The position numbers and the translations under genes were made by a program. Under the pieces are notes generated by a model. That model was not told where the DNA came from. It saw only the letters and a list, made by a program, of their open reading frames with translations, and did no database searches. A stretch of DNA of 64,000 nucleotides, from contig NZ_DF820426.1 of NCBI RefSeq assembly GCF_000617845.2, positions 496,001-560,000 on the forward strand. Reading direction: 5' to 3'. The stretch's first letter is position 1. Every line of letters starts with the position of its first letter. Source of the stretch: Bradyrhizobium sp. DOA9 (GTDB lineage Bacteria; Pseudomonadota; Alphaproteobacteria; Rhizobiales; Xanthobacteraceae). Below are positions 1 through 64,000 of this stretch, piece after piece.

Positions 1-639
1 GGTGGCTCCCTGCTCTGCACGATCTACACGCTCAATTATCGTCCACAGATGGCTACAGTCCGCCCGCGCGTGATGCCCGCACCCAAACGTAGCGCGAGGC
101 CGATCGGCCGCATCATCAGCCGGCCGCTCGGGCTTGTCGAAGACGACATCCTAACGAAGGTTCTGTCGTTCCTACCCGATCACGATTCCGCAGGATCAAC
201 TCTCGCTTATGCCGATGTTGTCGTTGCCGGAGGCCTGGGCCTGGGTTCGTCCGAGAATTTTCGACTTGCGCGCCAGCTCGCCGCCGTGCTTGGGGGGGAT
301 TTTGGTTGCTCGCGGCCGCTGGTGCAAAAGGGTTGGGTCACCTCTGACCGGCAGATCGGCCAGACTGGCAAGACTATCCGCCCAAAGCTGTACATCGCCG
401 CCGGGATCTCCGGAGCTGTTCAGCATCGAGTTGGTGTCGAAGGCGCCGACCTGATTGTCGCCATCAACACTGATAGGAACGCGCCTATTTTTGATTTCGC
501 GCACTTGGGCATCGTTACCGACGCAATCCAATTTCTGCCGGCCTTGACCGCTGCGTTCCGTGCCCGGCTGTCATTACGCTCGCGCGACAAGGTCGCGAGT
601 TCAGACAAGGAGAGCCCTCGTGGTCACAGAAAGATTTGA
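1..639 (+). CDS. fixB: FixB, electron transfer flavoprotein alpha subunit (3' part)
   Basis: This is the C-terminal part of an ETF-alpha subunit; the reading frame is open from the first base, so the gene starts upstream of the window. The ETF-alpha signature ([13 protein letters not shown], then [11 protein letters not shown] and [14 protein letters not shown]) is intact and makes up the FAD-binding domain. FixAB and FixCX form the bifurcating electron-transfer complex that passes low-potential electrons towards nitrogenase. The last 20 bases overlap fixC, so the genes are probably translationally coupled. The tail after TAAFRARL is longer and more basic than usual for the family. Confidence 0.93.
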
Positions 640-1927
640 CACCATCGTCGTCGGTGCAGGCATGGCCGGCAATGCGGCAGCGCTGATGCTTGCCAAACGC
701 GGCCTGAAGGTCCTCCAGCTCGAGCGCGGCGAATATCCGGGGTCGAAGAACGTGCAGGGTGCGATCCTCTATGCCGATATGCTGGAGCCGCTGATCCCCA
801 ATTTTCGTGAGGATGCGCCGCTAGAGAGGCATCTGATCGAACAGCGCTTCTGGATGATGGATGACCGTTCGCACACAGGCCTGCACTACCGCTCCGACGA
901 CTTCAACGAGGAGAAGCCCAACCGCTATACTATCATCCGCGCACAGTTCGACAGGTGGTTCTCGCAGAAGGTCCGCGAAGCGGGCGCCACGGTACTATGC
1001 GAAACAACAGCCACCGCGCTTGTGCAGGATGCCGAGGGCAAGGTGATAGGCGTGCGGACTGACCGCGCCGACGGGGAGGTCCATGCGGACACCATCGTCC
1101 TTGCGGAAGGTGTCAACGGCCTCCTTGGCACGCGAGCCGGCCTGCGCAAGCGGCCGGCACCGGACTCGGTAGCACTCGCCGTGAAGGAGATGCACTTTCT
1201 GCCCCGCGAGACCATCGAGGCCCGCTTCAATATTAAGGGCGATGAGGGCGTCGTCATCGAAGCAGCGGGGACCATCTCCTGCGGCATGACGGGCTTGGGC
1301 TTCATCTACGCCAACAAGGAATGCATTTCGCTCGGCATCGGCTGCCTCGTCGCGGACTTCCAGCGCTCTGGCGAAACGCCGTATGGTCTGCTTGATCGAT
1401 TCAAGCGCCATCCTTCCGTCGCACCGCTGATCGACGGTTCGGAGGTAAAGGAATACGCCGCGCATCTCATTCCGGAGGGTGGCTTTAAGGCTATCCCGCA
1501 GCTCTATGGCGAGGGTTGGGTCGTGGTGGGCGACGCCGCTCAGTTCAATAACTCTATTCATCGCGAAGGCTCTAATCTCGCAATGACATCAGGGCGGATC
1601 GCCGCCGAGGCGATCATCCAGATCAAGTCGCGCGGCGACCCGATGACAGGGAGGAACCTGTCGCTTTATGAAACGATACTGAACCAGTCGTTCGTCATCA
1701 AGGATCTAAGGAAGTACAAGGATATGCCGGCGCTGTTGCACACCCACTCGCAAAACTTCTTTCTGACCTATCCAGAGCTCGTCTCGAAATCGCTACAAAA
1801 CTTCTTGCGAGTCGACGGGACATTGAAAGCCGAAAAGGAAGCGGCGTCATTAAGATCCTTCGTCAAGGCGCGCTCGTGGACTGGGCTACTCGCCGACGCC
1901 GTCCGGCTTGCGCGCGCTTGGCGCTAA
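620..1927 (+). CDS. fixC: FixC, ETF-quinone oxidoreductase-type flavoprotein
   Basis: A 435-residue flavoprotein that acts with FixX as the quinone-reactive half of the FixABCX complex. The N-terminal dinucleotide-binding motif [10 protein letters not shown] is at about residues 12-21, followed by [15 protein letters not shown], typical of FixC. A second FAD motif, [19 protein letters not shown], is in the C-terminal half. I chose the GTG at 620 because an AAGGAG ribosome site sits at 607-612 and the protein then begins as FixC proteins do; the longer frame from 560 lies inside fixB. It overlaps the end of fixB, and fixX follows after 32 bases. Confidence 0.94.
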
Positions 1928-1959
1928 GCAGTCTGTCACATCACACTGAGGGGCAAACA

Positions 1960-2256
1960 ATGTCGACCGAGCCAGCCGTGCGTGTTGAAGACCGGCTATT
2001 CCACAATCGCTACCTGATCGACCCCGAGCGGGCACACATCAAGGTGCGGCCCCACATAACGCCGTCCCTGGAGCTCGTGCGCATGCTGAGCGCCTGCCCG
2101 GCTCACTGCTATACGGCTAATGAGAAGCACCAGATCGAAATCACTGTCGATGGCTGCATGGAGTGCGGCACTTGCCGAGCAGTCTGCGAGCCGCGTGGCG
2201 ACATCGAGTGGAACTATCCGCGAGGCGGCTACGGCGTGCTGTTCAAGTTCGGTTAA
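1960..2256 (+). CDS. fixX: FixX, ferredoxin-like protein
   Basis: A 98-residue ferredoxin-like partner of FixC. The cysteine pattern is C-P-A-H-C-Y followed by [13 protein letters not shown] near the C-terminus, which can bind a [4Fe-4S] cluster; the closing [10 protein letters not shown] is typical of FixX. The ATG at 1960 follows a GAGGGGC ribosome site by about 5 bases. It is the last gene of the fixBCX operon; no intrinsic terminator was recognised behind it. Confidence 0.94.
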
Positions 2257-3238
2257 TCGACTTTGCTCACGCTGGCGGCGCGGCGTCTATAGCCGTACGT
2301 TCGAGCTGCTAATTCGAGCTAGATCGTCCGCAATGACCACGACTACGTCGGCGATGTTGCCCTGCAGAGCCCGTGATTGCCTTCCGGCCTATCGAGGCAA
2401 TTTGTGCGTCCTCCCACCGGGGTGTTACAAGCGGGGCGCGTACTGAGTAAAGGTCTGCATTTTCCGGACAGCGGCTGCCGACCGGCGACGGGCCTTGGCT
2501 TAGCCGTCGCCACGTGAGGCTATACTGCCATGTGCGTCGCGATTATGTTGCAGCGCTATCAGACTTGCGTAGTCTGAGCGAGCGAAGCTTCATTGTCGCG
2601 GTCAGCTTCTTCGGCTTCGCCGGGCGAGTATTCTGGAGGAGGGAAATGCCACTCCTGAACCGCTTAACCGATCAACCTCTGTCATCACGCATTCCCCTGG
2701 TCAGTGTTCTGAAGAGAGTGGTTGATAGCCACTTCAGCCGCTAGCGCCGCGCGCCTGGCCCTCGGCAGTCCGGGGAGAAGGCGACCGCAATGCCGAGCCA
2801 GCCGGCGCGCTCAGCAGCAAAAACAGGGCTCTATTAGCTTCATATTTAGCGGCCAGTCGGCTGCGTCTCAACCCCGACATGACCAGCGTGCCCTTATCGG
2901 TTGAGAGCGACCATGACCAGCTTCTGCCGCGGCGCCTGAGCGAAATCTCATAATAGGAAAACAGGTCGGACATTCGAGAATCATGTGGTCTGCGCGCGAT
3001 GAACTTTGAGCCTTGTCCGCTTCGCCGCGCGTCCTCCGCGGACTGAACCCCCGGAAGCGTGTTGCGGGCCTGCTGAACGGTTCATTCGGCAGCTTGCATA
3101 TCTTTTGCGAGGAAAATCATCAATAAGTGCTCATACGACGCCGTAAATCGTCCGAACCGCCGGTTGCACTCGCCTCGCTCCCGGTGCACCGCTTTTGCGG
3201 CGTTTGCTATCGTGTGAGATACCCGCAAGGAGGCATTT
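2257..3238. other. Gene-poor stretch after fixX
   Basis: About 1 kb with only short open frames on both strands. None shows recognisable motifs, a convincing ribosome site or Bradyrhizobium-like codon bias. It is probably degraded island DNA. I could not identify a promoter or RNA gene in it. Confidence 0.5.
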
Positions 3239-3532
3239 TTGTCATATTTGCAGGCGGCGGACCAGTCGACGTTTTCCAGTTCGTCCGCCGGCGCTATCAT
3301 TTCGGCCGATGTTTCGGAGCCGAACGTGTTGGACGCAACGACGACTGCTCTTCTTCGCGCCTTGCTTGACGAAGTCTGCCAGGGCTTGCCCGGCAGCGAA
3401 ATTGGTCTGCGCGCCCATGTGGCGTCCAAGATGCTGGCAGCGGCCAGCATGGGTGAGAAGAGGGCGGACCAGCTTAGACAAGTGGCCCGGGAGGCGCTTC
3501 GATCAGCCCCAACGATGTGGCGGCAAGCCTGA
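3239..3532 (+). CDS. Small conserved hypothetical protein
   Basis: A 97-residue soluble, helical protein with the core ALLRALLDEVCQGL ... HVASKMLAAASMGE ... LRQVAREALRSAPTMW. I recall similar short proteins as common in Bradyrhizobium genomes, with no known function. The TTG start at 3239 is favoured because a strong AAGGAGG site lies 5-6 bases upstream (from 3227). A 191-codon frame on the opposite strand (3082-3657) covers the same DNA but has no ribosome site or family features, so I take this frame as the gene. Confidence 0.6.
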   Translation: MSYLQAADQSTFSSSSAGAIISADVSEPNVLDATTTALLRALLDEVCQGLPGSEIGLRAHVASKMLAAASMGEKRADQLRQVAREALRSAPTMWRQA

Positions 3533-3643
3533 CCGGTCCTGGGATGACGTGCCAGAATACAAGGTTCATGGTCATTGTCGGCGAGCCGTAAGACACCGCC
3601 CATAGCCAAGGCCCGATATCGGCTTTGCTTGACACCAATGGAT

Positions 3644-4537
3644 TTAAGAGCCTCCAAGGGCGTCCTCCAGGATGGCTTTCAGGCGCGCTGCTCCCTTCAT
3701 CAGTTCGCGATCGAGGTCGTGTTTAACTGCGGACACGTAATCGGTTCCGAGCTCGACCGGGTGGCTGGCGTCGTTGTGATCAGGCGTGCCAGGCGGGAGT
3801 ACCTGATAGGCCTTTATTCCAAGGGCATGGGTGTCGTTGGCCCAGGCGGCAATACGCGCTTCATCATAGGGAGGCGCCTCGGCGGCCGGCAACGGCGCCG
3901 CATCGAGAGCGTCGGCATAGTTTCCCCAGGAATATGCCTGGAGGTCGATCAGCGAATCGTCCCACATGCTGTGAAACGTCGATGACCGCGTGTACGGCGC
4001 TCCGTCGGAGCGCTTGGTCCGCAAGATCACGTGGAGCTTGTTGCCGCCGTGGTCGCCGTTGCTCTCGCTTGTGTGTAACGGCTGCTCCAAATCGCCAGCT
4101 AAATGAACGACGAGCTTGAGTGCGCGCAGCCTGTCGTCCTTGCTGCGCGACCGGTCTTTCAGGATCGCAACCGCCGCCGGCAAACCCTGGATGATACAGG
4201 TCCCCTGATCGTTCTGGGCCTGGCAATCGAGGGACGCATCATACGCGGGGCGTGAGATGTCGATATCGACGAAGTGCCAACGGTATGTGCCCTTGCCTTC
4301 CGGCGTGAATTTGTAGTCGTCAGCCCAATTGGAGATCGAGGCCAGCGAGGCTTCGCCGATCAGCTTTTTGAGTTCAGTTTGCGCGATTGCCGTGAGGTGC
4401 CGCTGAGCCAGTTCCGCAATGATGGAATGGCCGAGTTGCCCCCAGGCTAAGGCGGAAGAAGAGGCCGTGCAGGCACCCAGCAGCACAGCGCACAGGGGAA
4501 TGACGACGCTAAGCTGTCTCACGCATTTCTCCATCAT
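3644..4537 (-). CDS. Secreted S1/P1-type nuclease
   Basis: A zinc-dependent single-strand nuclease of the S1/P1 (phospholipase C-like) fold. After a hydrophobic leader ending SSSALA, the mature protein would begin WGQLGH, placing the family's N-terminal Trp and first His as zinc ligands. Further ligand motifs follow in order: NWADD, YRWHFVDID, and HLAGDLEQPLHTSESNGDHGGN. An export signal and cleavage before the Trp fit periplasmic or extracellular action; LLGAC in the leader could also be read as a lipobox, but that would bury the Trp ligand. The start is uncertain: ATGs at 4537 and 4534 give a normal signal peptide, while the frame stays open to 4651. Confidence 0.88.
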   Translation of the reverse strand: MMEKCVRQLSVVIPLCAVLLGACTASSSALAWGQLGHSIIAELAQRHLTAIAQTELKKLIGEASLASISNWADDYKFTPEGKGTYRWHFVDIDISRPAYDASLDCQAQNDQGTCIIQGLPAAVAILKDRSRSKDDRLRALKLVVHLAGDLEQPLHTSESNGDHGGNKLHVILRTKRSDGAPYTRSSTFHSMWDDSLIDLQAYSWGNYADALDAAPLPAAEAPPYDEARIAAWANDTHALGIKAYQVLPPGTPDHNDASHPVELGTDYVSAVKHDLDRELMKGAARLKAILEDALGGS

Positions 4538-4655
4538 CGTATAGATAACTGCCCTGACGATATGCTTCGCAATCGGCTTGTGATCCATCGGGCCGCACAC
4601 TTTATCCGTCGAGCCAACGGCGCGTTCCCGCGTTCTCCGAGGTAGGTCCACCGCG

Positions 4656-4910
4656 CTAGCGGGAGCGACGCTCGTTTCGGGTGCGGCGCGATCGCCGCCG
4701 CAAGCCTCTTTGGACCAGAGCGATGACGTAGATGCCCCAAATGATCAGCATGCCGCCAAACCATCCTGTTCTCCTGCTGGCAGCATCGCGCTAGGGCACG
4801 TTGACGGGGGGCATAGCTGCCGTCGGCAGCGGCACGAATCCGCGCCGCGGCAGCCCGCCGGCCGCCATGACAATCGCAACGGCTACAACAAGAATGAGCG
4901 AGGCACGCAT
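4656..4910 (-). other. Two small hydrophobic reading frames split by one amber codon
   Basis: An ATG at 4910 opens a 39-codon frame with a hydrophobic N-terminus (MRASLILVVAVAIVMAAGG) that stops at TAG, 4791-4793. The same frame continues with no further stop to 4656, encoding a second membrane-like segment (GWFGGMLIIWGIYVIAL) and a basic tail. This looks like a small two-segment membrane protein broken by a nonsense mutation, or two unrelated peptides. The ribosome site is weak. Confidence 0.35.
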
Positions 4911-5380
4911 GACATCGACAGTACTCCGACTCTTGCATCGCAATTATGAAGCCGCTCACATCCCGCCCGGCACGCCATCCGTCCATGATGATCGGCTGCT
5001 GACGTGGTGGCCGTTCTAAGCGTCAGTCCTAACGCAAATTCGCGCTGAAACACTGCTCACCTGAGACATCGGGCGCTCGAAACCTTCGATCTTCGGTTGC
5101 AGACGCCGCAACTCGACGTCAAAAATCGGTTTAAGATTACACGCTGCCGATGAGGCCCGAAAGCAAGGAACGCAACTAAAGCGTTGCGCTCGGATTTAGA
5201 CGATAATCGTGCGCACTTTCGACATGGGCCGCGTGCATCATGGCCGCGCCAGCTTAGCGCTCGGCGTCGCTCGTCCCGCTCAATTTGGATCGCCTTGATG
5301 CATCTCAAGCCGTCACCTTGAAATCCATTGCAGGATGAGGGTGTAGCCGAGCCACCTGCCAGCCAGGGCGCTGAGGTTAT

Positions 5381-5419
5381 GGCCCCGGACTCCTAGGCAC
5401 TCCGGGGCCGCCTTTTTTT
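5381..5419 (+). terminator. Strong intrinsic terminator, no gene assigned
   Basis: A perfect 9-bp stem, GGCCCCGGA (5381-5389) with TCCGGGGCC (5401-5409), is followed by GCC and a run of seven T. It points rightward, but no plus-strand gene ends just upstream, so it may end an unannotated small RNA. Confidence 0.75.
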
Positions 5420-5722
5420 GGGCTGTACTGTTCCGCCATTGCTGAACGAGGTCCCCTGGACATCTGCACCCCCAGCTTATTTCGACCGCATGAATGAAAG
5501 CTGGTGGTGTTTCGTGAGGCGGGAAGGGAGTGGAGATTGCCGTCGCCATAGCGTCAACGCCCGTCCGGCCTCCGTTGCCAGACGAGCCAGGGCTTGCGAA
5601 ACGCCTCCTGAAGGAAGCTGCGGCGCGGTGGGAGGCGCGCGTGACCTTGAGTTCCTCTGCCGCGCGCGACTTTGAGGCGAACTGCTCGGTTCGACCTGAT
5701 CGTTCAATCAGCCGCTGAGCCG

Positions 5723-5875
5723 TCAGAAAGCCGCCAAATCAATCTTGAAGGCCATTACGACGAGGAGAGAGATCAAAAGGCCTGCTCCGCAAAATATACC
5801 AAGGATCTTGAGAGTATCGTCCTCGACTGGAGTTCTAACCGTGCGGGAAACAACCCTCGCAATTTGTGTGATCAT
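5723..5875 (-). CDS. Small single-pass membrane protein
   Basis: A 50-residue protein: a basic N-terminus (MITQIARVVSRTVRTPVEDD), then one membrane segment (LGIFCGAGLLISLLVVMAF) and a short end. The layout resembles short membrane proteins I recall from Bradyrhizobium, function unknown. GGGG and GAAGG lie just before the ATG. No operon partner is visible. Confidence 0.5.
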   Translation of the reverse strand: MITQIARVVSRTVRTPVEDDTLKILGIFCGAGLLISLLVVMAFKIDLAAF

Positions 5876-6348
5876 CCTTCAACCCCAAAAAACTAAGGCA
5901 GATGAAAAGCAATTGAGACCGGCGATAGCGTGACGCATTGAACGCATGAGCCTGCTCTGCCTGGACCAGATGTCTGGGTGGCGGCTTTGATTTCAGATCG
6001 TTTTCATATGCCAGCAAAAGTGTTGTTGAAACGATACGTCCATTGTCGTCTCGTATTGGCCCGCAGAGGTTACGCCTAATAGCCTTGGATGCCCATTGGC
6101 ATTTTCGAGCTTTGCCTTGGCTGCACCTTTTCTCGAACGCGCTGCGGCCGCCGGCCTATCCAACAAACGAGCCGGCTTACGGTGAACGTCTCCAGAGCGC
6201 GCGATTTGCGCCGGCACGCTCGGTCTTGGCTGGAGCGCCTCGCTCAATTTTTGAGTTGGGCTCACTCGCGAGGGACAAATTTTGACTAACCGGATCATTA
6301 TTCCTGTTCCCTATGTTGTGCCGATGGCAGAAGACGTGGAGAAAGTTG
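5876..6348. other. Intergenic stretch before the chemoreceptor gene
   Basis: No supported gene. Short frames on both strands lack motifs. It presumably holds the promoter of the 6349 gene, but no clear -35/-10 or -24/-12 pair was found. Confidence 0.4.
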
Positions 6349-8454
6349 ATGTTTTCCAAGTTGAAGTTGCGGATCGGCGGCCGCCTCGCAGCCGGTTTTA
6401 TTGCTGTGTGCGCGATCATCGCAGTCTCCGTGGGATATACCGTGATGGCCGTGAGTGGCGTCTCCCGCACCGTGGACGAGATGGTGGCTGTGCGGACGCC
6501 CGTTGCGATCGCCAGCACCGAGCTGGTGGGACACGTCCCCGCGACGCTGTCGGCCCTGCGCGGTTACATTCTCAGCGGCAATTCACAAGGCAAGCTCGAC
6601 CGCGCCGCCCTTTGGAATGAAAGCGAGACGATCCTTGCCACCCTGGACGAGATGTCGGCCCACTTCTCCAGTGCCGACCAGAAAAGCTGGGCCGAAGCCA
6701 AGAGGTTGCTCGCCGAATTCCGCGCCGCCGAGGACAGGGCCGAAGCGATCGCGTTTACACCTGAGGCCTATCCGGCCACCAAAGTGATGGTGGCTGAAGT
6801 CGGACCGGCCGCCGATACAATTTTTAACGAGACGACTCGCATGATCGACGAGGAGGAGGGCCTTGAGGCGACAGCGGAACGCAAAAGGCTGCTCAAGACA
6901 ATGGCAGACACAAGGGGGAACTTTGCGGCCGCCACCTCGCTCCTGCGCATGTACCTGATATCGGGCAAGAAGGCCGACAAGATGAAGTGCTTCAAGCCCT
7001 GGGAGCTGTTCGAAAGGGGGCTGGCTGACGTAACTTCCCAGGCGGCGCTTCTCACCCCTTCGCAACAGGACTCTCTTGCCAAGATTGGCAAGGCTCACAG
7101 CACCATCCAACCCCTTTACGAGAAGATCTTCGCGCTTCGCGATTCCCCGGGATGGAACGTACCGGGCGATATTCTTGCCACGGAAGCCGCCCCTCGGGCC
7201 TTAAGGGTTCTCGACCTGATCGAAGGACCCAAATCAGACGACGGCACCAGATCCGGAGGCCTCAAGTCAGCTCAGAAGGCCTTGCTTGCGGATGGCGCCC
7301 ATCGCATCCAGGCTGATTTGTCGCGCCTTGCCCTGGTCCTTTGGATCCTGCTCGCGACCGGTCTTGGGGCTGGCGCGGCCATTGCGCTACTCACTGGCCG
7401 GGCGATCGCGCGCCCAATCCGCGGAATGACAGCGGCCATGGGAAGGCTCGCTGGCGGCGACACGTCGATTGCGGTACCAGGACTTGGCAAGACAGATGAA
7501 ATCGGGGAAATGGCCGAAGCCGTCCAGGTCTTCAAGGACAACATGCTCGAGACGGCTCGGCTGCGCACCGAGCAGGCGCAGGCCGAGGCGCGCGCCGCAG
7601 CTCAACACCAGGCCGAACTGCACCGGCTCGCAAGCCACTTCGAAAAAGCCGTCGGAGAGATCATCGAAACGCTTTCGTCTTCCTCGACGGAGTTGGAGGC
7701 AGCCGCAAGCACGCTGAGCCGAACCGCCGAAAGCACCCAGCAGCGATCCACGGTGGTGTCCGTGACCGCAGGCGAAGCCTCCGTGAACGTGCAGTCAATC
7801 GCGTCTGCAACGGAGGAGATGGGAGCCTCGATGTCGGAGATCGCGCGGCAAGTTCAGGACGCCACGCGCATTGCAGGAAGCGCTGTTCGGCAGGCCCACG
7901 ACACCAACGACGGCGTGAACCGGCTGTCAAACGCCGCAACACGAATCGGCGACATCGTCGCTCTCATCGACGGTATTGCGGGTCAGACCAACCTGTTGGC
8001 CCTGAACGCCACCATTGAAGCCGCGCGCGCCGGTGAGGCCGGGCGCGGATTTGCGGTCGTCGCGGCGGAGGTCAAGGCTTTGGCCCAGCAGACCGCAAAG
8101 GCGACCGGCGAGATCACGCACCAGGTCGGCGGCATTCAGGCCGTGACAAAGGAGCTCGTGCTCGCGATGCAGAGCATTAGCGGCACCATCAGCCGCATCT
8201 CGGAATCCTCTTCGGTCATCGCCTCTGCCATCGAACAACAGGGCGCCGCAACGCAGGAAATTTCCCGGAATATTCAAAAGGCGGCACAAGGAACGCATCA
8301 GATCGCATCGAGCATCACAGACGTGAAGCAGGATGCCTCAGAGACCGGTTCGGCTTCGAACCAGTTGCTGGCCTCCGCGCAAACGCTCTCAGCCGATAGC
8401 GCCCGGCTTAGAAGCGAGGTGGCACAGTTCCTGATGATGGTGCGTGCGGCCTGA
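6349..8454 (+). CDS. Methyl-accepting chemotaxis protein
   Basis: A 701-residue transmembrane chemoreceptor. One membrane helix lies near residues 10-32 ([20 protein letters not shown]), then a roughly 290-residue helical sensor region, a second helix ([21 protein letters not shown]), a HAMP domain ([17 protein letters not shown]) and the signalling domain with the hairpin tip [20 protein letters not shown]. There is no C-terminal NWETF-like tether for CheR or CheB. The ATG at 6349 has a GGAG ribosome site; an upstream alternative at 6313 does not. The ligand is not evident. A small gene follows 20 bases behind. Confidence 0.93.
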
Positions 8455-8474
8455 GAAGCGTGGAAGGTGCTTTG

Positions 8475-8777
8475 ATGAACAGTCTCTTCAAGCCTGCGCA
8501 AGATGAGGATTTCGGCGCCAACGTGATCGCATTTCCGCTCCATAGGGCGACGCACCCGGTCGCCGATGCACGACGCTACGGCGGGAGCTTGCGGCAAAAC
8601 ATCGAAGCCTTGAAAGGTCATCTGAGGACTCTCGAACAGGTGGTGCTCGTTCTCGAGGACCCGCAGGAGCGGCAGAGGCTGAAGTGCAGGATCGACTCCC
8701 AAGCCGCTCTGCTCTCGCAAAGGCTCGACCAATTGGCCGCGTTCGATCGCCTTTTACAGGTCTGTTGCGGGCAATGA
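8475..8777 (+). CDS. Small helical protein next to the chemoreceptor
   Basis: A 100-residue, mostly helical protein of unknown family. The middle (LRQNIEALKGHLRTLEQVVL, then LEDPQERQRLKCRIDSQAALLSQRLDQL) looks amphipathic and could form a coiled coil. It starts 20 bases after the chemoreceptor stop with a GGAAGG site 7 bases before the ATG, so it is probably cotranscribed and may assist that receptor. The function is not known. Confidence 0.6.
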   Translation: MNSLFKPAQDEDFGANVIAFPLHRATHPVADARRYGGSLRQNIEALKGHLRTLEQVVLVLEDPQERQRLKCRIDSQAALLSQRLDQLAAFDRLLQVCCGQ

Positions 8778-9144
8778 CGCAAATGCGCGTGAATGCCGCT
8801 TGCTCCGTCTTCGGTTTGGCGGGACGTTGCGCCCCTTTCGCTTCTTTCCCGCGCCGTAGACAAGGCCCGGCTCGCTGGATGCGCGCCTGCAGCGGCTCGA
8901 GATCGCTCGCTTGCCTGCCGGCACTGAGCCGCTCAGCGGCTCCTCTGGATAAGCCCAAGCCTCGTAAGCGGCCGGATGCTCCTTTTTTGCAAAATCCGAA
9001 TTATGGCCCTTACCCAACCTTACCCAAACTCGGTTTCAAAAACCGCTTAGCCCGTTACAATGGCGCATAGCCTTCGCCTACTGCGGCCTCTGCTAGAGGA
9101 GGGGGCGCGTGGTTTGCGGGCCAAAGAGCCCATCGGAGGGAATC
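8778..9144. other. Intergenic stretch before the ABC transporter genes
   Basis: No supported gene on either strand; only short frames without motifs. The promoter of the ABC operon is expected here but was not recognised. Confidence 0.4.
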
Positions 9145-10530
9145 ATGCCAAGGAGACTAGCCGCTGTTTGCGGTCATTCGGCTCGTTTTTTCAAAAATGC
9201 TTTCATTTGCTCTATCGTTTTGGCCGGGGCGACACTGGCTGCCAGCCAGGCCAACGCAGACGACGTCAACTGGCGGCAATTCGAAGGCACGTCCATTGTC
9301 TGGGCCTACGATATTCACCCCTATGCAGACGCCGTCGCGGCCCAATTGCCGGAGTTCGAGAAGCTCACCGGCATCAAAGTGACGCCGGAGCTTTATCCGG
9401 ACGACGCCTATTGGAATAAGCTGACGATCCAGCTCAGCACGAAATCGCCAAGCTGGGACGTTGTCGGCACGGGCATCCAGCCCGCCTGGGATCTGGCCCC
9501 GGGCCAGCTGCTCGAGCCGCTCGACCGCTATCTGAACGATCCAAAACTCACCTCGGCAGCCTACGACTACAAGGATTTCTTCCCGGCCTTGCGCGATGCG
9601 CTGACATGGAAGGTGAAGGATGGTCAGATCGAGCCCGGAAGCGGCCAGGTCTGGGCGATCCCTCATGGCTTTGAGAACATCCAGCTGTTCTATCGCAAGG
9701 ATGTCCTGGACAAGCATGGCATCAAAGTCCCGAGCACCCCGCCGGAAATGTCGGCGGCTTGCGAGAAGCTCAAAGCCGCCGATCCCACCATCACGCCTCT
9801 CGGCGTTCGCGGCGTAAGGTTCTGGAGCAGCATCCACACGGCTGCGATCTCGATTGCGAGGTCCTATGGCGTGCACGACTTCGTCGTCAAGGACGGCAAG
9901 CTCGAGACGGGCCTGGACTCGCCCGAGTCGATCGCCTTCCACAAAGACTATGTCGACATGATCAAGAAATGCGCCGCGCCCTCCTTCGCCAACGACAATT
10001 GGTACCAGGTGGTCGAAGGGATCAATTCAGGGCGGACCGCCATGGCGATCGATTCCAACATGTTCGGTTTCTGGAACGACGTCGCCGGCAAGCCTGCGTC
10101 GGGCAAGATCGCCTTCGCGCCGCCCTTGCGTGCACCGAACGGCAAGAACTTCGAATCCAACATCTGGATCTGGTCTCTGGCCATGAACGCCGCTTCCCAG
10201 AAAAAGGGCGCGGCCTGGCTCTTCATCCAGTGGGCGACCTCCAAGCAGGTCGAGCTGAACGGTGCCGTTGCGGGCAAGCTCGTCAACTCTCCGCGCGCAT
10301 CGACCTGGAGCGACAAGGCCTGGCTCGAATACGCCGCAAAGCCTGAATTCAACAACTTTGTCGAGACGTTCAAGACGGTGCAGGACAGGGCGCAACTCGC
10401 TTTTACGGCCCGCGTCGGCTTCGCCGAGGCGATGAACGCCTGGGCGGTCGCGATGCAGAAGATGGTCAACGGCGCGGACGTCAAGGCAACGCTGACCGAC
10501 CTTGCTTCCGAGATCCGCTCGGCGATGTGA
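9145..10530 (+). CDS. ABC transporter substrate-binding protein, sugar type (family 1)
   Basis: A 461-residue periplasmic binding protein. A signal peptide (hydrophobic core FICSIVLAGATLAAS, cleavage near NADDV) is followed by a family-1 extracellular solute-binding fold, with LPEFEKLTGIKVTPELYPDD near the N-terminus and AAWLFIQWATSKQ near the C-terminus. Family members bind oligosaccharides, polyols or glycerol phosphate; the substrate here is unknown. The ATG at 9145 follows CGGAGGG and gives a normal leader. A strong hairpin separates it from the permease gene. The operon is broken inside that permease, so this protein probably lacks a transporter. Confidence 0.9.
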   Translation: MPRRLAAVCGHSARFFKNAFICSIVLAGATLAASQANADDVNWRQFEGTSIVWAYDIHPYADAVAAQLPEFEKLTGIKVTPELYPDDAYWNKLTIQLSTKSPSWDVVGTGIQPAWDLAPGQLLEPLDRYLNDPKLTSAAYDYKDFFPALRDALTWKVKDGQIEPGSGQVWAIPHGFENIQLFYRKDVLDKHGIKVPSTPPEMSAACEKLKAADPTITPLGVRGVRFWSSIHTAAISIARSYGVHDFVVKDGKLETGLDSPESIAFHKDYVDMIKKCAAPSFANDNWYQVVEGINSGRTAMAIDSNMFGFWNDVAGKPASGKIAFAPPLRAPNGKNFESNIWIWSLAMNAASQKKGAAWLFIQWATSKQVELNGAVAGKLVNSPRASTWSDKAWLEYAAKPEFNNFVETFKTVQDRAQLAFTARVGFAEAMNAWAVAMQKMVNGADVKATLTDLASEIRSAM

Positions 10531-10539
10531 ACTGCCAAA

Positions 10540-10565
10540 GGAGCGGCAGGCCCGCCTGCCGCTCC
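10540..10565 (+). promoter_or_regulatory. Intercistronic hairpin between binding protein and permease genes
   Basis: GGAGCGGCAGGC (10540-10551) pairs perfectly with 10554-10565, leaving a 2-base loop, so the inner pairs probably open. No T-run follows, so it is more likely an mRNA 3'-stabilising or attenuating hairpin than a full terminator. It would favour high binding-protein expression over permease. Confidence 0.7.
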
Positions 10566-10615
10566 CCTTTGAAGTTCGAAATCACTTGAAATGAACGTCA
10601 GGATCAGACGCAACC

Positions 10616-11533
10616 GTGACGCTGCAGTCTTCAATAAGCCAACTCGCCTCGGCGCAAGACGGCCTCGCCAAGAGAGCCGGCCGGCCGCGCCTTGACTGGT
10701 GGAGCATCGCCGCGATTGCGCCGGCGGTCTTGATCCTTCTTGGCTTTCTCTTCCTGTTCTTCTACGGCGTGTTTCAGTCCCTGACGGATCTTAAATTCGG
10801 CCGGCCGTTGGTTCACTTCACGGGCCTTGCCAATTACGCCGCCTTGATCAAGACAGACGATTTCTGGAACAGCGTCCGGGCTACGCTCGTCTACGCAGGA
10901 TCAGCAGTCCTCGCCGAAGCCCTGCTCGGCCTTGCGCTTGCCAAGCTGTTCGCCACCGAGGTGTTCCTTGCCCGCGTGATGCGGCCGGTCATTTTGTTGC
11001 CGCTCGTGCTTCCGCCGATGAGCGTTGCCTTGATATGGACGACAATGATGGATCCGCAGAGCGGCATCCTGAACTATCTGCTGTCCCTTTCAGGAATCGG
11101 GCGGTTCGCATGGATTTCCGATCCCGCGACGGCGATGATCTCGCTCGTCCTGATCGACGTTTGGACCTACACGCCGTTTTTCACGCTGATCATTTTCGCC
11201 GGCCTTCAGGGCATCAACGAGGAGATCAGGGAGGCCGCGCGCGTCAACGGTGCAAAGGGCTGGGCGACCTTCCTGCACATCGAGCTGCCGTTGATCGCCC
11301 CATACATCCTTATCGCTGCGGTCTTCCGCCTGATCGAATCTCTCAATCAATTCGACATCATCTTCGGAACGACGCAAGGCGGCCCCGGCAACAGCACCTC
11401 CGTTCTTTCCGTGCGCGCCTACATCACCGCCTTCCAGAATCTCGCCTTCGGCCGCGGCGCCGCCCTCATGGTCGTCAACTGGATTGTCATTCGGCCCTTT
11501 AATTGCGGTTTGTTGTCAAGCTCACATTTTTGA
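10616..11533 (+). pseudogene. ABC transporter permease, 3'-truncated by IS DNA
   Basis: A MalF/UgpA-type inner-membrane permease. Several membrane helices are clear (AVLILLGFLFLFFYGVF, VILLPLVLPPMSVALIW, LVLIDVWTYTPFFTLIIF), and the ATPase-contact EAA loop is present (EAARVNGAKGWATFLHIELP). Sequence typical of the family ends at about 11490 (ALMVVNWIVI); the last 13 codons are unrelated and lead to a stop in IS-associated DNA. The final helix is lost, and the expected second permease and ATPase genes are not next to it. The start is a GTG at 10616. Confidence 0.82.
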
Positions 11534-12973
11534 ACTCTCCAACAGCAAGGTGGTAGCGCTCGTGCCGTCGCAGCTGGTCAGGGTTGCGGAGACGGCTCGG
11601 GCGCGGGTGATACATGGTTTGCTGGCCAGGCATGGGATCGCTCGGACCGGTTGACGTCGTCGCTGGGGTCATGGTCCTTTCCGAGGTCGCGTAGCGCCTC
11701 ATGATGATGTCCGGGTCGGGTGCCTCAACGTCTGCAGCGGAGTACGGTCAAGCCGCCACCAGCCGAATGAACGAGGTCGCCACAACACCGTCCCAGCGGG
11801 ACATCGCCAGTCCGGCGGACCGGACCAGGAACTTCACAAAATCGTATCAGGCTTCCTTCGCCTGGCCCCAGTCGAACGATGTGCCGTCTACCCAGATACA
11901 GTGAAGAACTAGGGCGATCTTCCGCGCGATAGCAACCTTTGCCTTTCTCATGCCAATCCGCTTGGCAAGCTTAATTCCCCAAGCCTTGAGAGAAGACCAT
12001 TTCTTCGTCCGATAAAGCAGAACTGTCGCCGCTTCGAACAGGTAAGTTCGGAGAAGACGGTCGCCCCATCGGGATATCTTTCCATTGATATCCGTTTCGC
12101 CAGACTGACTGCGCCGCGGTGTAAGACCCAGATAGGCGCCGACGCTCGATGCTGATCGGAATCGCGATGGGTCATCGATCGTATGTCGGAACGTCAAGGC
12201 AGTCACCACACCAACCCCAGGAACCGTCATTAAGCGACGCGTCGTCTCATCCGACCTCGCAAGCTGTCGGACTTCATCGTCGAACTTGCTTTGCTGCTTG
12301 CAGATCTGCTCGTGGATCGACAGAAGCGGCGCGATCACACCGAGGAGCTGATGACCGTCAGCCAACAGGTCACGGACCAGATTGCGGAATTGCAGGCCTA
12401 TCGCGCGTGGAAACAGCAGCCCGGATTCTTTGATCAGGCTACGGACCTGGTTTTCGATATCTCGACGAATGGCCACGAGCCGGGATCTCGCGACGAGTAT
12501 CGCGCGAATCTTCTGACTTTCCTGGCTCTTGACTTTGACTTCTCGATACCAGCCAACTCGCACCAGTTCGGCCAGACCTCGAGCATCATTCTGATCGCTC
12601 TTGTTCATGCGTACCGACAAGGCCGCGTGGGCATGCCGAGCGTCGATGCAAACCACCGGAAGATCGACCCTGCGAAGTTCATGCCACAGCCAACTCGCCA
12701 TCGCGCCGGTCTCAAAGCCGATGCGTTCCGCCTGTGGCGCCCGCTTGCAAAGCAGTGCCGCGAGCGCCCCCGGGTCGGACTTGGCCTTCCCTTCGAACAA
12801 GACCTCGCCCGCTTCATTGACCACGCACACCGAAGTTTCTTTTTGCGAGACATCGAGTCCGACATATTGCTTCATGACAGGTTCTCCGAATCGGTTGATT
12901 GCGAGAGCTCGATTCTAATGGAGCTTTTCGTGCCACGAGCGCTGACCGCAATTACGTCATCGTCTGCAATATT
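11494..12973 (-). mobile_element. IS110-family insertion sequence with non-coding flanks (ends approximate)
   Basis: The element contains one transposase gene (11847-12875, minus strand), about 350 bp of downstream non-coding sequence abutting the truncated permease, and about 98 bp upstream abutting the ISL3 repeat at 12974. IS110 elements lack classical long terminal repeats, so exact ends cannot be fixed by eye. Part of 11494-11846 may be a remnant of another element. In this family a guide (bridge) RNA is encoded in a non-coding end. Confidence 0.6.
11847..12875 (-). CDS. IS110-family transposase
   Basis: A 342-residue, full-length DEDD-type recombinase. The N-terminal RuvC-like domain starts [16 protein letters not shown] with the first catalytic Asp, then GFETGAM and [13 protein letters not shown] carry later acidic residues. 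The C-terminal Tnp_20 domain has [12 protein letters not shown] and [18 protein letters not shown], the region of the catalytic serine. No frameshift is visible, so the enzyme could be active. It lies opposite to the permease gene it adjoins. Confidence 0.93.
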
Positions 12974-14627
12974 GGCTCTGACTCACTTTTGATGCAGTTT
13001 GGGAGATGTCTGGCGCTTTGATTGGGGGAGAATCAGCGCGATGCAGCAAGCACTCCACCGCTCCAGTCTGGTGCCGCGTGGGTTTGTTGTAGAGAGTGCG
13101 TACTACGAGGGTGATAAGGCCATTGTTGTGGTCCGGGCGTCCGGAAGCGTTGGTCTGTGCCCATCGTGCGGAACGGTTTCGCGACGTGTCCATAGCCGCT
13201 ATCGACGCCGCGTGACCGATCTTCCACTCGCGGGGCGGATCGTCCAGCTCCTGGTAATCGCCCGCCGCTTCCGCTGCGATGCCGTCCTGTGCGGGCGCCA
13301 AATCTTCACTGAGCGCTTCGCCGAGGGGATACTGGCTCCATCAGCGCGACGCACGGCGAGGCTGGACTCTATTGTCCATCACCTCGGTCTGGCGCTTGGT
13401 GGTCGACCGGCGGCAGGCTTCGCAAAACGGCTGATGCTGCCGGTGAGCAAAGACACGCTCCTGCGCGTGGTCCGACGTCGTAGCCGTCCGCCGGCCGACC
13501 CGCTCAGGGTTATCGGCATTGATGATTGGGCCTGGCGGCGCAATCACCGATACGCCAGCATCATCTGCAACCTGGAAAAGCGTCGGATTGTCACGCTACT
13601 GCCGGATCGGGAGCCCGCAACCGCCCAAGCGTGGCTCGCTGCGCACCCCACGATCGCGATCGTCGCCCGTGACCGTGGTGGAGGATATGGCGAAGCCGCA
13701 GCAAAGGCCTTGCCGCACGCGGTGCAGGTGGCAGATCGTTGGCATCTGATGGAGAACGCCAGTCGAGCCTTTCTCGACGCCGTCCGCAAATCGATGCGAC
13801 CGATACGCACCGTGATTGGCGCGACGACGATCGATCCCAAGCTGCTCACAGCCGCCGAGCGCCTCCAATATGAGGGCTATCTGCGCCGCGAGGAGACCAA
13901 TGCAGCCATCCTGGCTCTGTCGAAGAACGGCATACCGATCAAGCAGATCGTGCGCCGGACTGGCCATAGTAGGAAGCTGGTGCGGCAGGTCATCCGCGGC
14001 GAACGACATGATGTCTTCCGGACCCGGCAGAGCTCACTCGATCAGCATCTGCCATGGCTCGACGACCAGTGGGCGGCCGGCTGTCGAAACGGCGCTGAAC
14101 TTTGGCGCCGCCTGGCGGCCCGTGGCTTCCGAGGCTCGCTCCGCGTCATCAGCGAGTGGGCGACCCGTAGACGACGGGCTGAAAAGGCCGACGTAGAAAA
14201 CCTGAAGCGGATTCCGTCAGCCAGAACGATCGCACGCCTCATGACAGTCGGGCGGGATGTACTCACGAAAGCGGAGACCGTCACGGTCGCGGCGATCGAA
14301 GCTGGCGTACCAACCCTGGTCGAGGCGCGCGAGATCATCGCTGAATTCCACTTGATGATCCGGCGCAAAACTGAGGAGGGGCTCATCCCATGGATCGAGC
14401 GCGCCCGCGCCAGTCTCGTCGCCTCGTTCGCCAGCGGCGTTGCGAAAGATGAAGCGGCGGTTAGGGCCGCAATCACTTCGCTCTGGTCCAACGGACAAAC
14501 TGAAGGTCAGATCACGCGCCTCAAGCTCGTCAAACGTCAAATGTACGGTCGCGGGAAAATCGATCTGCTTCAAGCTAGACTAATCGGCGCAGAATAATCG
14601 GAGCTGCACCAAAAATGCGTCAGAGCC
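12974..14627 (+). mobile_element. ISL3-family insertion sequence
   Basis: Imperfect terminal inverted repeats bound the element: GGCTCTGACTCACTTTTG at 12974 and the complement of the right end at 14627, GGCTCTGACGCATTTTTG, both followed by a TGCAG. The single transposase gene lies between them. The flanking octamers (12966-12973 and 14628-14635) are not identical, so the 8-bp target duplication usual for ISL3 is missing. Confidence 0.88.
13041..14597 (+). CDS. ISL3-family transposase
   Basis: A 518-residue transposase with an N-terminal zinc-finger (VGLCPSCGTVSRRVHSRYRR) and the catalytic core beginning VIGIDDWAWRRNHRYASI, with VARDRGGGYGEAA and VQVADRWHLMENA typical of the family and a C-terminal SNGQTEGQITRLKLVKRQMYGR containing the last acidic residue. 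The frame appears intact. The ATG at 13041 follows a GGGGGAG site; the open frame extends to 12999 within the left end. Confidence 0.92.
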   Translation: MQQALHRSSLVPRGFVVESAYYEGDKAIVVVRASGSVGLCPSCGTVSRRVHSRYRRRVTDLPLAGRIVQLLVIARRFRCDAVLCGRQIFTERFAEGILAPSARRTARLDSIVHHLGLALGGRPAAGFAKRLMLPVSKDTLLRVVRRRSRPPADPLRVIGIDDWAWRRNHRYASIICNLEKRRIVTLLPDREPATAQAWLAAHPTIAIVARDRGGGYGEAAAKALPHAVQVADRWHLMENASRAFLDAVRKSMRPIRTVIGATTIDPKLLTAAERLQYEGYLRREETNAAILALSKNGIPIKQIVRRTGHSRKLVRQVIRGERHDVFRTRQSSLDQHLPWLDDQWAAGCRNGAELWRRLAARGFRGSLRVISEWATRRRRAEKADVENLKRIPSARTIARLMTVGRDVLTKAETVTVAAIEAGVPTLVEAREIIAEFHLMIRRKTEEGLIPWIERARASLVASFASGVAKDEAAVRAAITSLWSNGQTEGQITRLKLVKRQMYGRGKIDLLQARLIGAE

Positions 14628-14815
14628 AAATTTGCAAGCCGATTGACACCGTCGGCTGAATGGGGCGCAGCGAAGAAGGACCTGCCTATAGACACAAAAA
14701 TCGCCGAGACAATCGAGGCTCACATAAAGGGCTTGGCGATCCTGTCAGAGCACAGCTGAACGCTCGGCTCTCGCGAAGTTCTTCTTTTGAAGGTTCGCAT
14801 GCACCCGCGTTTAGT

Positions 14816-17350
14816 CTAGCGGACTGGAATTGCAATTGGCGGGGCGATCCGTGCCCGAGCTTGGTTATAGACCTCAACCACGCCCGGCATGGCGACGCTG
14901 ACGGCCATGCCGAACGGAACCTGCTCGTCTATCTTGCTGCCTCGGTCAGGCTCACGCTGGATGATGAGCTCGATTTCGGAATCCTCCGTCAAAGCTGGCG
15001 CCTTGTCTCCCACCCAGCGGCGGGAGAAAACAGTTCCCTTGCTCGCCTGGTTGAGATCGGGCTGCGTCTTCGACGGTTGGACGCGAAACTCGTCGATCTC
15101 GTCTGAACCCGCTAACAGCGAGAGCTTCACTGAGCGATACGATTGCCGGCCAGGATGCACAGGTGTGAACCACGCCAGCGTCGCAGTGATCGAGTGCGGG
15201 AGAGATTGGCCACTCATGCAAGCCGGCAACGGAACGGCAATGGAGCGTCTCGTTTCCTGCGCGAGCGTTCCGACCGCCCAGAACGTCGCTCTGTCCGAAG
15301 CGCAATAGATCGCATCTTCTGGACTGACGACGCCGTAGCCCAGAAAGCGGCGGATATTGTCCTTCTGGCGGACGAATTGCCTCGGATCAGCTGGACCTAG
15401 CACGCTCTTGATGAGCTCGGCACTGTCTTCGGGCCACGAGGCCGTATGCACCAAGAGCGCTTTGAGCAGGGCAGCGCGCTGGTGATGGGGCAGCGACAGA
15501 AAGTCCTGCCCGTACGTGATTTCCAACGCATCGTGAATTCTATGAGCCGTTCTGGAGGCCAGAGCTGCTGCGGCGCTCGTGCCGGACGTGTAATGCTCCC
15601 AATTGCTGCCGCCCTCGCGCGGAGGAGCGGCAACCTTGAGCCCATGTGGTCGAGCCGGTCCACTTGGCCTCACAGCAAGTGCCGTTCCACTTGCGACCAT
15701 CATCAAATGCTCCCGAGAGCCAGGCATCAAGATATCGGGTTTGACACCGTTCGCAAATCCTGGACCCAATCCGCTTGATGGGTTGGTGATGATCATCGGG
15801 TGATAGGGATCGACCCTGCCTCTGGCACTGCGTCGATCGGCTGCACTAACCGCGTCGATATTGGCAGAGCCCACCGTAATTCCATTCACTGTTTCGGATG
15901 GTGAAAGGAGCCGACGAGACGTAATCAGTCGCGACAGCGCCGAGAGCGTATGTCGGGCGCGATCGGGCTGGTCCGTTGCTTCATATGCAGCCATCGTCGA
16001 GACAGACGATATCTCGAAGGGGCTGGGGTGGTTGCCGGCACTTACACAGAACAGAATTCCGTATTGATGCGCCAATCTGTCGAGCAACCTGGCCCAGGGC
16101 GAAAGCCGCCCATGGAACGGCTTCCGCAGGTTGCCGAGCGACAGATTGACAATGACGACTGACGGCGCCGTGGGATCGTCGTTACGCCGCATCGAGACCA
16201 CCGCCTGATAGACCAGATCGACGATCAGCCGGTCATTGGGAAATTGATCGGCCGCCCCCAATAGCGGTATGCAATGGATCCGGCGCGCCAACGGAGGCTC
16301 GTTCGTGTTCCGATCGCCATGCACAATCAAAGAGGCCATAGCCGTGCCATGGGCCCGCTCGGCGACCACCGCGGCGCTCTCCAGATCAAATTGATCGTCG
16401 ACATTCATGCGATCACGAAGCAGCGGATGCTGGGAAACAGGCACGCCATCCAGCAAGGCTAAAATCGGTTGGTCTGCAGAAGGAAGCGGACCCTGGCCAC
16501 CTTGGAGCCGAGTAGCGTCATCCACTTGCACCGGCGCAATGATACTCTGTGGCCGGATGTGCATGACAGGATCCATGCCGCTCAGTCCGCCCACGGAGCG
16601 CTCCGTAATTCCGCGGAGAGCAGCAACGGGCAGGTTCGCCAGCAGCGCATGATAAGCGATACCGGGGATGCGGCATTGCGAGACGAGAGTGCCGCCGACC
16701 GCTCTAATCTCATTGACAACTGCTTGTTCGTTCGACGCCGCCATGTCCTCCGATGATCGAAATACAAGCTCGACCTCAATAGGAAGAATCTCGTCATCTC
16801 CCATGAATTCGATCTCGTGCACAAGGATCTCTCGGTCGCCCTCTTGAACGCGATCCGCAGGTCCCCACACCCTGATATCACGGAGCGTTGCAAAGACATC
16901 TCGCCAGGGCGCGAACCCCTCGCCAATTGCTTGCCCGGAGATCCACCTCGTCCAGAGTGATAGGATGTTCCGCAAAGCCGTGACATCTGGCACAAGAAGA
17001 TAGGCCTCAGGCGACTTGTCTTTCTCGTCGGCCTCGAGCTCCTCTTCATCTATGAGCTCCAGACCCGGAACTCTTCGGATCGCGTTTGCAAAGTTAGCAA
17101 CTGCTCCCCGAACCTCGAAGACCAGCAGCCGCTCCGGCGCGAGCGAGGAGGGGTCTGCACGCAAAGTCAGTCCTGCAGGGTCTCGACCTAGAACTTGTTC
17201 GAGGCGCCTGAAGCGAGGACCGAACGCTGCATTCTGTGCAGCAGGAGTGAATTTAGCTGGTCTGGGGACCGGCTGCGGTCTGCCTTTTGGCCTTGCCGAC
17301 TGATTGCCCGGCATTAGCCGCAGCAGGGGCTTGGTTGGATCGGCCGCCAT
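14816..17350 (-). CDS. ietS: IetS-like subtilisin-family serine protease
   Basis: An 844-residue cytoplasmic S8 protease with no signal peptide. The catalytic residues are readable: Asp about 301 (LALLDGVPVS), His about 334 (ERAHGTAMASLI), oxyanion Asn about 440 (CVSAGNH) and Ser about 592 (TSGTSAAAA). A roughly 290-residue N-terminal region of unknown fold precedes the protease domain. The start overlaps the AAA ATPase gene by 98 bases, so the pair is translationally coupled. This subtilase/AAA pairing is the IetAS arrangement, first described as a toxin-antitoxin-like stabiliser on Agrobacterium Ti plasmids and later reported as an antiphage system. Assignment rests on architecture and gene order. 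Confidence 0.82.
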   Translation of the reverse strand: MAADPTKPLLRLMPGNQSARPKGRPQPVPRPAKFTPAAQNAAFGPRFRRLEQVLGRDPAGLTLRADPSSLAPERLLVFEVRGAVANFANAIRRVPGLELIDEEELEADEKDKSPEAYLLVPDVTALRNILSLWTRWISGQAIGEGFAPWRDVFATLRDIRVWGPADRVQEGDREILVHEIEFMGDDEILPIEVELVFRSSEDMAASNEQAVVNEIRAVGGTLVSQCRIPGIAYHALLANLPVAALRGITERSVGGLSGMDPVMHIRPQSIIAPVQVDDATRLQGGQGPLPSADQPILALLDGVPVSQHPLLRDRMNVDDQFDLESAAVVAERAHGTAMASLIVHGDRNTNEPPLARRIHCIPLLGAADQFPNDRLIVDLVYQAVVSMRRNDDPTAPSVVIVNLSLGNLRKPFHGRLSPWARLLDRLAHQYGILFCVSAGNHPSPFEISSVSTMAAYEATDQPDRARHTLSALSRLITSRRLLSPSETVNGITVGSANIDAVSAADRRSARGRVDPYHPMIITNPSSGLGPGFANGVKPDILMPGSREHLMMVASGTALAVRPSGPARPHGLKVAAPPREGGSNWEHYTSGTSAAAALASRTAHRIHDALEITYGQDFLSLPHHQRAALLKALLVHTASWPEDSAELIKSVLGPADPRQFVRQKDNIRRFLGYGVVSPEDAIYCASDRATFWAVGTLAQETRRSIAVPLPACMSGQSLPHSITATLAWFTPVHPGRQSYRSVKLSLLAGSDEIDEFRVQPSKTQPDLNQASKGTVFSRRWVGDKAPALTEDSEIELIIQREPDRGSKIDEQVPFGMAVSVAMPGVVEVYNQARARIAPPIAIPVR

Positions 17351-18329
17351 GGAGGTTCTCTGGCTTTACTCTCGATGACCAAAATTCGAGTTCTGTCCGG
17401 ATTGCAGAATCAATCGAGATGTCACCAAGGCCAAGAATTTGCCGGCGTCGCACGTTTTGGCAAAAATCAAGCACTTCAGCATAGGAGGTTGCATCGATTG
17501 TCTGTGCGAGGTCGAAGGCGGACAGCGAGGGGCGCTCTGGCCAGCCGGTATAAATACGCTCTATGAAATGTGCAATTTGCGCAATTCGCGGAGCAGGAAA
17601 TGCAATCTTCAGCTGGAAACGTCTCCACACAGCGCGATCAAGCAGTTCGGCATGATTGGTAGCAGCAATCGTGACAACGTAACTCGGAAGTTTATCGATT
17701 TGCATCAAGAGGAATGAAACGACGCGCTTGATTTCACCCGTTTCGTGATCATCCCCACGCTCTTTTCCGATCGCATCGAACTCGTCGAAGAATAATACGC
17801 AAGGCTGGGTTCGCGCATAGTCGAACAGCGCGCGAAGACGCGCGTTTGTTTCGCCTAGATAGCTTCCTACGAGCGCATCGTACCGCACCACGAAAAACGG
17901 CAGAGAGAGGCCCTCCGCAATGGCTTCTGCAAAGGAAGTTTTGCCGTTGCCTGGGGGGCCAGACAGGAGAACCCGATGCCGCGGCTCATATCCACTTGCC
18001 CGAAGCACGTCTGCCCGCACATGCTCCTCGATCAGCTGCATCCCTTCCGCGCGCGCAGGCAAGGGTAGAACCAGCTCGTCGAGTGATATGCGTGGCGCAA
18101 CCTCTAAGATCGTGTCGCGTCCGGCAGCTTGCGGAGAACGCTGAGAGGCAACCAGACTCGGCGGCGTCACAGCAATCGTCTGCAGCGCTCGTTCCAGCCG
18201 ATCGGCAAGAGCGTGATGGCTCTTAGCGCGTTCATCGGCAACCATGGCTTCCACCGCCGAGCGCATCATCGGCTTATCGCCGGCAACGCCGGCGCGCACG
18301 AGAGATATAAGTAAGTCGCTCTTGGCCAT
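17253..18329 (-). CDS. ietA: IetA-like AAA+ ATPase
   Basis: A 358-residue AAA+ ATPase. Walker A is GPPGNGKT (about residues 124-131), Walker B is CVLFFDEFDAIGKER (from about 177), sensor 1 is TIAATNHAELLD, and arginine-finger residues follow in AVWRRFQ. An N-terminal helical part (MAKSDLLISLVRAGVAGDK) may bind substrate or the protease. I start it at the ATG at 18329; the frame is open to 18446 but the extra residues look non-coding. It lies directly upstream of and overlaps the subtilase gene. In IetAS the ATPase is thought to control the protease. Confidence 0.83.
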   Translation of the reverse strand: MAKSDLLISLVRAGVAGDKPMMRSAVEAMVADERAKSHHALADRLERALQTIAVTPPSLVASQRSPQAAGRDTILEVAPRISLDELVLPLPARAEGMQLIEEHVRADVLRASGYEPRHRVLLSGPPGNGKTSFAEAIAEGLSLPFFVVRYDALVGSYLGETNARLRALFDYARTQPCVLFFDEFDAIGKERGDDHETGEIKRVVSFLLMQIDKLPSYVVTIAATNHAELLDRAVWRRFQLKIAFPAPRIAQIAHFIERIYTGWPERPSLSAFDLAQTIDATSYAEVLDFCQNVRRRQILGLGDISIDSAIRTELEFWSSRVKPENLHGGRSNQAPAAANAGQSVGKAKRQTAAGPQTS

Positions 18330-18843
18330 GACGGACAGCCTATTACAGGATTGCGGGCCCAGACTGCTAGAAATGGCGCCAACTTGTGAACAACTGGCCG
18401 GGGACCAGTGTTCCATGCCGAGCCGTTCACCATGCCTATCTGGCATGAATTAACATATTGAAAAGCTGCGACAAACCTAAGGGAGGAGGCAACTGGTGAC
18501 CGGGCAAGGCCGTTTCCGCACGCCCCTCAGCCTGCTTGCCTATCGACCAAATTGCCTTGTCGGCGCCGCACGCGTCATAAGAAGCACTAAGGTTCAACTG
18601 ATCACCCGACGGTAGAACGTCGCAGCGGTCGAACGGCCCAATCGGCGCTCAATGCGGTCAGCGGCGTCGTTCGACTGTTCCCTATTTGTTTCCATTTGTC
18701 AAGTCGCAGCCCTAGCCGGGCTCATTGGCAAAATGACGATCTCCGAGCGCGGCCGCCCCCCAAAGCGGTCAAAAGCACCGCCTCACAAGAGGAAGCGACG
18801 ACCATAAATCGCCAAGATCGCCATCCAGCTGCGATCGGAAATG
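18330..18843. other. Intergenic stretch between ietA and the HNH gene
   Basis: About 0.5 kb. A 33-codon minus-strand frame beginning METNREQ (near 18690) and a TTGACA hexamer just upstream of it may mark the ietAS promoter region, but no good -10 was found. No recognised gene. Confidence 0.4.
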
Positions 18844-19668
18844 TCAGCTCTGCAGCCAAGCTAACGTCGCAGCCTCATTCGGCACAATCGCTCGGAAAAG
18901 CGCCGGCCGCCAGCCATTCGCTGGTTCACCGAATGAAGAGGTGCTGATCTTCTGCTTTAGAGTTCGCGCAACGACAACGTTTGGTTTCCCCGCGATCGAG
19001 GCCTTGAATGATGCCAAATAGCTTTGAGCTCTGCGAGAATATCTGGCATTGAGGCCAAGCCGGCTGAAATGTCGGCGCACGAGCTCACCTTCCTCTTGAG
19101 GCAGCCCGCTGCCATCATCGATATAGTAACTGACACTCACTCCTTGTTTTTTGAATGACAGGCTTGCTTCCAGGACGGGCGCATTGTTCGACGGTTCGAC
19201 GCTCGGGTGAAGAAACAATCGTTGTCCAGTCGTCTTGGACTTTACCGCATTCGCCTTCTTGCGATTGCAGGGCGTACAGATCGGCACGAGGTTACGTGAG
19301 TGAAGCGAAAATTCAGGAAAACGAGCTTTCGGCAGGAAGTGATCCAGATCAGGATTGGTGTCGAGCGAGCAATACGGGCAGAGATCCAGGTCGGCAGCCG
19401 GCAGCGTATCTATCATTTTGGCGAGTAGCCGCTTTATGGCCGCGCTTCGTTTGTCGTAAGCCTCGATCAAAGCCGTCCGTTCGCTTGCCGTCGTCGCGAT
19501 GGCTCCTAGCTGGTGAACATCCGGGCAGACTGCCTCGTACTTAACACAGGCCGCGCCGACCTCCTTCTGCATCGACTTTAGCGCGGCTCTGCGCGAGGGG
19601 GCGCTCACAGCTGCGAGGTCTGCGAACGAGGGAACCGCAGCGTCGTCGTAAGCTCCGATGCATCTCAC
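18844..19668 (-). CDS. ptuB: PtuB-like HNH endonuclease (Septu-type)
   Basis: A 274-residue protein with an HNH nuclease core: CPYC zinc pair, then LDHFLPKARFPEFSLHSRNL and VPICTPCNRKK, giving the conserved Asp-His, Asn and second Cys pair. The flanking regions are helical. It overlaps the end of the upstream ATPase gene by 4 bases. An SMC/ABC-type ATPase followed by an HNH nuclease is the Septu (PtuA-PtuB) arrangement, in which the complex degrades invader DNA. This gene looks intact, but its ATPase partner is broken, so the system is probably inactive here. Confidence 0.78.
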   Translation of the reverse strand: MRCIGAYDDAAVPSFADLAAVSAPSRRAALKSMQKEVGAACVKYEAVCPDVHQLGAIATTASERTALIEAYDKRSAAIKRLLAKMIDTLPAADLDLCPYCSLDTNPDLDHFLPKARFPEFSLHSRNLVPICTPCNRKKANAVKSKTTGQRLFLHPSVEPSNNAPVLEASLSFKKQGVSVSYYIDDGSGLPQEEGELVRRHFSRLGLNARYSRRAQSYLASFKASIAGKPNVVVARTLKQKISTSSFGEPANGWRPALFRAIVPNEAATLAWLQS

Positions 19669-20987
19669 GGTTCGCCTGCCCCGTCGTCAAGTCCGCCCTC
19701 AAGGGCGTAAAGATAAGATTGAGCCGGCACGCCAAGTGGAAATGGGAATAGCGCCTCTACCGCCTCGGCGCTGCCGTGCCTCTCGTAGAGCTCGCTCAGC
19801 ACGTGAGTAAAATCGCGCTCAGGATCTGCAAGGCCGAGAACGCGACGCGACAACTCGCCGAGGTCTTCTCCGAAACTCTCGAAGGTCAACGCTTTGATTT
19901 CCGGCGTATCGGTGTTGTCGCGCCCGAATACCCGTACAGAACGGCTGGGGATTTGCTGCAGCAAAATAGGCGAGTGCGTCGCGATCACCGCATAGGAATC
20001 GAACTCGCGCAGCGTCTCGTTGAGAGCTGCGATGACGCTCGTAAGCAGGCCGGGATGCAGGTTTGTCTCGGGCTCATCAATCAAAAGAAGCGATCCTTCC
20101 TCGATAAAGCCGACAATATTGCTGAAGATTGCCGCCACCAGACGCTGACCAGCGCTCAGCTGGCGCACCGCCGCGCTGCGGATTGCATCGTCGTCCGTCG
20201 TCAACGCCTCTGCGCGCGCGGGATCCAATAGCGTCGAAAGAATACGCTGCAGGACATCCGTTCTTTCGCTTTGTACCACGGGCTCGAGAGCCTCGCTCAA
20301 CATGCGATCGATTTCGTCGGCATTGATTGTGCCTTGCGGCGTACGAAGGCCGCAGTACTTGTAAGAAGCGCGAGAGCGATAGGCAACGCCAAGAAGACGG
20401 GGCGCACGGGCAGGCTCCCTCGGTAGCGGAAACTCGTCGAACGCATTGTACGAGATCGTGATCACTCTGCTGATGTCAGGCTGAGGCAAAATGTCCGATT
20501 GAGGCATACGCTGCCGTGTCTCTTCACTAAAGACTTGCGGAGGCATAACAGTAGCAGCCAAACTCGACAGCAAACGTGTCTTGCCCGTGCCGTTGCGCCC
20601 GATCAGCAGTCCTGTTTGGCAGCCCTTCGTGGCTAGAAAAGTCAACGTCCAAAATGTGGGGTCCGGAAGCGCCATCGAGTAACATTTCAAATCGAAAGAC
20701 GGGCGCTACGACTTCTTCGCAAGGAGCTCCGACATAGACACCGCCCCGCTTCAGTGCGTGGCGCGATGAAGCTTCCCGCAAGAACGACTTATTCCACAGG
20801 CTCTCGTTTGAGACGTATTCGCGTCGCTTCGGCCTAAAAACAACGTCTCCAATAGCTTTCAAATACGAGGCCTGCAGGCGTCGAGGAAGATTTCCGACCT
20901 TTCGATAATAGGCGATCGATTCCCCCAGAGACGCTCTCCGAAGCGGTAGAGCGTCAAGGACGACCGGAATGACCTTGCCCCCAAATT

Positions 20988-21940
20988 TTATCCAGTTTTG
21001 AGTTCGCCCCGGTCGTTGGATTTGCCCGGTTGGGCGGTGGGAGCGACGGGAGCTGGCGCGGAGCCTTCGGCATAGCGCAGCGCCAGATCCCGGCGCGGGT
21101 GGCAGGTGAAGGCGAACTCGGACGGCGTCTTCCATCCGAGCCGCGAGTGTGGTCGTGCGTCGTTGTAATCGGCGCGCCAGCATCCGAGCGCGACGCGGGT
21201 TTGGGCCAGCGACGTGAATAGCGTCTCGTTCAGCAATTCATCGCGCAGCCGGCCGTTGAAGCTCTCGATGAAGGCATTCTGCATGGGCTTGCCCGGCGCG
21301 ATGTAGTGCCAGTCGACACGGCTCTGGTCGGCCCAGCTGAGGATGGCGTTACTGGTGAACTCGCTGCCGTTGTCGCTGACCACCATCTTCGGCTTGCCGC
21401 GCTCCATCACCAGCCGGTCCAGCTCCCGCGCCACGCGGGTGCCGGAGAGCGAGGTGTCGGCCACCAGCGCCAGGCATTCGCGGGTGCAATCATCGACGAC
21501 GGTAAGGATGCGGAAGCGGCGGCCATCGGTGAGCTGATCCGACACGAAGTCGAGCGACCAGCGGTCGTTCGGCGCCATCGCCACCGTCATCGGCGCCCGG
21601 GTCCCGATCGCCCGCTTGCGGCCGCCACGGCGACGCACCGCAAGCCTCTCTTCCCGGTAGAGCCGGAACAGCTTCTTGTGGTTGATCACGTAGCCCTCCC
21701 GCTTGAGCAGAACGTGCAGGCGCCGATAGCCGAAGCGACGGCGCTCCTGGGCGATCGCCCTCATGCGCCGGCGAAGGCCGGCTTCGTCCGCCCGAGTTGT
21801 CTGGTATCTCATGGTCATGCGGCAGCAGCCGATGGCTTTACACGCCCGCCGTTCGCTCATCCCGTGGGCATCCACGAGATGCGCGACAGCTTTCCGCTTG
21901 GCCGCGGACGTCACCACTTCTTTCCCAAGAGGTCCTTCAA
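20988..21940 (-). CDS. IS3-family transposase OrfB
   Basis: The catalytic subunit, normally made as an OrfAB fusion by -1 ribosomal slippage at the orfA end. It has the HTH_21 region ([20 protein letters not shown]) and an rve-type DDE core: [10 protein letters not shown] with the first Asp, [11 protein letters not shown] with the second, and [17 protein letters not shown] with the Glu. The frame is open upstream to 22058, but family alignment suggests translation enters near 21940 from orfA. The C-terminal proline-rich tail runs into the terminal repeat. Confidence 0.9.
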
Positions 21941-22177
21941 GGCCGCGTTGTCCAGCATGGCGTCGGCCAGCAGCCGTTTCAGCCGCGTGTTCTCGTCCTC
22001 CAGCGTCTTCAGCCGCTTGGCCTCCGAGACCTCCATCCCACCGAACTTGGCTTTCCATTTGTAGATGCTGGCGTCGCTAACGCCATGCTTGCGGCACAGA
22101 TCGGCGACCGATACGCCGGCCTCATGCTCCTTCAAAATCCCGATGATCTGTTCTTCCGAAAATCGGCTGCGCTTCAT
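21911..22177 (-). CDS. IS3-family transposase OrfA
   Basis: An 88-residue DNA-binding protein: a helix-turn-helix of Tnp_1 type ([38 protein letters not shown]) followed by a leucine-zipper-like helix ([20 protein letters not shown]). I chose the ATG at 22177, where the family consensus [10 protein letters not shown] begins; the frame is open to 22213. It overlaps orfB. Confidence 0.9.
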
Positions 22178-22564
22178 GCTCTGGTCCTTGTCGTAGGCCA
22201 GAGCGAACTTCAAACTGGATTAAGCCCGTGGGGCAAGGTCAGGAAGGTTCCTGGCTCGAAATTGGTCGCCGTTGACAGCCAGCCTAATGGCGCCGAGATC
22301 AATCAGTTGGTCGGAAGATCGATGCAACTTTACCAGGAAGCGGCACTTCCATCCGAAATCATCCCAATTATCCTGATAAAGGCTGACATACGGATACGTC
22401 AGTTTTTTGAGTTCAGGCACGCTCCGCGACTGATAAATTAAAAATTGCATTCCAAACTCACAGGTCCGCGGGCAGTTGCACCCGAACAGTTTGGCGCGTT
22501 AGGAGCATAACACTCGTGTTCGTCGCGGATATTCTCGAAAGTTCGGGAGGACACGATTGAGGTG

Positions 22565-23008
22565 CTAACCAATTCTCTCGAGGTCGGCGAGGCACTTGTC
22601 GAGGTTGCTTTTAGCGTCCTGGAGGAACTTTCTGGTTTCGGCAAGCCGTCTGAAATCGGGCTTGACCGGCCCCTCGCTCACGGTGCTGAGCTGGTGGCAG
22701 ACAGTTGCAAGATCGCTCGAGACGTCTTCGAGCACGAAAGCAAGGTTCTCCAGCGGCAGGAGCTCGGAGAAGAACGTCTTTGATGCAGTTTCGTCCTGGC
22801 CTGAAGGTGCTTCAAACTTGACTTCGACCAGCGGCACCAGGATTTCGCGATCATCGCGCGCAGCTCGACCCATGCTCATGATGAGCGAGCTGAACGTCGT
22901 CGAAACGTAGGTCAGCCGGTCGAGCAGGGCGTTTCCATACACGACGACCGAATCCGACCTGCCTTGCGGCTCCTCGGTCTTCAAAGAATCGAGATCATCA
23001 TTCGACAT
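22565..23008 (-). CDS. Small helical protein of the unrecognised three-gene module
   Basis: A 147-residue soluble protein with no family I recognise. It has an acidic N-terminus, a middle helix (LLDRLTYVSTTFSSLIMSMG) and a C-terminal region that looks like a helical bundle (RRLAETRKFLQDAKSNLDKC). It starts inside the end of the winged-helix gene (11-base overlap), so the two are translationally coupled and probably work together. A 114-base gap separates it from the start of ptuA on the same strand. Confidence 0.72.
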   Translation of the reverse strand: MSNDDLDSLKTEEPQGRSDSVVVYGNALLDRLTYVSTTFSSLIMSMGRAARDDREILVPLVEVKFEAPSGQDETASKTFFSELLPLENLAFVLEDVSSDLATVCHQLSTVSEGPVKPDFRRLAETRKFLQDAKSNLDKCLADLERIG

Positions 23009-23972
23009 GTTCGGGGTCCTCTCCTGCGGCCAGGTGCAACATGCCTGCAGGGAACGAGGCAGGCTTCGGACTGCTCACCGCCCCAATTGACGTGGAGGCG
23101 CCGTGACCTTCGTCTTTCTTCACCTGCACGATCGTCACCGACGAGCCATGATAGGAGCTCTTGGTCCTTGCCTTCATATATCCCGGTGCCGTCGGTCCAG
23201 GCGAATGGAGCTGAAGCAGATAGTCCTCCATCACCTGACGCACGCCAAGCGGATCACGCACAAGTAGCCCGGCCGCGTGCGACGTAACGTGGGTCGAGCT
23301 CGGCAACGGCACATCAAAGAGGGTGCGAAGGACCACATGCTCTTCAGCTGTGAGCGCAGGGCGGGTCTTAAGACGCAGTTTTTTGTCCATAAGCTTGGCC
23401 AATCGGTCGGCGCTACCTGCACCGGGCCGTTCGTGCTTCTCAAGAGCGATGAGGCCATCGCGCGTGAGCGCAAAATGAGCGAACTTCCCTGACGTCGTTC
23501 GTTCGACAAAACGCGCATTCGTCATCAGGCGGAGGATACGGCTGAGATTGGCGTCCTTCAGATCCAATTTCTTGGCAATAGCCGCCTTCTCCAGCTGACG
23601 CGATGGTGCATCCCGCAAGAGCTGCAGAATCTCAACGACGTGCTGACGGTGCATGACCTCGCTTGGCCGAGCCACCTTGGCTGTGTTGATCGACATTTGC
23701 AGGAGATCATAAAACGCCCTGAAGCGCTCGGCATAAGCGGCATTCTTCGGCGCGAGCGAGGCGCTCACCCGACGCAGAATATCGAACCATTCCCGCAGCT
23801 CCGCGTCACGGCGCCGGCTCTCAAGAGAGTTCCAGAGCCAGGCCCCGAGCGTTGCATAGATGCGCTCCAGGCTCCTTTCGGATCCCTCCTTGAGGAACTC
23901 CGAAATGACGCCCCGCGCCTCGGTCGCGGTGGCCTCGCCGCTCTCTATCTTTTCCAATGTAACGTCCGACAT
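22998..23972 (-). CDS. Winged-helix protein of the unrecognised three-gene module
   Basis: A 324-residue protein. The first 110 residues are helical; a winged helix-turn-helix resembling the MarR type follows (AIAKKLDLKDANLSRILRLM, then a wing FVERTTSGKFAHFALTRDGL). The C-terminal third has no known match and a low-complexity end. ATG at 23972 has TAGGA before it. It lies 75 bases behind the nitrilase-fold gene and overlaps the 147-residue gene. It could be the autoregulator for the palindrome at 25480 or a DNA sensor; neither is shown. Confidence 0.72.
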   Translation of the reverse strand: MSDVTLEKIESGEATATEARGVISEFLKEGSERSLERIYATLGAWLWNSLESRRRDAELREWFDILRRVSASLAPKNAAYAERFRAFYDLLQMSINTAKVARPSEVMHRQHVVEILQLLRDAPSRQLEKAAIAKKLDLKDANLSRILRLMTNARFVERTTSGKFAHFALTRDGLIALEKHERPGAGSADRLAKLMDKKLRLKTRPALTAEEHVVLRTLFDVPLPSSTHVTSHAAGLLVRDPLGVRQVMEDYLLQLHSPGPTAPGYMKARTKSSYHGSSVTIVQVKKDEGHGASTSIGAVSSPKPASFPAGMLHLAAGEDPEHVE

Positions 23973-24047
23973 GGCCAAGTCCTACCGCACAACCCTTAAG
24001 ATCATTTTACAACGCTTTACTCTGATTTTAGTCCCGGAATCTAGGTG

Positions 24048-25475
24048 TCAATGGCCCCATTTGTAGGCAGTCCAAACGGTTTTTTGGCCGAGTTCCCGGG
24101 TCGAAACACCGTTCGGCTCCTTGAGTAGTGGTAATACAGTACCTAGTCTGGCGTCGGCATATCGGTTGTGAGTGGGGTGCTGCACGACAAAACTTCGCGT
24201 GCCGAACTTCACTTCTACTTGGCTTGCAGTGGTCTGGTGGCCCTGCATGGTCCGGTCGTTCCCCATTGACGGGACCAGCATCACGTCAACATCCAGATCG
24301 CTGAAAGGCGTGGAGCAGACGTCACAAAAATCGAGGCAGATAGCGACCCCAATCAGTGCCCCTTCGGTCGCAAGGACGCAGATCCGCTCGCCGGCGACGA
24401 TGTTTTCGATACCCCAATCGTCATCGGCATACGGGGCGATCTTGTCGTAGACGAGCAGCTCCCCACCATAACCGTCATAAATACGCGCCCGATTGACCGT
24501 GCCTTTGCCTGCCGTCTCGTGCCCCGTTCCCGGAAGGACGATCTCAGGAGGCTCGAGCGGGTCGGCCACGTCTCGCTCGCGGATCAGTTTGACGATCCTA
24601 TCGCGCAGCTCTGGCGAGACCGTAAGCTCCGGCCAGACGATTGCGATGCAGTTCTCCTGAAAGGCGCCAGCCATCTGGACAGAGACTGCGTCCTCGGCCG
24701 ACGCGGCATCTGCACCACGGACCGTAAAGCGCTTGTCCCCGTCTGCCGTGGCGAACTCCGCCTCGAGCTTGACCGCCTCGAAAAGACAGGCGCCCATCTT
24801 CCACTTCGCTGGGTCTTGGGCTGCACTGTGCAAGGTACGGCTATCGACCACCTCGACGGGATAGTTGTCAATGAAGGTCGGCAAGATCCGATGAAACAGC
24901 ATGCCACGTTTTGTATATGCCTGGCTCCGCCGGGCGGGGCGGCCGGCACTCGCGCCAAGGCGTGGAATGAACCAGCAGCCGAGCTCCTCCAGGCACCATT
25001 CCTTTGGTGAGATCGGCCATTGCGATCGGCGTTCGAGCAGCACGCGATCTATCGCGCGGATCACTCCGCCAAGCAACAGGGCAACCTGCTCGGGGTTCTC
25101 TTCGGAGAGAGACCACAGGATGCGCCCTTCACCAATGCTGTTACCGAAATTCCTCGCTGATTCTTCCAGACGTCGCTCCGAAAGATTGCGGTAGCTCTTG
25201 TGCACGCTTGGCGGCGCACTGCGAAACAGTGCATCGAGCCCGATCAAGGCCTTCGTGAGCTCGTCCCGCCCAGCATGCGTCATCGAAGCCTGGGATTGAG
25301 CAAGCTCACCAGCTGCCGTCTTCCACTTGCCGAAATCCGGTGTTTCGACGCGGCTCTCCACACGCCCAGCCAAAAGACTCGTCCAAATAATTTTGCCAAT
25401 ATGCGTTATTGATAGCGAGCGGTTCGGTATTTGCAACCAGCCAGCTGAGTTTCGGCCTCTCATCATTCGCCACAT
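24048..25475 (-). CDS. Nitrilase-superfamily protein with N-terminal helical domain
   Basis: About 475 residues from the ATG at 25475. The C-terminal 200 residues have carbon-nitrogen hydrolase motifs: Glu in IAIVWPELTV (about residue 283), Lys in LLVYDKIAPY (about 345) and Cys in GVAICLDFCD (about 380), so the catalytic triad looks complete. The N-terminal 250 residues are an unassigned, mostly helical region. Nitrilase-fold enzymes hydrolyse or form C-N bonds; the substrate is unknown. Location beside IetAS and Septu genes suggests a defence role, and nitrilase domains are known as partners of some defence reverse transcriptases. The start is uncertain (ATGs at 25475, 25466 and 25463; frame open to 25700). 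Confidence 0.72.
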   Translation of the reverse strand: MWRMMRGRNSAGWLQIPNRSLSITHIGKIIWTSLLAGRVESRVETPDFGKWKTAAGELAQSQASMTHAGRDELTKALIGLDALFRSAPPSVHKSYRNLSERRLEESARNFGNSIGEGRILWSLSEENPEQVALLLGGVIRAIDRVLLERRSQWPISPKEWCLEELGCWFIPRLGASAGRPARRSQAYTKRGMLFHRILPTFIDNYPVEVVDSRTLHSAAQDPAKWKMGACLFEAVKLEAEFATADGDKRFTVRGADAASAEDAVSVQMAGAFQENCIAIVWPELTVSPELRDRIVKLIRERDVADPLEPPEIVLPGTGHETAGKGTVNRARIYDGYGGELLVYDKIAPYADDDWGIENIVAGERICVLATEGALIGVAICLDFCDVCSTPFSDLDVDVMLVPSMGNDRTMQGHQTTASQVEVKFGTRSFVVQHPTHNRYADARLGTVLPLLKEPNGVSTRELGQKTVWTAYKWGH

Positions 25476-25479
25476 GTGC

Positions 25480-25500
25480 AGCTGACGCTGAGCGTCAGCT
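25480..25500. promoter_or_regulatory. Perfect palindrome, candidate operator
   Basis: AGCTGACGCT, one G, then AGCGTCAGCT: a perfect 10-bp inverted repeat with a 1-base centre, 5 bases upstream of the ATG at 25475. Its position suits an operator controlling the nitrilase-fold operon, perhaps read by the winged-helix protein of the same operon. Confidence 0.55.
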
Positions 25501-25972
25501 CGCGCAGCAAATCTGCATCGAATTATTCGATAGTAACGAAAGTTGCATATTACCTCCGATATGCTTGACGAAGCCTGAGCGAAGCACTTCAGTCTGCGCG
25601 GCAGATCCGCGACGCGGACGGGGGCGCAAGTCATTCTCGGGCGAAAGCGTCGGGTCGGAAAGACTGCAGGTGGATCGCGACGGACGCCTGTTCGTCGCAC
25701 ACGCTTCGCCCAGCCACGTCTTCATGCTGGCGCCGAACGGCGAGTGCATAACATGCCGGGTACTACAATGACGACCCCATCGGCTGTGCGCCGCCGGCCA
25801 GGCAATGCTCAAGCATGGGCGCAATAACGGGGCCACGAGCACTGCAGGTGCATGCTGACGCTGTCAACAGGCCTGCTCGCATCGTCGTTGAACCAAATCT
25901 TAATAACGCTTGAAAGCCGTTTGCTAATCCCGGTCAGTTACATTCCTGACCGGACTGGGCAGGATTTCGCAC
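25501..25972. other. Intergenic stretch between the defence operon and the cyclase gene
   Basis: Divergent promoter region. A 17-codon minus-strand frame with a GGAGG site (ATG at 25548, stop at 25495) could be a leader peptide, but it also reads as the end of a longer non-conserved frame. No other feature recognised. Confidence 0.4.
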
Positions 25973-27250
25973 GTGCAACCTACATTGGCATCGGTGGAAG
26001 CGTTCATGGCTGCGCGAAAGCGCAGCTCGACCGCCTTTCCCAGCGAAATCGAAAAGCAGTTCGAGGCGGATACCCATATCAAACGCTGCAAGCGGCTAAC
26101 GACCGGCCTGCTTGTCTCCGCTCCGCTTTACAACCTGTTTCTTTTGGCCGATTGGCTACTTGTGCCTGACGTTGTCCACTTGGCGGTTTGGCTTCACCTG
26201 GCGATCGTGACACCATGGATGCTGGCGGCAGCCTTGATCATTTCGAGACGTCCTCGTCCGTTCATTCGAGAATGCCTAGCAGCGAGCGTGCCATTAGCGA
26301 TCATCCTGCAGATTGACGTAGGATTCGCCTTTACCTCGAGTCCTGCTGCGGCACACTATCAATACGTGGTCATTCCAACGCTCCTTTACACCAACGTCTC
26401 TCTACATCGGCTCCAGTTTGTGTTCGCTCGCGCTGTGACGGCCCTTGTTCTAGCTCTTCACTTGAGCGTGGTACTGCGGGCCGACTATCTTTCGGCTCCC
26501 GTTGCAGTGACGATCATCGTTCAGATCGGGATCTGCGCCTACATCACTCTGGTCGCCAATTATACGATGGAACGGGACCTTCGCAGAGCTTATCTATTCT
26601 CGCTCAGGGACCGGCTGCGCCACGCCGAAGCAGATGCCGCCTCGCGGCGCGATGCACTGACGGGTCTGGCTAACAGATTTGAGCTCGACGAAGAACTGCG
26701 GCGGATCTGGTCCGCTTCCGCAGATCTCATGGAGGTGCCAATCTCCGTCGTCATGGTCGATATTGACCATTTCAAGCGGCTGAATGACCAATATGGCCAC
26801 AGCACAGGCGACCTCTGTCTTAAGCGCGTCGCCGCACTGCTGACGACTGCACTCCGGTGCAAGGAGGACGTCGCGGTGCGATATGGTGGCGAGGAGTTCA
26901 TGTTGCTGTTGCCGGGCGTCGAGATAATGGAGGCAGTGCGCACAGCTGAGAGAGTTCGCAGATCTATCGAAAGCCTCGCTATTCCGAACCACAACCCCGG
27001 GTTCTCAAGCGTGGTCACGGCGAGCTTTGGTGTGGCCACATCGGCTCCATTAAGCCTGTCTTCAGCGGAATTGATAGCAGCGGCCGATCAGGCGCTCTAT
27101 GCAGCCAAACGAAATGGGCGAAACCAGGTGTGGCCCCCATTCGTCCAGCGAATGTCCGAGCACTCCGGTGTGTTGACCGGATCATCGAGATCGGGATCTT
27201 CGGCAGCAAGCACCGGATCACCGCCCAATAAGTTCTCCTCTCTGGACTGA
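25973..27250 (+). CDS. Membrane-bound diguanylate cyclase
   Basis: A 425-residue protein with about five or six membrane helices (for example LLVSAPLYNLFLLADWLLV, HLAIVTPWMLAAALII, VAVTIIVQIGICAYITLVA) and a C-terminal GGDEF domain: DALTGLANRFELDEEL, VVMVDIDHFKRLNDQYGH and the active-site motif YGGEEF. It makes c-di-GMP from two GTP and so may switch motile and attached states. No RxxD inhibitory site is obvious. The GTG at 25973 gives the longest frame; ATG at 26006 with GGTGGAAG before it is an equal alternative. Confidence 0.9.
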   Translation: MQPTLASVEAFMAARKRSSTAFPSEIEKQFEADTHIKRCKRLTTGLLVSAPLYNLFLLADWLLVPDVVHLAVWLHLAIVTPWMLAAALIISRRPRPFIRECLAASVPLAIILQIDVGFAFTSSPAAAHYQYVVIPTLLYTNVSLHRLQFVFARAVTALVLALHLSVVLRADYLSAPVAVTIIVQIGICAYITLVANYTMERDLRRAYLFSLRDRLRHAEADAASRRDALTGLANRFELDEELRRIWSASADLMEVPISVVMVDIDHFKRLNDQYGHSTGDLCLKRVAALLTTALRCKEDVAVRYGGEEFMLLLPGVEIMEAVRTAERVRRSIESLAIPNHNPGFSSVVTASFGVATSAPLSLSSAELIAAADQALYAAKRNGRNQVWPPFVQRMSEHSGVLTGSSRSGSSAASTGSPPNKFSSLD

Positions 27251-27850
27251 TGGGGCATCGTGATCGCCAGGTAGTTGCTCGCGAGAATCGGCCGGATCGG
27301 GCGGGGTGAAGTCTGCGCTGTCGGTATAGAGCTGCCCTGGAATATTCGTCTGCTCGGCAAGCGCCGATTGATCCACACCCCAGACGATCTGCCGGTCAGC
27401 ACGATGACATCGCAGTTCTTTCAAAGAGGAGCCGTTCCGGCGACATTCTTGGGTGCATCAGATCCAGCGGCCGCGCGATGTCGTGCTCACACATGGCTCG
27501 CATCTTCGGAAGCAAACCTGTTAAAGCCCTACGTTTGCACTATCAGCCGCCCGGCTCGGCCTCCTTCTGTCCGGGAACGCGAGCTCTCGCAGACGCGAGA
27601 GGACCGGGTTGCGAACGAACCCTCTGTGCTTTGCCGGCCCTCGCGCTCGCCGTGCGAGGCCAATCTCGATGCGAGCTGTACCCGCTGTTTCGGCAAGGCG
27701 CGAAGGTCAACTTGGCAGTGTACTGGATAGCTCGTTGGCAGTAGGGGCGTCACCTTGCTAGAAGGTATTTGCGAGCTGACGCTACAATCCAATTGCAATT
27801 TCATTCGTTTGGGTGCCACGGAAGCTGCTTGCGGAAGAGACTTTCCAGAG
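27251..27850. other. Intergenic stretch before hupN
   Basis: About 600 bases with short frames on both strands and no recognised motifs. The functional promoter elements for hupN lie at its right edge, from 27851. Confidence 0.4.
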
Positions 27851-27866
27851 TGGCCTGGCTCTTGCT
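27851..27866 (+). promoter_or_regulatory. Sigma-54 (-24/-12) promoter of hupN
   Basis: TGGCCTG-N4-TTGCT matches the RpoN consensus TGGCACG-N4-TTGCW with the invariant GG and GC correctly spaced. Transcription would begin about 27876, some 35 bases before the chosen hupN ATG. HoxA (in this window) or NifA could be the activator. Confidence 0.75.
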
Positions 27867-27894
27867 GTATGATCATTTTTGATAGGGATCATAC
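27867..27894. promoter_or_regulatory. NikR-type operator
   Basis: GTATGA, 16 bases, TCATAC exactly matches the half-site sequence and spacing of the Escherichia coli NikR operator; the inner bases extend the arms to 8 bp (GTATGATC and GATCATAC). It covers the predicted start site of the sigma-54 promoter, so nickel-loaded NikR could block it. No nikR gene is in the window. Confidence 0.8.
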
Positions 27895-27911
27895 CGCGGG
27901 GCTTGGGGTGG

Positions 27912-28991
27912 ATGCCGCAATTGACGAAATTCTCATTCCGGACGGCTGATCCCGGCCCAGCTCTGCTGTTCGGCGGACTTGTGTTGGTCAACATCGCCGT
28001 CTGGGCGTGGACCTTGGCGACGTTCGCCGACCGGCCCGCGGTGATGGCGAGCGCGCTTCTCGCTTGGGTGTTTGGCCTGCGCCACGCCGTCGATGCCGAC
28101 CACATCGCGGCGATCGACAACGTCGTGCGCAAGCTGATGCAGGCGGGCGATGCGCCGCACAGCGCGGGCCTGTATTTCGCCCTCGGCCATTCCACCATCG
28201 TCCTGGTCGCGACCGCGCTGCTCGCGGTCGGCGTCGTCAGCCTCGGCGGCTACAGCCTGCTGAAGGAGATCGGCTCTCTGATCGGCACCTCGGTGTCGGC
28301 GCTGTTCCTGCTGGTCGTCGCGACGATCAATCTCACCATCTTCGCTGGTCTGTGGCGGACCCTTCGCGCCATGCGCGAGCACGGCGTCCACGACGCCGCT
28401 CAGCTCGGTGCGTTGCTCGCAGGCCGAGGGCCCCTGACGCGCCTGCTCGGGCCGATGTTCCGCCTCGTCACGAAGCCCTGGCACATGTATCCGCTCGGCT
28501 TCCTGTTCGGGCTCGGCTTCGACACCGCGACCGAGATCGGGTTGCTCGGCATCTCCGCGACCGAGACGGCGCGCGGTGTGTCCTTCGCGCATGTGCTGGT
28601 GTTCCCTGGGCTGTTCGCCGCCGGCATGGCGCTGGTCGACACTGCCGATTCCACGTTGATGGCGAGCGCCTATCGCTGGGCCTTCGTCGATCCCACGCGC
28701 AAGCTCTGGTACAACCTCACGATCACCGGCGCCTCCGTCGCGGTCGCGCTGTTGATCGGCGGCATCGAGGCGCTGGGGCTCGTCGGCGACCGGCTTGGCC
28801 TGTCCAGCGGGCTGTGGGCGACGGTCGATGGCCTCAACGATTCACTCGTTAATGTCGGCTCCGCCGTGGTCGCGCTGTTCGCGCTCGCTTGGCTGGTCTC
28901 GATCGTCCTCTATCGCCGCACCTTCGTCGATGGCGCGCGCCCCCCGTTGACCGAACCGATGGAGTGCGCCGATGGCACTGAAGCGGCATGA
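27912..28991 (+). CDS. hupN: HupN, NiCoT-family nickel permease
   Basis: A 359-residue inner-membrane nickel permease. It has the NiCoT signature RHAVDADHIAAIDNV in helix 2, plus LGHSTIV, LGFDTATEIGLL and GMALVDTADSTLM, and about eight membrane helices. It supplies Ni2+ for the hydrogenase active site. I use the ATG at 27912 (MPQLTKFSFRTA), preceded by GGGG; a TTG at 27879 lies inside the NikR-type site. The end overlaps the TonB-dependent receptor gene by 20 bases, so both are expected in one transcript. Confidence 0.93.
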   Translation: MPQLTKFSFRTADPGPALLFGGLVLVNIAVWAWTLATFADRPAVMASALLAWVFGLRHAVDADHIAAIDNVVRKLMQAGDAPHSAGLYFALGHSTIVLVATALLAVGVVSLGGYSLLKEIGSLIGTSVSALFLLVVATINLTIFAGLWRTLRAMREHGVHDAAQLGALLAGRGPLTRLLGPMFRLVTKPWHMYPLGFLFGLGFDTATEIGLLGISATETARGVSFAHVLVFPGLFAAGMALVDTADSTLMASAYRWAFVDPTRKLWYNLTITGASVAVALLIGGIEALGLVGDRLGLSSGLWATVDGLNDSLVNVGSAVVALFALAWLVSIVLYRRTFVDGARPPLTEPMECADGTEAA

Positions 28992-31290
28992 CCGGCCCGG
29001 GCACCGATGCGGAGCGCTGCCCGTTCTGGTGGCCGGCATGTCCCTCGGCAACTATGGCATCGCCAGCGCTCAGGCAGATGACCTCGTCCATGAACTGCCT
29101 CCAGTCCAGGTCGAGGGCGGCGGGAGGCCTCAGGGCAAAACGCCTCCGGCGTCGCGCCGGGCCGCAAAACCCGTCGCGGCCGACAATCGTATCCTCGTCT
29201 ATCCCGCCGCATCGCCCGAACCGGCGTCGTCCGGCGTCGCCACCGGCGTCAAGGGTCCGCAGAACATGGCGAGCGCGCTCACCGTCTCGGGCGACCAGCT
29301 CAATGCGCGACCGTTCACGCGTCCGGGCGAAGCGCTCGAAGCCGTGCCGGGCCTGATCGTCACTCAGCATTCCGGCGAGGGCAAAGCCAACCAGTATTTC
29401 CTGCGCGGCTACAATCTCGACCACGGCACCGACCTCGCCATCTACGTCGACGACGTCCCCGTCAACATGCGCACCCACGCGCACGGCCAGGGCTATGCCG
29501 ATCTCAACTGGCTGATCCCGGAAACCATCGGCGCGATGGATGTGCGCAAGGGCCCGTACTTCGCCGACGAAGGCGACTTCGCCTCCGTCGGCAGCGTCCG
29601 TATCGGCCTGATCGACCGCGTCGAGAAAGGCCTCGCGCAGGTGACCGTCGGCAGCTTCGGCTATCGCCGCCTGCTCGGCATGGACTCTGCCAAAGTCGGC
29701 GACGGCGCGCTGCTCGTCGCCGGCGAGCTCGGCACCTATAACGGTCCCTGGACCAATCCGGACGACGTGCGCAAGCTCAACGCGCTCGTGCGCTACAGCC
29801 AGGGCACCGCGACGGACGGCGTGTCGATCACCAGCATGGCCTATGCCAACAGATGGAATTCGACCGACCAGGTGCCGCAGCGCGCGATCACGTCGGGCCT
29901 GCTCGACCGGTTCGGCTCTGAGGATCCGACCGACGGCGGCAACACCAACCGCTTTGCGCTCTCGGGCCGGATCGCGCAGAGCGACGACCTCGGCTCCTGG
30001 AAAGCCAATGCCTATGTCGTGAAGAGCCAGCTCGATCTCTTCAACAATTTCACCTACTACCTCAGCGACCCCGTGCTCGGCGACCAGTTCCACCAGCACG
30101 ACGATCGCCTGATGGCGGGCGCCAATATCTCGCGCACGCTGAACGGCTTGTTCGCAGGCTTGCCGATGCAGACCACCTTCGGTCTGCAATCGCGCTATGA
30201 CGCGGTCGATCTGGCGCTGACCAACACCTTCCAGCGCAGCATCCTGTCGAACGTCCGCAGCGACAAGGTCGCAGAGGGCAGCGTCGGCATTTATGCCGAG
30301 AACACCGTGCGCTGGACCGACTGGCTCAGGACCACGGTCGGCTGGCGCGGCGACTATTATGCCGCCGACGTCACCTCGCTGTTCAATCCCAGCAATTCCG
30401 GCCGCGTCGATGCCGCGCTCGGCAGTCCGAAATTCCGGATGGTGCTCGGCCCCTTCAACCAGACCGAATTGTTCCTCGGCGCGGGCTACGGCATGCATTC
30501 GAACGATGCGCGCGGCGCGACAACGATAGAGGACCCTAGCGATCCCGCGACAAAGCTCTCGCCGTCGCCGCTGCTGGTGCGCACGCGCGGCGCCGAGGTC
30601 GGCGTTCGCAGCAGGATCGTTCCCGGCCTCGATACCTCGCTCAGTCTCTTCATTCTCGACCAGGATTCCGAGATCCTGTTTTCGGGCGATGCCGGCGATA
30701 CCGAGGCGACCCGCGCCAGCCGCCGCTACGGATTCGAGTGGACCAACCATTACCGGCCGCGGCCCTGGATCGACATCGACGCCGATCTCGCCATGACGCG
30801 TGCGCGCTTCCGCGGCTATGACGGCGATCAAGCGGCGGTCTACGCCTCGATAGCCGGCTTTCCCGAGACGCAAATCGGCAACGCGCTGGGCAATTACATC
30901 CCGAACGCGCCGGCGATGATCGCATCGGCCGGCATCACGCTCGGCGAGAGGACGGGATGGTTCGGCAGCGCCCGCTGGCGCTACATCGGCTCCAGTCCGT
31001 TGACGGAGGACAACGCGTTTCGTTCGCAGCCGACCAGCATCGTCAACGCGCGGCTCGGCTACCGCGCGGAGAACGGTTGGCGTCTTCAGTTCGACGTGCT
31101 CAACCTGTTCAACGCCAGGGCGAACCAGATCGCCTACGCCTATGGTTCGCTGCTGAAGACCGACACGCTCTACAACCTCTGTGCCGCGAAGGCCGCGCCC
31201 GCGGCAGTCTGCGCCAACGGCGTCATGGATTATGTGCTGCACCCGATGGAGCCGCTGGCCATCCGGGTCACGATGGCAGGCAGCTTCTAG
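28972..31290 (+). CDS. TonB-dependent outer-membrane receptor (putative nickel receptor)
   Basis: A 772-residue outer-membrane receptor. A signal peptide (ending near ASAQA) is followed by a plug domain (ALEAVPGLIVTQHSGEG, YFLRGYNLDHGTDLAIYVDDVPVN) and a 22-strand-type barrel ending in the outer-membrane Phe (AIRVTMAGSF). A TonB box may lie near LPPVQVEG. The gene starts within the last 20 bases of hupN and shares its promoter, which suggests it brings nickel or a nickel complex across the outer membrane. That substrate is an inference from context. Confidence 0.88.
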   Translation: MALKRHDRPGHRCGALPVLVAGMSLGNYGIASAQADDLVHELPPVQVEGGGRPQGKTPPASRRAAKPVAADNRILVYPAASPEPASSGVATGVKGPQNMASALTVSGDQLNARPFTRPGEALEAVPGLIVTQHSGEGKANQYFLRGYNLDHGTDLAIYVDDVPVNMRTHAHGQGYADLNWLIPETIGAMDVRKGPYFADEGDFASVGSVRIGLIDRVEKGLAQVTVGSFGYRRLLGMDSAKVGDGALLVAGELGTYNGPWTNPDDVRKLNALVRYSQGTATDGVSITSMAYANRWNSTDQVPQRAITSGLLDRFGSEDPTDGGNTNRFALSGRIAQSDDLGSWKANAYVVKSQLDLFNNFTYYLSDPVLGDQFHQHDDRLMAGANISRTLNGLFAGLPMQTTFGLQSRYDAVDLALTNTFQRSILSNVRSDKVAEGSVGIYAENTVRWTDWLRTTVGWRGDYYAADVTSLFNPSNSGRVDAALGSPKFRMVLGPFNQTELFLGAGYGMHSNDARGATTIEDPSDPATKLSPSPLLVRTRGAEVGVRSRIVPGLDTSLSLFILDQDSEILFSGDAGDTEATRASRRYGFEWTNHYRPRPWIDIDADLAMTRARFRGYDGDQAAVYASIAGFPETQIGNALGNYIPNAPAMIASAGITLGERTGWFGSARWRYIGSSPLTEDNAFRSQPTSIVNARLGYRAENGWRLQFDVLNLFNARANQIAYAYGSLLKTDTLYNLCAAKAAPAAVCANGVMDYVLHPMEPLAIRVTMAGSF

Positions 31291-32009
31291 TCCGGTCGTG
31301 AATCGCGAAAGGTACGTTCGCCGGTGATGATCGCGGACAGCATGCTCTGGCGCGACATGATGTCTTCGCGGAGTGCGGCATAGATGTGCAGGATCACGAA
31401 TGTCACGATGAACCACATGCCCAAATGATGTAACGTGTGGACGTCCTGACTGTTTGGGAAGATCGAGAACACCCACCCGAACAGGCGATACCACAGGCTG
31501 CCGATGCCGGCGCCCTCCGCATAGAGCGCGAACCCGGTCATGATCATCGCGATCATCGCCATGACGAACAGGAACATCGCGGTATTGGCGAGAGGATTAT
31601 GGCCGACATATTTCTTCGGGTAGCGCACCAGGAAGAGATACCAGCGCAGCTCGTACAAAAGGCCCCAGCGCCAGATCCGGTTGTAGAACGGCAGCGCGAA
31701 GAGTTGCCGCGCATAGGTATTGCCGACGAAGGCCCAGTAGATGCGGTAGAGGAAAGCTGCGGCCAGCGTCTGCCCGGATGCGAAATGGATGAAGCGGATA
31801 TAGCCCATCGTGTACCAGTTCGAGGCCTCGCCCGGCATCGACGGCAGCGGCGAGGCGATCAGATAGCCGGTGATCACGAGAAGGGCGATCAGTGCGGCAT
31901 TCAGCCAATGCCAGATACGCACCGGCGCTTCGTACACATAGATCGATTGGCGATTGGTTCCGGCGGCACCGACGGCATCGAGCGTGCCCGGTATTTCCAT
32001 CTCTGTCAT
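31287..32009 (-). CDS. Second Ni/Fe-hydrogenase b-type cytochrome (HupC paralogue)
   Basis: A 240-residue membrane cytochrome b, closely similar to the HupC at 41550: IYVYEAPVRIWHWLNA, YIRFIHFASGQ, YVGHNPLANTAMF, GWVFSIFPNSQDVHTLHHLGMW and IYAALREDIMSRQSM, holding the histidines that ligate two haems. Four membrane helices. It is transcribed towards the receptor gene, with stop codons overlapping by 4 bases, and no hydrogenase subunit genes are beside it. AGGAGC precedes the ATG at 32009. It may pass electrons to quinone as HupC does, or be a duplicate. Confidence 0.9.
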   Translation of the reverse strand: MTEMEIPGTLDAVGAAGTNRQSIYVYEAPVRIWHWLNAALIALLVITGYLIASPLPSMPGEASNWYTMGYIRFIHFASGQTLAAAFLYRIYWAFVGNTYARQLFALPFYNRIWRWGLLYELRWYLFLVRYPKKYVGHNPLANTAMFLFVMAMIAMIMTGFALYAEGAGIGSLWYRLFGWVFSIFPNSQDVHTLHHLGMWFIVTFVILHIYAALREDIMSRQSMLSAIITGERTFRDSRPD

Positions 32010-32481
32010 CGATAGCTCCTGCCTAAAGCGATCCGACGCAGAAACAAACGAATCAGCTCACTCTCTCCGACGATATCGCGGGCGGCCGTTTGCAGAGTCC
32101 CCGTTACGAAAAAAATTCGAGCAGCGCTTGATGCGCTGCACGATGCGCCAACATGGAAACGAATTGTGCCTCGCGATGGAAATTCACCTTTCAGTCCTCG
32201 CTTGAAACTGCTGGTTCTTTTTCAGCGCGAGCATCGCGGCATTGCCGAATGAACGCTAGCGCGGCGATCAACATCGCCGAGACGAAGGCTTCGTCCGCTG
32301 CGCAGCAGCAGGTTTCGGTTTACCGATGATTAGGGTTGAGACCGCATCGTCGCATCATTTCGAGCTTTCAGAGAGCGGGTATTGCGAAATGAATCTCAGC
32401 TTTGTCGCACGGGCTATCGCCCGGGATGGGCAACCGACGTCGCGCCTGTTTCACAGCCATGGGCGGATGAACGCCGCCGCC
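32010..32481. other. Divergent intergenic region
   Basis: Contains the promoters of the cytochrome b gene (leftward) and the chemoreceptor gene (rightward). No -24/-12 site or FixK box was found on either strand. The chemoreceptor frame is open from 32326, so part of this may be coding. Confidence 0.4.
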
Positions 32482-34479
32482 ATGAGCCTTCCCAAGAGCG
32501 AGCCCGTCTTCGCCAACGTGTCGATCCGGGCGAAGATCATGATCGGTTTTGCGGTCGTGCTGCTGCTGTCGGCCGTAACCATGGCCGGCGCCTGGCTGGG
32601 TTATGACAAGATCCTCGACGGCTTCGGCGTCTACCGCGTCAGCATGTCGGAGTCCGATTATGCGCGCGAGATCGACAGCTCGTTGTCCGCCTATCAGAGC
32701 AACGCGCGTTATTTTGCCATGGCCGGGACCAGGGAGGCGGAGGCTGCCGCCGAAGAGGCAAGGCGAAAGCTTGAGCAGACTATCACCGCGGCCAAGACCG
32801 AGACGTCGACGTTAAGCTGGCAGCAATCCATCAAGGAACTATTCGAGGCCTATCGCGCCTATACCGACGCTTTCAACAAGATACTGGCGTTGCGCTCGGA
32901 GCTCGACCGCTCCGCGGCGATGCTGGAGGAGCAGGCGCGTGCGATCAAGGCCGCCTTGGGGGACACGAAGACGTCGCGCGGCGCCGTCGATGCGGGCGAT
33001 GGTCTCCTCGATCGCTTCGAAACCATTGATTTGCTGGTGACGGCCGAGCTGAGGCGCCATGACGTCACGCTCGTGCAAGGCGCCAAGCAACGGCTCGACG
33101 CCGTGCGCCGGCTGGTCGATCGCGGCGCATTGCGGGCGACGGATGGCGGGCAGGCGCTTTCCGATCGGCTCGCCGCCTATGGCGAGAGCGTCGCGCGCGT
33201 CGCGGCATCCACACAGCAGATTGATCCTCTCGTCTCCGGGATGTGGAACCTGCGCCACAGCCTGTCGGGGGCGGCGGCCTCGCTCAAGCGCGTGGCGTTG
33301 GCCGAGCAGGCCGAGGCCGAGAAGAAAACGTCGGAGCAGATCGCCAGCGGCCAGTCCGTCGTAGTCGTTCTGGCGCTGGCGTCGATCGCCATCGGTCTCC
33401 TGCTCTCGTTTGCGATCGGGCGCGGCATCGCGCGCCCCGTGATCACCATGTGCAGCGCCATGGCGGAGCTCGCCAGGGGCCGGCATGAGATCGTGCTGCC
33501 TGGCTTGGGCCGTCGCGACGAGGTCGGCAAGATGGCCGGGGCTGTCGAGCTGTTCAAACGTCAGGCGATCGAACGTACCGAGCGGGAGGCGGCCGCGATC
33601 GAAGAGCGCAACAAGTCGGCCGCGGAGCTTCGCCGCTCCGAGCTGACGCGGTTTGCCGGCACGTTCGAGGCCGCCGTCGGCGACATCGTCAACGACATCT
33701 CGAGCTCGGCGCGGCAATTGGAAGTCGCCGCCTCGACGCTCTCGCGCAATGCGGAGGCGACCGGCGACCTCACGACCGCGGTGGTCGGTGCGTCGCGTGA
33801 ATCGGCCGGCAGCATCCGTTCGGTTGCGGCGGCAGCCGAAGAGCTGTCGCTCTCGATCAACGAGATCCGGGCCCAGGTTCGCAATTCTAACGACATCTCG
33901 GAAAACGCAGTGCAACAGGCGCGCGACACTGATGTTCGCATCGCCGCGCTGTCCGAGGCCTCGCACCGGATCGGCGACGTGGTGAAGTTGATCACGGCGG
34001 TGGCGGAGCAGACCAACCTGCTGGCGCTCAACGCGACGATCGAGGCAGCGCGTGCGGGCGATGCCGGGCGCGGTTTCGCGGTGGTGGCCTCCGAGGTAAA
34101 GTCGCTTGCAAGCCAGACCGCGCGCGCCACCGAGGAAATCGGCGCGCACATCCAGGGCATGCAGCTGGCGACGGGCGAGTCGATCGCGGCGATCAAGACG
34201 ATCGCCGGCACGATCGGGGAAATCTCGTCGATCTCGGGCTCGATCGCATCCGCCGTCGACCAGCAGACTGCGACCACGCAGGAGATCGCGCGCAGCGCCC
34301 AGCATGCGGCCTCAGGCACGGGTCAGGTCTCGACCAATCTTGAACAAGTCAATCGCGAGGCGACCGAGACGGGTGCTGCGGCCTCGGCGGTGCTGCAATC
34401 GGCCCGCGGCTTGACCGAGGCCAGCCAGCGCCTGCGCGTCGAGCTCGACAGCTTCATGGCGAACGTGGCGGCAGCCTGA
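32482..34479 (+). CDS. Methyl-accepting chemotaxis protein
   Basis: About 665 residues: a first membrane helix ([22 protein letters not shown]), a 260-residue helical periplasmic sensor region, a second helix ([21 protein letters not shown]), HAMP ([20 protein letters not shown]) and a signalling domain with the tip [20 protein letters not shown]. No CheR-tether pentapeptide. The start is unclear: ATG at 32482 leaves a short cytoplasmic N-terminus, but 32467, 32389 and 32326 are in frame. It sits between hydrogenase-related genes, and H2- or redox-linked taxis is possible but unproven. Confidence 0.88.
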
Positions 34480-34595
34480 CGCCGGGTGGAGACGTCCTGC
34501 CATCGGATCGTTGCATCAGCCTGGGTACGGTGTGGTAGTGAACGATAAGGTCCGCGGCATGGCGCGCGGGCTGAAAGCGCTACCAAGGGAATGCG

Positions 34596-35919
34596 ATGAA
34601 CCCTGACCTCGACCTCGGCGGCTTTGTGCAGCATCCGCAGCGCAGTGCGGTGCTGGGCGAGGTGCATGCCCGCCCCTTCACCCCGGCTGACGGCTCCGCT
34701 CACCGTGCTGCGCTTTGCCTTTCTCGGCGAGGGGGAAGTTGCCGCCGCCGATCGGGCGCGGTTCGTGGCCTTCTGCACCTCGCATGGACAGCCGGCGCCG
34801 GATGCCGCGACCAAGCACCATCAGGTCTCGATCGGCTCGACCCAACTGCGCTGGGAGCAGCACTCAGAATTCACGACTTTCACCTGGATTCTCACCCCCA
34901 CCGGCATGTCGGCCCGAGGGTTCGGCGAGATCGGCGATGAGGCCGCTGCCCTGATCAGTTCGCTGCGCCAGTCCGGGCAGCTCTTGGTCGCAGTCAAGCT
35001 CGAGGTCGAGCAGACCCAGGCGGCGCTGGAGCGCGCCCAGCAGCTGTTCGAGAGAGGCAGTCTCGCGATCGCTGCTGTGCGTAGCGGACCCGCCGTCATC
35101 GCATCGGACTTCCGCGCGGACGAGCAGGGCTTTGTTCGCATCCTCGTCGGCAATGAGGCCCTGTCGCCGGGCCGGCTCGGCGCCTTGGTGCAGCGGGTGC
35201 TGGAGATCGAGACCTATCGCACCCTCGCGCTGCTCGGCCTGCCCGCCGCACGCGAGCTTGCGCCGGCTGTCGATCATATTGGCAGGCGGCTCGTGGAAGT
35301 GCTGGAGGAGATGCAAGGGGCACAGGATCTCAAGCTCAACAACCATCTCCTGACCGAGTTGACGGCCTTGGCGGCGTCGCTGGAAAGGGGCGCTGCCGGC
35401 AGCCTGTTCCGCTTCGGCGCCAGCCGGGCCTACTACGAGATCGTGCAGGCTCGGCTCGCCGTGATCGAGGGCGGCGAGATTGCGGGCTATCCGACCTGGT
35501 CCTCCTTTCTTGCCCGCCGCATGGCGCCGGCAATGCGCACCTGCGCCACGATGGAGGACCGGCAGGCCAATCTGTCGATCAAGCTTGCACGCGCGGCCGA
35601 TCTGCTGCGCACGCGCGTCGACGTCGAGCTCGAGGAGCAGAATCGCGATCTCCTGCGTTCGATGGACGAACGGACCAAGTTGCAGTTACGCCTGCAGAGC
35701 ACCGTCGAAGGGTTGTCGGTCGCAGCGATTGGCTACTATGTCGTCAGCCTGTTCGGTTATCTCGCCAAGGGTGCCCACGATGGGGGCCTGCACGTCGAGC
35801 CTTCCCTGGCGACCGCGCTGTTCGTGCCGGTGGCCGTCGGCGTGGTCTGGATCGTCACTCATCAGATCCGAAAGCGGCATCTGAAGCACGACGGCGGCAT
35901 GTCCGCCGGGCGCGAATGA
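34596..35919 (+). pseudogene. DUF3422 family membrane protein, frameshifted near the start
   Basis: The 5' frame (ATG at 34596) encodes the family's N-terminus, including QHPQRSAVLGEVHARPFTP; the rest, from TAPLTVLRFAFLGEGE on, is in the +1 frame and runs to 35919. One surplus base in the CCCCGG run near 34686 explains the break; skipping a G reads ARPFTPLTAPLTVLRF. The C-terminus has two membrane helices (LSVAAIGYYVVSLFGYL and LFVPVAVGVVWIVTHQI). The function of DUF3422 is unknown. A sequencing error is a real alternative. Confidence 0.75.
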
Positions 35920-35979
35920 GGTTCCCCGAGCCAAGGCGTTGCGTTTGTGCTAGGAACAAGAAGACATGGAGGAGCAGCG

Positions 35980-36996
35980 ATGAGAGCATCGAACGGAACG
36001 ACCAACGTGCTCTGGCTGCAAGGCGCAAGCTGCGGCGGCTGTACCATGTCGATCCTCGAAAGCGGCGCTTCCGGCTGGTTCGAGGAGCTCAGGCAGTTCG
36101 GCGTCAACTTGCTGTGGCATCCGTCGGTCAGTGAAGAGACCGGCGAGGAGGCGGTCGAGGTGTTGCAATCAATTCTCGACGGCAAGGTGCGGCTCGATCT
36201 CCTGTTGCTGGAAGGCTCCGTCGCGCGTGGGCCGAACGACTCCGGCCGCTTCAACATGCTCGCCGGCACGGGCCGCTCAGTCTATCGCTGGATGCTCGAT
36301 CTGGCGCCACGCGCCGACTATGTGATCGCAGTAGGGAGCTGCGCCGCCTACGGCGGCGTGCCGGCCGCGGGATCGAACCCGACCGATGCGGTCGGGCTGC
36401 AGTTCGAGGGAACCGACAGCGGCGGTGCGTTGGGCGGGGCGTTCCGCTCGCGGCTCGGTCTGCCCGTCATCAACGTCGCGGGCTGTGCGCCGCATCCGGG
36501 CTGGATGATGGAAACCATCTTGGCGCTGACCACTAAGGATATCGCAGCGAGTGACCTAGACGGATATGGGCGCCCCAAATTCGTCGCCAATCATCTCGCG
36601 CACCATGGCTGTTCCCGCAACGAGTTCTACGAGTTCAAGGCCAGTGCCGAGACCATGTCGGAGCGCGGCTGCCTGATGGAGCATCTCGGCTGCAAGGCGA
36701 CGCAGGCCGTGGGCGATTGCAACCAGCGCTCCTGGAACGGCGGCGGCTCCTGCACCAAGGGCGGCTACGCCTGCATCGCCTGCACGTCCCCGGGGTTCGA
36801 AGGCGCCCAGAACTTTCTTGAGACTGCCAAGCTTGCCGGGATTCCGGTCGGCCTGCCGACCGACATGCCAAAGGCCTGGTTCGTCGCGCTCGCCGCCTTG
36901 TCGAAGTCGGCGACGCCGCGACGCGTGCGGCTGAACGCAACAGCCGATCATGTCGTCGTGCCGCCGGGCCGCGCGACGACCAAGACCAAGCCATGA
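35980..36996 (+). CDS. hupU: HupU, regulatory (H2-sensing) hydrogenase small subunit
   Basis: A 338-residue small subunit of the H2 sensor. Proximal-cluster cysteines are at 18 and 21 (QGASCGGCTMS); further ligands lie in AVGSCAAYGG, VAGCAPHPGW, HHGCSRNEFYEF and GGYACIACTSPGF. There is no Tat signal, as expected for a cytoplasmic sensor. The ATG at 35980 follows GGAGGAG, and the product then begins as HupU or HoxB does. It overlaps hupV by 4 bases. With HupV it binds H2 and relieves HupT. Confidence 0.94.
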   Translation: MRASNGTTNVLWLQGASCGGCTMSILESGASGWFEELRQFGVNLLWHPSVSEETGEEAVEVLQSILDGKVRLDLLLLEGSVARGPNDSGRFNMLAGTGRSVYRWMLDLAPRADYVIAVGSCAAYGGVPAAGSNPTDAVGLQFEGTDSGGALGGAFRSRLGLPVINVAGCAPHPGWMMETILALTTKDIAASDLDGYGRPKFVANHLAHHGCSRNEFYEFKASAETMSERGCLMEHLGCKATQAVGDCNQRSWNGGGSCTKGGYACIACTSPGFEGAQNFLETAKLAGIPVGLPTDMPKAWFVALAALSKSATPRRVRLNATADHVVVPPGRATTKTKP

Positions 36997-38432
36997 AACG
37001 GATCACGATCGGACCGTTCAACCGCGTCGAGGGTGACCTCGAAGTCCGTCTCGACGTCGAGGGCGGGCGCGTCGTGCGCGCCGAGGTGACGGCGCCGCTC
37101 TATCGCGGGTTTGAGCAGATTTTGGAGGGGCGTCCTCCGCTTGACGCACTGGCGCTGGCGCCGCGGATCTGCGGCATCTGCTCGGTCTCGCAATCGGTGG
37201 CCGCCGCCGCCGCGCTGCGCGACGCCATGGCGATCGAGGCCGCGCCCAACGGGTTGCTCGCCACCAACATCGCGCACGCCGCGGAAAACGCGGCCGACCA
37301 TCTAACCCATTTCTACATCTTCTTCATGCCGGACTTTGCCCGCGAGGCCTATGCCGGAAACGACTGGCACGAAGCGACGCGCGAGCGCTTTGCCGCGACG
37401 CGCGGCAGCGCGGCGCGCGACGCTCTGCCGGCGCGGGCGAAGCTGCTGGAGACCATGGGCGTCATCGCCGGAAAATGGCCGCACAGCCTCGCGTTCCAGC
37501 CTGGCGGCACCACACGCGCTATTGATCTCGGCGAGCGGGTTCGGCTGTTGTCGATCACGACGGCGTTCCGCAGTTTTCTCGAGCGCATCGTGTTCGCGGA
37601 TTCGCTGGAGAATGTGCTGGCGATTGCTAGCGCTGACGATCTCGATCGCTGGCGCGACGGCCGCGGCGGCGATTTTGCCCATTTCCTGCGGCTTGCGGAT
37701 GGTCTCGCACTGAGCGAGCTCGGCCGGGGCACCGGCCTGATGATGAGCTACGGCGCTTATCACGGCGTCGAAGGGGGGCTGTTTCCGCGGGGGCTATTCG
37801 GACCGCGCGCGGCGATCGAGCCGTTGCCGCTCGCGCAAATCACCGAGGACGTCTCGCATGCCTGGATGCGGGATTCCTCCGTTGATCCCGCTCACAGCAA
37901 CACGATTCCGGATCCCGACAAGCCGGCGGCCTACAGCTGGTGCAAGGCGCCGCGGCTATCCGGCCAGCCGATCGAGGTCGGCGCCATCGCGCGGCAGACG
38001 GTGGCGGGGCAGGCGCTGATTGCGGACCTGGTCTCGCTCAGCCGGACCAACGTGCGCAACCGCGTGATCGCACGGTTGATCGAGACGGCGCGCATCGCGC
38101 TTGCCATGGAGCAGTGGACGCGCGAGCTCCGGCTCTCGGAGCCGTTCTGCAACAATTCGCGCGACGTCCCTGACGGAAGCTATGTCGGCCTGGTCGAGGC
38201 CGCTCGCGGCAGTCTCGGGCACTGGATGGCAGCACGCGGCGGCAAGATCGAACGCTACCAGATCATCGCGCCGACCACGTGGAATTTCTCGCCGCGCGAT
38301 TCCTTCGACGTCGGCGGGCCGCTGGAGCAGGCGCTGGTCGGCACCGAAGTCGGCGATGCCGGTGCGCGCGCGGTGGCGATCCAACACATCGTGCGTTCGT
38401 TCGATCCCTGCATGGTTTGCACTGCGCACTAG
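36993..38432 (+). CDS. hupV: HupV, regulatory (H2-sensing) hydrogenase large subunit
   Basis: A 479-residue [NiFe] large subunit. The active-site cysteines are C60 and C63 (RICGICSVSQ) and C473 and C476 (DPCMVCTAH). The protein ends exactly at the final His, so it has no C-terminal extension and needs no maturation protease, as in other regulatory hydrogenases. It overlaps hupU by 4 bases. HupUV signals to HupT and, through it, HoxA. Confidence 0.95.
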   Translation: MKRITIGPFNRVEGDLEVRLDVEGGRVVRAEVTAPLYRGFEQILEGRPPLDALALAPRICGICSVSQSVAAAAALRDAMAIEAAPNGLLATNIAHAAENAADHLTHFYIFFMPDFAREAYAGNDWHEATRERFAATRGSAARDALPARAKLLETMGVIAGKWPHSLAFQPGGTTRAIDLGERVRLLSITTAFRSFLERIVFADSLENVLAIASADDLDRWRDGRGGDFAHFLRLADGLALSELGRGTGLMMSYGAYHGVEGGLFPRGLFGPRAAIEPLPLAQITEDVSHAWMRDSSVDPAHSNTIPDPDKPAAYSWCKAPRLSGQPIEVGAIARQTVAGQALIADLVSLSRTNVRNRVIARLIETARIALAMEQWTRELRLSEPFCNNSRDVPDGSYVGLVEAARGSLGHWMAARGGKIERYQIIAPTTWNFSPRDSFDVGGPLEQALVGTEVGDAGARAVAIQHIVRSFDPCMVCTAH

Positions 38433-38567
38433 CCGGAAACTTCGTTGCCGACTGCAAATCGCGTTGTTTCCGCTTCGTGTCCTCAAGCGCTCCCTCGCAT
38501 CATTCGAGAGAGCGATCCTGATGCTTAAGGGCTTGGAATCTCTCTACATTTGAATCGCGCGAAGCCG

Positions 38568-38584
38568 CTGGCCCGCTTCTTGCT
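38568..38584 (+). promoter_or_regulatory. Sigma-54 (-24/-12) promoter of hupSL
   Basis: CTGGCCCG-N4-TTGCT closely matches the RpoN consensus, with GG and GC at the right spacing, 45 bases before the hupS ATG. HoxA, encoded at 54187, is the likely activator. Confidence 0.82.
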
Positions 38585-38628
38585 GTCTTTGGCGTCATCG
38601 AAAGTCAAAGCCGAAGACGGGAGGACTT

Positions 38629-39720
38629 ATGGGCACGGCGACGGAAACGTTTTACAGCGTGATCAGGCGGCAAGGGATCACGCGTCGAAGCTTTCACAAA
38701 TTCTGCAGCCTGACGGCGACGAGCCTCGGGCTCGGGCCGTTGGCGGCGAGCCGCATCGCGAACGCGCTCGAGACCAAGCCGCGTGTGCCCGTGATCTGGA
38801 TGCACGGGCTCGAATGCACCTGCTGCTCAGAGAGCTTCATCCGGTCCGCGCACCCGCTGGTCAAGGATGCCGTGCTGTCGATGATCTCGCTCGACTACGA
38901 CGACACCATCATGGCCGCCGCGGGCCACCAGGCCGAAGCCATCCTCGAGGAAACGCGCGCCAAGCACAAAGGCCAGTACATCCTCGCGGTGGAGGGCAAC
39001 CCGCCGCTGAACGAGGGCGGCATGTTCTGCATCGACGGAGGTAAGCCGTTCGTCGAGAAGCTGAAGATGATGGCCGAGGACGCAATGGCGATCATTGCTT
39101 GGGGCGCTTGCGCGTCCTGGGGCTGCGTGCAGGCGGCCAAGCCTAACCCGACCCAGGCGACGCCGATCGACAAGGTCATCACCGGCAAGCCGATCATCAA
39201 GGTGCCGGGATGCCCCCCGATCGCCGAGGTGATGACCGGCGTCGTCACCTTCATCACCACCTTCGGCAAACTGCCTGAGCTCGACCGCCAGGGCCGGCCA
39301 AAAATGTTCTACTCGCAGCGCATCCACGACAAGTGCTACCGGCGGCCGCATTTCGACGCCGGCCAGTTCGTCGAGGAGTGGGACGACGAGGCCGCGCGCA
39401 AGGGCTATTGCCTCTACAAGATGGGCTGCAAGGGGCCGACGACCTACAACGCCTGCTCGACCGTGCGTTGGAACGGAGGCGTATCCTTTCCGATCCAGTC
39501 GGGCCACGGCTGCATCGGCTGTTCGGAGGACGGCTTCTGGGACAAGGGCTCGTTCTACGACCGCCTCACCAACATCAAGCAGTTCGGCATTGAGAAGAAC
39601 GCCGATCAGATCGGCATGGCGGCGGCCGGCGCCGTCGGCGCCGCGGTGGCCGCGCACGCGGCCGTGACGGCGGTGAAGCGGCTCGCGACCAAGCGCGAAG
39701 ACGCCGACCACAATAGCTGA
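38629..39720 (+). CDS. hupS: HupS, uptake [NiFe] hydrogenase small subunit
   Basis: A 363-residue Fe-S subunit. It has a twin-arginine signal (RRSFHK at 19-24, cleavage near residue 46) and cysteines for three clusters: [53 protein letters not shown] and [14 protein letters not shown]-terminal hydrophobic helix ([19 protein letters not shown]) anchors it to the membrane. It relays electrons from HupL to HupC. A GGGAGGA site lies before the ATG at 38629. Confidence 0.96.
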
Positions 39721-39749
39721 TCGAAAAGACACATTAGGGCAGGAACACC

Positions 39750-41540
39750 ATGGGTATCCAAACTCCCAACGGCTTCAATCTCGACAATTCCGGCAAGCGC
39801 ATCGTCGTCGATCCCGTGACCCGTATCGAAGGCCACATGCGGGTCGAGGTCAATGTCGACGCCGACAACGTCATCCGCAACGCGGTCTCGACCGGCACTA
39901 TGTGGCGCGGGATCGAAGTGATCCTGAAGAACCGCGATCCACGCGACGCGTGGGCGTTCACCGAGCGGATCTGCGGAGTCTGCACCGGTACCCACGCGCT
40001 GACCTCGGTACGCGCGGTCGAGAACGCGCTCGGGATCACGATTCCCGAGAACGCCAATTCGATCCGCAACCTGATGCAGCTCGCCCTGCAGGTGCACGAC
40101 CACGTCGTGCATTTCTACCACCTTCATGCGCTGGACTGGGTCGACGTCGTCTCCGCGCTCTCGGCCGACCCGCGAGCGACCTCGACGCTGGCCCAGTCGA
40201 TCTCGAGCTGGCCGCTGTCGTCGCCCGGCTATTTCAAGGACCTGCAGACCAGATTGAAGAAGTTCGTCGAGTCCGGGCAGCTTGGTCCGTTCAAGAACGG
40301 CTATTGGGGCAGCAAGGCCTACAAGCTGCCGCCCGAGGCCAACCTGATGGCGGTCGCGCATTACCTGGAGGCGCTCGATTTCCAGAAGGAGATCGTCAAG
40401 ATCCACACCATCTTCGGCGGCAAGAACCCGCACCCGAACTGGCTGGTCGGCGGCGTGCCCTGTCCGATCAATGTCGACGGCACCGGGGCCGTTGGTGCCA
40501 TCAACATGGAGCGGTTGAACCTGATCTCCTCGATCATCGATCGAATCATCGAGTTCAACGAATTGGTCTATTTGCCCGACGTGGCGGCGATCGGCTCGTT
40601 CTATAAGGACTGGCTCTACGGCGGCGGCATTTCGGGCCAGAGCGTGCTCGCCTATGGCGATGTGCCTGAACATGCCAACGATTATTCCACCAAGAGCCTG
40701 AAGCTACCTCGCGGGGCCATCATCAACGGCAATTTGTCCGAGGTGTTTCCGGTCGACCACGCCAACCCCGACGAGATCCAGGAGTTCGTTGTCCACTCCT
40801 GGTACAAATACCCCGACGAGACCAAGGGCCTGCACCCTTGGGACGGCATCACGGAGCCGAATTACGAACTCGGGCCCAACGCCAAGGGCACCAAGACGGC
40901 GATCGAGCAGCTCGACGAGGGCGGCAAGTATTCGTGGATCAAGGCGCCGCGCTGGAAAGGCCACGCGATGGAGGTTGGACCGCTGGCGCGCTGGGTGGTC
41001 GGCTATGCGCAGAACAAGGCGGAATTCAAAGATCCCGTCGACAAGTTTTTGAAAGACCTGAACCTGCCGATGTCGGCGCTGTTCTCGACCCTCGGCCGCA
41101 CCGCGGCCCGCGCGCTCGAGTCGGTCTGGGCCGGCCGCCAAATGCGTTACTTCCAGGACAAGCTGATCGCCAACATCAAGGCCGGCGACAGTTCGACCGC
41201 GAACGTCGACAAGTGGAAGCCTGAGAGCTGGCCCAAGGAAGCCAAGGGCTTCGGCTTCACGGAAGCCCCGCGCGGCGCGCTGGCGCACTGGATCAAGATC
41301 AAGGACACCAAGATCGACAACTACCAGTGCGTCGTGCCGACCACCTGGAACGGCTCGCCCAGGGACCCCAAGGGCAACATCGGCGCCTTCGAGGCCTCGC
41401 TGATGAACACGCCGATGGTCAATCCGGAGCAGCCGCTGGAGATCCTGCGGACGATCCATTCCTTCGATCCATGCCTTGCCTGTTCGACTCACGTCATGAG
41501 CCCGGACGGCCAGGAACTCGCCAAGGTCAAGGTCAGGTAG
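39750..41540 (+). CDS. hupL: HupL, uptake [NiFe] hydrogenase large subunit
   Basis: A 596-residue catalytic subunit for H2 oxidation. Nickel and iron ligands are C75 and C78 ([10 protein letters not shown]) and C575 and C578 (DPCLACSTH). A 15-residue tail after H581 ([15 protein letters not shown]) is removed by HupD once nickel is inserted. It has no signal of its own and is exported bound to HupS. It follows hupS by 29 bases and hupC by a shared ribosome-site stretch. Confidence 0.97.
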
Positions 41541-41549
41541 GAGGCGGTC

Positions 41550-42293
41550 ATGATGGATGCCATTGCTCCCGGCTCGGAGGCAGGGCCGAACCTCTCGGCG
41601 ATCGCAGCGGACGCTTCCGGAGAACGGGCGGTGGGCCGGCCCACCGTCTATGTCTACGAAGCGCCGGTGCGTATCTGCCACTGGGTGAACGCGTTCGCGA
41701 TCATCGTGCTGATGGTGACCGGTTATTTCATCGGGACGCCATTGCCGACTGTCGCGGGCGAGGCGTCCGACAACTTCGTGATGGGCTATATCCGCTTCGC
41801 CCATTTCGCCGCCGGACAGGTGCTCGCGGTGTTCTTCCTCACGCGCATCCTGTGGGCCTTCGTCGGCAATCACCACTCCCGGCAGATCTTCTACATTCCC
41901 CTTCATCGCAAGCAGTTCTGGAAGGAGGTCTTGCACGAGATCCGGTGGTACGCGTTCCTGGAGCGCGAGCCGAAGATGTATGTCGGCCACAATCCGCTGG
42001 CGCAGACCGCGATGTTCACGGGCTTCACGCTGTTCGTGGCCTTCATGATCGTCACCGGCTTTGCGCTCTATTCGGAAGGCGCGGGGATCGACAGCTGGCA
42101 GCACAAGCTGTTCGGCTGGGTGTTCGGGATCTGGCCGAACAGCCAGGACGTTCACACCTGGCATCATCTCGGCATGTGGGCGCTGGTGGCGTTCGTCATG
42201 GTGCACATCTACGCAGCAATCCGCGAAGACATCATGTCGCGCCAGAGCATCATCTCCTCGATGGTGTCCGGCGAGCGGCAATTCCGCGATTGA
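41550..42293 (+). CDS. hupC: HupC, hydrogenase b-type cytochrome
   Basis: A 247-residue, four-helix dihaem cytochrome b that receives electrons from HupS and reduces the quinone pool. Histidine-bearing segments are VRICHWVNAFAIIV, YIRFAHFAAGQ and DVHTWHHLGMW, with a conserved AIREDIMSRQS end. The ATG at 41550 directly follows GGAGG; ATG at 41553 is an alternative. It lies 9 bases behind hupL. A paralogue is at 31287. Confidence 0.95.
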   Translation: MMDAIAPGSEAGPNLSAIAADASGERAVGRPTVYVYEAPVRICHWVNAFAIIVLMVTGYFIGTPLPTVAGEASDNFVMGYIRFAHFAAGQVLAVFFLTRILWAFVGNHHSRQIFYIPLHRKQFWKEVLHEIRWYAFLEREPKMYVGHNPLAQTAMFTGFTLFVAFMIVTGFALYSEGAGIDSWQHKLFGWVFGIWPNSQDVHTWHHLGMWALVAFVMVHIYAAIREDIMSRQSIISSMVSGERQFRD

Positions 42294-42310
42294 GAATGGG
42301 AGCCCGACCG

Positions 42311-42886
42311 ATGCCGACATCCTCGCAAGACCGCATCCTGGTGCTCGGCATCGGCAACATCCTGTGGGCCGACGAAGGCTTTGGCGTGCGCGTGGTGGAA
42401 GAGTTCCACCGCCGCTACGCCGTGCCTGACAACGTCACCATCCTCGACGGCGGCACGCAGGGTCTCTACCTCGTGAACTATCTGGAAGAGGCAGACCGGC
42501 TGATCGTGTTCGACGCCATCGACTACGGCCTCGAACCCGGCCAGCTGAAGCTCGTGCGCGACGAGGAGGTGCCGCGTTTCACCGGCGCGAAGAAGATGAG
42601 CCTGCACCAAACCGGCTTTCAGGAAGTGATCAGCGCCGCCGATCTGCTCGGCAGGTGCCCGAAGCATCTGGTGCTGATCGGCTGCCAGCCGCTCGATCTC
42701 GAAGATTGGGGCGGGCCGCTGACGGCGCCGGTGCGCGACAAGATCGAACCCGCGATCGATCTCGCCGGCCAAATCTTGGCCGAGTGGGGCGTCACGGTGA
42801 GCCGTCGCAGCGCGCCGCTGTCGGACACCGAGCGGCTGCTCGCCAATGACATCGACCACGTCAATTACGAGATGCGGCCGGCCTGA
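42311..42886 (+). CDS. hupD: HupD, HupL maturation endopeptidase
   Basis: A 191-residue protease of the HyaD/HybD family, which cuts the C-terminal tail of HupL after nickel insertion. It has the N-terminal VLGIGNILWADEGFGV, with the metal-sensing Glu, an Asp in FDAIDYGLEPG and the His in MSLHQTGFQEV, and LIGCQPLDLEDWGG. ATG at 42311 has GGGAG 8 bases upstream; an ATG at 42296 is in frame but less well placed. Confidence 0.95.
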   Translation: MPTSSQDRILVLGIGNILWADEGFGVRVVEEFHRRYAVPDNVTILDGGTQGLYLVNYLEEADRLIVFDAIDYGLEPGQLKLVRDEEVPRFTGAKKMSLHQTGFQEVISAADLLGRCPKHLVLIGCQPLDLEDWGGPLTAPVRDKIEPAIDLAGQILAEWGVTVSRRSAPLSDTERLLANDIDHVNYEMRPA

Positions 42887-42912
42887 CGGCCCGGCCTTCT
42901 GGAGAAAGCGCG

Positions 42913-43209
42913 ATGTGCCTCGGCCTGCCGATGACGATCGTCGAGACTGACGGAATGTCGGCGCTGTGCGAATTCCGGGGCGAGCAGCGCCACGTCTCCA
43001 TGATGCTGCTCGACAGCCCACCGGTCGGTGGCCACGTGCTCGTCTATATCGATACCGCGATCCGGCTTCTGGATGAGGATGAAGCGCGCCTGATCGGTGC
43101 TGCGATCGACGGGCTCGGTGCTGCCCTCGACGGCGAGGATTGCGACCGCTACTTCGCCGATCTGATCGACCGCGAGCCGCAACTGCCGGCACATCTTCGG
43201 TCTGAGTAG
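42913..43209 (+). CDS. hupF: HupF, HypC-family hydrogenase chaperone
   Basis: A 98-residue chaperone of the HypC/HupF family. It begins MCLGLPM, with the essential Cys2, and has the barrel motif ALCEFRGEQRHVSM and VGGHVLVYIDTAIRLLDEDEA. HupF is reported to protect HupL maturation under higher oxygen. GGAGAAAG precedes the ATG. The dedicated HypC is at 50068. Confidence 0.93.
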   Translation: MCLGLPMTIVETDGMSALCEFRGEQRHVSMMLLDSPPVGGHVLVYIDTAIRLLDEDEARLIGAAIDGLGAALDGEDCDRYFADLIDREPQLPAHLRSE

Positions 43210-43372
43210 CCGCCCCTCCTGCGGCTGCGATCCATCGTGCCCGGCCCCGGGGGCAGGCTTCGGGCGGGCATGTGTGCCTGAGAGCCGTCTTTCCATCTAC
43301 AAAGATAGATTCCATCTAGATTGGAAAGTATCTTGTCGTCGCTGGATCCTCGTTCTGGTGACCAGGAAATAT
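43210..43372. promoter_or_regulatory. AT-richer leader of the hupG operon
   Basis: The longest gap in the hydrogenase cluster (hupF to hupG, 270 bases). It is AT-richer than its surroundings and contains repeated TTCCATCTA motifs and an inverted repeat CTTTCCA/TGGAAAG near 43290-43326. These may bind a regulator or IHF; none is identified. Confidence 0.4.
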
Positions 43373-43386
43373 TTGATATAGATCAA
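43373..43386 (+). promoter_or_regulatory. FixK/FNR-type box before hupG
   Basis: TTGATATAGATCAA is a perfect dyad of the FixK2/FnrN/FNR class (TTGAT-N4-ATCAA), centred 100 bases before the hupG ATG. It suggests low-oxygen induction of hupGHIJK-hyp genes separately from hupSL. Confidence 0.8.
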
Positions 43387-43479
43387 TAGGATAGATCGAG
43401 AAGGTTGCTGGAATATCCTGGCATGTGCCTTGCTAACCCTATCCCGAGCGAAAATCATAAGCTTGTCAGGGGAGGTCTG

Positions 43480-43926
43480 ATGGAATTCCAGGTGGGGAAG
43501 CAGGATCTGACGCGGCATGGCCTGCTTGAGGTCGATGCCGCAACGGTCGATCAATTTCTTAGCCAGGCCGACGAGGCCGGCGCGGTCGCGGTGCTGCTGT
43601 CGGCGGGCGATCCCAATCGCTTTCCCGAGGCGATCGACGTCGCCGTGGTGCTGCCGGAGTTGATCACCGCGTTCAATGGCCGCTTGCGCGGCGCGATCAT
43701 CGCCCGCGGTGACGAAAGCGCGCTCGGCCAGCGATTTGGCGTGCGTGTGCAACCGACGCTGATCCTGATCGCCAAGGGCGAGACGCTGGGTCTGATCGCC
43801 AAGATCCAGGACTGGTCGGTCTATATCGACCGCATCACGAAACTGATTGACCGGCCGCGCGGGCAAACGGCCGCGGTCGCCGTCACCATCGTTCCCCAGC
43901 ATCGTGCGCAAGGTGTCGAGCTATGA
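43480..43926 (+). CDS. hupG: HupG, HyaE-family hydrogenase accessory protein
   Basis: A 148-residue thioredoxin-fold protein without the redox CxxC, typical of HyaE/HupG; the family interacts with the Tat signal of the small subunit. Motifs include [20 protein letters not shown] and [22 protein letters not shown] at 43480 follows GGGGAGG; an upstream frame to 43405 overlaps the promoter region. The end overlaps hupH by 4 bases. Confidence 0.92.
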
Positions 43927-44786
43927 AGGTCGGATTCTGGGATGCGCCCGAGGGCGCCGAGCAGCCGGTCAGCGTGTTTCCGATCGGCGAGGAGAGTCTT
44001 AATGCATCGAAGGGCAGCCTGACGGCGGCCGGAGCGCTGGCAAAGCTTGCAACGCTCGACAGCGCCGAACTCGCCAAGAGCTGCCCGAATGCGGTCGCGC
44101 TGCTGTCGAAGATCGCGCAAGCCATCGCGGGCCAGAAGGCGGATGCGCCGACGCAGCTGTTCCGGCTCGCCAATCTCAACGAGCTCGAGAGCAAGCTCAT
44201 TGCCGACGTGCTCGGCGAAGGCGAGGTCGGCGGGGTGGTCGCATTGCCCGACGGGTCGCTGGCTCAGATCCAGGAATCGGTCCTGGCGGGGATCTGGCGC
44301 GTGCGGCTCGAGACCGACGCCACATCCGAATATCTCGAGATCGGCTCCATTCCGGAGATCGTCAGGCGCGCGGCCGCCGACCTGACCTCCGCCGATTTCG
44401 AGATCGGACCGGTGCCGGAAGGCGCCATGAACGTGCTGCCGGTGCTCGCCGAAATCCGCGAGCGCGCGCTGGCCTGGCGGCCCGGCATCCGCTCGCAGAT
44501 CATCAACTTCACGCTGCTGCCGATGAGCCCGGTCGACATGAGCTTCCTGCAGGACACCATCCGCAACGGGCCGATCCAGCTCGTCTCGCGCGGCTACGGC
44601 ACCTGCCGCGTGCTGTCGACGGGCATCCGCAATGTCTGGTCGGTGCAGTTCTTCAACGCCATGGACACCATCATTCTCGACACGCTCGAGGTCGGCGGCG
44701 TGCCGACCGTCGCGCTCGCCGCGGATGAGGATTTCGAGGATTCCGCCGAGCGGCTGCAGGAAATCATCGAGGCCTATTTCAAATGA
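43923..44786 (+). CDS. hupH: HupH, HyaF-family hydrogenase accessory protein
   Basis: A 287-residue protein of the HyaF/HupH family, needed for maturation of the small subunit. It has the conserved [20 protein letters not shown] and [18 protein letters not shown] near the C-terminus. The exact activity is unknown. It overlaps hupG and hupI by 4 bases each. Confidence 0.93.
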
Positions 44787-44992
44787 GCGCCTTCGAGAAT
44801 TTCGGCGTGCGTCAGGATGTCTCCGAGGCCACGCGGCTGGAATGCGGCATCTGCTGGACGGTCTACGATCCCGCCGACGGCGACGACGTCGCCCAGATCG
44901 CGCCCGGCACGCCGTTCGCGGCGCTGCCCGAGGAGTGGCACTGCCCGAACTGCGATGCTCCGAAGTCCAAATTCATGGCGATCGAAGCATGA
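44783..44992 (+). CDS. hupI: HupI, rubredoxin
   Basis: A 69-residue rubredoxin with two CxxC knuckles ([10 protein letters not shown] and [11 protein letters not shown]) that bind one iron. HupI is thought to protect or assist the small subunit's Fe-S cluster assembly in oxygen. It overlaps hupH and hupJ by 4 bases each. Confidence 0.95.
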
Positions 44993-45495
44993 CGGGGGCT
45001 ACGCCAAATCCCGAGGCCGACGCCATGGCGTGGGGGGCGCTTCTGGCCGAAAGCTATCGGGAGATCGGCGATCGCGCGATGCGCGATCTGCCGATCTATA
45101 ATGATGCGCTCGGCGTCGAGGCGATCGGCTTCCGTCGGTTCAACGGCTCGATCGTCGGCATCATGGTCACCCCCTGGTTCATGAACGTGGTGATGCCGGC
45201 GAGTGCGGCGCGGGAGACGTCCGGCGCGAGCCTGCGGATCCGTTTTCCTGCGGGCGACATCGAGTTCACCCTCAGCGAGATCGGGCAGATGGGCAGGATC
45301 GCAAGCTGCTCGCTGTTCTCGCCCATGTTCGATTTCGCCGACATGGCGGCCGCGCGGGCGACCGCCGAGGCGGCGCTTGCCGAGCTGATGCTGCCGGATG
45401 ACAGCGAGGAGGCGGTCCGACGCCGTGAGCCCGCGACAACCCCGATCGATCGGCGTAACTTCCTGCGTGGGACGTTAACGGAGCGGCGCGGATGA
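44989..45495 (+). CDS. hupJ: HupJ, hydrogenase assembly chaperone
   Basis: A 168-residue protein of the HyaE/HupJ-associated [NiFe]-assembly family. It has GIMVTPWFMNVVMP, the characteristic segment, followed by a Ser/Thr/Pro-rich region and MLPDDSEEAV. It is required for hydrogenase maturation, with no known catalytic role. Overlaps hupI and hupK by 4 bases each. Confidence 0.9.
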   Translation: MTGATPNPEADAMAWGALLAESYREIGDRAMRDLPIYNDALGVEAIGFRRFNGSIVGIMVTPWFMNVVMPASAARETSGASLRIRFPAGDIEFTLSEIGQMGRIASCSLFSPMFDFADMAAARATAEAALAELMLPDDSEEAVRRREPATTPIDRRNFLRGTLTERRG

Positions 45496-46580
45496 ACCTG
45501 GCTTTCCGCAACGAGATCGACATCACGGTGTGGCTCGCCGGCGGCGTGATCGCCGACGTCGCGATCCAGCCGCGCAGCCGGCCGCCCCTGACGCGGCTGT
45601 TCGCCGGGAAGCCCGCTACGTCGTTGCTGCCGGTGCTGCCGCGCCTGTTCTCGCTCTGCTCGGTCGCCCATCAGGTGGCGTTCCTGTCGGCGGTCGAGGC
45701 CGCGCAAGGGCAGCAGGCGACGTCGGCGATGGCGCGCTGCCGCCTCACGGCGGTCGTTGCCGAGCGGCTGACCGAGTTGCTGCGCAGCCTGTTCGTCGGA
45801 CGGCTCGCGCTCGACGGCGCGAGCGCGGCTGCCGTGCGCACAATGATGCAGGCGACTACCGTCCTCGGAGGCGCCAGCGAAGGCGTGTCGGAAACCTTGC
45901 GGCGCGAGGCCGTGGCACAGATCAAGACCGCGCTCACGGGCTTGGGGATTGCCGGCGAAGGTCCGGCGCTCGTGTCCGGCAGTGTCCTCGCTGCCCATAT
46001 CGCACGTTGCGAGGGTGAGGGGTTGTCGCCGTCGCCGGTCGAGCAATCATTCCTGACGGCTGCTGACGATCTCGACGTCATTGAGCGCCTGCTCGCGGGC
46101 GGGGCTGCCTATTCCGACGCGCCGGAGCTCGGCGGCAGGATTCCGGAAACCGGTGTCTGGGCGCGATGGGCGCGGCGCGGAGCCGTCTCGCCGGAGGCCG
46201 GGCCGGCCGCGCGACTCGAGGCGCGCATCGCCGAAATCGCCCGGCTCTGCGCCTGGCTCGATCGCGGCGACGAAGATCTCGACGATGGCGCCGTCGCGAG
46301 CTACCGGCTTGGTGCAGGCAAGGGCGCCGCTGCGGTCGAATGTGCGCGGGGCCGGCTCTATCACGCCGTGGTGCTCGACGGGGAGAGCCGCGTCGTCAGT
46401 TTCGAATTCCTGGCGCCAACCGAGTGGAATTTTCATGCCCGCGGGCCGCTGGTCCGGAGCCTGAAGGGCGCGGTGCTGACGGCCGGCCGGCGCGGCCAGG
46501 ACGCGGTTCGCGCGCTGGTCGGCGCGTTCGATCCTTGCGTCGGTTTCAAGCTCGATTTCCGCGAGGTCGGCCATGCATGA
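45492..46580 (+). CDS. hupK: HupK, degenerate large-subunit-like assembly protein
   Basis: A 362-residue protein that resembles the hydrogenase large subunit but has lost the N-terminal active-site cysteine pair; near the C-terminus it keeps FDPCVGFKL, with a single cysteine. It is considered a scaffold for assembling the NiFe(CN)2CO cofactor. It overlaps hupJ by 4 bases and hypA by 8. Confidence 0.92.
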   Translation: MNLAFRNEIDITVWLAGGVIADVAIQPRSRPPLTRLFAGKPATSLLPVLPRLFSLCSVAHQVAFLSAVEAAQGQQATSAMARCRLTAVVAERLTELLRSLFVGRLALDGASAAAVRTMMQATTVLGGASEGVSETLRREAVAQIKTALTGLGIAGEGPALVSGSVLAAHIARCEGEGLSPSPVEQSFLTAADDLDVIERLLAGGAAYSDAPELGGRIPETGVWARWARRGAVSPEAGPAARLEARIAEIARLCAWLDRGDEDLDDGAVASYRLGAGKGAAAVECARGRLYHAVVLDGESRVVSFEFLAPTEWNFHARGPLVRSLKGAVLTAGRRGQDAVRALVGAFDPCVGFKLDFREVGHA

Positions 46581-46914
46581 AATGGCGCTTTGCGAGGGCA
46601 TTATCGGCATCGTCGAGGAGGAAGCGCGCAAGCGCTCCTTCGCCAAGGTCAATGTCGTCTGCCTCGAAATCGGTGCGCTCAGCCATGTCGCGCCGGAGGC
46701 GATGAAATTCTGCTTCGAGGCCGTCGCGGCACGGACCATCGCGCGCGGCGCGAGGCTCGAGATCATCGAGACGCCGGGAACGGCCTGGTGCATGGCCTGC
46801 TCGGAGAGCGTCGAGATCAAGCAGCGTCACGAGCCGTGCCCGTCCTGCGGCGGCTATCAATTGCAGGTGACGGGCGGGGAAGAGATGCGCGTAAGGGAAT
46901 TGGAGGTCGATTGA
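46573..46914 (+). CDS. hypA: HypA, nickel-insertion protein
   Basis: A 113-residue nickel chaperone. It begins [10 protein letters not shown], with His2 as nickel ligand, and has a zinc finger of two Cys pairs ([11 protein letters not shown] and [10 protein letters not shown]). It works with HypB to deliver nickel to HupL. Overlaps hupK by 8 bases and hypB by 1. Confidence 0.95.
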
Positions 46915-47813
46915 TGTGTACGGTCTGCGGCTGCGGCGACGGCAAGGCGTCTATCGAACACGCGCATGATCATGATCATGGGCATGGCGGACACCATCAT
47001 CATCACGGTCACAGCCACGACCACGACCATGGCCATGTTCACCATCACCACCATGACCGTGCCGATGGTGAGACGGGCTTGCTCGATTGCGGCGCCAATC
47101 CGGCGGGACAGGCGATCGCCGGCATGAGCAGCGAGCGCATCATCCAGGTCGAGCGCGACATTCTCGGCAAGAACGACCGCCTTGCCACCGACAATCGTGC
47201 GCGCTTCCAGGCCGACGAGGTGCTTGCCTTCAACCTGGTGTCGAGTCCGGGCGCCGGAAAGACCTCGCTGCTGGTTCGCGCCGTCGCGGAACTGAAGGAC
47301 AGCTTTCCGATCGGCGTGATCGAGGGCGACCAACAGACCTCTAACGATGCCGAACGGATCCGCGCCACCGGCGTGGCGGCGATCCAGGTCAACACCGGCA
47401 AGGGCTGCCATCTCGACGCGGCCATGGTCGGCAAGGCCTATGACCGGCTGCCCTGGCTCAACGGCGGCCTTCTCTTCATCGAGAATGTCGGCAACCTCGT
47501 GTGTCCGGCGGCGTTCGATCTCGGCGAAGCCTGCAAGATCGTGGTCTTTTCGACCACCGAAGGCGAGGACAAGCCGCTCAAATATCCGGATATGTTCGCG
47601 GCATCCTCCTTGATGCTGATCAACAAGATCGACCTCGCGCCGGTGCTTGATTTCGACCTTGCCAGGACCGTCGAATATGCGCGGCGGGTCAACCCCGGCA
47701 TCGAGGTCATGACGGTGTCGGCGCGCACGGGCGAGGGGTTCCCGGCTTTCTATGCCTGGATCCGCAGGCGCTGGGCCAAAGCGAAGCAGGCCGAGATGGC
47801 GGCGCAGGGATGA
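46914..47813 (+). CDS. hypB: HypB, nickel-binding GTPase with His-rich domain
   Basis: A 299-residue GTPase. The N-terminal CTVCGCG nickel site (Cys 2, 5 and 7) is followed by a segment with 20 histidines (about residues 16-47). The G domain starts with P-loop SSPGAGKTS (about 110-118), with [21 protein letters not shown] (metal site) and NKIDLAP. The His-rich stretch binds and probably stores nickel, as shown for the Bradyrhizobium japonicum protein. The ATG at 46914 overlaps the hypA stop. Confidence 0.96.
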
Positions 47814-50068
47814 CGATGGACGGCGGGACGAGCGCAGAGGTGAGGAGACTGCGCCTGCACGTGCGCGGCGCGGTGCAGGGCGTCGGCTTCCGCCCCTATG
47901 TCTACGGCCTCGCCACGCGCTATCGTCTCGGTGGTTTCGTCGCCAACGATCCCCATGGGGTCGTGATCGAGGTCGAGGGTGAGCGCGCCGCCGAATTCAT
48001 CACGGCGCTGCCGCTGGAGAAGCCGCCGCTCGCCCGAATCGACGACATCTCGGTGCATGCGGTCGGGACACTGGCGAGCGAGAGATTTTGCATCCGTGCC
48101 AGCGAGCAGGGCAGGGTGTCGACGCGTATCGTCGCCGACGCCGCCACCTGCAAGGAATGCCTGCGCGAGCTGTTCGATCCGAACAGTCGCTTTTATCGCT
48201 ACCCGTTCGTCAACTGCACCCATTGCGGCCCGCGCTACACCATCGCCGAACGGCTGCCTTATGACCGTCCGGTCACGGCCATGAAGGGCTTTGCGATGTG
48301 CAGAGCCTGTGCGGATGACTACGCCGACCCGGGCAGCCGCCGTTTTCATGCCGAGGCGATCGCCTGCCCGGCTTGCGGTCCCAGGCTCAGCCACGAGATC
48401 GCGGACGTTGCTTCCGCGATTGCCGACGGCAAGATCGTCGCGATCAAGGGGCTCGGCGGTTACCAGCTGCTCTGCAATGCCCGCGATGATGACGTCGTGC
48501 GGCGGCTGCGGCAGCGCAAGCAGCGCGACCGGAAGCCGTTTGCCGTCATGGTCGGAGCGGTGGACGCGGTCGCGGATATCGCTGATGCCGATAGTACCGA
48601 GCTCGCGTTGCTCAAGAGCTCGCCGCGGCCGATCGTGCTGATGCGATCGCGCCACCAGCTCGCGCCGGCGATTGCACCGGAGCTGTCCAGGCTCGGCGTC
48701 ATGCTGCCGGTCGCCCCGCTGCATCACCTGATCTTCGATGAACTGAACACCGCGCATGCGCGCTCCGGCGAAAGCTGGGCGATCGTCGCCACCAGCGCCA
48801 ATCCCGGCGGCGAGCCGCTCCTGATCGACAATCGCGAGGCCGAGCGACGCCTTGCCGGCATTGCCGATCTCATCGTCACCCACGACCGCGACATCGTCAC
48901 CCGTGCCGACGATTCCGTGGCGGCGGTGGTCTTGGGCCGGACCCAGTTCGTCCGCCGTGCCCGCGGCTACGTGCCCGAGCCGGTGCGCCTGGCGCGATCC
49001 GTGCCGGCGATCCTCGCGGTCGGCGGCGCCCTGAAATCGACCGTCACGGTCACGCGGGGCGACGAGGCCTTCGTCTCCCAGCACATCGGCGATCTCGACA
49101 CGGCGGAAGGCGTCCGCTTCTTCGAGGAGGCGGTGGCGCACCTGCTGTCGACGCTCGATGTCGAGCCGGTCGCCATTGCTCATGATCTGCATCCGAACAT
49201 GGCTTCGACCCGTTTCGCCGAGGCCAGCGGCAAGCCGCTGATCGCGGTCCAGCACCATCACGCCCATGCGGCCGCCGTGATGGCCGAGCACGGCGTTGTC
49301 GGCCCGGTGCTGGCGCTGGTGCTCGACGGTTTCGGCCACGGCAGCGACGGAGGCAATTGGGGGGGCGAGCTGCTGGCCTGCGACGGTGCACGCTTCCGAC
49401 GGCTCGGACACCTCGCACCGATGAAGATGCCGGGCGGCGATCGTGCCGCGCGCGAGCCCTGGCGCATGGGCGCGAGCGCGCTGCATGGCCTCGGGCGAGG
49501 CGATGAGATCGCGACGCGGTTCGGAGCACGGCCGCAGGCCTCGCGCCTCAGCGCTCTGCTCGACCAGCCGGGCGTGCCGACGACGACCAGCGCCGGCCGC
49601 CTGTTCGATGCGGCGGCAGGGCTGTTGGGTCTCTGTCCGCTGCAGAGTTACGAGGGGGAAGCTGCGATGAAGCTGGAGGCGCTGGTGCGCAACCCCCGCA
49701 TCGCACGAGACGGCTGGATCATCGAGAGCGGCGAGCTGTCCCTGGCTCCATTGTTCGAGCGGCTGGCAACCGGGAGCATCGATCCGGTCGAAGGCGCCGA
49801 ACTGTTCCACGGCACGTTTGCCGCAGCTTGCATCGACTGGATCGGCCGGGCGGCGCGCGCGACCGGGATCACCACCGTTGCCCTCAGCGGCGGCTGCTTC
49901 CTCAACGCCGTCCTGTCGGACGAGATCGCGCGCGGCTGCAATGCGGCCGGCCTCTCGCCGCTGCCGCCGCGCCAGATGCCGCCCAATGATGGCGGTCTCA
50001 GCCTGGGACAGGCCTGGATTGCTGCGCTAACTCTCCTCGAACAACAAGACCTGAAAGGAACCGCCTGA
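47810..50068 (+). CDS. hypF: HypF, carbamoyltransferase for cyanide ligand synthesis
   Basis: A 752-residue protein with an acylphosphatase domain ([14 protein letters not shown], about residues 23-36), two zinc fingers ([11 protein letters not shown] ... [10 protein letters not shown] and [11 protein letters not shown] ... CPACGP), a YrdC-like domain ([18 protein letters not shown]) and a Kae1-like domain with the metal motif [10 protein letters not shown]. It activates carbamoyl phosphate and loads it on HypE to make the iron cyanides. Overlaps hypB by 4 bases and hypC by 1. Confidence 0.96.
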
Positions 50069-50304
50069 TGTGTCTCGCGATACCGGCAGAGGTCACGAAA
50101 CTGCTGCCCGACGAGATGGCCATCGTCTCGATCGACGGCGTCAGCAAGGAGATCTCGGTCGCCTTGATCGAGAACCTCGCGGTGGGGGACTACGTGATCA
50201 TCCATGTCGGTTATGCCCTGACCAAGATCGATCCGGAGGAGGCGCGGCGGACGCTCGAATTGCTGCGCGAGCTGAGCGTCGAGGGACAGGGAGTGGCGCC
50301 ATGA
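50068..50304 (+). CDS. hypC: HypC, Fe(CN)2CO assembly chaperone
   Basis: A 78-residue chaperone starting MCLAIPAEV with the conserved Cys2. It binds HypD during assembly of the Fe(CN)2CO unit and carries it to HupL. The G-D-Y-V-I-I-H-V-G-Y-A motif is typical. Overlaps hypD by 4 bases. Confidence 0.95.
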   Translation: MCLAIPAEVTKLLPDEMAIVSIDGVSKEISVALIENLAVGDYVIIHVGYALTKIDPEEARRTLELLRELSVEGQGVAP

Positions 50305-51443
50305 AATATGCCGACGAGTATCGCGACAAGGAGATCGCATTGGGGCTCGCGAAGACGATTCGCGCCGAGACCGACCCGAAGCGGCCGTATCGTTTCATGG
50401 AGTTCTGCGGCGGCCACACCCACGCGATCTCGCGTTACGGTCTGGAAGACATGCTGCCGAACAACGTGCGGATGATCCATGGCCCGGGATGTCCGGTCTG
50501 CGTGCTGCCGGCCGGGCGCATCGATATGGCGATCCGGCTTGCGGAGCGGAGCGAGATCATCCTGTGCGTCTATGGCGACCTGATGCGCGTCCCCGGCTCG
50601 CAGGGCGCCTCGCTCCTGAAGGCAAAGGCACGGGGCGCCGATATCCGCATGGTCTATTCCACGATCGACGCGATCCGGATCGCGGAGGAAAATCCCGAGC
50701 GCGAGATCGTGTTCTTCGCCATTGGCTTCGAGACCACGACGCCGCCGACCGCGGTGATGATCCGGCTGGCCGAGAAGAAGCGGCTCGAGAATTTCAGCGT
50801 GTTCTGCAATCACGTGCTGACCCCGCCGGCCATGCAGAATATTCTGGAAAGCCCTGATATCCGCAGCATAGGGCGCGTCGAGATCGACGGCTTCGTCGGG
50901 CCGGCGCATGTCTCGACCATCATCGGCACCGCACCTTACGAGTTCTTCGCCGAAGAGTTCGGCAAGCCGGTGGTGATCTCGGGCTTCGAGCCGCTCGACA
51001 TGATGCAGGCGATCTTGATGCTGGTGCGCCAGGTCAACGAGAACAGGCACGAGGTCGAGAACCAGTATAGCCGCGCGGTCACGCGCGACGGCAATCTGCG
51101 CGCCAAGGAGGAGGTCTCCGACATCTTCGAGCTGCGCGACCAGTTCGAATGGCGTGGGCTCGGCCAGGTTCCCTATAGCGGGCTGAAGCTGAAGCGCTCT
51201 TACGCGAAATATGATGCCGAGGTCCGCTTCGGCATGAACGAGGTTCGCGTCGACGACAATCCTGCGTGCGAATGCGGTGCCATCCTGCGCGGGGTGAAGA
51301 AGCCGGTCGACTGCAAGCTGTTCGGCACCGTCTGCACGCCGGAGACGCCGATGGGCTCCTGCATGGTCTCCTCCGAAGGTGCGTGCGCCGCGCATTGGAC
51401 CTACGGCCGCTTCCGCGACCATCAGCAGAGGCGGGCATCATGA
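50301..51443 (+). CDS. hypD: HypD, Fe-S scaffold for Fe(CN)2CO assembly
   Basis: A 380-residue Fe-S protein. Conserved motifs: FMEFCGGHTHAI, HGPGCPVCVLP, GFETTTPPTA, and C-terminal cysteines for the [4Fe-4S] cluster (PACECGAILRG, DCKLFGTVCTPETPMGSCMVS). It is the scaffold on which HypE-derived cyanide is attached to iron. ATG at 50301; overlaps hypC and hypE by 4 bases each. Confidence 0.96.
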   Translation: MKYADEYRDKEIALGLAKTIRAETDPKRPYRFMEFCGGHTHAISRYGLEDMLPNNVRMIHGPGCPVCVLPAGRIDMAIRLAERSEIILCVYGDLMRVPGSQGASLLKAKARGADIRMVYSTIDAIRIAEENPEREIVFFAIGFETTTPPTAVMIRLAEKKRLENFSVFCNHVLTPPAMQNILESPDIRSIGRVEIDGFVGPAHVSTIIGTAPYEFFAEEFGKPVVISGFEPLDMMQAILMLVRQVNENRHEVENQYSRAVTRDGNLRAKEEVSDIFELRDQFEWRGLGQVPYSGLKLKRSYAKYDAEVRFGMNEVRVDDNPACECGAILRGVKKPVDCKLFGTVCTPETPMGSCMVSSEGACAAHWTYGRFRDHQQRRAS

Positions 51444-52480
51444 AGGCCTATCAGCGCAAGCTCGATATCAAGAACGGCTGCGTCGACCTCTCCCACGGCT
51501 CGGGCGGCCGCGCCATGGCGCAGCTGATTTCGGGGCTGTTCCACGAAGCCTTCGGCAATGAATGGTTGGCGCGCGGCAACGACCAGTCGGCCTTCGATGT
51601 CGGCGCCGGGCGCATGGTGATGACGACCGACGGCTATGTGGTCTCGCCGCTGTTCTTTCCCGGCGGCAATATCGGCTCGCTCGCGGTGCACGGCACCGTC
51701 AACGACATCGCCATGGCCGGTGCAAAGCCGCTTTATTTGTCGGCGAGCTTCATCATCGAGGAGGGGTTTCGGTTCGCCGACCTCAAGCTGATCGCGGACT
51801 CGATGGGGGAGGCGGCGCGCGCGGCCGGCGTCCACATCATCACCGGCGATACCAAGGTGGTCGAGCGCGGCAAGGCGGACGGCCTGTTCATCTCGACATC
51901 GGCTGTCGGGGTCGTACCTGATGGCCTCGATCTGTCGGCCGAGAACGCGCGCGTCGGCGATCGCGTCCTGATCTCGGGCACGCTCGGCGATCACGGCGTG
52001 GCGATCATGTCGAAGCGGCAGAATCTGGCCTTCGACACCGAGATCGTGTCGGATTCGGCGGCGTTGAACGGTCTGGTCGCCAGCATGGTCGAGGCCGGCG
52101 GCGCCGGCATTCGCCTGATGCGCGATCCCACCCGCGGCGGGCTCGCCGCGACGCTGAACGAGATCGCGCAACAATCCAACCTCGGCTTTCACCTCCAGGA
52201 GGAGGAGATCCCGGTCAAGCCGGGCGTCGCGGCCGTGTGCGAATTGCTCGGTCTCGATCCGCTCCACGTCGCCAACGAGGGCAAGCTGGTCGCGATCGTC
52301 GCGCCCGAGGTCGCCGATGCCGTGCTCGCCGCCATGCGGCAGCACCCGCTCGGCCGCGATGCCGCCGACATCGGCGAGGCCGTCGCGGACGATCATCATT
52401 TCGTGCAAATGGCGACGAGCTTTGGCGGTGGCCGGATCGTCGACTGGCTGTCGGGCGAGCAATTGCCGCGGATCTGTTGA
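51440..52480 (+). CDS. hypE: HypE, carbamoyl dehydratase
   Basis: A 346-residue PurM-like ATPase that dehydrates the S-carbamoyl group on its C-terminal Cys to a thiocyanate, the cyanide source. It has LSHGSGGRAMAQLI, AGAKPLYLSASFIIEEG, the ATP-site loop DPTRGGLAATLNEIA, and ends LPRIC with the essential Cys. The ATG at 51440 overlaps hypD; hoxX follows after 6 bases. Confidence 0.96.
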   Translation: MKAYQRKLDIKNGCVDLSHGSGGRAMAQLISGLFHEAFGNEWLARGNDQSAFDVGAGRMVMTTDGYVVSPLFFPGGNIGSLAVHGTVNDIAMAGAKPLYLSASFIIEEGFRFADLKLIADSMGEAARAAGVHIITGDTKVVERGKADGLFISTSAVGVVPDGLDLSAENARVGDRVLISGTLGDHGVAIMSKRQNLAFDTEIVSDSAALNGLVASMVEAGGAGIRLMRDPTRGGLAATLNEIAQQSNLGFHLQEEEIPVKPGVAAVCELLGLDPLHVANEGKLVAIVAPEVADAVLAAMRQHPLGRDAADIGEAVADDHHFVQMATSFGGGRIVDWLSGEQLPRIC

Positions 52481-52486
52481 GGGATC

Positions 52487-54186
52487 ATGATGCGCATCCT
52501 GCTGCTCTCGCATGCCTTCAACAGCCTGACGCAGCGGCTGCATGTCGAATTGCGCGAGCGCGGCCACGAGGTGTCGGTCGAGCTCGACATCCACGCCGAC
52601 GTCACCCGGGAAAGCGTTGCGCTCTACCGGCCGGACCTCGTGATCGCGCCGTTCCTCAAGCGGGCGATCCCCGAAGACGTCTGGCGCAGCGTGCGTTGCC
52701 TGATCGTGCATCCCGGCCCGCCCGGCGACCGCGGTCCCGCGGCGCTCGATTGGGCCATTCTCGAAGGAGCGGCCGAGTGGGGCGTCACCGTGCTGCAGGC
52801 GGACGGTGAGTTCGACGCCGGTCCGGTCTGGGCCTTCCGCACATTCCCGATGCGGCGCGCGGCAAAATCCAGCATCTACCGCAACGAGGTCACCTCATGT
52901 GCGGTCGAGGCGGTGCTGGAAGCCGTCGCTGCAATCGAAGCCGGGCGTCCGACGCCGCAGCCGATGCGCGAGGACGATTCGCGCATTCGCGTGCGCGGGC
53001 CCTGCCGCCAGCCGGACCGGGCGATCGACTGGCAGCACGACACGACCGAGACCGTGCTGCGCAAGATCCACAGCGCCGACGGCATGCCCGGCCTCCTCGA
53101 CAGCCTGTTCTTCCGGGACGTGCGGCTGTTCGACGCCCATGAAGCGCGGGATATCTCCGGCGTACCCGGCACGGTCGTGGCGCAATGCGACGGGGCCTTG
53201 GCCCGTGCGACGGTCGATGGCGCGGTCTGGATCGGCCATGTGCGGCAGCTTGCGCCGAAGAGCCTGAAGCGGTCCGCGGCGAAGGTGTTCGCGGAGCAAG
53301 CCGCCGGCCTGCCGCGACGGCCGGATTGCGGCTATGCTCCCATTCAATATCGCGAGCATGGCGAGGTCGGCGAGTTGCAGTTCTCCTTCTACAATGGCGC
53401 CATGGCCACCGACGACTGCGAAGCGCTGCTGGAGGCCTACCGCGCCGCGCTGGCGCGCCCGACCAAGGTGCTGCTGCTGACCGGTGGCCTCGACTATTGG
53501 TCGAACGGCATTCACCTGGCCGAGATCGAGGCCGCCGGCAGTGCCGCCGATGAATCCTGGCGCAACATCAACGCCATTGACGATCTGGCCCGCGCCATCA
53601 TCGAGACCACGGACCGGCTGGTGATCTCGGTCATTCGCGGGAATGCAGGGGCGGGCGGCGTGTTCCTGAGCCTCGCCGCCGACGAGGTCTGGGCCAGCGA
53701 CCAGATCGTGCTCAATCCGCATTACAAGGACATGGGCAATCTGTTCGGCTCCGAATACTGGACCTATCTTTTGCCGCGCCGCGCGGGCGCCGAGAATGCG
53801 ACGGGGATCACGCAATGCCGGCTGCCGATGGGCGTCGCCGAGGCGCAGCGCCTCGGGATCGTCGATCGCGTCCTCGCACGCGACGAGCTCGCCTGTGAAT
53901 ATCTCGTGAAACTCGCGGCTGCGGCGGGCGCTGATCGAGGCTTTGCCGCACGACTCACTGACAAGAAGAGACGCCGCGCGGCGGACGAGGCCGAGAAGCC
54001 CCTGCAGGCCTATCGCGACGAGGAGCTGCGGCGGATGAGGCTCAATTTCTACGGCTTCGATCCGAGCTACCACGTCGCCCGCTACAAATTCATCCACAAG
54101 GTGCCGAAATCGCGCACGCCGCTGACCATCGCCAATCATCGGTCGCGGCGAACGGCCGAGCGGCAGAGAGCCATGGTGGTGCCCTC

Positions 54187-54190
<4 letters not shown>
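52487..54190 (+). CDS. hoxX: HoxX/HypX, CO-producing hydrogenase maturation enzyme
   Basis: A 567-residue two-domain protein. The N-terminal half is a formyl-transferase-like fold (LSHAFNSLTQRLHVEL, HPGPPGDRGP, the site binding formyl-tetrahydrofolate), and the C-terminal half an enoyl-CoA hydratase-like fold (LTGGLDYWSNGIHLAEIE, VISVIRGNAGAGGVFLSLAAD). HypX makes the CO ligand of the active site from formyl-THF, which is used in oxygen. Starts MMRILLL after hypE and overlaps hoxA by 4 bases. Confidence 0.95.
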
Positions 54191-55615
<1,425 letters not shown>

Positions 55616-55623
<8 letters not shown>

Positions 55624-56983
55624 GGTGACGCATCCTCCCGAAGCCGGCGAGCCTAAAACGCTGCTGAAGTTGATCGGAAAGCGCGGGGCGATGGAGCTCG
55701 ACCACGAGCGCGAGGGCGCCTGGATCGAAGTCATCCGCAAGATGGACGAGGTCTATTCCGACCTGCTGCGCTACGAGGTCGATCTCGAGCACAAGAATGC
55801 GGAGCTGGAGGAGGCGCAGGCCTTCGTCACCAACGTCATCGAATCCGTCTCCGACATCCTCATCGTCCGCGATGCCAAGGGGCTGGTGCAGCAGGTCAAT
55901 TCCGCCTTCCAGAACATGCTCGGCTGCGGCGTCACCGACATCGTCGGCGGGAACATCGCCGACGTGATCGATATCAGGGACAAGGCCAAGCTGGTCCCGC
56001 TGCTGAAGCCGCGCGGCGCTTCCGACGTCGTCGACGGCGAGCTCAGGTTTTCGCGCGAGGGCGGCAGCTCGGACCTGTTCGCCATGAACGCATCCCCCCG
56101 CCACGATCATCGCGGCCGCTTTATCGGCGTGGTGCTGACGGGACGTCCGATCGGTGAGCTTCGCCGCGCCTACGAGGAGTTGCACAAGGCGCATCACGAG
56201 CTGCAGCGGGCCCAGCGGCAGCTGGTCGAGCAGGAGAAGATGGCGAGCCTCGGCCGTCTCGTCGCCGGCGTCGCCCACGAGCTGAACAATCCGATCAGCT
56301 TCGTCTACGGCAACGTCCACACCTTGATGCGCTATCGCAGCGCTATCGTCGCCTATCTCGATGCGGTCCATGACGAAGCCAAAGGCAGTAACCTCGCGGC
56401 TGAGCGGCGAAGCCTTCGCATCGACGAGATCCTGGAGGACTTCGGCCCGCTCATCGAAGGCACCCTGGAAGGCGCTGTCCGCATCAGCGAGATCGTAAAG
56501 AATCTGCGCCGACTGTCCTTCAGCAAGCTCGGCGAAGTCGAGCGCGTCGACATCGAGCGTCTGATCAACACTGCAGTGCTGTGGGCCGTGCGCACCAAGC
56601 AGGTTCGGATCGATCTGCAGATCGAAATCGAGCCGGAGCTCTGGGTCTCCGGCAACGAGGGGCAATTGCACCAGGTGATCGTCAATCTCGTGGAGAATGC
56701 GATCGACGCAACGCGCGGCACCGAATCGCCGCGGCTAGTGGTATCGGCGGCGCGCAAGGGCAACGAAATCCTGTTCCGGATCTCCGACAACGGCCCGGGA
56801 ATCGACAAGGACCACATCAGCCACATCTTCGAGCCGTTCTTCACGACCAAGCGGGTCGGCGAGGGGACCGGGCTCGGCCTCTGGATCAGCTATGGAATCG
56901 TGCGCGAGCACGGTGGCGAGCTCGGCGCCGGATATGGGCCGGAAGGCGGCGCGACATTCTCTTTTGCCTTGCCGGCGTCGTAA
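55616..56983 (+). CDS. hupT: HupT/HoxJ, soluble histidine kinase
   Basis: A 455-residue kinase with no membrane helix: a PAS domain at about 70-180, a phospho-acceptor His (H221, AGVAHELNNPISF), and an ATPase domain with N box (NLVENAIDA), G1 (DNGPGID) and G2 (GEGTGLGLWIS). It phosphorylates HoxA, and HupUV controls it in response to H2; in related systems phosphorylation keeps HoxA inactive. It ends the hydrogenase cluster. Confidence 0.95.
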
Positions 56984-57106
56984 ACAGCTGACCTACAGCC
57001 TGTAAAGAACTTGCGCGCTCGACCAAGAGAGCCCCGCTCCGCAGGCAGACGGCGTCAGTTCCTGCGCGAACGCTATCGACGCAATTTTCGGCAAAGCGAA
57101 GGGCAT

Positions 57107-57772
57107 TCAGTTCGCGCAGCGCGCTTCCAGTACGTCGACAAAGGAGCGGTCCCAGCGGCCGTCGCGAATGGCCTGCATCGTTGCCTCCTCCTTCTGGTGC
57201 TGAGCCAGCGCCTTCTCAATGACGCTCGCGGCCAGGGCAGGCTGAAAGGCGAGGAGTCCATCCTGGTCGCCGACGATGACGTCGCCGGGATTGACCACCA
57301 TGCCGCCGACCGTGATCGGCACGTTGATCTCCCCCGGACCGTCCTTGTACGGGCCGCGGTGGCTCACGCCGCGGGCATAAACGGGAAACGTCCGTGCGCC
57401 GATTTCGGCTGCGTCGCGAATGGCGCCGTCGAGCACCATGCCGGCGAGGCCCAGCGAGGCGGCCGCGAACGTCATGATGCCGCCGACCAGCGCGTTGGTG
57501 GTGTCTCCGCCGGCATCGACCACCATGACGTCGCCGGGCCGGCAGAAATCATAGGCGCGCAGAATGGCGAGGTTGTCGCCGCCGCGCGTCTTTACGGTCA
57601 CGGCGGTGCCGGCCATCGGGGCGGGCGCATGGTAGGGCCGAAGACCGATACTGCCGCAGTTGCGGTGCAGTTGATCGCTGAGCAGCGCCACCGCGATGGT
57701 GCGCAGCTTGGCGATGGTCGACGGCTCGACCTGGGGCGCGGAGGGGTTTCTGACGATTCCGGGATTGGCCAT
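57107..57772 (-). CDS. RraA-family aldolase/decarboxylase-like protein
   Basis: A 221-residue protein of the RraA-like/HMG-aldolase fold. It has LVGGIMTFAAASLGLAGMVLDGAIRDAAEI, in which the G-x20-DG-x2-RD pattern binds the metal-enolate centre, and GVSHRGPYKDGPGEINVPI. Enzymes of this family cleave 4-hydroxy-2-oxo acids (for example 4-hydroxy-4-methyl-2-oxoglutarate to two pyruvate) or decarboxylate oxaloacetate. It is just downstream of the aminotransferase on the same strand (27-base gap), which suggests one transcript. Confidence 0.85.
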   Translation of the reverse strand: MANPGIVRNPSAPQVEPSTIAKLRTIAVALLSDQLHRNCGSIGLRPYHAPAPMAGTAVTVKTRGGDNLAILRAYDFCRPGDVMVVDAGGDTTNALVGGIMTFAAASLGLAGMVLDGAIRDAAEIGARTFPVYARGVSHRGPYKDGPGEINVPITVGGMVVNPGDVIVGDQDGLLAFQPALAASVIEKALAQHQKEEATMQAIRDGRWDRSFVDVLEARCAN

Positions 57773-57799
57773 GGCGGGGTGCTTTCGATCGATTGCAGG

Positions 57800-59008
57800 T
57801 TAGCGCAGTTCGGCAACCGCGCGGGCGATGCGATCCGTGCCTTCGTCAAGCGCGGTCTGCGACGTCGCGATCGAGGCACGGAAGAAGGGCGACAGACCGT
57901 AGGCGGCACCCTGAACGAGGGCCACGCCGGCCGCCTCCAGCAAGTACATCACGACGTCACCGTCGTTATCGAGGCGAGTGCCGGCCGGCGTCGTCCGCCC
58001 GATCAGGCCCGCGCAATTGACGTAGAGATAGAAGGCGCCGTCGGGCGGCCGGCAGCTCAGCCCGGGGATGGCGTTGATGCGCGCCAGCGTGCGGTCGCGA
58101 CGCGCCCGATAGGTCGCGACGGTCTCGCCAACGAAACTCTGCTCGCCAGTGAGCGCCGCGACCGCCGCCGCCTGGCTGATCGAGCAGGCATTGCCCGACG
58201 ACTGCGACAGCAGCGTGTTCAGCGCGCCGATGAGGTCGGCGGGTCCGGCGATCCAGCCGATGCGCCAGCCGGTCATCGCATAGGTCTTGGAGACGCCGTT
58301 GACGGCGAGGACGCGCTCGCGCAGCTCGGGCGCGGCATTGAGCAGATGCGGCGTCCTCTCGCCGTCGAAACGGATGTGTTCGTAGATGTCGTCGGTCATG
58401 ACCAGCACATGCGGATGGCGGGCGAGAACGTCGGCAATCCCGCGATATTCCGCTGCGGAATAGCTTGCGCCGGTCGGGTTCGATGGCGAGTTGATCAACA
58501 GCCAGCGCGTCTTCTCCGAGATCGCCGCCTCGAGCTGCGCCGGCGAGATCTTGAAGCCCTGGCTCTCCGGACACGCCACGAGCTTGGGTATCCCCTCGCA
58601 GGCGAGCACCATGTCCGGATAGGACACCCAGTAGGGCGCCGGGATGATCACCTCGTCGCCGGCCTCGAGCGTCGCCTCGAGCGCGCTGTAGATGGCGCTC
58701 TTGGCGCCGTTGGTGACCACGATCTCCGCGGGATCGTAGAGGAGATTGTTCTCGCGCTTCAGCTTGGCGACGATCGCCTGGCGCAGCTCCAGCGTGCCGG
58801 CAAGCACCGTATACCGCGTCTCTCCCTTCTCCATCGCCCGGGCGGCGGCGGCGCGAATATGCGCGGGCGTGTCGAAATCCGGCTCGCCGACCACGAGGCT
58901 GACGATGCTTTTGCCCTCTCGCTTGAGAGCGCTCGCCCGATCTGCAGCCGCAGTGCTGGGCGAAGGCTTGATGCGTCTCACGCGCGCGGAGATACGAGAA
59001 CGGTTCAT
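57800..59008 (-). CDS. Class I/II aminotransferase (aspartate type)
   Basis: A 402-residue PLP-dependent aminotransferase. It has VVGEPDFDTP, INSPSNPTG (Asn for PLP), MTDDIYEHI (Asp and Tyr) and GVSKTYAMTGWRIGW with the Schiff-base Lys. The fold-type I subgroup is close to aspartate/kynurenine aminotransferases of the I-gamma kind, but the substrate is not determined by sequence. It is divergent from the LysR gene at 59181, with a 172-base gap that should hold the control site. Confidence 0.9.
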   Translation of the reverse strand: MNRSRISARVRRIKPSPSTAAADRASALKREGKSIVSLVVGEPDFDTPAHIRAAAARAMEKGETRYTVLAGTLELRQAIVAKLKRENNLLYDPAEIVVTNGAKSAIYSALEATLEAGDEVIIPAPYWVSYPDMVLACEGIPKLVACPESQGFKISPAQLEAAISEKTRWLLINSPSNPTGASYSAAEYRGIADVLARHPHVLVMTDDIYEHIRFDGERTPHLLNAAPELRERVLAVNGVSKTYAMTGWRIGWIAGPADLIGALNTLLSQSSGNACSISQAAAVAALTGEQSFVGETVATYRARRDRTLARINAIPGLSCRPPDGAFYLYVNCAGLIGRTTPAGTRLDNDGDVVMYLLEAAGVALVQGAAYGLSPFFRASIATSQTALDEGTDRIARAVAELR

Positions 59009-59180
59009 GGCGATTGACCCCGGTCTGGAGAGGTGCGACGCTAAAGACAGCCGCCGGCGCTGACCAACACGAGTTCAATCTGGCCTGATAGGCATATCTT
59101 ATGGTTGGATTCTTCCTCGGCGCCCCATTGAATGCCGCTCAGCCGGGCAGGCCGCTGCGCCGATCGATCCGAGGGACAAG

Positions 59181-60119
59181 GTGAATCTGAGGCGTCTTCA
59201 GTATTTCGTGAAGATCGTCGACGTCGGCAGCCTGACGCAGGCCGCCGATGTGCTTCATGTCGCGCAGCCGGCGCTCAGCCAGCAGCTCGCGACCTTGGAG
59301 GGCGAGGTCCGTCAGCAGCTCCTGGTGCGCACCAAGAGCGGCGTCGTGCCCACGGAAGCGGGCAAGGTGCTGTATCGCCACGCGCAGCTCATATTGCGTC
59401 AATGCGAGCAGGCGCGCACCGATATGAGCGCGGCGGCGAAAAGCATCTCCGGTGCGGTCGCCGTCGGACTTGCGCCTGGAACGGCCGCGGCCGGACTCGC
59501 GCTGCCGCTGCTGCGGACCGTGCGCGCCCGCCATCCCGGCATCCTGCTCTACCTCAACGAGACCTACGGAACGACGCTCTCGGAGCTCGTCATGAACGGC
59601 CGGATGGATCTCGCCGTGCTCTACGGCGGCAAGACGGCCGTCCATGGCCTCTCATTCGTGCCGCTGCTGCGCGAGCAGCTCTACGTCGTCGGCCCCGCCA
59701 GCATGATGGCCCCGCCGGGCGAGATCAGTGTGCCGGCGCTGGCCGACATGGATCTCTATCTCGCCCGTCCCTACAACGTCGTGCGCAAGATGGTCAACGA
59801 GGCCTTCGCGGCGATCGGTCAAGCGCCGAAGGTCGTCGCGGAAATCGAATCGGCGAGCACATTGACGGCGGTGATCGCCGACGGGCTCGGCGCGACGATC
59901 CTGCCGGAATCGATGGCCCGCCAGGTGGCGGGCTCCTGCGGTGGCTGGCAGTCCCGCATCGTCGATCCGATCATCGAGGCGCCGCTGGCATTGTGCCAGT
60001 CCGATCATTTGCCGCTGTCGGAGCCGGCCCAAGCCATCAAGGAAATCCTGCTCGAGCTCGTTGCCGGGCTGCCCGGCAACCTCGTCGTCGCCGAGGAGCG
60101 GGCGCAGAAAGCGTCATAG
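59181..60119 (+). CDS. LysR-family transcriptional regulator
   Basis: A 312-residue regulator: N-terminal winged helix-turn-helix (MNLRRLQYFVKIVDVGSLTQ, AADVLHVAQPALSQQLATLE) and a periplasmic-binding-like effector domain. The GTG start at 59181 follows GGGAC. It is divergent from the aminotransferase-RraA genes and upstream of the BCCP gene on the same strand, so it may control either. The effector is unknown; a dicarboxylate or amino acid is plausible from context. Confidence 0.92.
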   Translation: MNLRRLQYFVKIVDVGSLTQAADVLHVAQPALSQQLATLEGEVRQQLLVRTKSGVVPTEAGKVLYRHAQLILRQCEQARTDMSAAAKSISGAVAVGLAPGTAAAGLALPLLRTVRARHPGILLYLNETYGTTLSELVMNGRMDLAVLYGGKTAVHGLSFVPLLREQLYVVGPASMMAPPGEISVPALADMDLYLARPYNVVRKMVNEAFAAIGQAPKVVAEIESASTLTAVIADGLGATILPESMARQVAGSCGGWQSRIVDPIIEAPLALCQSDHLPLSEPAQAIKEILLELVAGLPGNLVVAEERAQKAS

Positions 60120-60231
60120 CGCTCTCTTATATGGGCAAAGCCAAACCGTCTTGGTCGGGGAAGACCGCCGGCGGTAGCGTTCGCGGACAGGTGCGACGCC
60201 GCGGGCGCCGACCTCCACGGACGGCCGGAGC

Positions 60232-60672
60232 ATGGATCTCGATCGTATCAAGTCACTGATTGACGCCATGGCGGCCTCCGATCTGGCCGAGATGGAGTTC
60301 AGCGAGGGCGGCATGTCGCTGCGGCTGGTGCGCCGACCGCAGCCCGCCGACTCGCGGCCGGCGCTACCGGCGGTCGCCGCCACGGCGCTTCGAGCGAGCC
60401 GCCCCGAGCCTGCGCAAGCGGCACCGGTCGAGGACGCAGCGAATGGCGTCGTCGCGCCGCTGTTTGGCGTCGCCTATCTGCAGCCCGATCCCGATGCGCC
60501 GCCCTTTGTTACGGTGGGCCAGGCGATCACCGCCGGCACGACATTGTGCGTCATCGAAGCCATGAAGATGTTTCACGAGGTCAGGGCCGATCGGGACGGA
60601 GCCGTCGCCGCAATTCTCGTCGCCACCGGGCAGGAGGTGGAGGCGGGGCAAGAACTGATGCGGATCAGGTAG
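60232..60672 (+). CDS. Biotin carboxyl carrier protein
   Basis: A 146-residue carrier: an N-terminal helical segment, an Ala/Pro-rich linker (about residues 40-70) and a biotinyl domain with EAMKMF (Lys 112). It carries CO2 between the biotin carboxylase encoded next and its acceptor enzyme. Compared with fatty-acid AccB, the gene is in a Pxp/Kip context rather than beside fatty-acid synthesis genes. Confidence 0.92.
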
Positions 60673-60676
60673 ACCC

Positions 60677-62029
60677 ATGTTCGGCTCGGTCCTCATAGCC
60701 AATCGAGGCGAGATTGCGCTGCGCATTCAGCGCGCCTGCCGGCGGCTCGGGCTGCGCACCATCGTCGTCCATTCGGAGGCCGATCGCGAAGCGCCCTACG
60801 TCCATCATGCCGACGAGGCCATCTGCATCGGGCCGGCCGCGGCAACGCAGAGCTATCTCAACCAGGTGGCGCTGCTGTTCGCCGCCGAGGTCAGCGGAGC
60901 CGAGGCGATCCATCCCGGCTACGGCTTCCTGTCCGAGAACCCTGGTTTCGCCGAGCAGGTCGAAGCCGCCGGCCTGACCTTCATCGGCCCGACCGCCGCT
61001 GTGATGCGCGTCATGAGCGACAAGGTCGCGGCCAAGCGGGCGATGCGGGCGGCCGGCGTTCCCTGCGTACCCGGTCCGGATGCGGCGCTCGGCGATGACC
61101 TCGATCTCGCGCGCGCAATCGCGCGGCAGATCGGATACCCCGTGATCCTGAAAGCGGCGGGCGGCGGCGGCGGCCGCGGCATGCGGATGGTGGAGAGCGA
61201 GGCTGGCCTCGTTGATGCGATCGCCGTGACGCGGGAGGAAGCGCGGCGCGGCTTCGCCAACAGCGAGATCTACATCGAGAAATTCCTGCGCCGGCCGCGA
61301 CATGTCGAGATCCAGGTGATTGCAGATGCCCATGGCAATGCCGTCTGGCTCGGCAGCCGCGATTGCTCGCTGCAGCGACGGCACCAGAAGGTGCTGGAGG
61401 AGGCGCCGGCACCGGGACTGGACCAGGCCGTGCTGGCGCAGATCGGCGAGCGCTGCGCGGAGGCCTGCCGGCAGCTCGGATACCGCGGCGTCGGCACGTT
61501 CGAATTTCTCGTCGAGGATGGCGCGTTCTACTTCATCGAGATGAATACGCGCCTGCAGGTCGAGCACCCCGTCACCGAGATGACCGCGGGAATCGACATC
61601 GTCGAGGCGCAGATTCGTGTCGCTCAGGGCGAGGCGCTGCCGTTCGCGCAGGGCGACATCGCTTGCCGCGGTCATGCCTTCGAATGCCGGATCAACGCCG
61701 AAGATCCCGACACGTTCGTGCCGTCCCCCGGCGTGATCACGGCCTGGGAGCTCCCCGGCGGGCCCGGCGTGCGCATCGATAGCCACGCCAGCGCCGGGTA
61801 TCGCGTGCCGCCATATTACGACTCGCTGATCGGTAAGCTCGTCGTGCACGGCACGAATCGCGCCGAGGCGCTGGACCGGCTGCGCATCGCTCTCGACGAA
61901 ATGCGCGTGGAGGGGATCGCGACCAACCTGCCGCTGCACCGGCGCCTGGTCAGGGATGCCGCGTTCATCGGTGGCGGCGTCAGCATTCACCATCTCGAGC
62001 AGCAGTTGCGCGGGAGCGGCGAGGCATGA
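60677..62029 (+). CDS. accC: Biotin carboxylase
   Basis: A 450-residue ATP-grasp enzyme that carboxylates biotin on the carrier with ATP and bicarbonate. It has [13 protein letters not shown]-type N-terminus ([17 protein letters not shown]), [16 protein letters not shown], the glycine-rich ATP loop [14 protein letters not shown] and [15 protein letters not shown] with catalytic residues. It follows the BCCP gene by 4 bases and overlaps the PxpB-like gene by 4. Confidence 0.93.
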
Positions 62030-62685
62030 CGATGGACCTGCCGCAACTCAGCCTGTTGGGGACGACCGCGCTGCTGTTCGAAGCGCCGGGCGAGACCTCG
62101 CTGACGACGCAGCGCCGCATCTGGGCCCTGGCGCTGGAGGCGGGGCTTCTGCCGGGCGTTCGGGAAGCCGTGCCGGGCATGAACAATCTCATGATCACGT
62201 TCGCAGAGCCGCCGCGGCACCGCGGGCAACTCGAGCATAGGCTGATCGAGCTGTGGCACACCGTCGAGCCGCTTCCGGCGGCCGGACGCTGCCTCGATCT
62301 GCCGGTGGTCTATGGCGGCGACGGCGGCCCGCACATGGCCGATGTCGTGGCCCACACCGGATTGAGCGTCGACGATATCGTCGCGATCCACAGCGCACCG
62401 ACCTACACCGTCTACGCCCTCGGCAGTCATCCCGGGTATTGCTATCTCGGCGGCATGGACCAGCGCATCGCGACGCCGCGGCGGAAAGTGCCGGTGCTGC
62501 GCATCCCGCGTGGCGCCGTCTCCATCGGCGGCAGTCAGACCGGCGTCTCCGCCTCCGATGGGCCAAGCGGCTGGAATACGATCGGCAGCACCGAGGTCGC
62601 GTTCTTCGATGTCGAGCGCACGCCGCCGGCGCTGCTGCAGCCCGGTGACTGCATTCGCTTCAAGACCATCCGGGTGCTGCGATGA
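62026..62685 (+). CDS. pxpB: PxpB/KipI-family protein
   Basis: A 219-residue protein of the KipI/AHS1 family. It has the conserved [12 protein letters not shown] and [16 protein letters not shown] regions. With PxpC and PxpA this family forms an ATP-driven 5-oxoprolinase; alone, KipI is a sporulation-kinase inhibitor in Bacillus. It overlaps accC and pxpC by 4 bases. The closeness of biotin carboxylase genes is common for this family and may point to a carboxylation-coupled lactam hydrolysis. Confidence 0.9.
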
Positions 62686-63668
62686 TCGAGGTGCTGTCGG
62701 CCGGCGCGCTCGCCACGGTCCAGGATCTCGGCCGCACCGGCGCGCTCAATCTCGGCGTCGGGACATCGGGTGCGATGGATCCATTGGCGCTCGCCGCCGG
62801 AAACATCCTGCTGCGCAACGAGGAGAATGCGGCAGCGCTCGAGATACCGCTGCTTCCGTTCCGCGTCCGCTTCACCCGTCCGACGGTGTTCGCCGTGACC
62901 GGCGCGGATTGCGCGCCGCGGCTCGACGAGGCGCCAGTGCTGCCATGGTGGGCGCACCGCGCAGATGCCGGCCAGGTGCTCTCGCTCGCCGTTCCCTCAG
63001 CTGCGACCTGGCGCGCCTGCCGCGCCTATCTGTGCATCGCGGGCGGGATCGATGTTCCCTCGGTGCTCGGCTCGCGCAGCACCCAGCTGCGCGGCGCCTT
63101 CGGCGGGTTGGAAGGCCGTCCGCTGCGCGAGGGCGATCTATTGCCGGTTACCGAGACATGCGGTCGCGCCAAGACAGGCTTCGGCATCACGCCGCCCGGC
63201 CTTGCTCTGCCATTGCAGGTGGACGGGCTGACCGCCGTGCGGGTGCTGCCGGCGGCCGAGTACGACAGCTTCACGCCGTCCTCCCACGAGGCGCTATGGT
63301 CCGAGCCCTGGAAGATTACGTCGCAGAGCGACCGCTACGGCTATCGTCTCGCGGGCCCCGAGCTCAGGCCGCAGCGGCCCATGGAGCTGCGCTCGCACGG
63401 CATTGTTCCAGGCGTGATCCAGGTCCCCCATGGCGGCCAGCCGATCATCCAAATGCGCGATGCGCAGCCGTCGGGCGGCTATCCCAAGATCGGCACCGTC
63501 ATCGAGGCCGACCTCTGGCGCCTCGGCCAGGCTCCCATCGGCAGCCGGATTCGTTTCGTGCTGTGCAACTGGGACGAGGCGCTGGACGCGTTGGCGGCGA
63601 CCCGGCGCTGGCTGACCAACGCCCGCCGATTGGTCGAGCTCTACTGCAACCTGGGAGCGGTGCGATGA
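62682..63668 (+). CDS. pxpC: PxpC/KipA-family protein
   Basis: A 328-residue protein of the KipA/AHS2 family, partner of PxpB. It has TVQDLGRTGALNLGVGTSGA at the start, the core YLCIAGGIDVPSVLGSRSTQ and SDRYGYRLAGPELRP. It is expected to form a PxpBC complex for activation of the lactam. Overlaps pxpB and the following gene by 4 bases. Confidence 0.9.
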   Translation: MIEVLSAGALATVQDLGRTGALNLGVGTSGAMDPLALAAGNILLRNEENAAALEIPLLPFRVRFTRPTVFAVTGADCAPRLDEAPVLPWWAHRADAGQVLSLAVPSAATWRACRAYLCIAGGIDVPSVLGSRSTQLRGAFGGLEGRPLREGDLLPVTETCGRAKTGFGITPPGLALPLQVDGLTAVRVLPAAEYDSFTPSSHEALWSEPWKITSQSDRYGYRLAGPELRPQRPMELRSHGIVPGVIQVPHGGQPIIQMRDAQPSGGYPKIGTVIEADLWRLGQAPIGSRIRFVLCNWDEALDALAATRRWLTNARRLVELYCNLGAVR

Positions 63669-64000
63669 CCAGCCCACTCGACCATGTCGACCAGCTTTGC
63701 GCCTTCCTCGCGGCGACTGACATCGGCCTGCTCGAGCTGAAAGGCCCAGCCGGGACCCTACGCCTGCGGCATGACGGCGCCCGCGTCGAGGTCCAGATGA
63801 TAGAGGCAGCTACGGCGGCGGTGGCTACTGTGCCCACGCAGGTCATTCGGGCGCCGGTGCCGGGCATCTATCTCGACCGCCATCCATTGCGCTCGCAACC
63901 ATCGGCCGCCGTCGGCGCCGAAGTCGCCGCCGGCACGCCGCTCGCCTTCCTCCAGATCGGACCGCTCTTGCTTCCAGTCCCGGCACCGGAGGTCGGCCTG
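63665..64000 (+). CDS. BCCP-like protein lacking the biotin lysine (5' part)
   Basis: The first 112 codons of a protein that continues past the window. Its layout (short helix, TLRLRHDG, linker, then PVPGIYL...VAAGTPLAFLQ) matches a biotin-carrier protein, but where EAMKM should be, the sequence reads LQIGPLLLPV, so the biotinylated Lys is replaced by Pro. It overlaps pxpC by 4 bases. It may be a structural or degenerate partner of the true carrier at 60232. Confidence 0.72.
   Translation, partial: MTSPLDHVDQLCAFLAATDIGLLELKGPAGTLRLRHDGARVEVQMIEAATAAVATVPTQVIRAPVPGIYLDRHPLRSQPSAAVGAEVAAGTPLAFLQIGPLLLPVPAPEVGL

What the first reader, a model, noticed from the sequence alone, without database searches (positions are those of the whole stretch)
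22565..25475. Unrecognised three-gene module in a defence island: nitrilase-fold enzyme, winged-helix protein, small helical protein
Three same-strand genes with tight spacing (75-base gap, then an 11-base overlap) sit directly upstream of a Septu-like pair and near an IetAS-like pair. The nitrilase-fold protein keeps a readable Glu-Lys-Cys triad but is fused to a large unknown helical domain; the winged-helix protein could sense or regulate; the 147-residue protein has no family I know. Nitrilase domains are established partners of some defence reverse transcriptases, so a stand-alone nitrilase module among defence genes is a good candidate for an undescribed antiphage system. It is equally possible that the three genes work with the Septu pair.
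Basis: partly seen in the sequence, partly recalled or inferred. Interest (0 to 1): 0.85.

Follow-up and report, generated by a model that had tools for sequence, protein, structure and literature searches.

The report
Nitrilase–winged-helix module with swappable third part
A small gene cluster in a root-nodule bacterium pairs an amide-cutting type of enzyme with a DNA-binding-fold protein and an exchangeable third part; the pair is inherited together across distant bacteria, often near antiviral genes, which makes it a strong but untested candidate for a new antiviral system.

Summary
In detail: three minus-strand genes, 75-base gap, 11-base overlap. Gene 1 is nitrilase-superfamily with an intact E-K-E-C tetrad, kept in 42 of 43 distinct ORFs of the family. 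In 265 Bradyrhizobium genomes all 30 near-complete nitrilase places have the winged-helix gene directly downstream; 1 of 31 winged-helix places lacks the nitrilase. The pair also occurs in Methylobacterium, Sphingobium, Rhizorhabdus, a viral contig and a distant class, and the two proteins co-vary (r 0.86). The third part is exchangeable: small helical protein (here), long winged-helix extension, or KGGVGR ATPase with TPR or NACHT/Mrr/WD40 parts. Of 10 neighbours picked by eye 5 match PADLOC at 1e-40 (Gabija, Lamassu, OLD and others); 0 of 127 control ORFs do. The Septu-like pair is no partner: beside the module it was found at one other locus only, and it is split by an IS3-type element here. 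Best reading: nitrilase effector, winged-helix adaptor, exchangeable sensor; undescribed as far as searched, and untested against phage.

The parts
24048..25475 (-). nitrilase-superfamily protein with helical N-terminal region; E283, K345, E357, C380 in the 475-residue frame; start uncertain (ATG 25475 or TTG 25373)
24156..24740 (-). approximate nitrilase catalytic region (residues about 246-440)
   Evidence: my reading of the alignments
22998..23978 (-). helical N-terminal domain + winged helix + poorly predicted tail (likely start ATG 23972)
23430..23648 (-). winged-helix (MarR/ArsR-like) domain, residues about 111-183
22565..23008 (-). 147-residue small protein, no known family; third gene of sub-type A only
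20988..22213 (-). IS3-type transposase ORFs that separate the module from the Septu-like pair (not part of the module)
18844..20997 (-). Septu-like PDC-M01A (in pieces; a further piece at 22193-22450) and PDC-M01B; neighbours, not partners
14816..18446 (-). IetA (17253-18446) and an IetS-like S8 peptidase by similarity to an annotated relative (14816-17350); neighbours

Best explanation
The genes are one version (sub-type A) of a mobile conflict system, most likely anti-phage. The fixed core is a nitrilase-fold amidohydrolase and a winged-helix protein; a third, exchangeable part supplies sensing or gating. Proposed working: in the resting cell the winged-helix protein (helical domain + winged helix) binds the nitrilase and holds it inactive, perhaps also repressing the operon; the third part (here the 147-residue protein) responds to infection and releases or assembles the nitrilase, which hydrolyses an essential C-N-bonded metabolite or makes a toxic product, so that the cell stops before phage is made. 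Shown here: nitrilase membership and tetrad; strict pairing and co-variation of the two core genes; exchange of the third part (in two loci an ATPase with NACHT and Mrr-type domains); defence genes nearby; patchy distribution; one copy in a phage tail-gene cluster. Inferred: direction of control, sensing by the third part, substrate, protection against phage.
For: Tetrad in 42/43 distinct ORFs. Profile match to CN_hydrolases: hhalign 98.1%, E 1.4e-13, reversed control 0.2%; the relative L094 passes the Pfam CN_hydrolase cut-off. Pairing 30/30 near-complete places in Bradyrhizobium and 13/14 in distant and viral loci (in the fourteenth, L089, the contig ends 417 bases past the nitrilase). Co-variation r 0.86, 0 of 2000 shuffles as high. 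Third part in 20 of the 36 Bradyrhizobium places: 10 with short winged-helix + small gene, 10 with long winged-helix and no small gene, none with both. KGGVGR ATPase over the NCBIfam cut-off in 3/3 scanned; TPR in 8/10, NACHT + Mrr_cat in 2/10. 5 of 10 neighbours picked by eye match PADLOC at E<=1e-40; 0 of 127 control ORFs do. Phage tail-gene context of L084. Precedent: in DRT1 the nitrilase domain is called the effector and infection is abortive (PMC13275509, passages).
Against: No functional test. The AlphaFold2 model of the nitrilase is poor (mean pLDDT 48), and neither the window protein nor its PADLOC scan gives a confident known family (best CARF-nitrilase E 0.006; L094 and L084 nitrilases none). 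The window's third protein has no recognisable domain and no KGGVGR protein over the cut-off is found in its genome, so the sensor slot is an analogy in sub-type A. The Sphingobium third gene matches the small protein poorly (18%). Neighbours were picked by eye. A winged-helix protein beside an enzyme is also the plan of an ordinary regulated operon, and metabolic nitrilases are known in Bradyrhizobium (PMC4070871, passages). 6 of 36 nitrilase places in the genus are remnants without the winged-helix gene; some of the 30 others have a broken frame (G981, G765).
Confidence: 0.6

Rival explanations
1. A toxin-antitoxin-like maintenance module: the nitrilase is a toxin, the winged-helix protein its antitoxin and autorepressor, selected for keeping plasmids and islands rather than for phage defence.
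For: Tight operon, winged-helix second gene, 15 plasmid records with a match, decayed copies.
Against: The core proteins are large (about 430-490 and 230-335 residues in most loci) and the KGGVGR/NACHT/TPR third parts larger still, unlike the small pairs I know of (recalled); several copies lie on chromosome-sized contigs (G401, G890, G957, G978, G851).
Confidence: 0.17
2. A regulated metabolic or detoxification operon: the nitrilase works on a nitrile or amide from plants or soil, the winged-helix protein is a ligand-responsive repressor.
For: Enzyme + MarR/ArsR-like winged helix is a common plan (recalled); metabolic nitrilases are known in Bradyrhizobium (PMC4070871, passages).
Against: The 13 Pfam CN_hydrolase matches of this genome are all on the other contig and a search with the window protein finds only itself. 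Third parts with NACHT, Mrr_cat and TPR/WD40 in relatives, defence neighbours, one copy in a phage tail-gene cluster. By eye I saw no recurring pathway gene in the ORF lists, but I did not test this systematically.
Confidence: 0.15
3. In sub-type A a divergent four-gene operon (lipoprotein-like protein, metalloprotease, trypsin-like protease, alpha/beta hydrolase) is part of the system, as a protease cascade that triggers the nitrilase.
For: Its first gene lies 268-399 bases from 14 nitrilase places that have the winged-helix gene; its trypsin-like protein matches retron XI protease and Lamassu LmuA models.
Against: The window's genome lacks it; it also lies beside three nitrilase remnants (278-283 bases) and 2.8 kb from a fourth, and at places without nitrilase; not beside a sub-type B place; not searched for in sub-type C.
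Confidence: 0.1
4. The three genes are part of one larger system with the Septu-like pair or the IetAS pair.
For: Neighbours in the window and, in the same order, in CP092842.
Against: Among 52 loci searched (at least eight are second copies of a place; stretches of up to about 10 kb each side), PDC-M01A/B homologues lie beside the module only in the window and L009, and IetA only in the window, L009, L010 and L006/L145, which are one place; in the window PDC-M01A is in pieces.
Confidence: 0.03

Closest known systems
DRT1 and other RT-nitrilase defence systems (UG1/UG5)
   Same: nitrilase domain with catalytic tetrad in a defence protein; in DRT1 it is called the effector and its substrate is unknown (PMC13275509 passages; PMC9122126, PMC8934634, PMC11206119 passages)
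   Different: no reverse transcriptase match in the protein or its operon partners; helical N-terminal region instead; winged-helix partner and exchangeable third part
CARF-nitrilase (PADLOC PDLC01989)
   Same: weak match over the Lys-Cys stretch only (E 0.006)
   Different: no CARF match in the nitrilase protein
Bacterial NACHT/STAND and other NTPase-driven conflict systems
   Same: in sub-type C the third part carries a KGGVGR ATPase with TPR, or NACHT, Mrr-type nuclease, pentapeptide and WD40 parts; KGGVGR proteins also match PADLOC candidate PDC-M28B
   Different: none of these in the window version; nitrilase is not mentioned in the 2020 survey of such systems (0 occurrences in PMC7159879)
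Septu (PtuAB) / PDC-M01
   Same: neighbour in window and L009
   Different: unrelated proteins; not co-conserved

Membership tests
Nitrilase (carbon-nitrogen hydrolase) superfamily | Glu-Lys-(Glu)-Cys catalytic residues in order | tested here: met
   42 of 43 distinct ORFs, window included
Nitrilase (carbon-nitrogen hydrolase) superfamily | sequence-profile similarity over the catalytic region | tested here: met
   hhalign 98.1%, E 1.4e-13, reversed control 0.2%; Pfam cut-off passed by L094 but no Pfam match for the window protein itself
Nitrilase (carbon-nitrogen hydrolase) superfamily | alpha-beta-beta-alpha sandwich fold | tested here: inconclusive
   low-confidence model; the 50 Foldseek rows shown of 307 are by title nitrilase-superfamily entries, but the best E is 0.021
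DRT1 / RT-nitrilase | reverse transcriptase domain fused to the nitrilase | tested here: not met
   no RT match in Pfam or PADLOC
CARF-nitrilase | CARF domain in the nitrilase protein | tested here: not met
Bacterial NACHT/STAND conflict system | NACHT or other STAND NTPase in the operon | tested here: not met
   no match in the three window proteins; present in 2 of 10 sub-type C third parts
Septu / PDC-M01 | PtuA-like ATPase with HNH partner as obligate part | tested here: not met
   only window and L009 among the loci searched
Anti-phage defence system | genomic association with known defence genes above background | tested here: met
   5 of 10 neighbours at E<=1e-40 against 0 of 127 control ORFs; neighbours picked by eye, controls not matched for islands
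Anti-phage defence system | protection against phage | not testable with these tools
   needs an infection assay
Toxin-antitoxin module | toxicity of one gene neutralised by the other | not testable with these tools
   needs expression tests

The most novel reading that the evidence does not exclude
A previously undescribed family of anti-phage systems whose fixed core is a stand-alone nitrilase effector plus a winged-helix adaptor, onto which different sensors have been exchanged in evolution (small helical protein; long winged-helix extension with weak PAS/His-kinase matches; KGGVGR ATPase with TPR; KGGVGR-Mrr-NACHT-pentapeptide-WD40), i.e. nitrilase chemistry as an immune effector outside reverse-transcriptase systems.
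Probability: 0.5. Interest if true: 0.85.

Novelty: new variant of a known kind. Interest (0 to 1): 0.72.

Why it matters
The 2026 DRT1 paper says nitrilases are not common in antiphage defence and leaves the substrate open (PMC13275509, passages). A compact nitrilase system without a reverse transcriptase would separate the enzyme question from the DNA-synthesis question and give small proteins for finding what a defence nitrilase cuts. Exchange of the third part around a fixed enzyme-adaptor pair, up to NACHT-type ATPases, would also be a natural experiment on how one effector is wired to different sensors.

Tried and rejected
Septu partnership: rejected. DRT1 and CARF-nitrilase membership: rejected. 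Divergent lipoprotein-protease operon as an obligate part: not supported, kept as a rival. A palindrome upstream of the nitrilase (window 25480-25500) as operator: unique in the window, but the same script found no inverted repeat with arms of 7 or more upstream in the 12 relatives examined; dropped. Promoter/terminator scan: nothing above shuffles. A KGGVGR protein elsewhere in the genome: none over the cut-off. Nitrilase in phage records: none; viral contigs: one contig, found and returned again; the sub-type C profile found none. Winged-helix protein of L094 in plasmids: none.

Rows not counted: the order search lists 69 of 397 genomes, but apart from the window's own genome all matches are 30 bits or less and look like ordinary CN_hydrolases; likewise the matches of 40 bits or less (79 of 398 genomes listed). 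Both searches scored only a few of each genome's candidates (figures in brackets in the outputs), so misses are possible. In one search two pairs of adjoining pieces (G765:C76, G997) were counted as one place each. In one search L016, L089 and L096 (truncated) and second copies of places were left out, leaving 40 rows. One search used a CN_hydrolase alignment with some wrong-frame rows; I repeated it and cite only that.

Literature: searched for a description of such a system. The defence papers followed up concern RT-nitrilase systems. PMC13275509, PMC7159879, PMC9122126, PMC8934634, PMC11206119, PMC9716671 and PMC4070871 were seen as passages (the last two concern metabolic nitrilases); all other papers only as listings with the start of the abstract. 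Most subscription papers and preprints are not held.
Full report
Setting. The window lies on the second contig of its genome (G000:C2:496001-560000); the closest named relatives of the nitrilase are on Bradyrhizobium plasmids (best 90.7%). Downstream are an IS3-type transposase, a Septu-like ATPase/HNH pair (PADLOC PDC-M01A and B, E 4.7e-74 and 3.3e-45) and IetA (E 2.4e-164). The Septu-like ATPase of the plasmid CP092842.1 finds its counterpart here in three tblastn pieces on both sides of the transposase, while that plasmid carries the same series without a transposase between.

Gene 1 is a nitrilase-superfamily enzyme. It has no Pfam match, but a profile of nine relatives picks up what look like ordinary CN_hydrolases in many genomes, one distant relative, L094, passes the Pfam CN_hydrolase cut-off (27.4 against 23.2 bits), and profile-profile comparison of the family with eight CN_hydrolases of the same genome (13 match there in all) gives 98.1% and E 1.4e-13; a reversed control gives 0.2%. 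The AlphaFold2 model is weak (mean pLDDT 48), yet the 50 Foldseek PDB rows shown, of 307, are by title all nitrilase-superfamily structures, best E 0.021. E283, K345, E357 and C380 are kept in 42 of 43 distinct ORFs; the exception, L016 of Azospirillum, is a shorter ORF among metabolic genes with no winged-helix gene.

Gene 2 is a helical domain followed by a winged helix (residues 1-183 of the model at about pLDDT 80; the PDB rows shown are mostly MarR- and ArsR-type regulators, one with E below 0.001); the tail is not predicted with confidence. Gene 3 has only a chance-level Pfam hit (E 0.2) and none in PADLOC, NCBIfam or PHROGs, and one copy in the genome.

The two core genes are inherited together. 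In 265 Bradyrhizobium genomes the nitrilase profile finds 36 places in 34 genomes and the winged-helix profile 31 places; all 30 near-complete nitrilase places have the winged-helix gene on the same strand 80-207 bases downstream (between profile ends), six degraded nitrilases have none, and one winged-helix place (a partial match) has no nitrilase (a few of the 30 have a broken frame, e.g. G981 and G765). Outside the genus the pair is adjacent in Methylobacterium, Sphingobium and Rhizorhabdus plasmids, in a viral contig, and in 12 of 13 loci from another class of the same phylum; in the thirteenth (L089) the contig ends 417 bases past the nitrilase. Pairwise distances of the two proteins correlate at r 0.86 over 40 loci (0 of 2000 permutations as high, highest 0.27), 0.81 within the distant class (11 loci) and 0.91 within the rest (29 loci). 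Relatedness of the hosts contributes to such correlations.

The third part is exchangeable. Of 20 Bradyrhizobium loci examined (of the 36 places), 10 have a short winged-helix protein (237-335 residues) plus the small gene, 10 have a long one (532-587 residues) and no small gene, none has both. The small gene is recognisable at 28% in the Methylobacterium and Rhizorhabdus loci and hardly in Sphingobium (18%). The long form gives weak HisKA matches in 2 of 12 proteins and a PAS match in 1 of 12. In the distant class the third gene is visible in 12 of 13 loci and begins with an FxSFKGGVGR motif (invariant in the 10 aligned); NCBIfam's KGGVGR-variant ATPase model is passed in 3 of 3 scanned; TPR repeats match in 8 of 10, NACHT with an Mrr-type nuclease domain in 2 of 10, L090 and L091, with pentapeptide repeats, and WD40 in L091. 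The Mrr-type domain of L091 also matches weakly a family described as inactive. In the viral contig the third gene is an 891-residue protein with a weak KaiC/AAA match. The nitrilase tree separates the KGGVGR loci and puts the long-form loci in one starred clade; other branches are long and unsure. Mutually exclusive third parts around a fixed pair is what one expects of an effector and adaptor wired to different sensors; that step is inference.

Defence genes lie nearby. I picked one large neighbour from each of ten loci by eye: 5 of 10 match PADLOC at E 1e-40 or better (GajA 1e-228, LmuB 3e-134, PDC-S37 0, a phospholipase effector 2e-97, which I recall as a CBASS type, and Old 2e-55), four are weaker and one has no match. 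Beside the GajA is a GajB match (1e-99). As a control, 127 ORFs of at least 200 residues, chosen by a mechanical rule from 10 arbitrary 19-kb stretches of four of the same genomes, give 0 matches at 1e-40. The comparison is not blind and the controls are not matched for islands. In the viral contig the three genes run against the direction of flanking genes, one of which matches phage baseplate/tail proteins in 77 records and another in part tail proteins in 15.

Distribution is patchy: 34 of 265 Bradyrhizobium genomes (E <= 1e-15), one strong match (the window's genome) among 397 genomes of the order, none in the phage records, 15 plasmid records, one viral contig.

What it is not. It is not a DRT1-type system (no reverse transcriptase), not a CARF-nitrilase (no CARF), and not part of Septu. 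The literature searches listed under Tried and rejected found no description of such a module, within an open-licence library.

Mechanism. By analogy with DRT1, where the nitrilase is called the effector and infection is abortive (passages of PMC13275509), I commit to a gated nitrilase effector. Which partner gates it and what it cuts are open. The strongest rivals are a maintenance module and a metabolic operon; NACHT-type third parts in relatives, defence neighbours and phage carriage speak against them, but only a phage assay with the Cys mutant decides.

Noticed in passing
window 18844-22450: Septu-like PDC-M01A ATPase gene interrupted by an IS3-type element and in several pieces; CP092842.1 carries the gene without it beside the same module.
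   Followed up: partly
L145:10476-14779 and relatives: Divergent operon beside many sub-type A modules: lipoprotein-like protein, metalloprotease and alpha/beta hydrolase by annotation, trypsin-like protease that matches retron XI protease and LmuA models; absent from the window's genome.
   Followed up: partly
window 25480-25500: Perfect palindrome (10-base arms) just upstream of the nitrilase ATG, unique in the window; no such repeat upstream in 12 relatives examined.
   Followed up: partly
window 25370-25480: Start of the nitrilase gene differs between annotations of relatives; the position used in CP092842 is no start codon in the window, the one used in NZ_CP022220 (TTG) is kept.
   Followed up: partly
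L090:11025-14312 and L091:2113-7434: Single proteins that join a KGGVGR-type ATPase, an Mrr-type nuclease domain, NACHT and pentapeptide repeats (and WD40 in L091) as third gene of nitrilase/winged-helix operons.
   Followed up: partly
L132, L133, L137, L146: Several sub-type B loci share a protein of about 1088-1106 residues with two companions; L132 and L137 also a radical-SAM-like protein (label by eye) and an AAA protein, which in L132 matches PDC-M37B and DolB models.
   Followed up: no
window 27879-32009: ORFs that look like a nickel/cobalt transporter, a TonB receptor and a hydrogenase-type b cytochrome next to the defence stretch (by eye).
   Followed up: no
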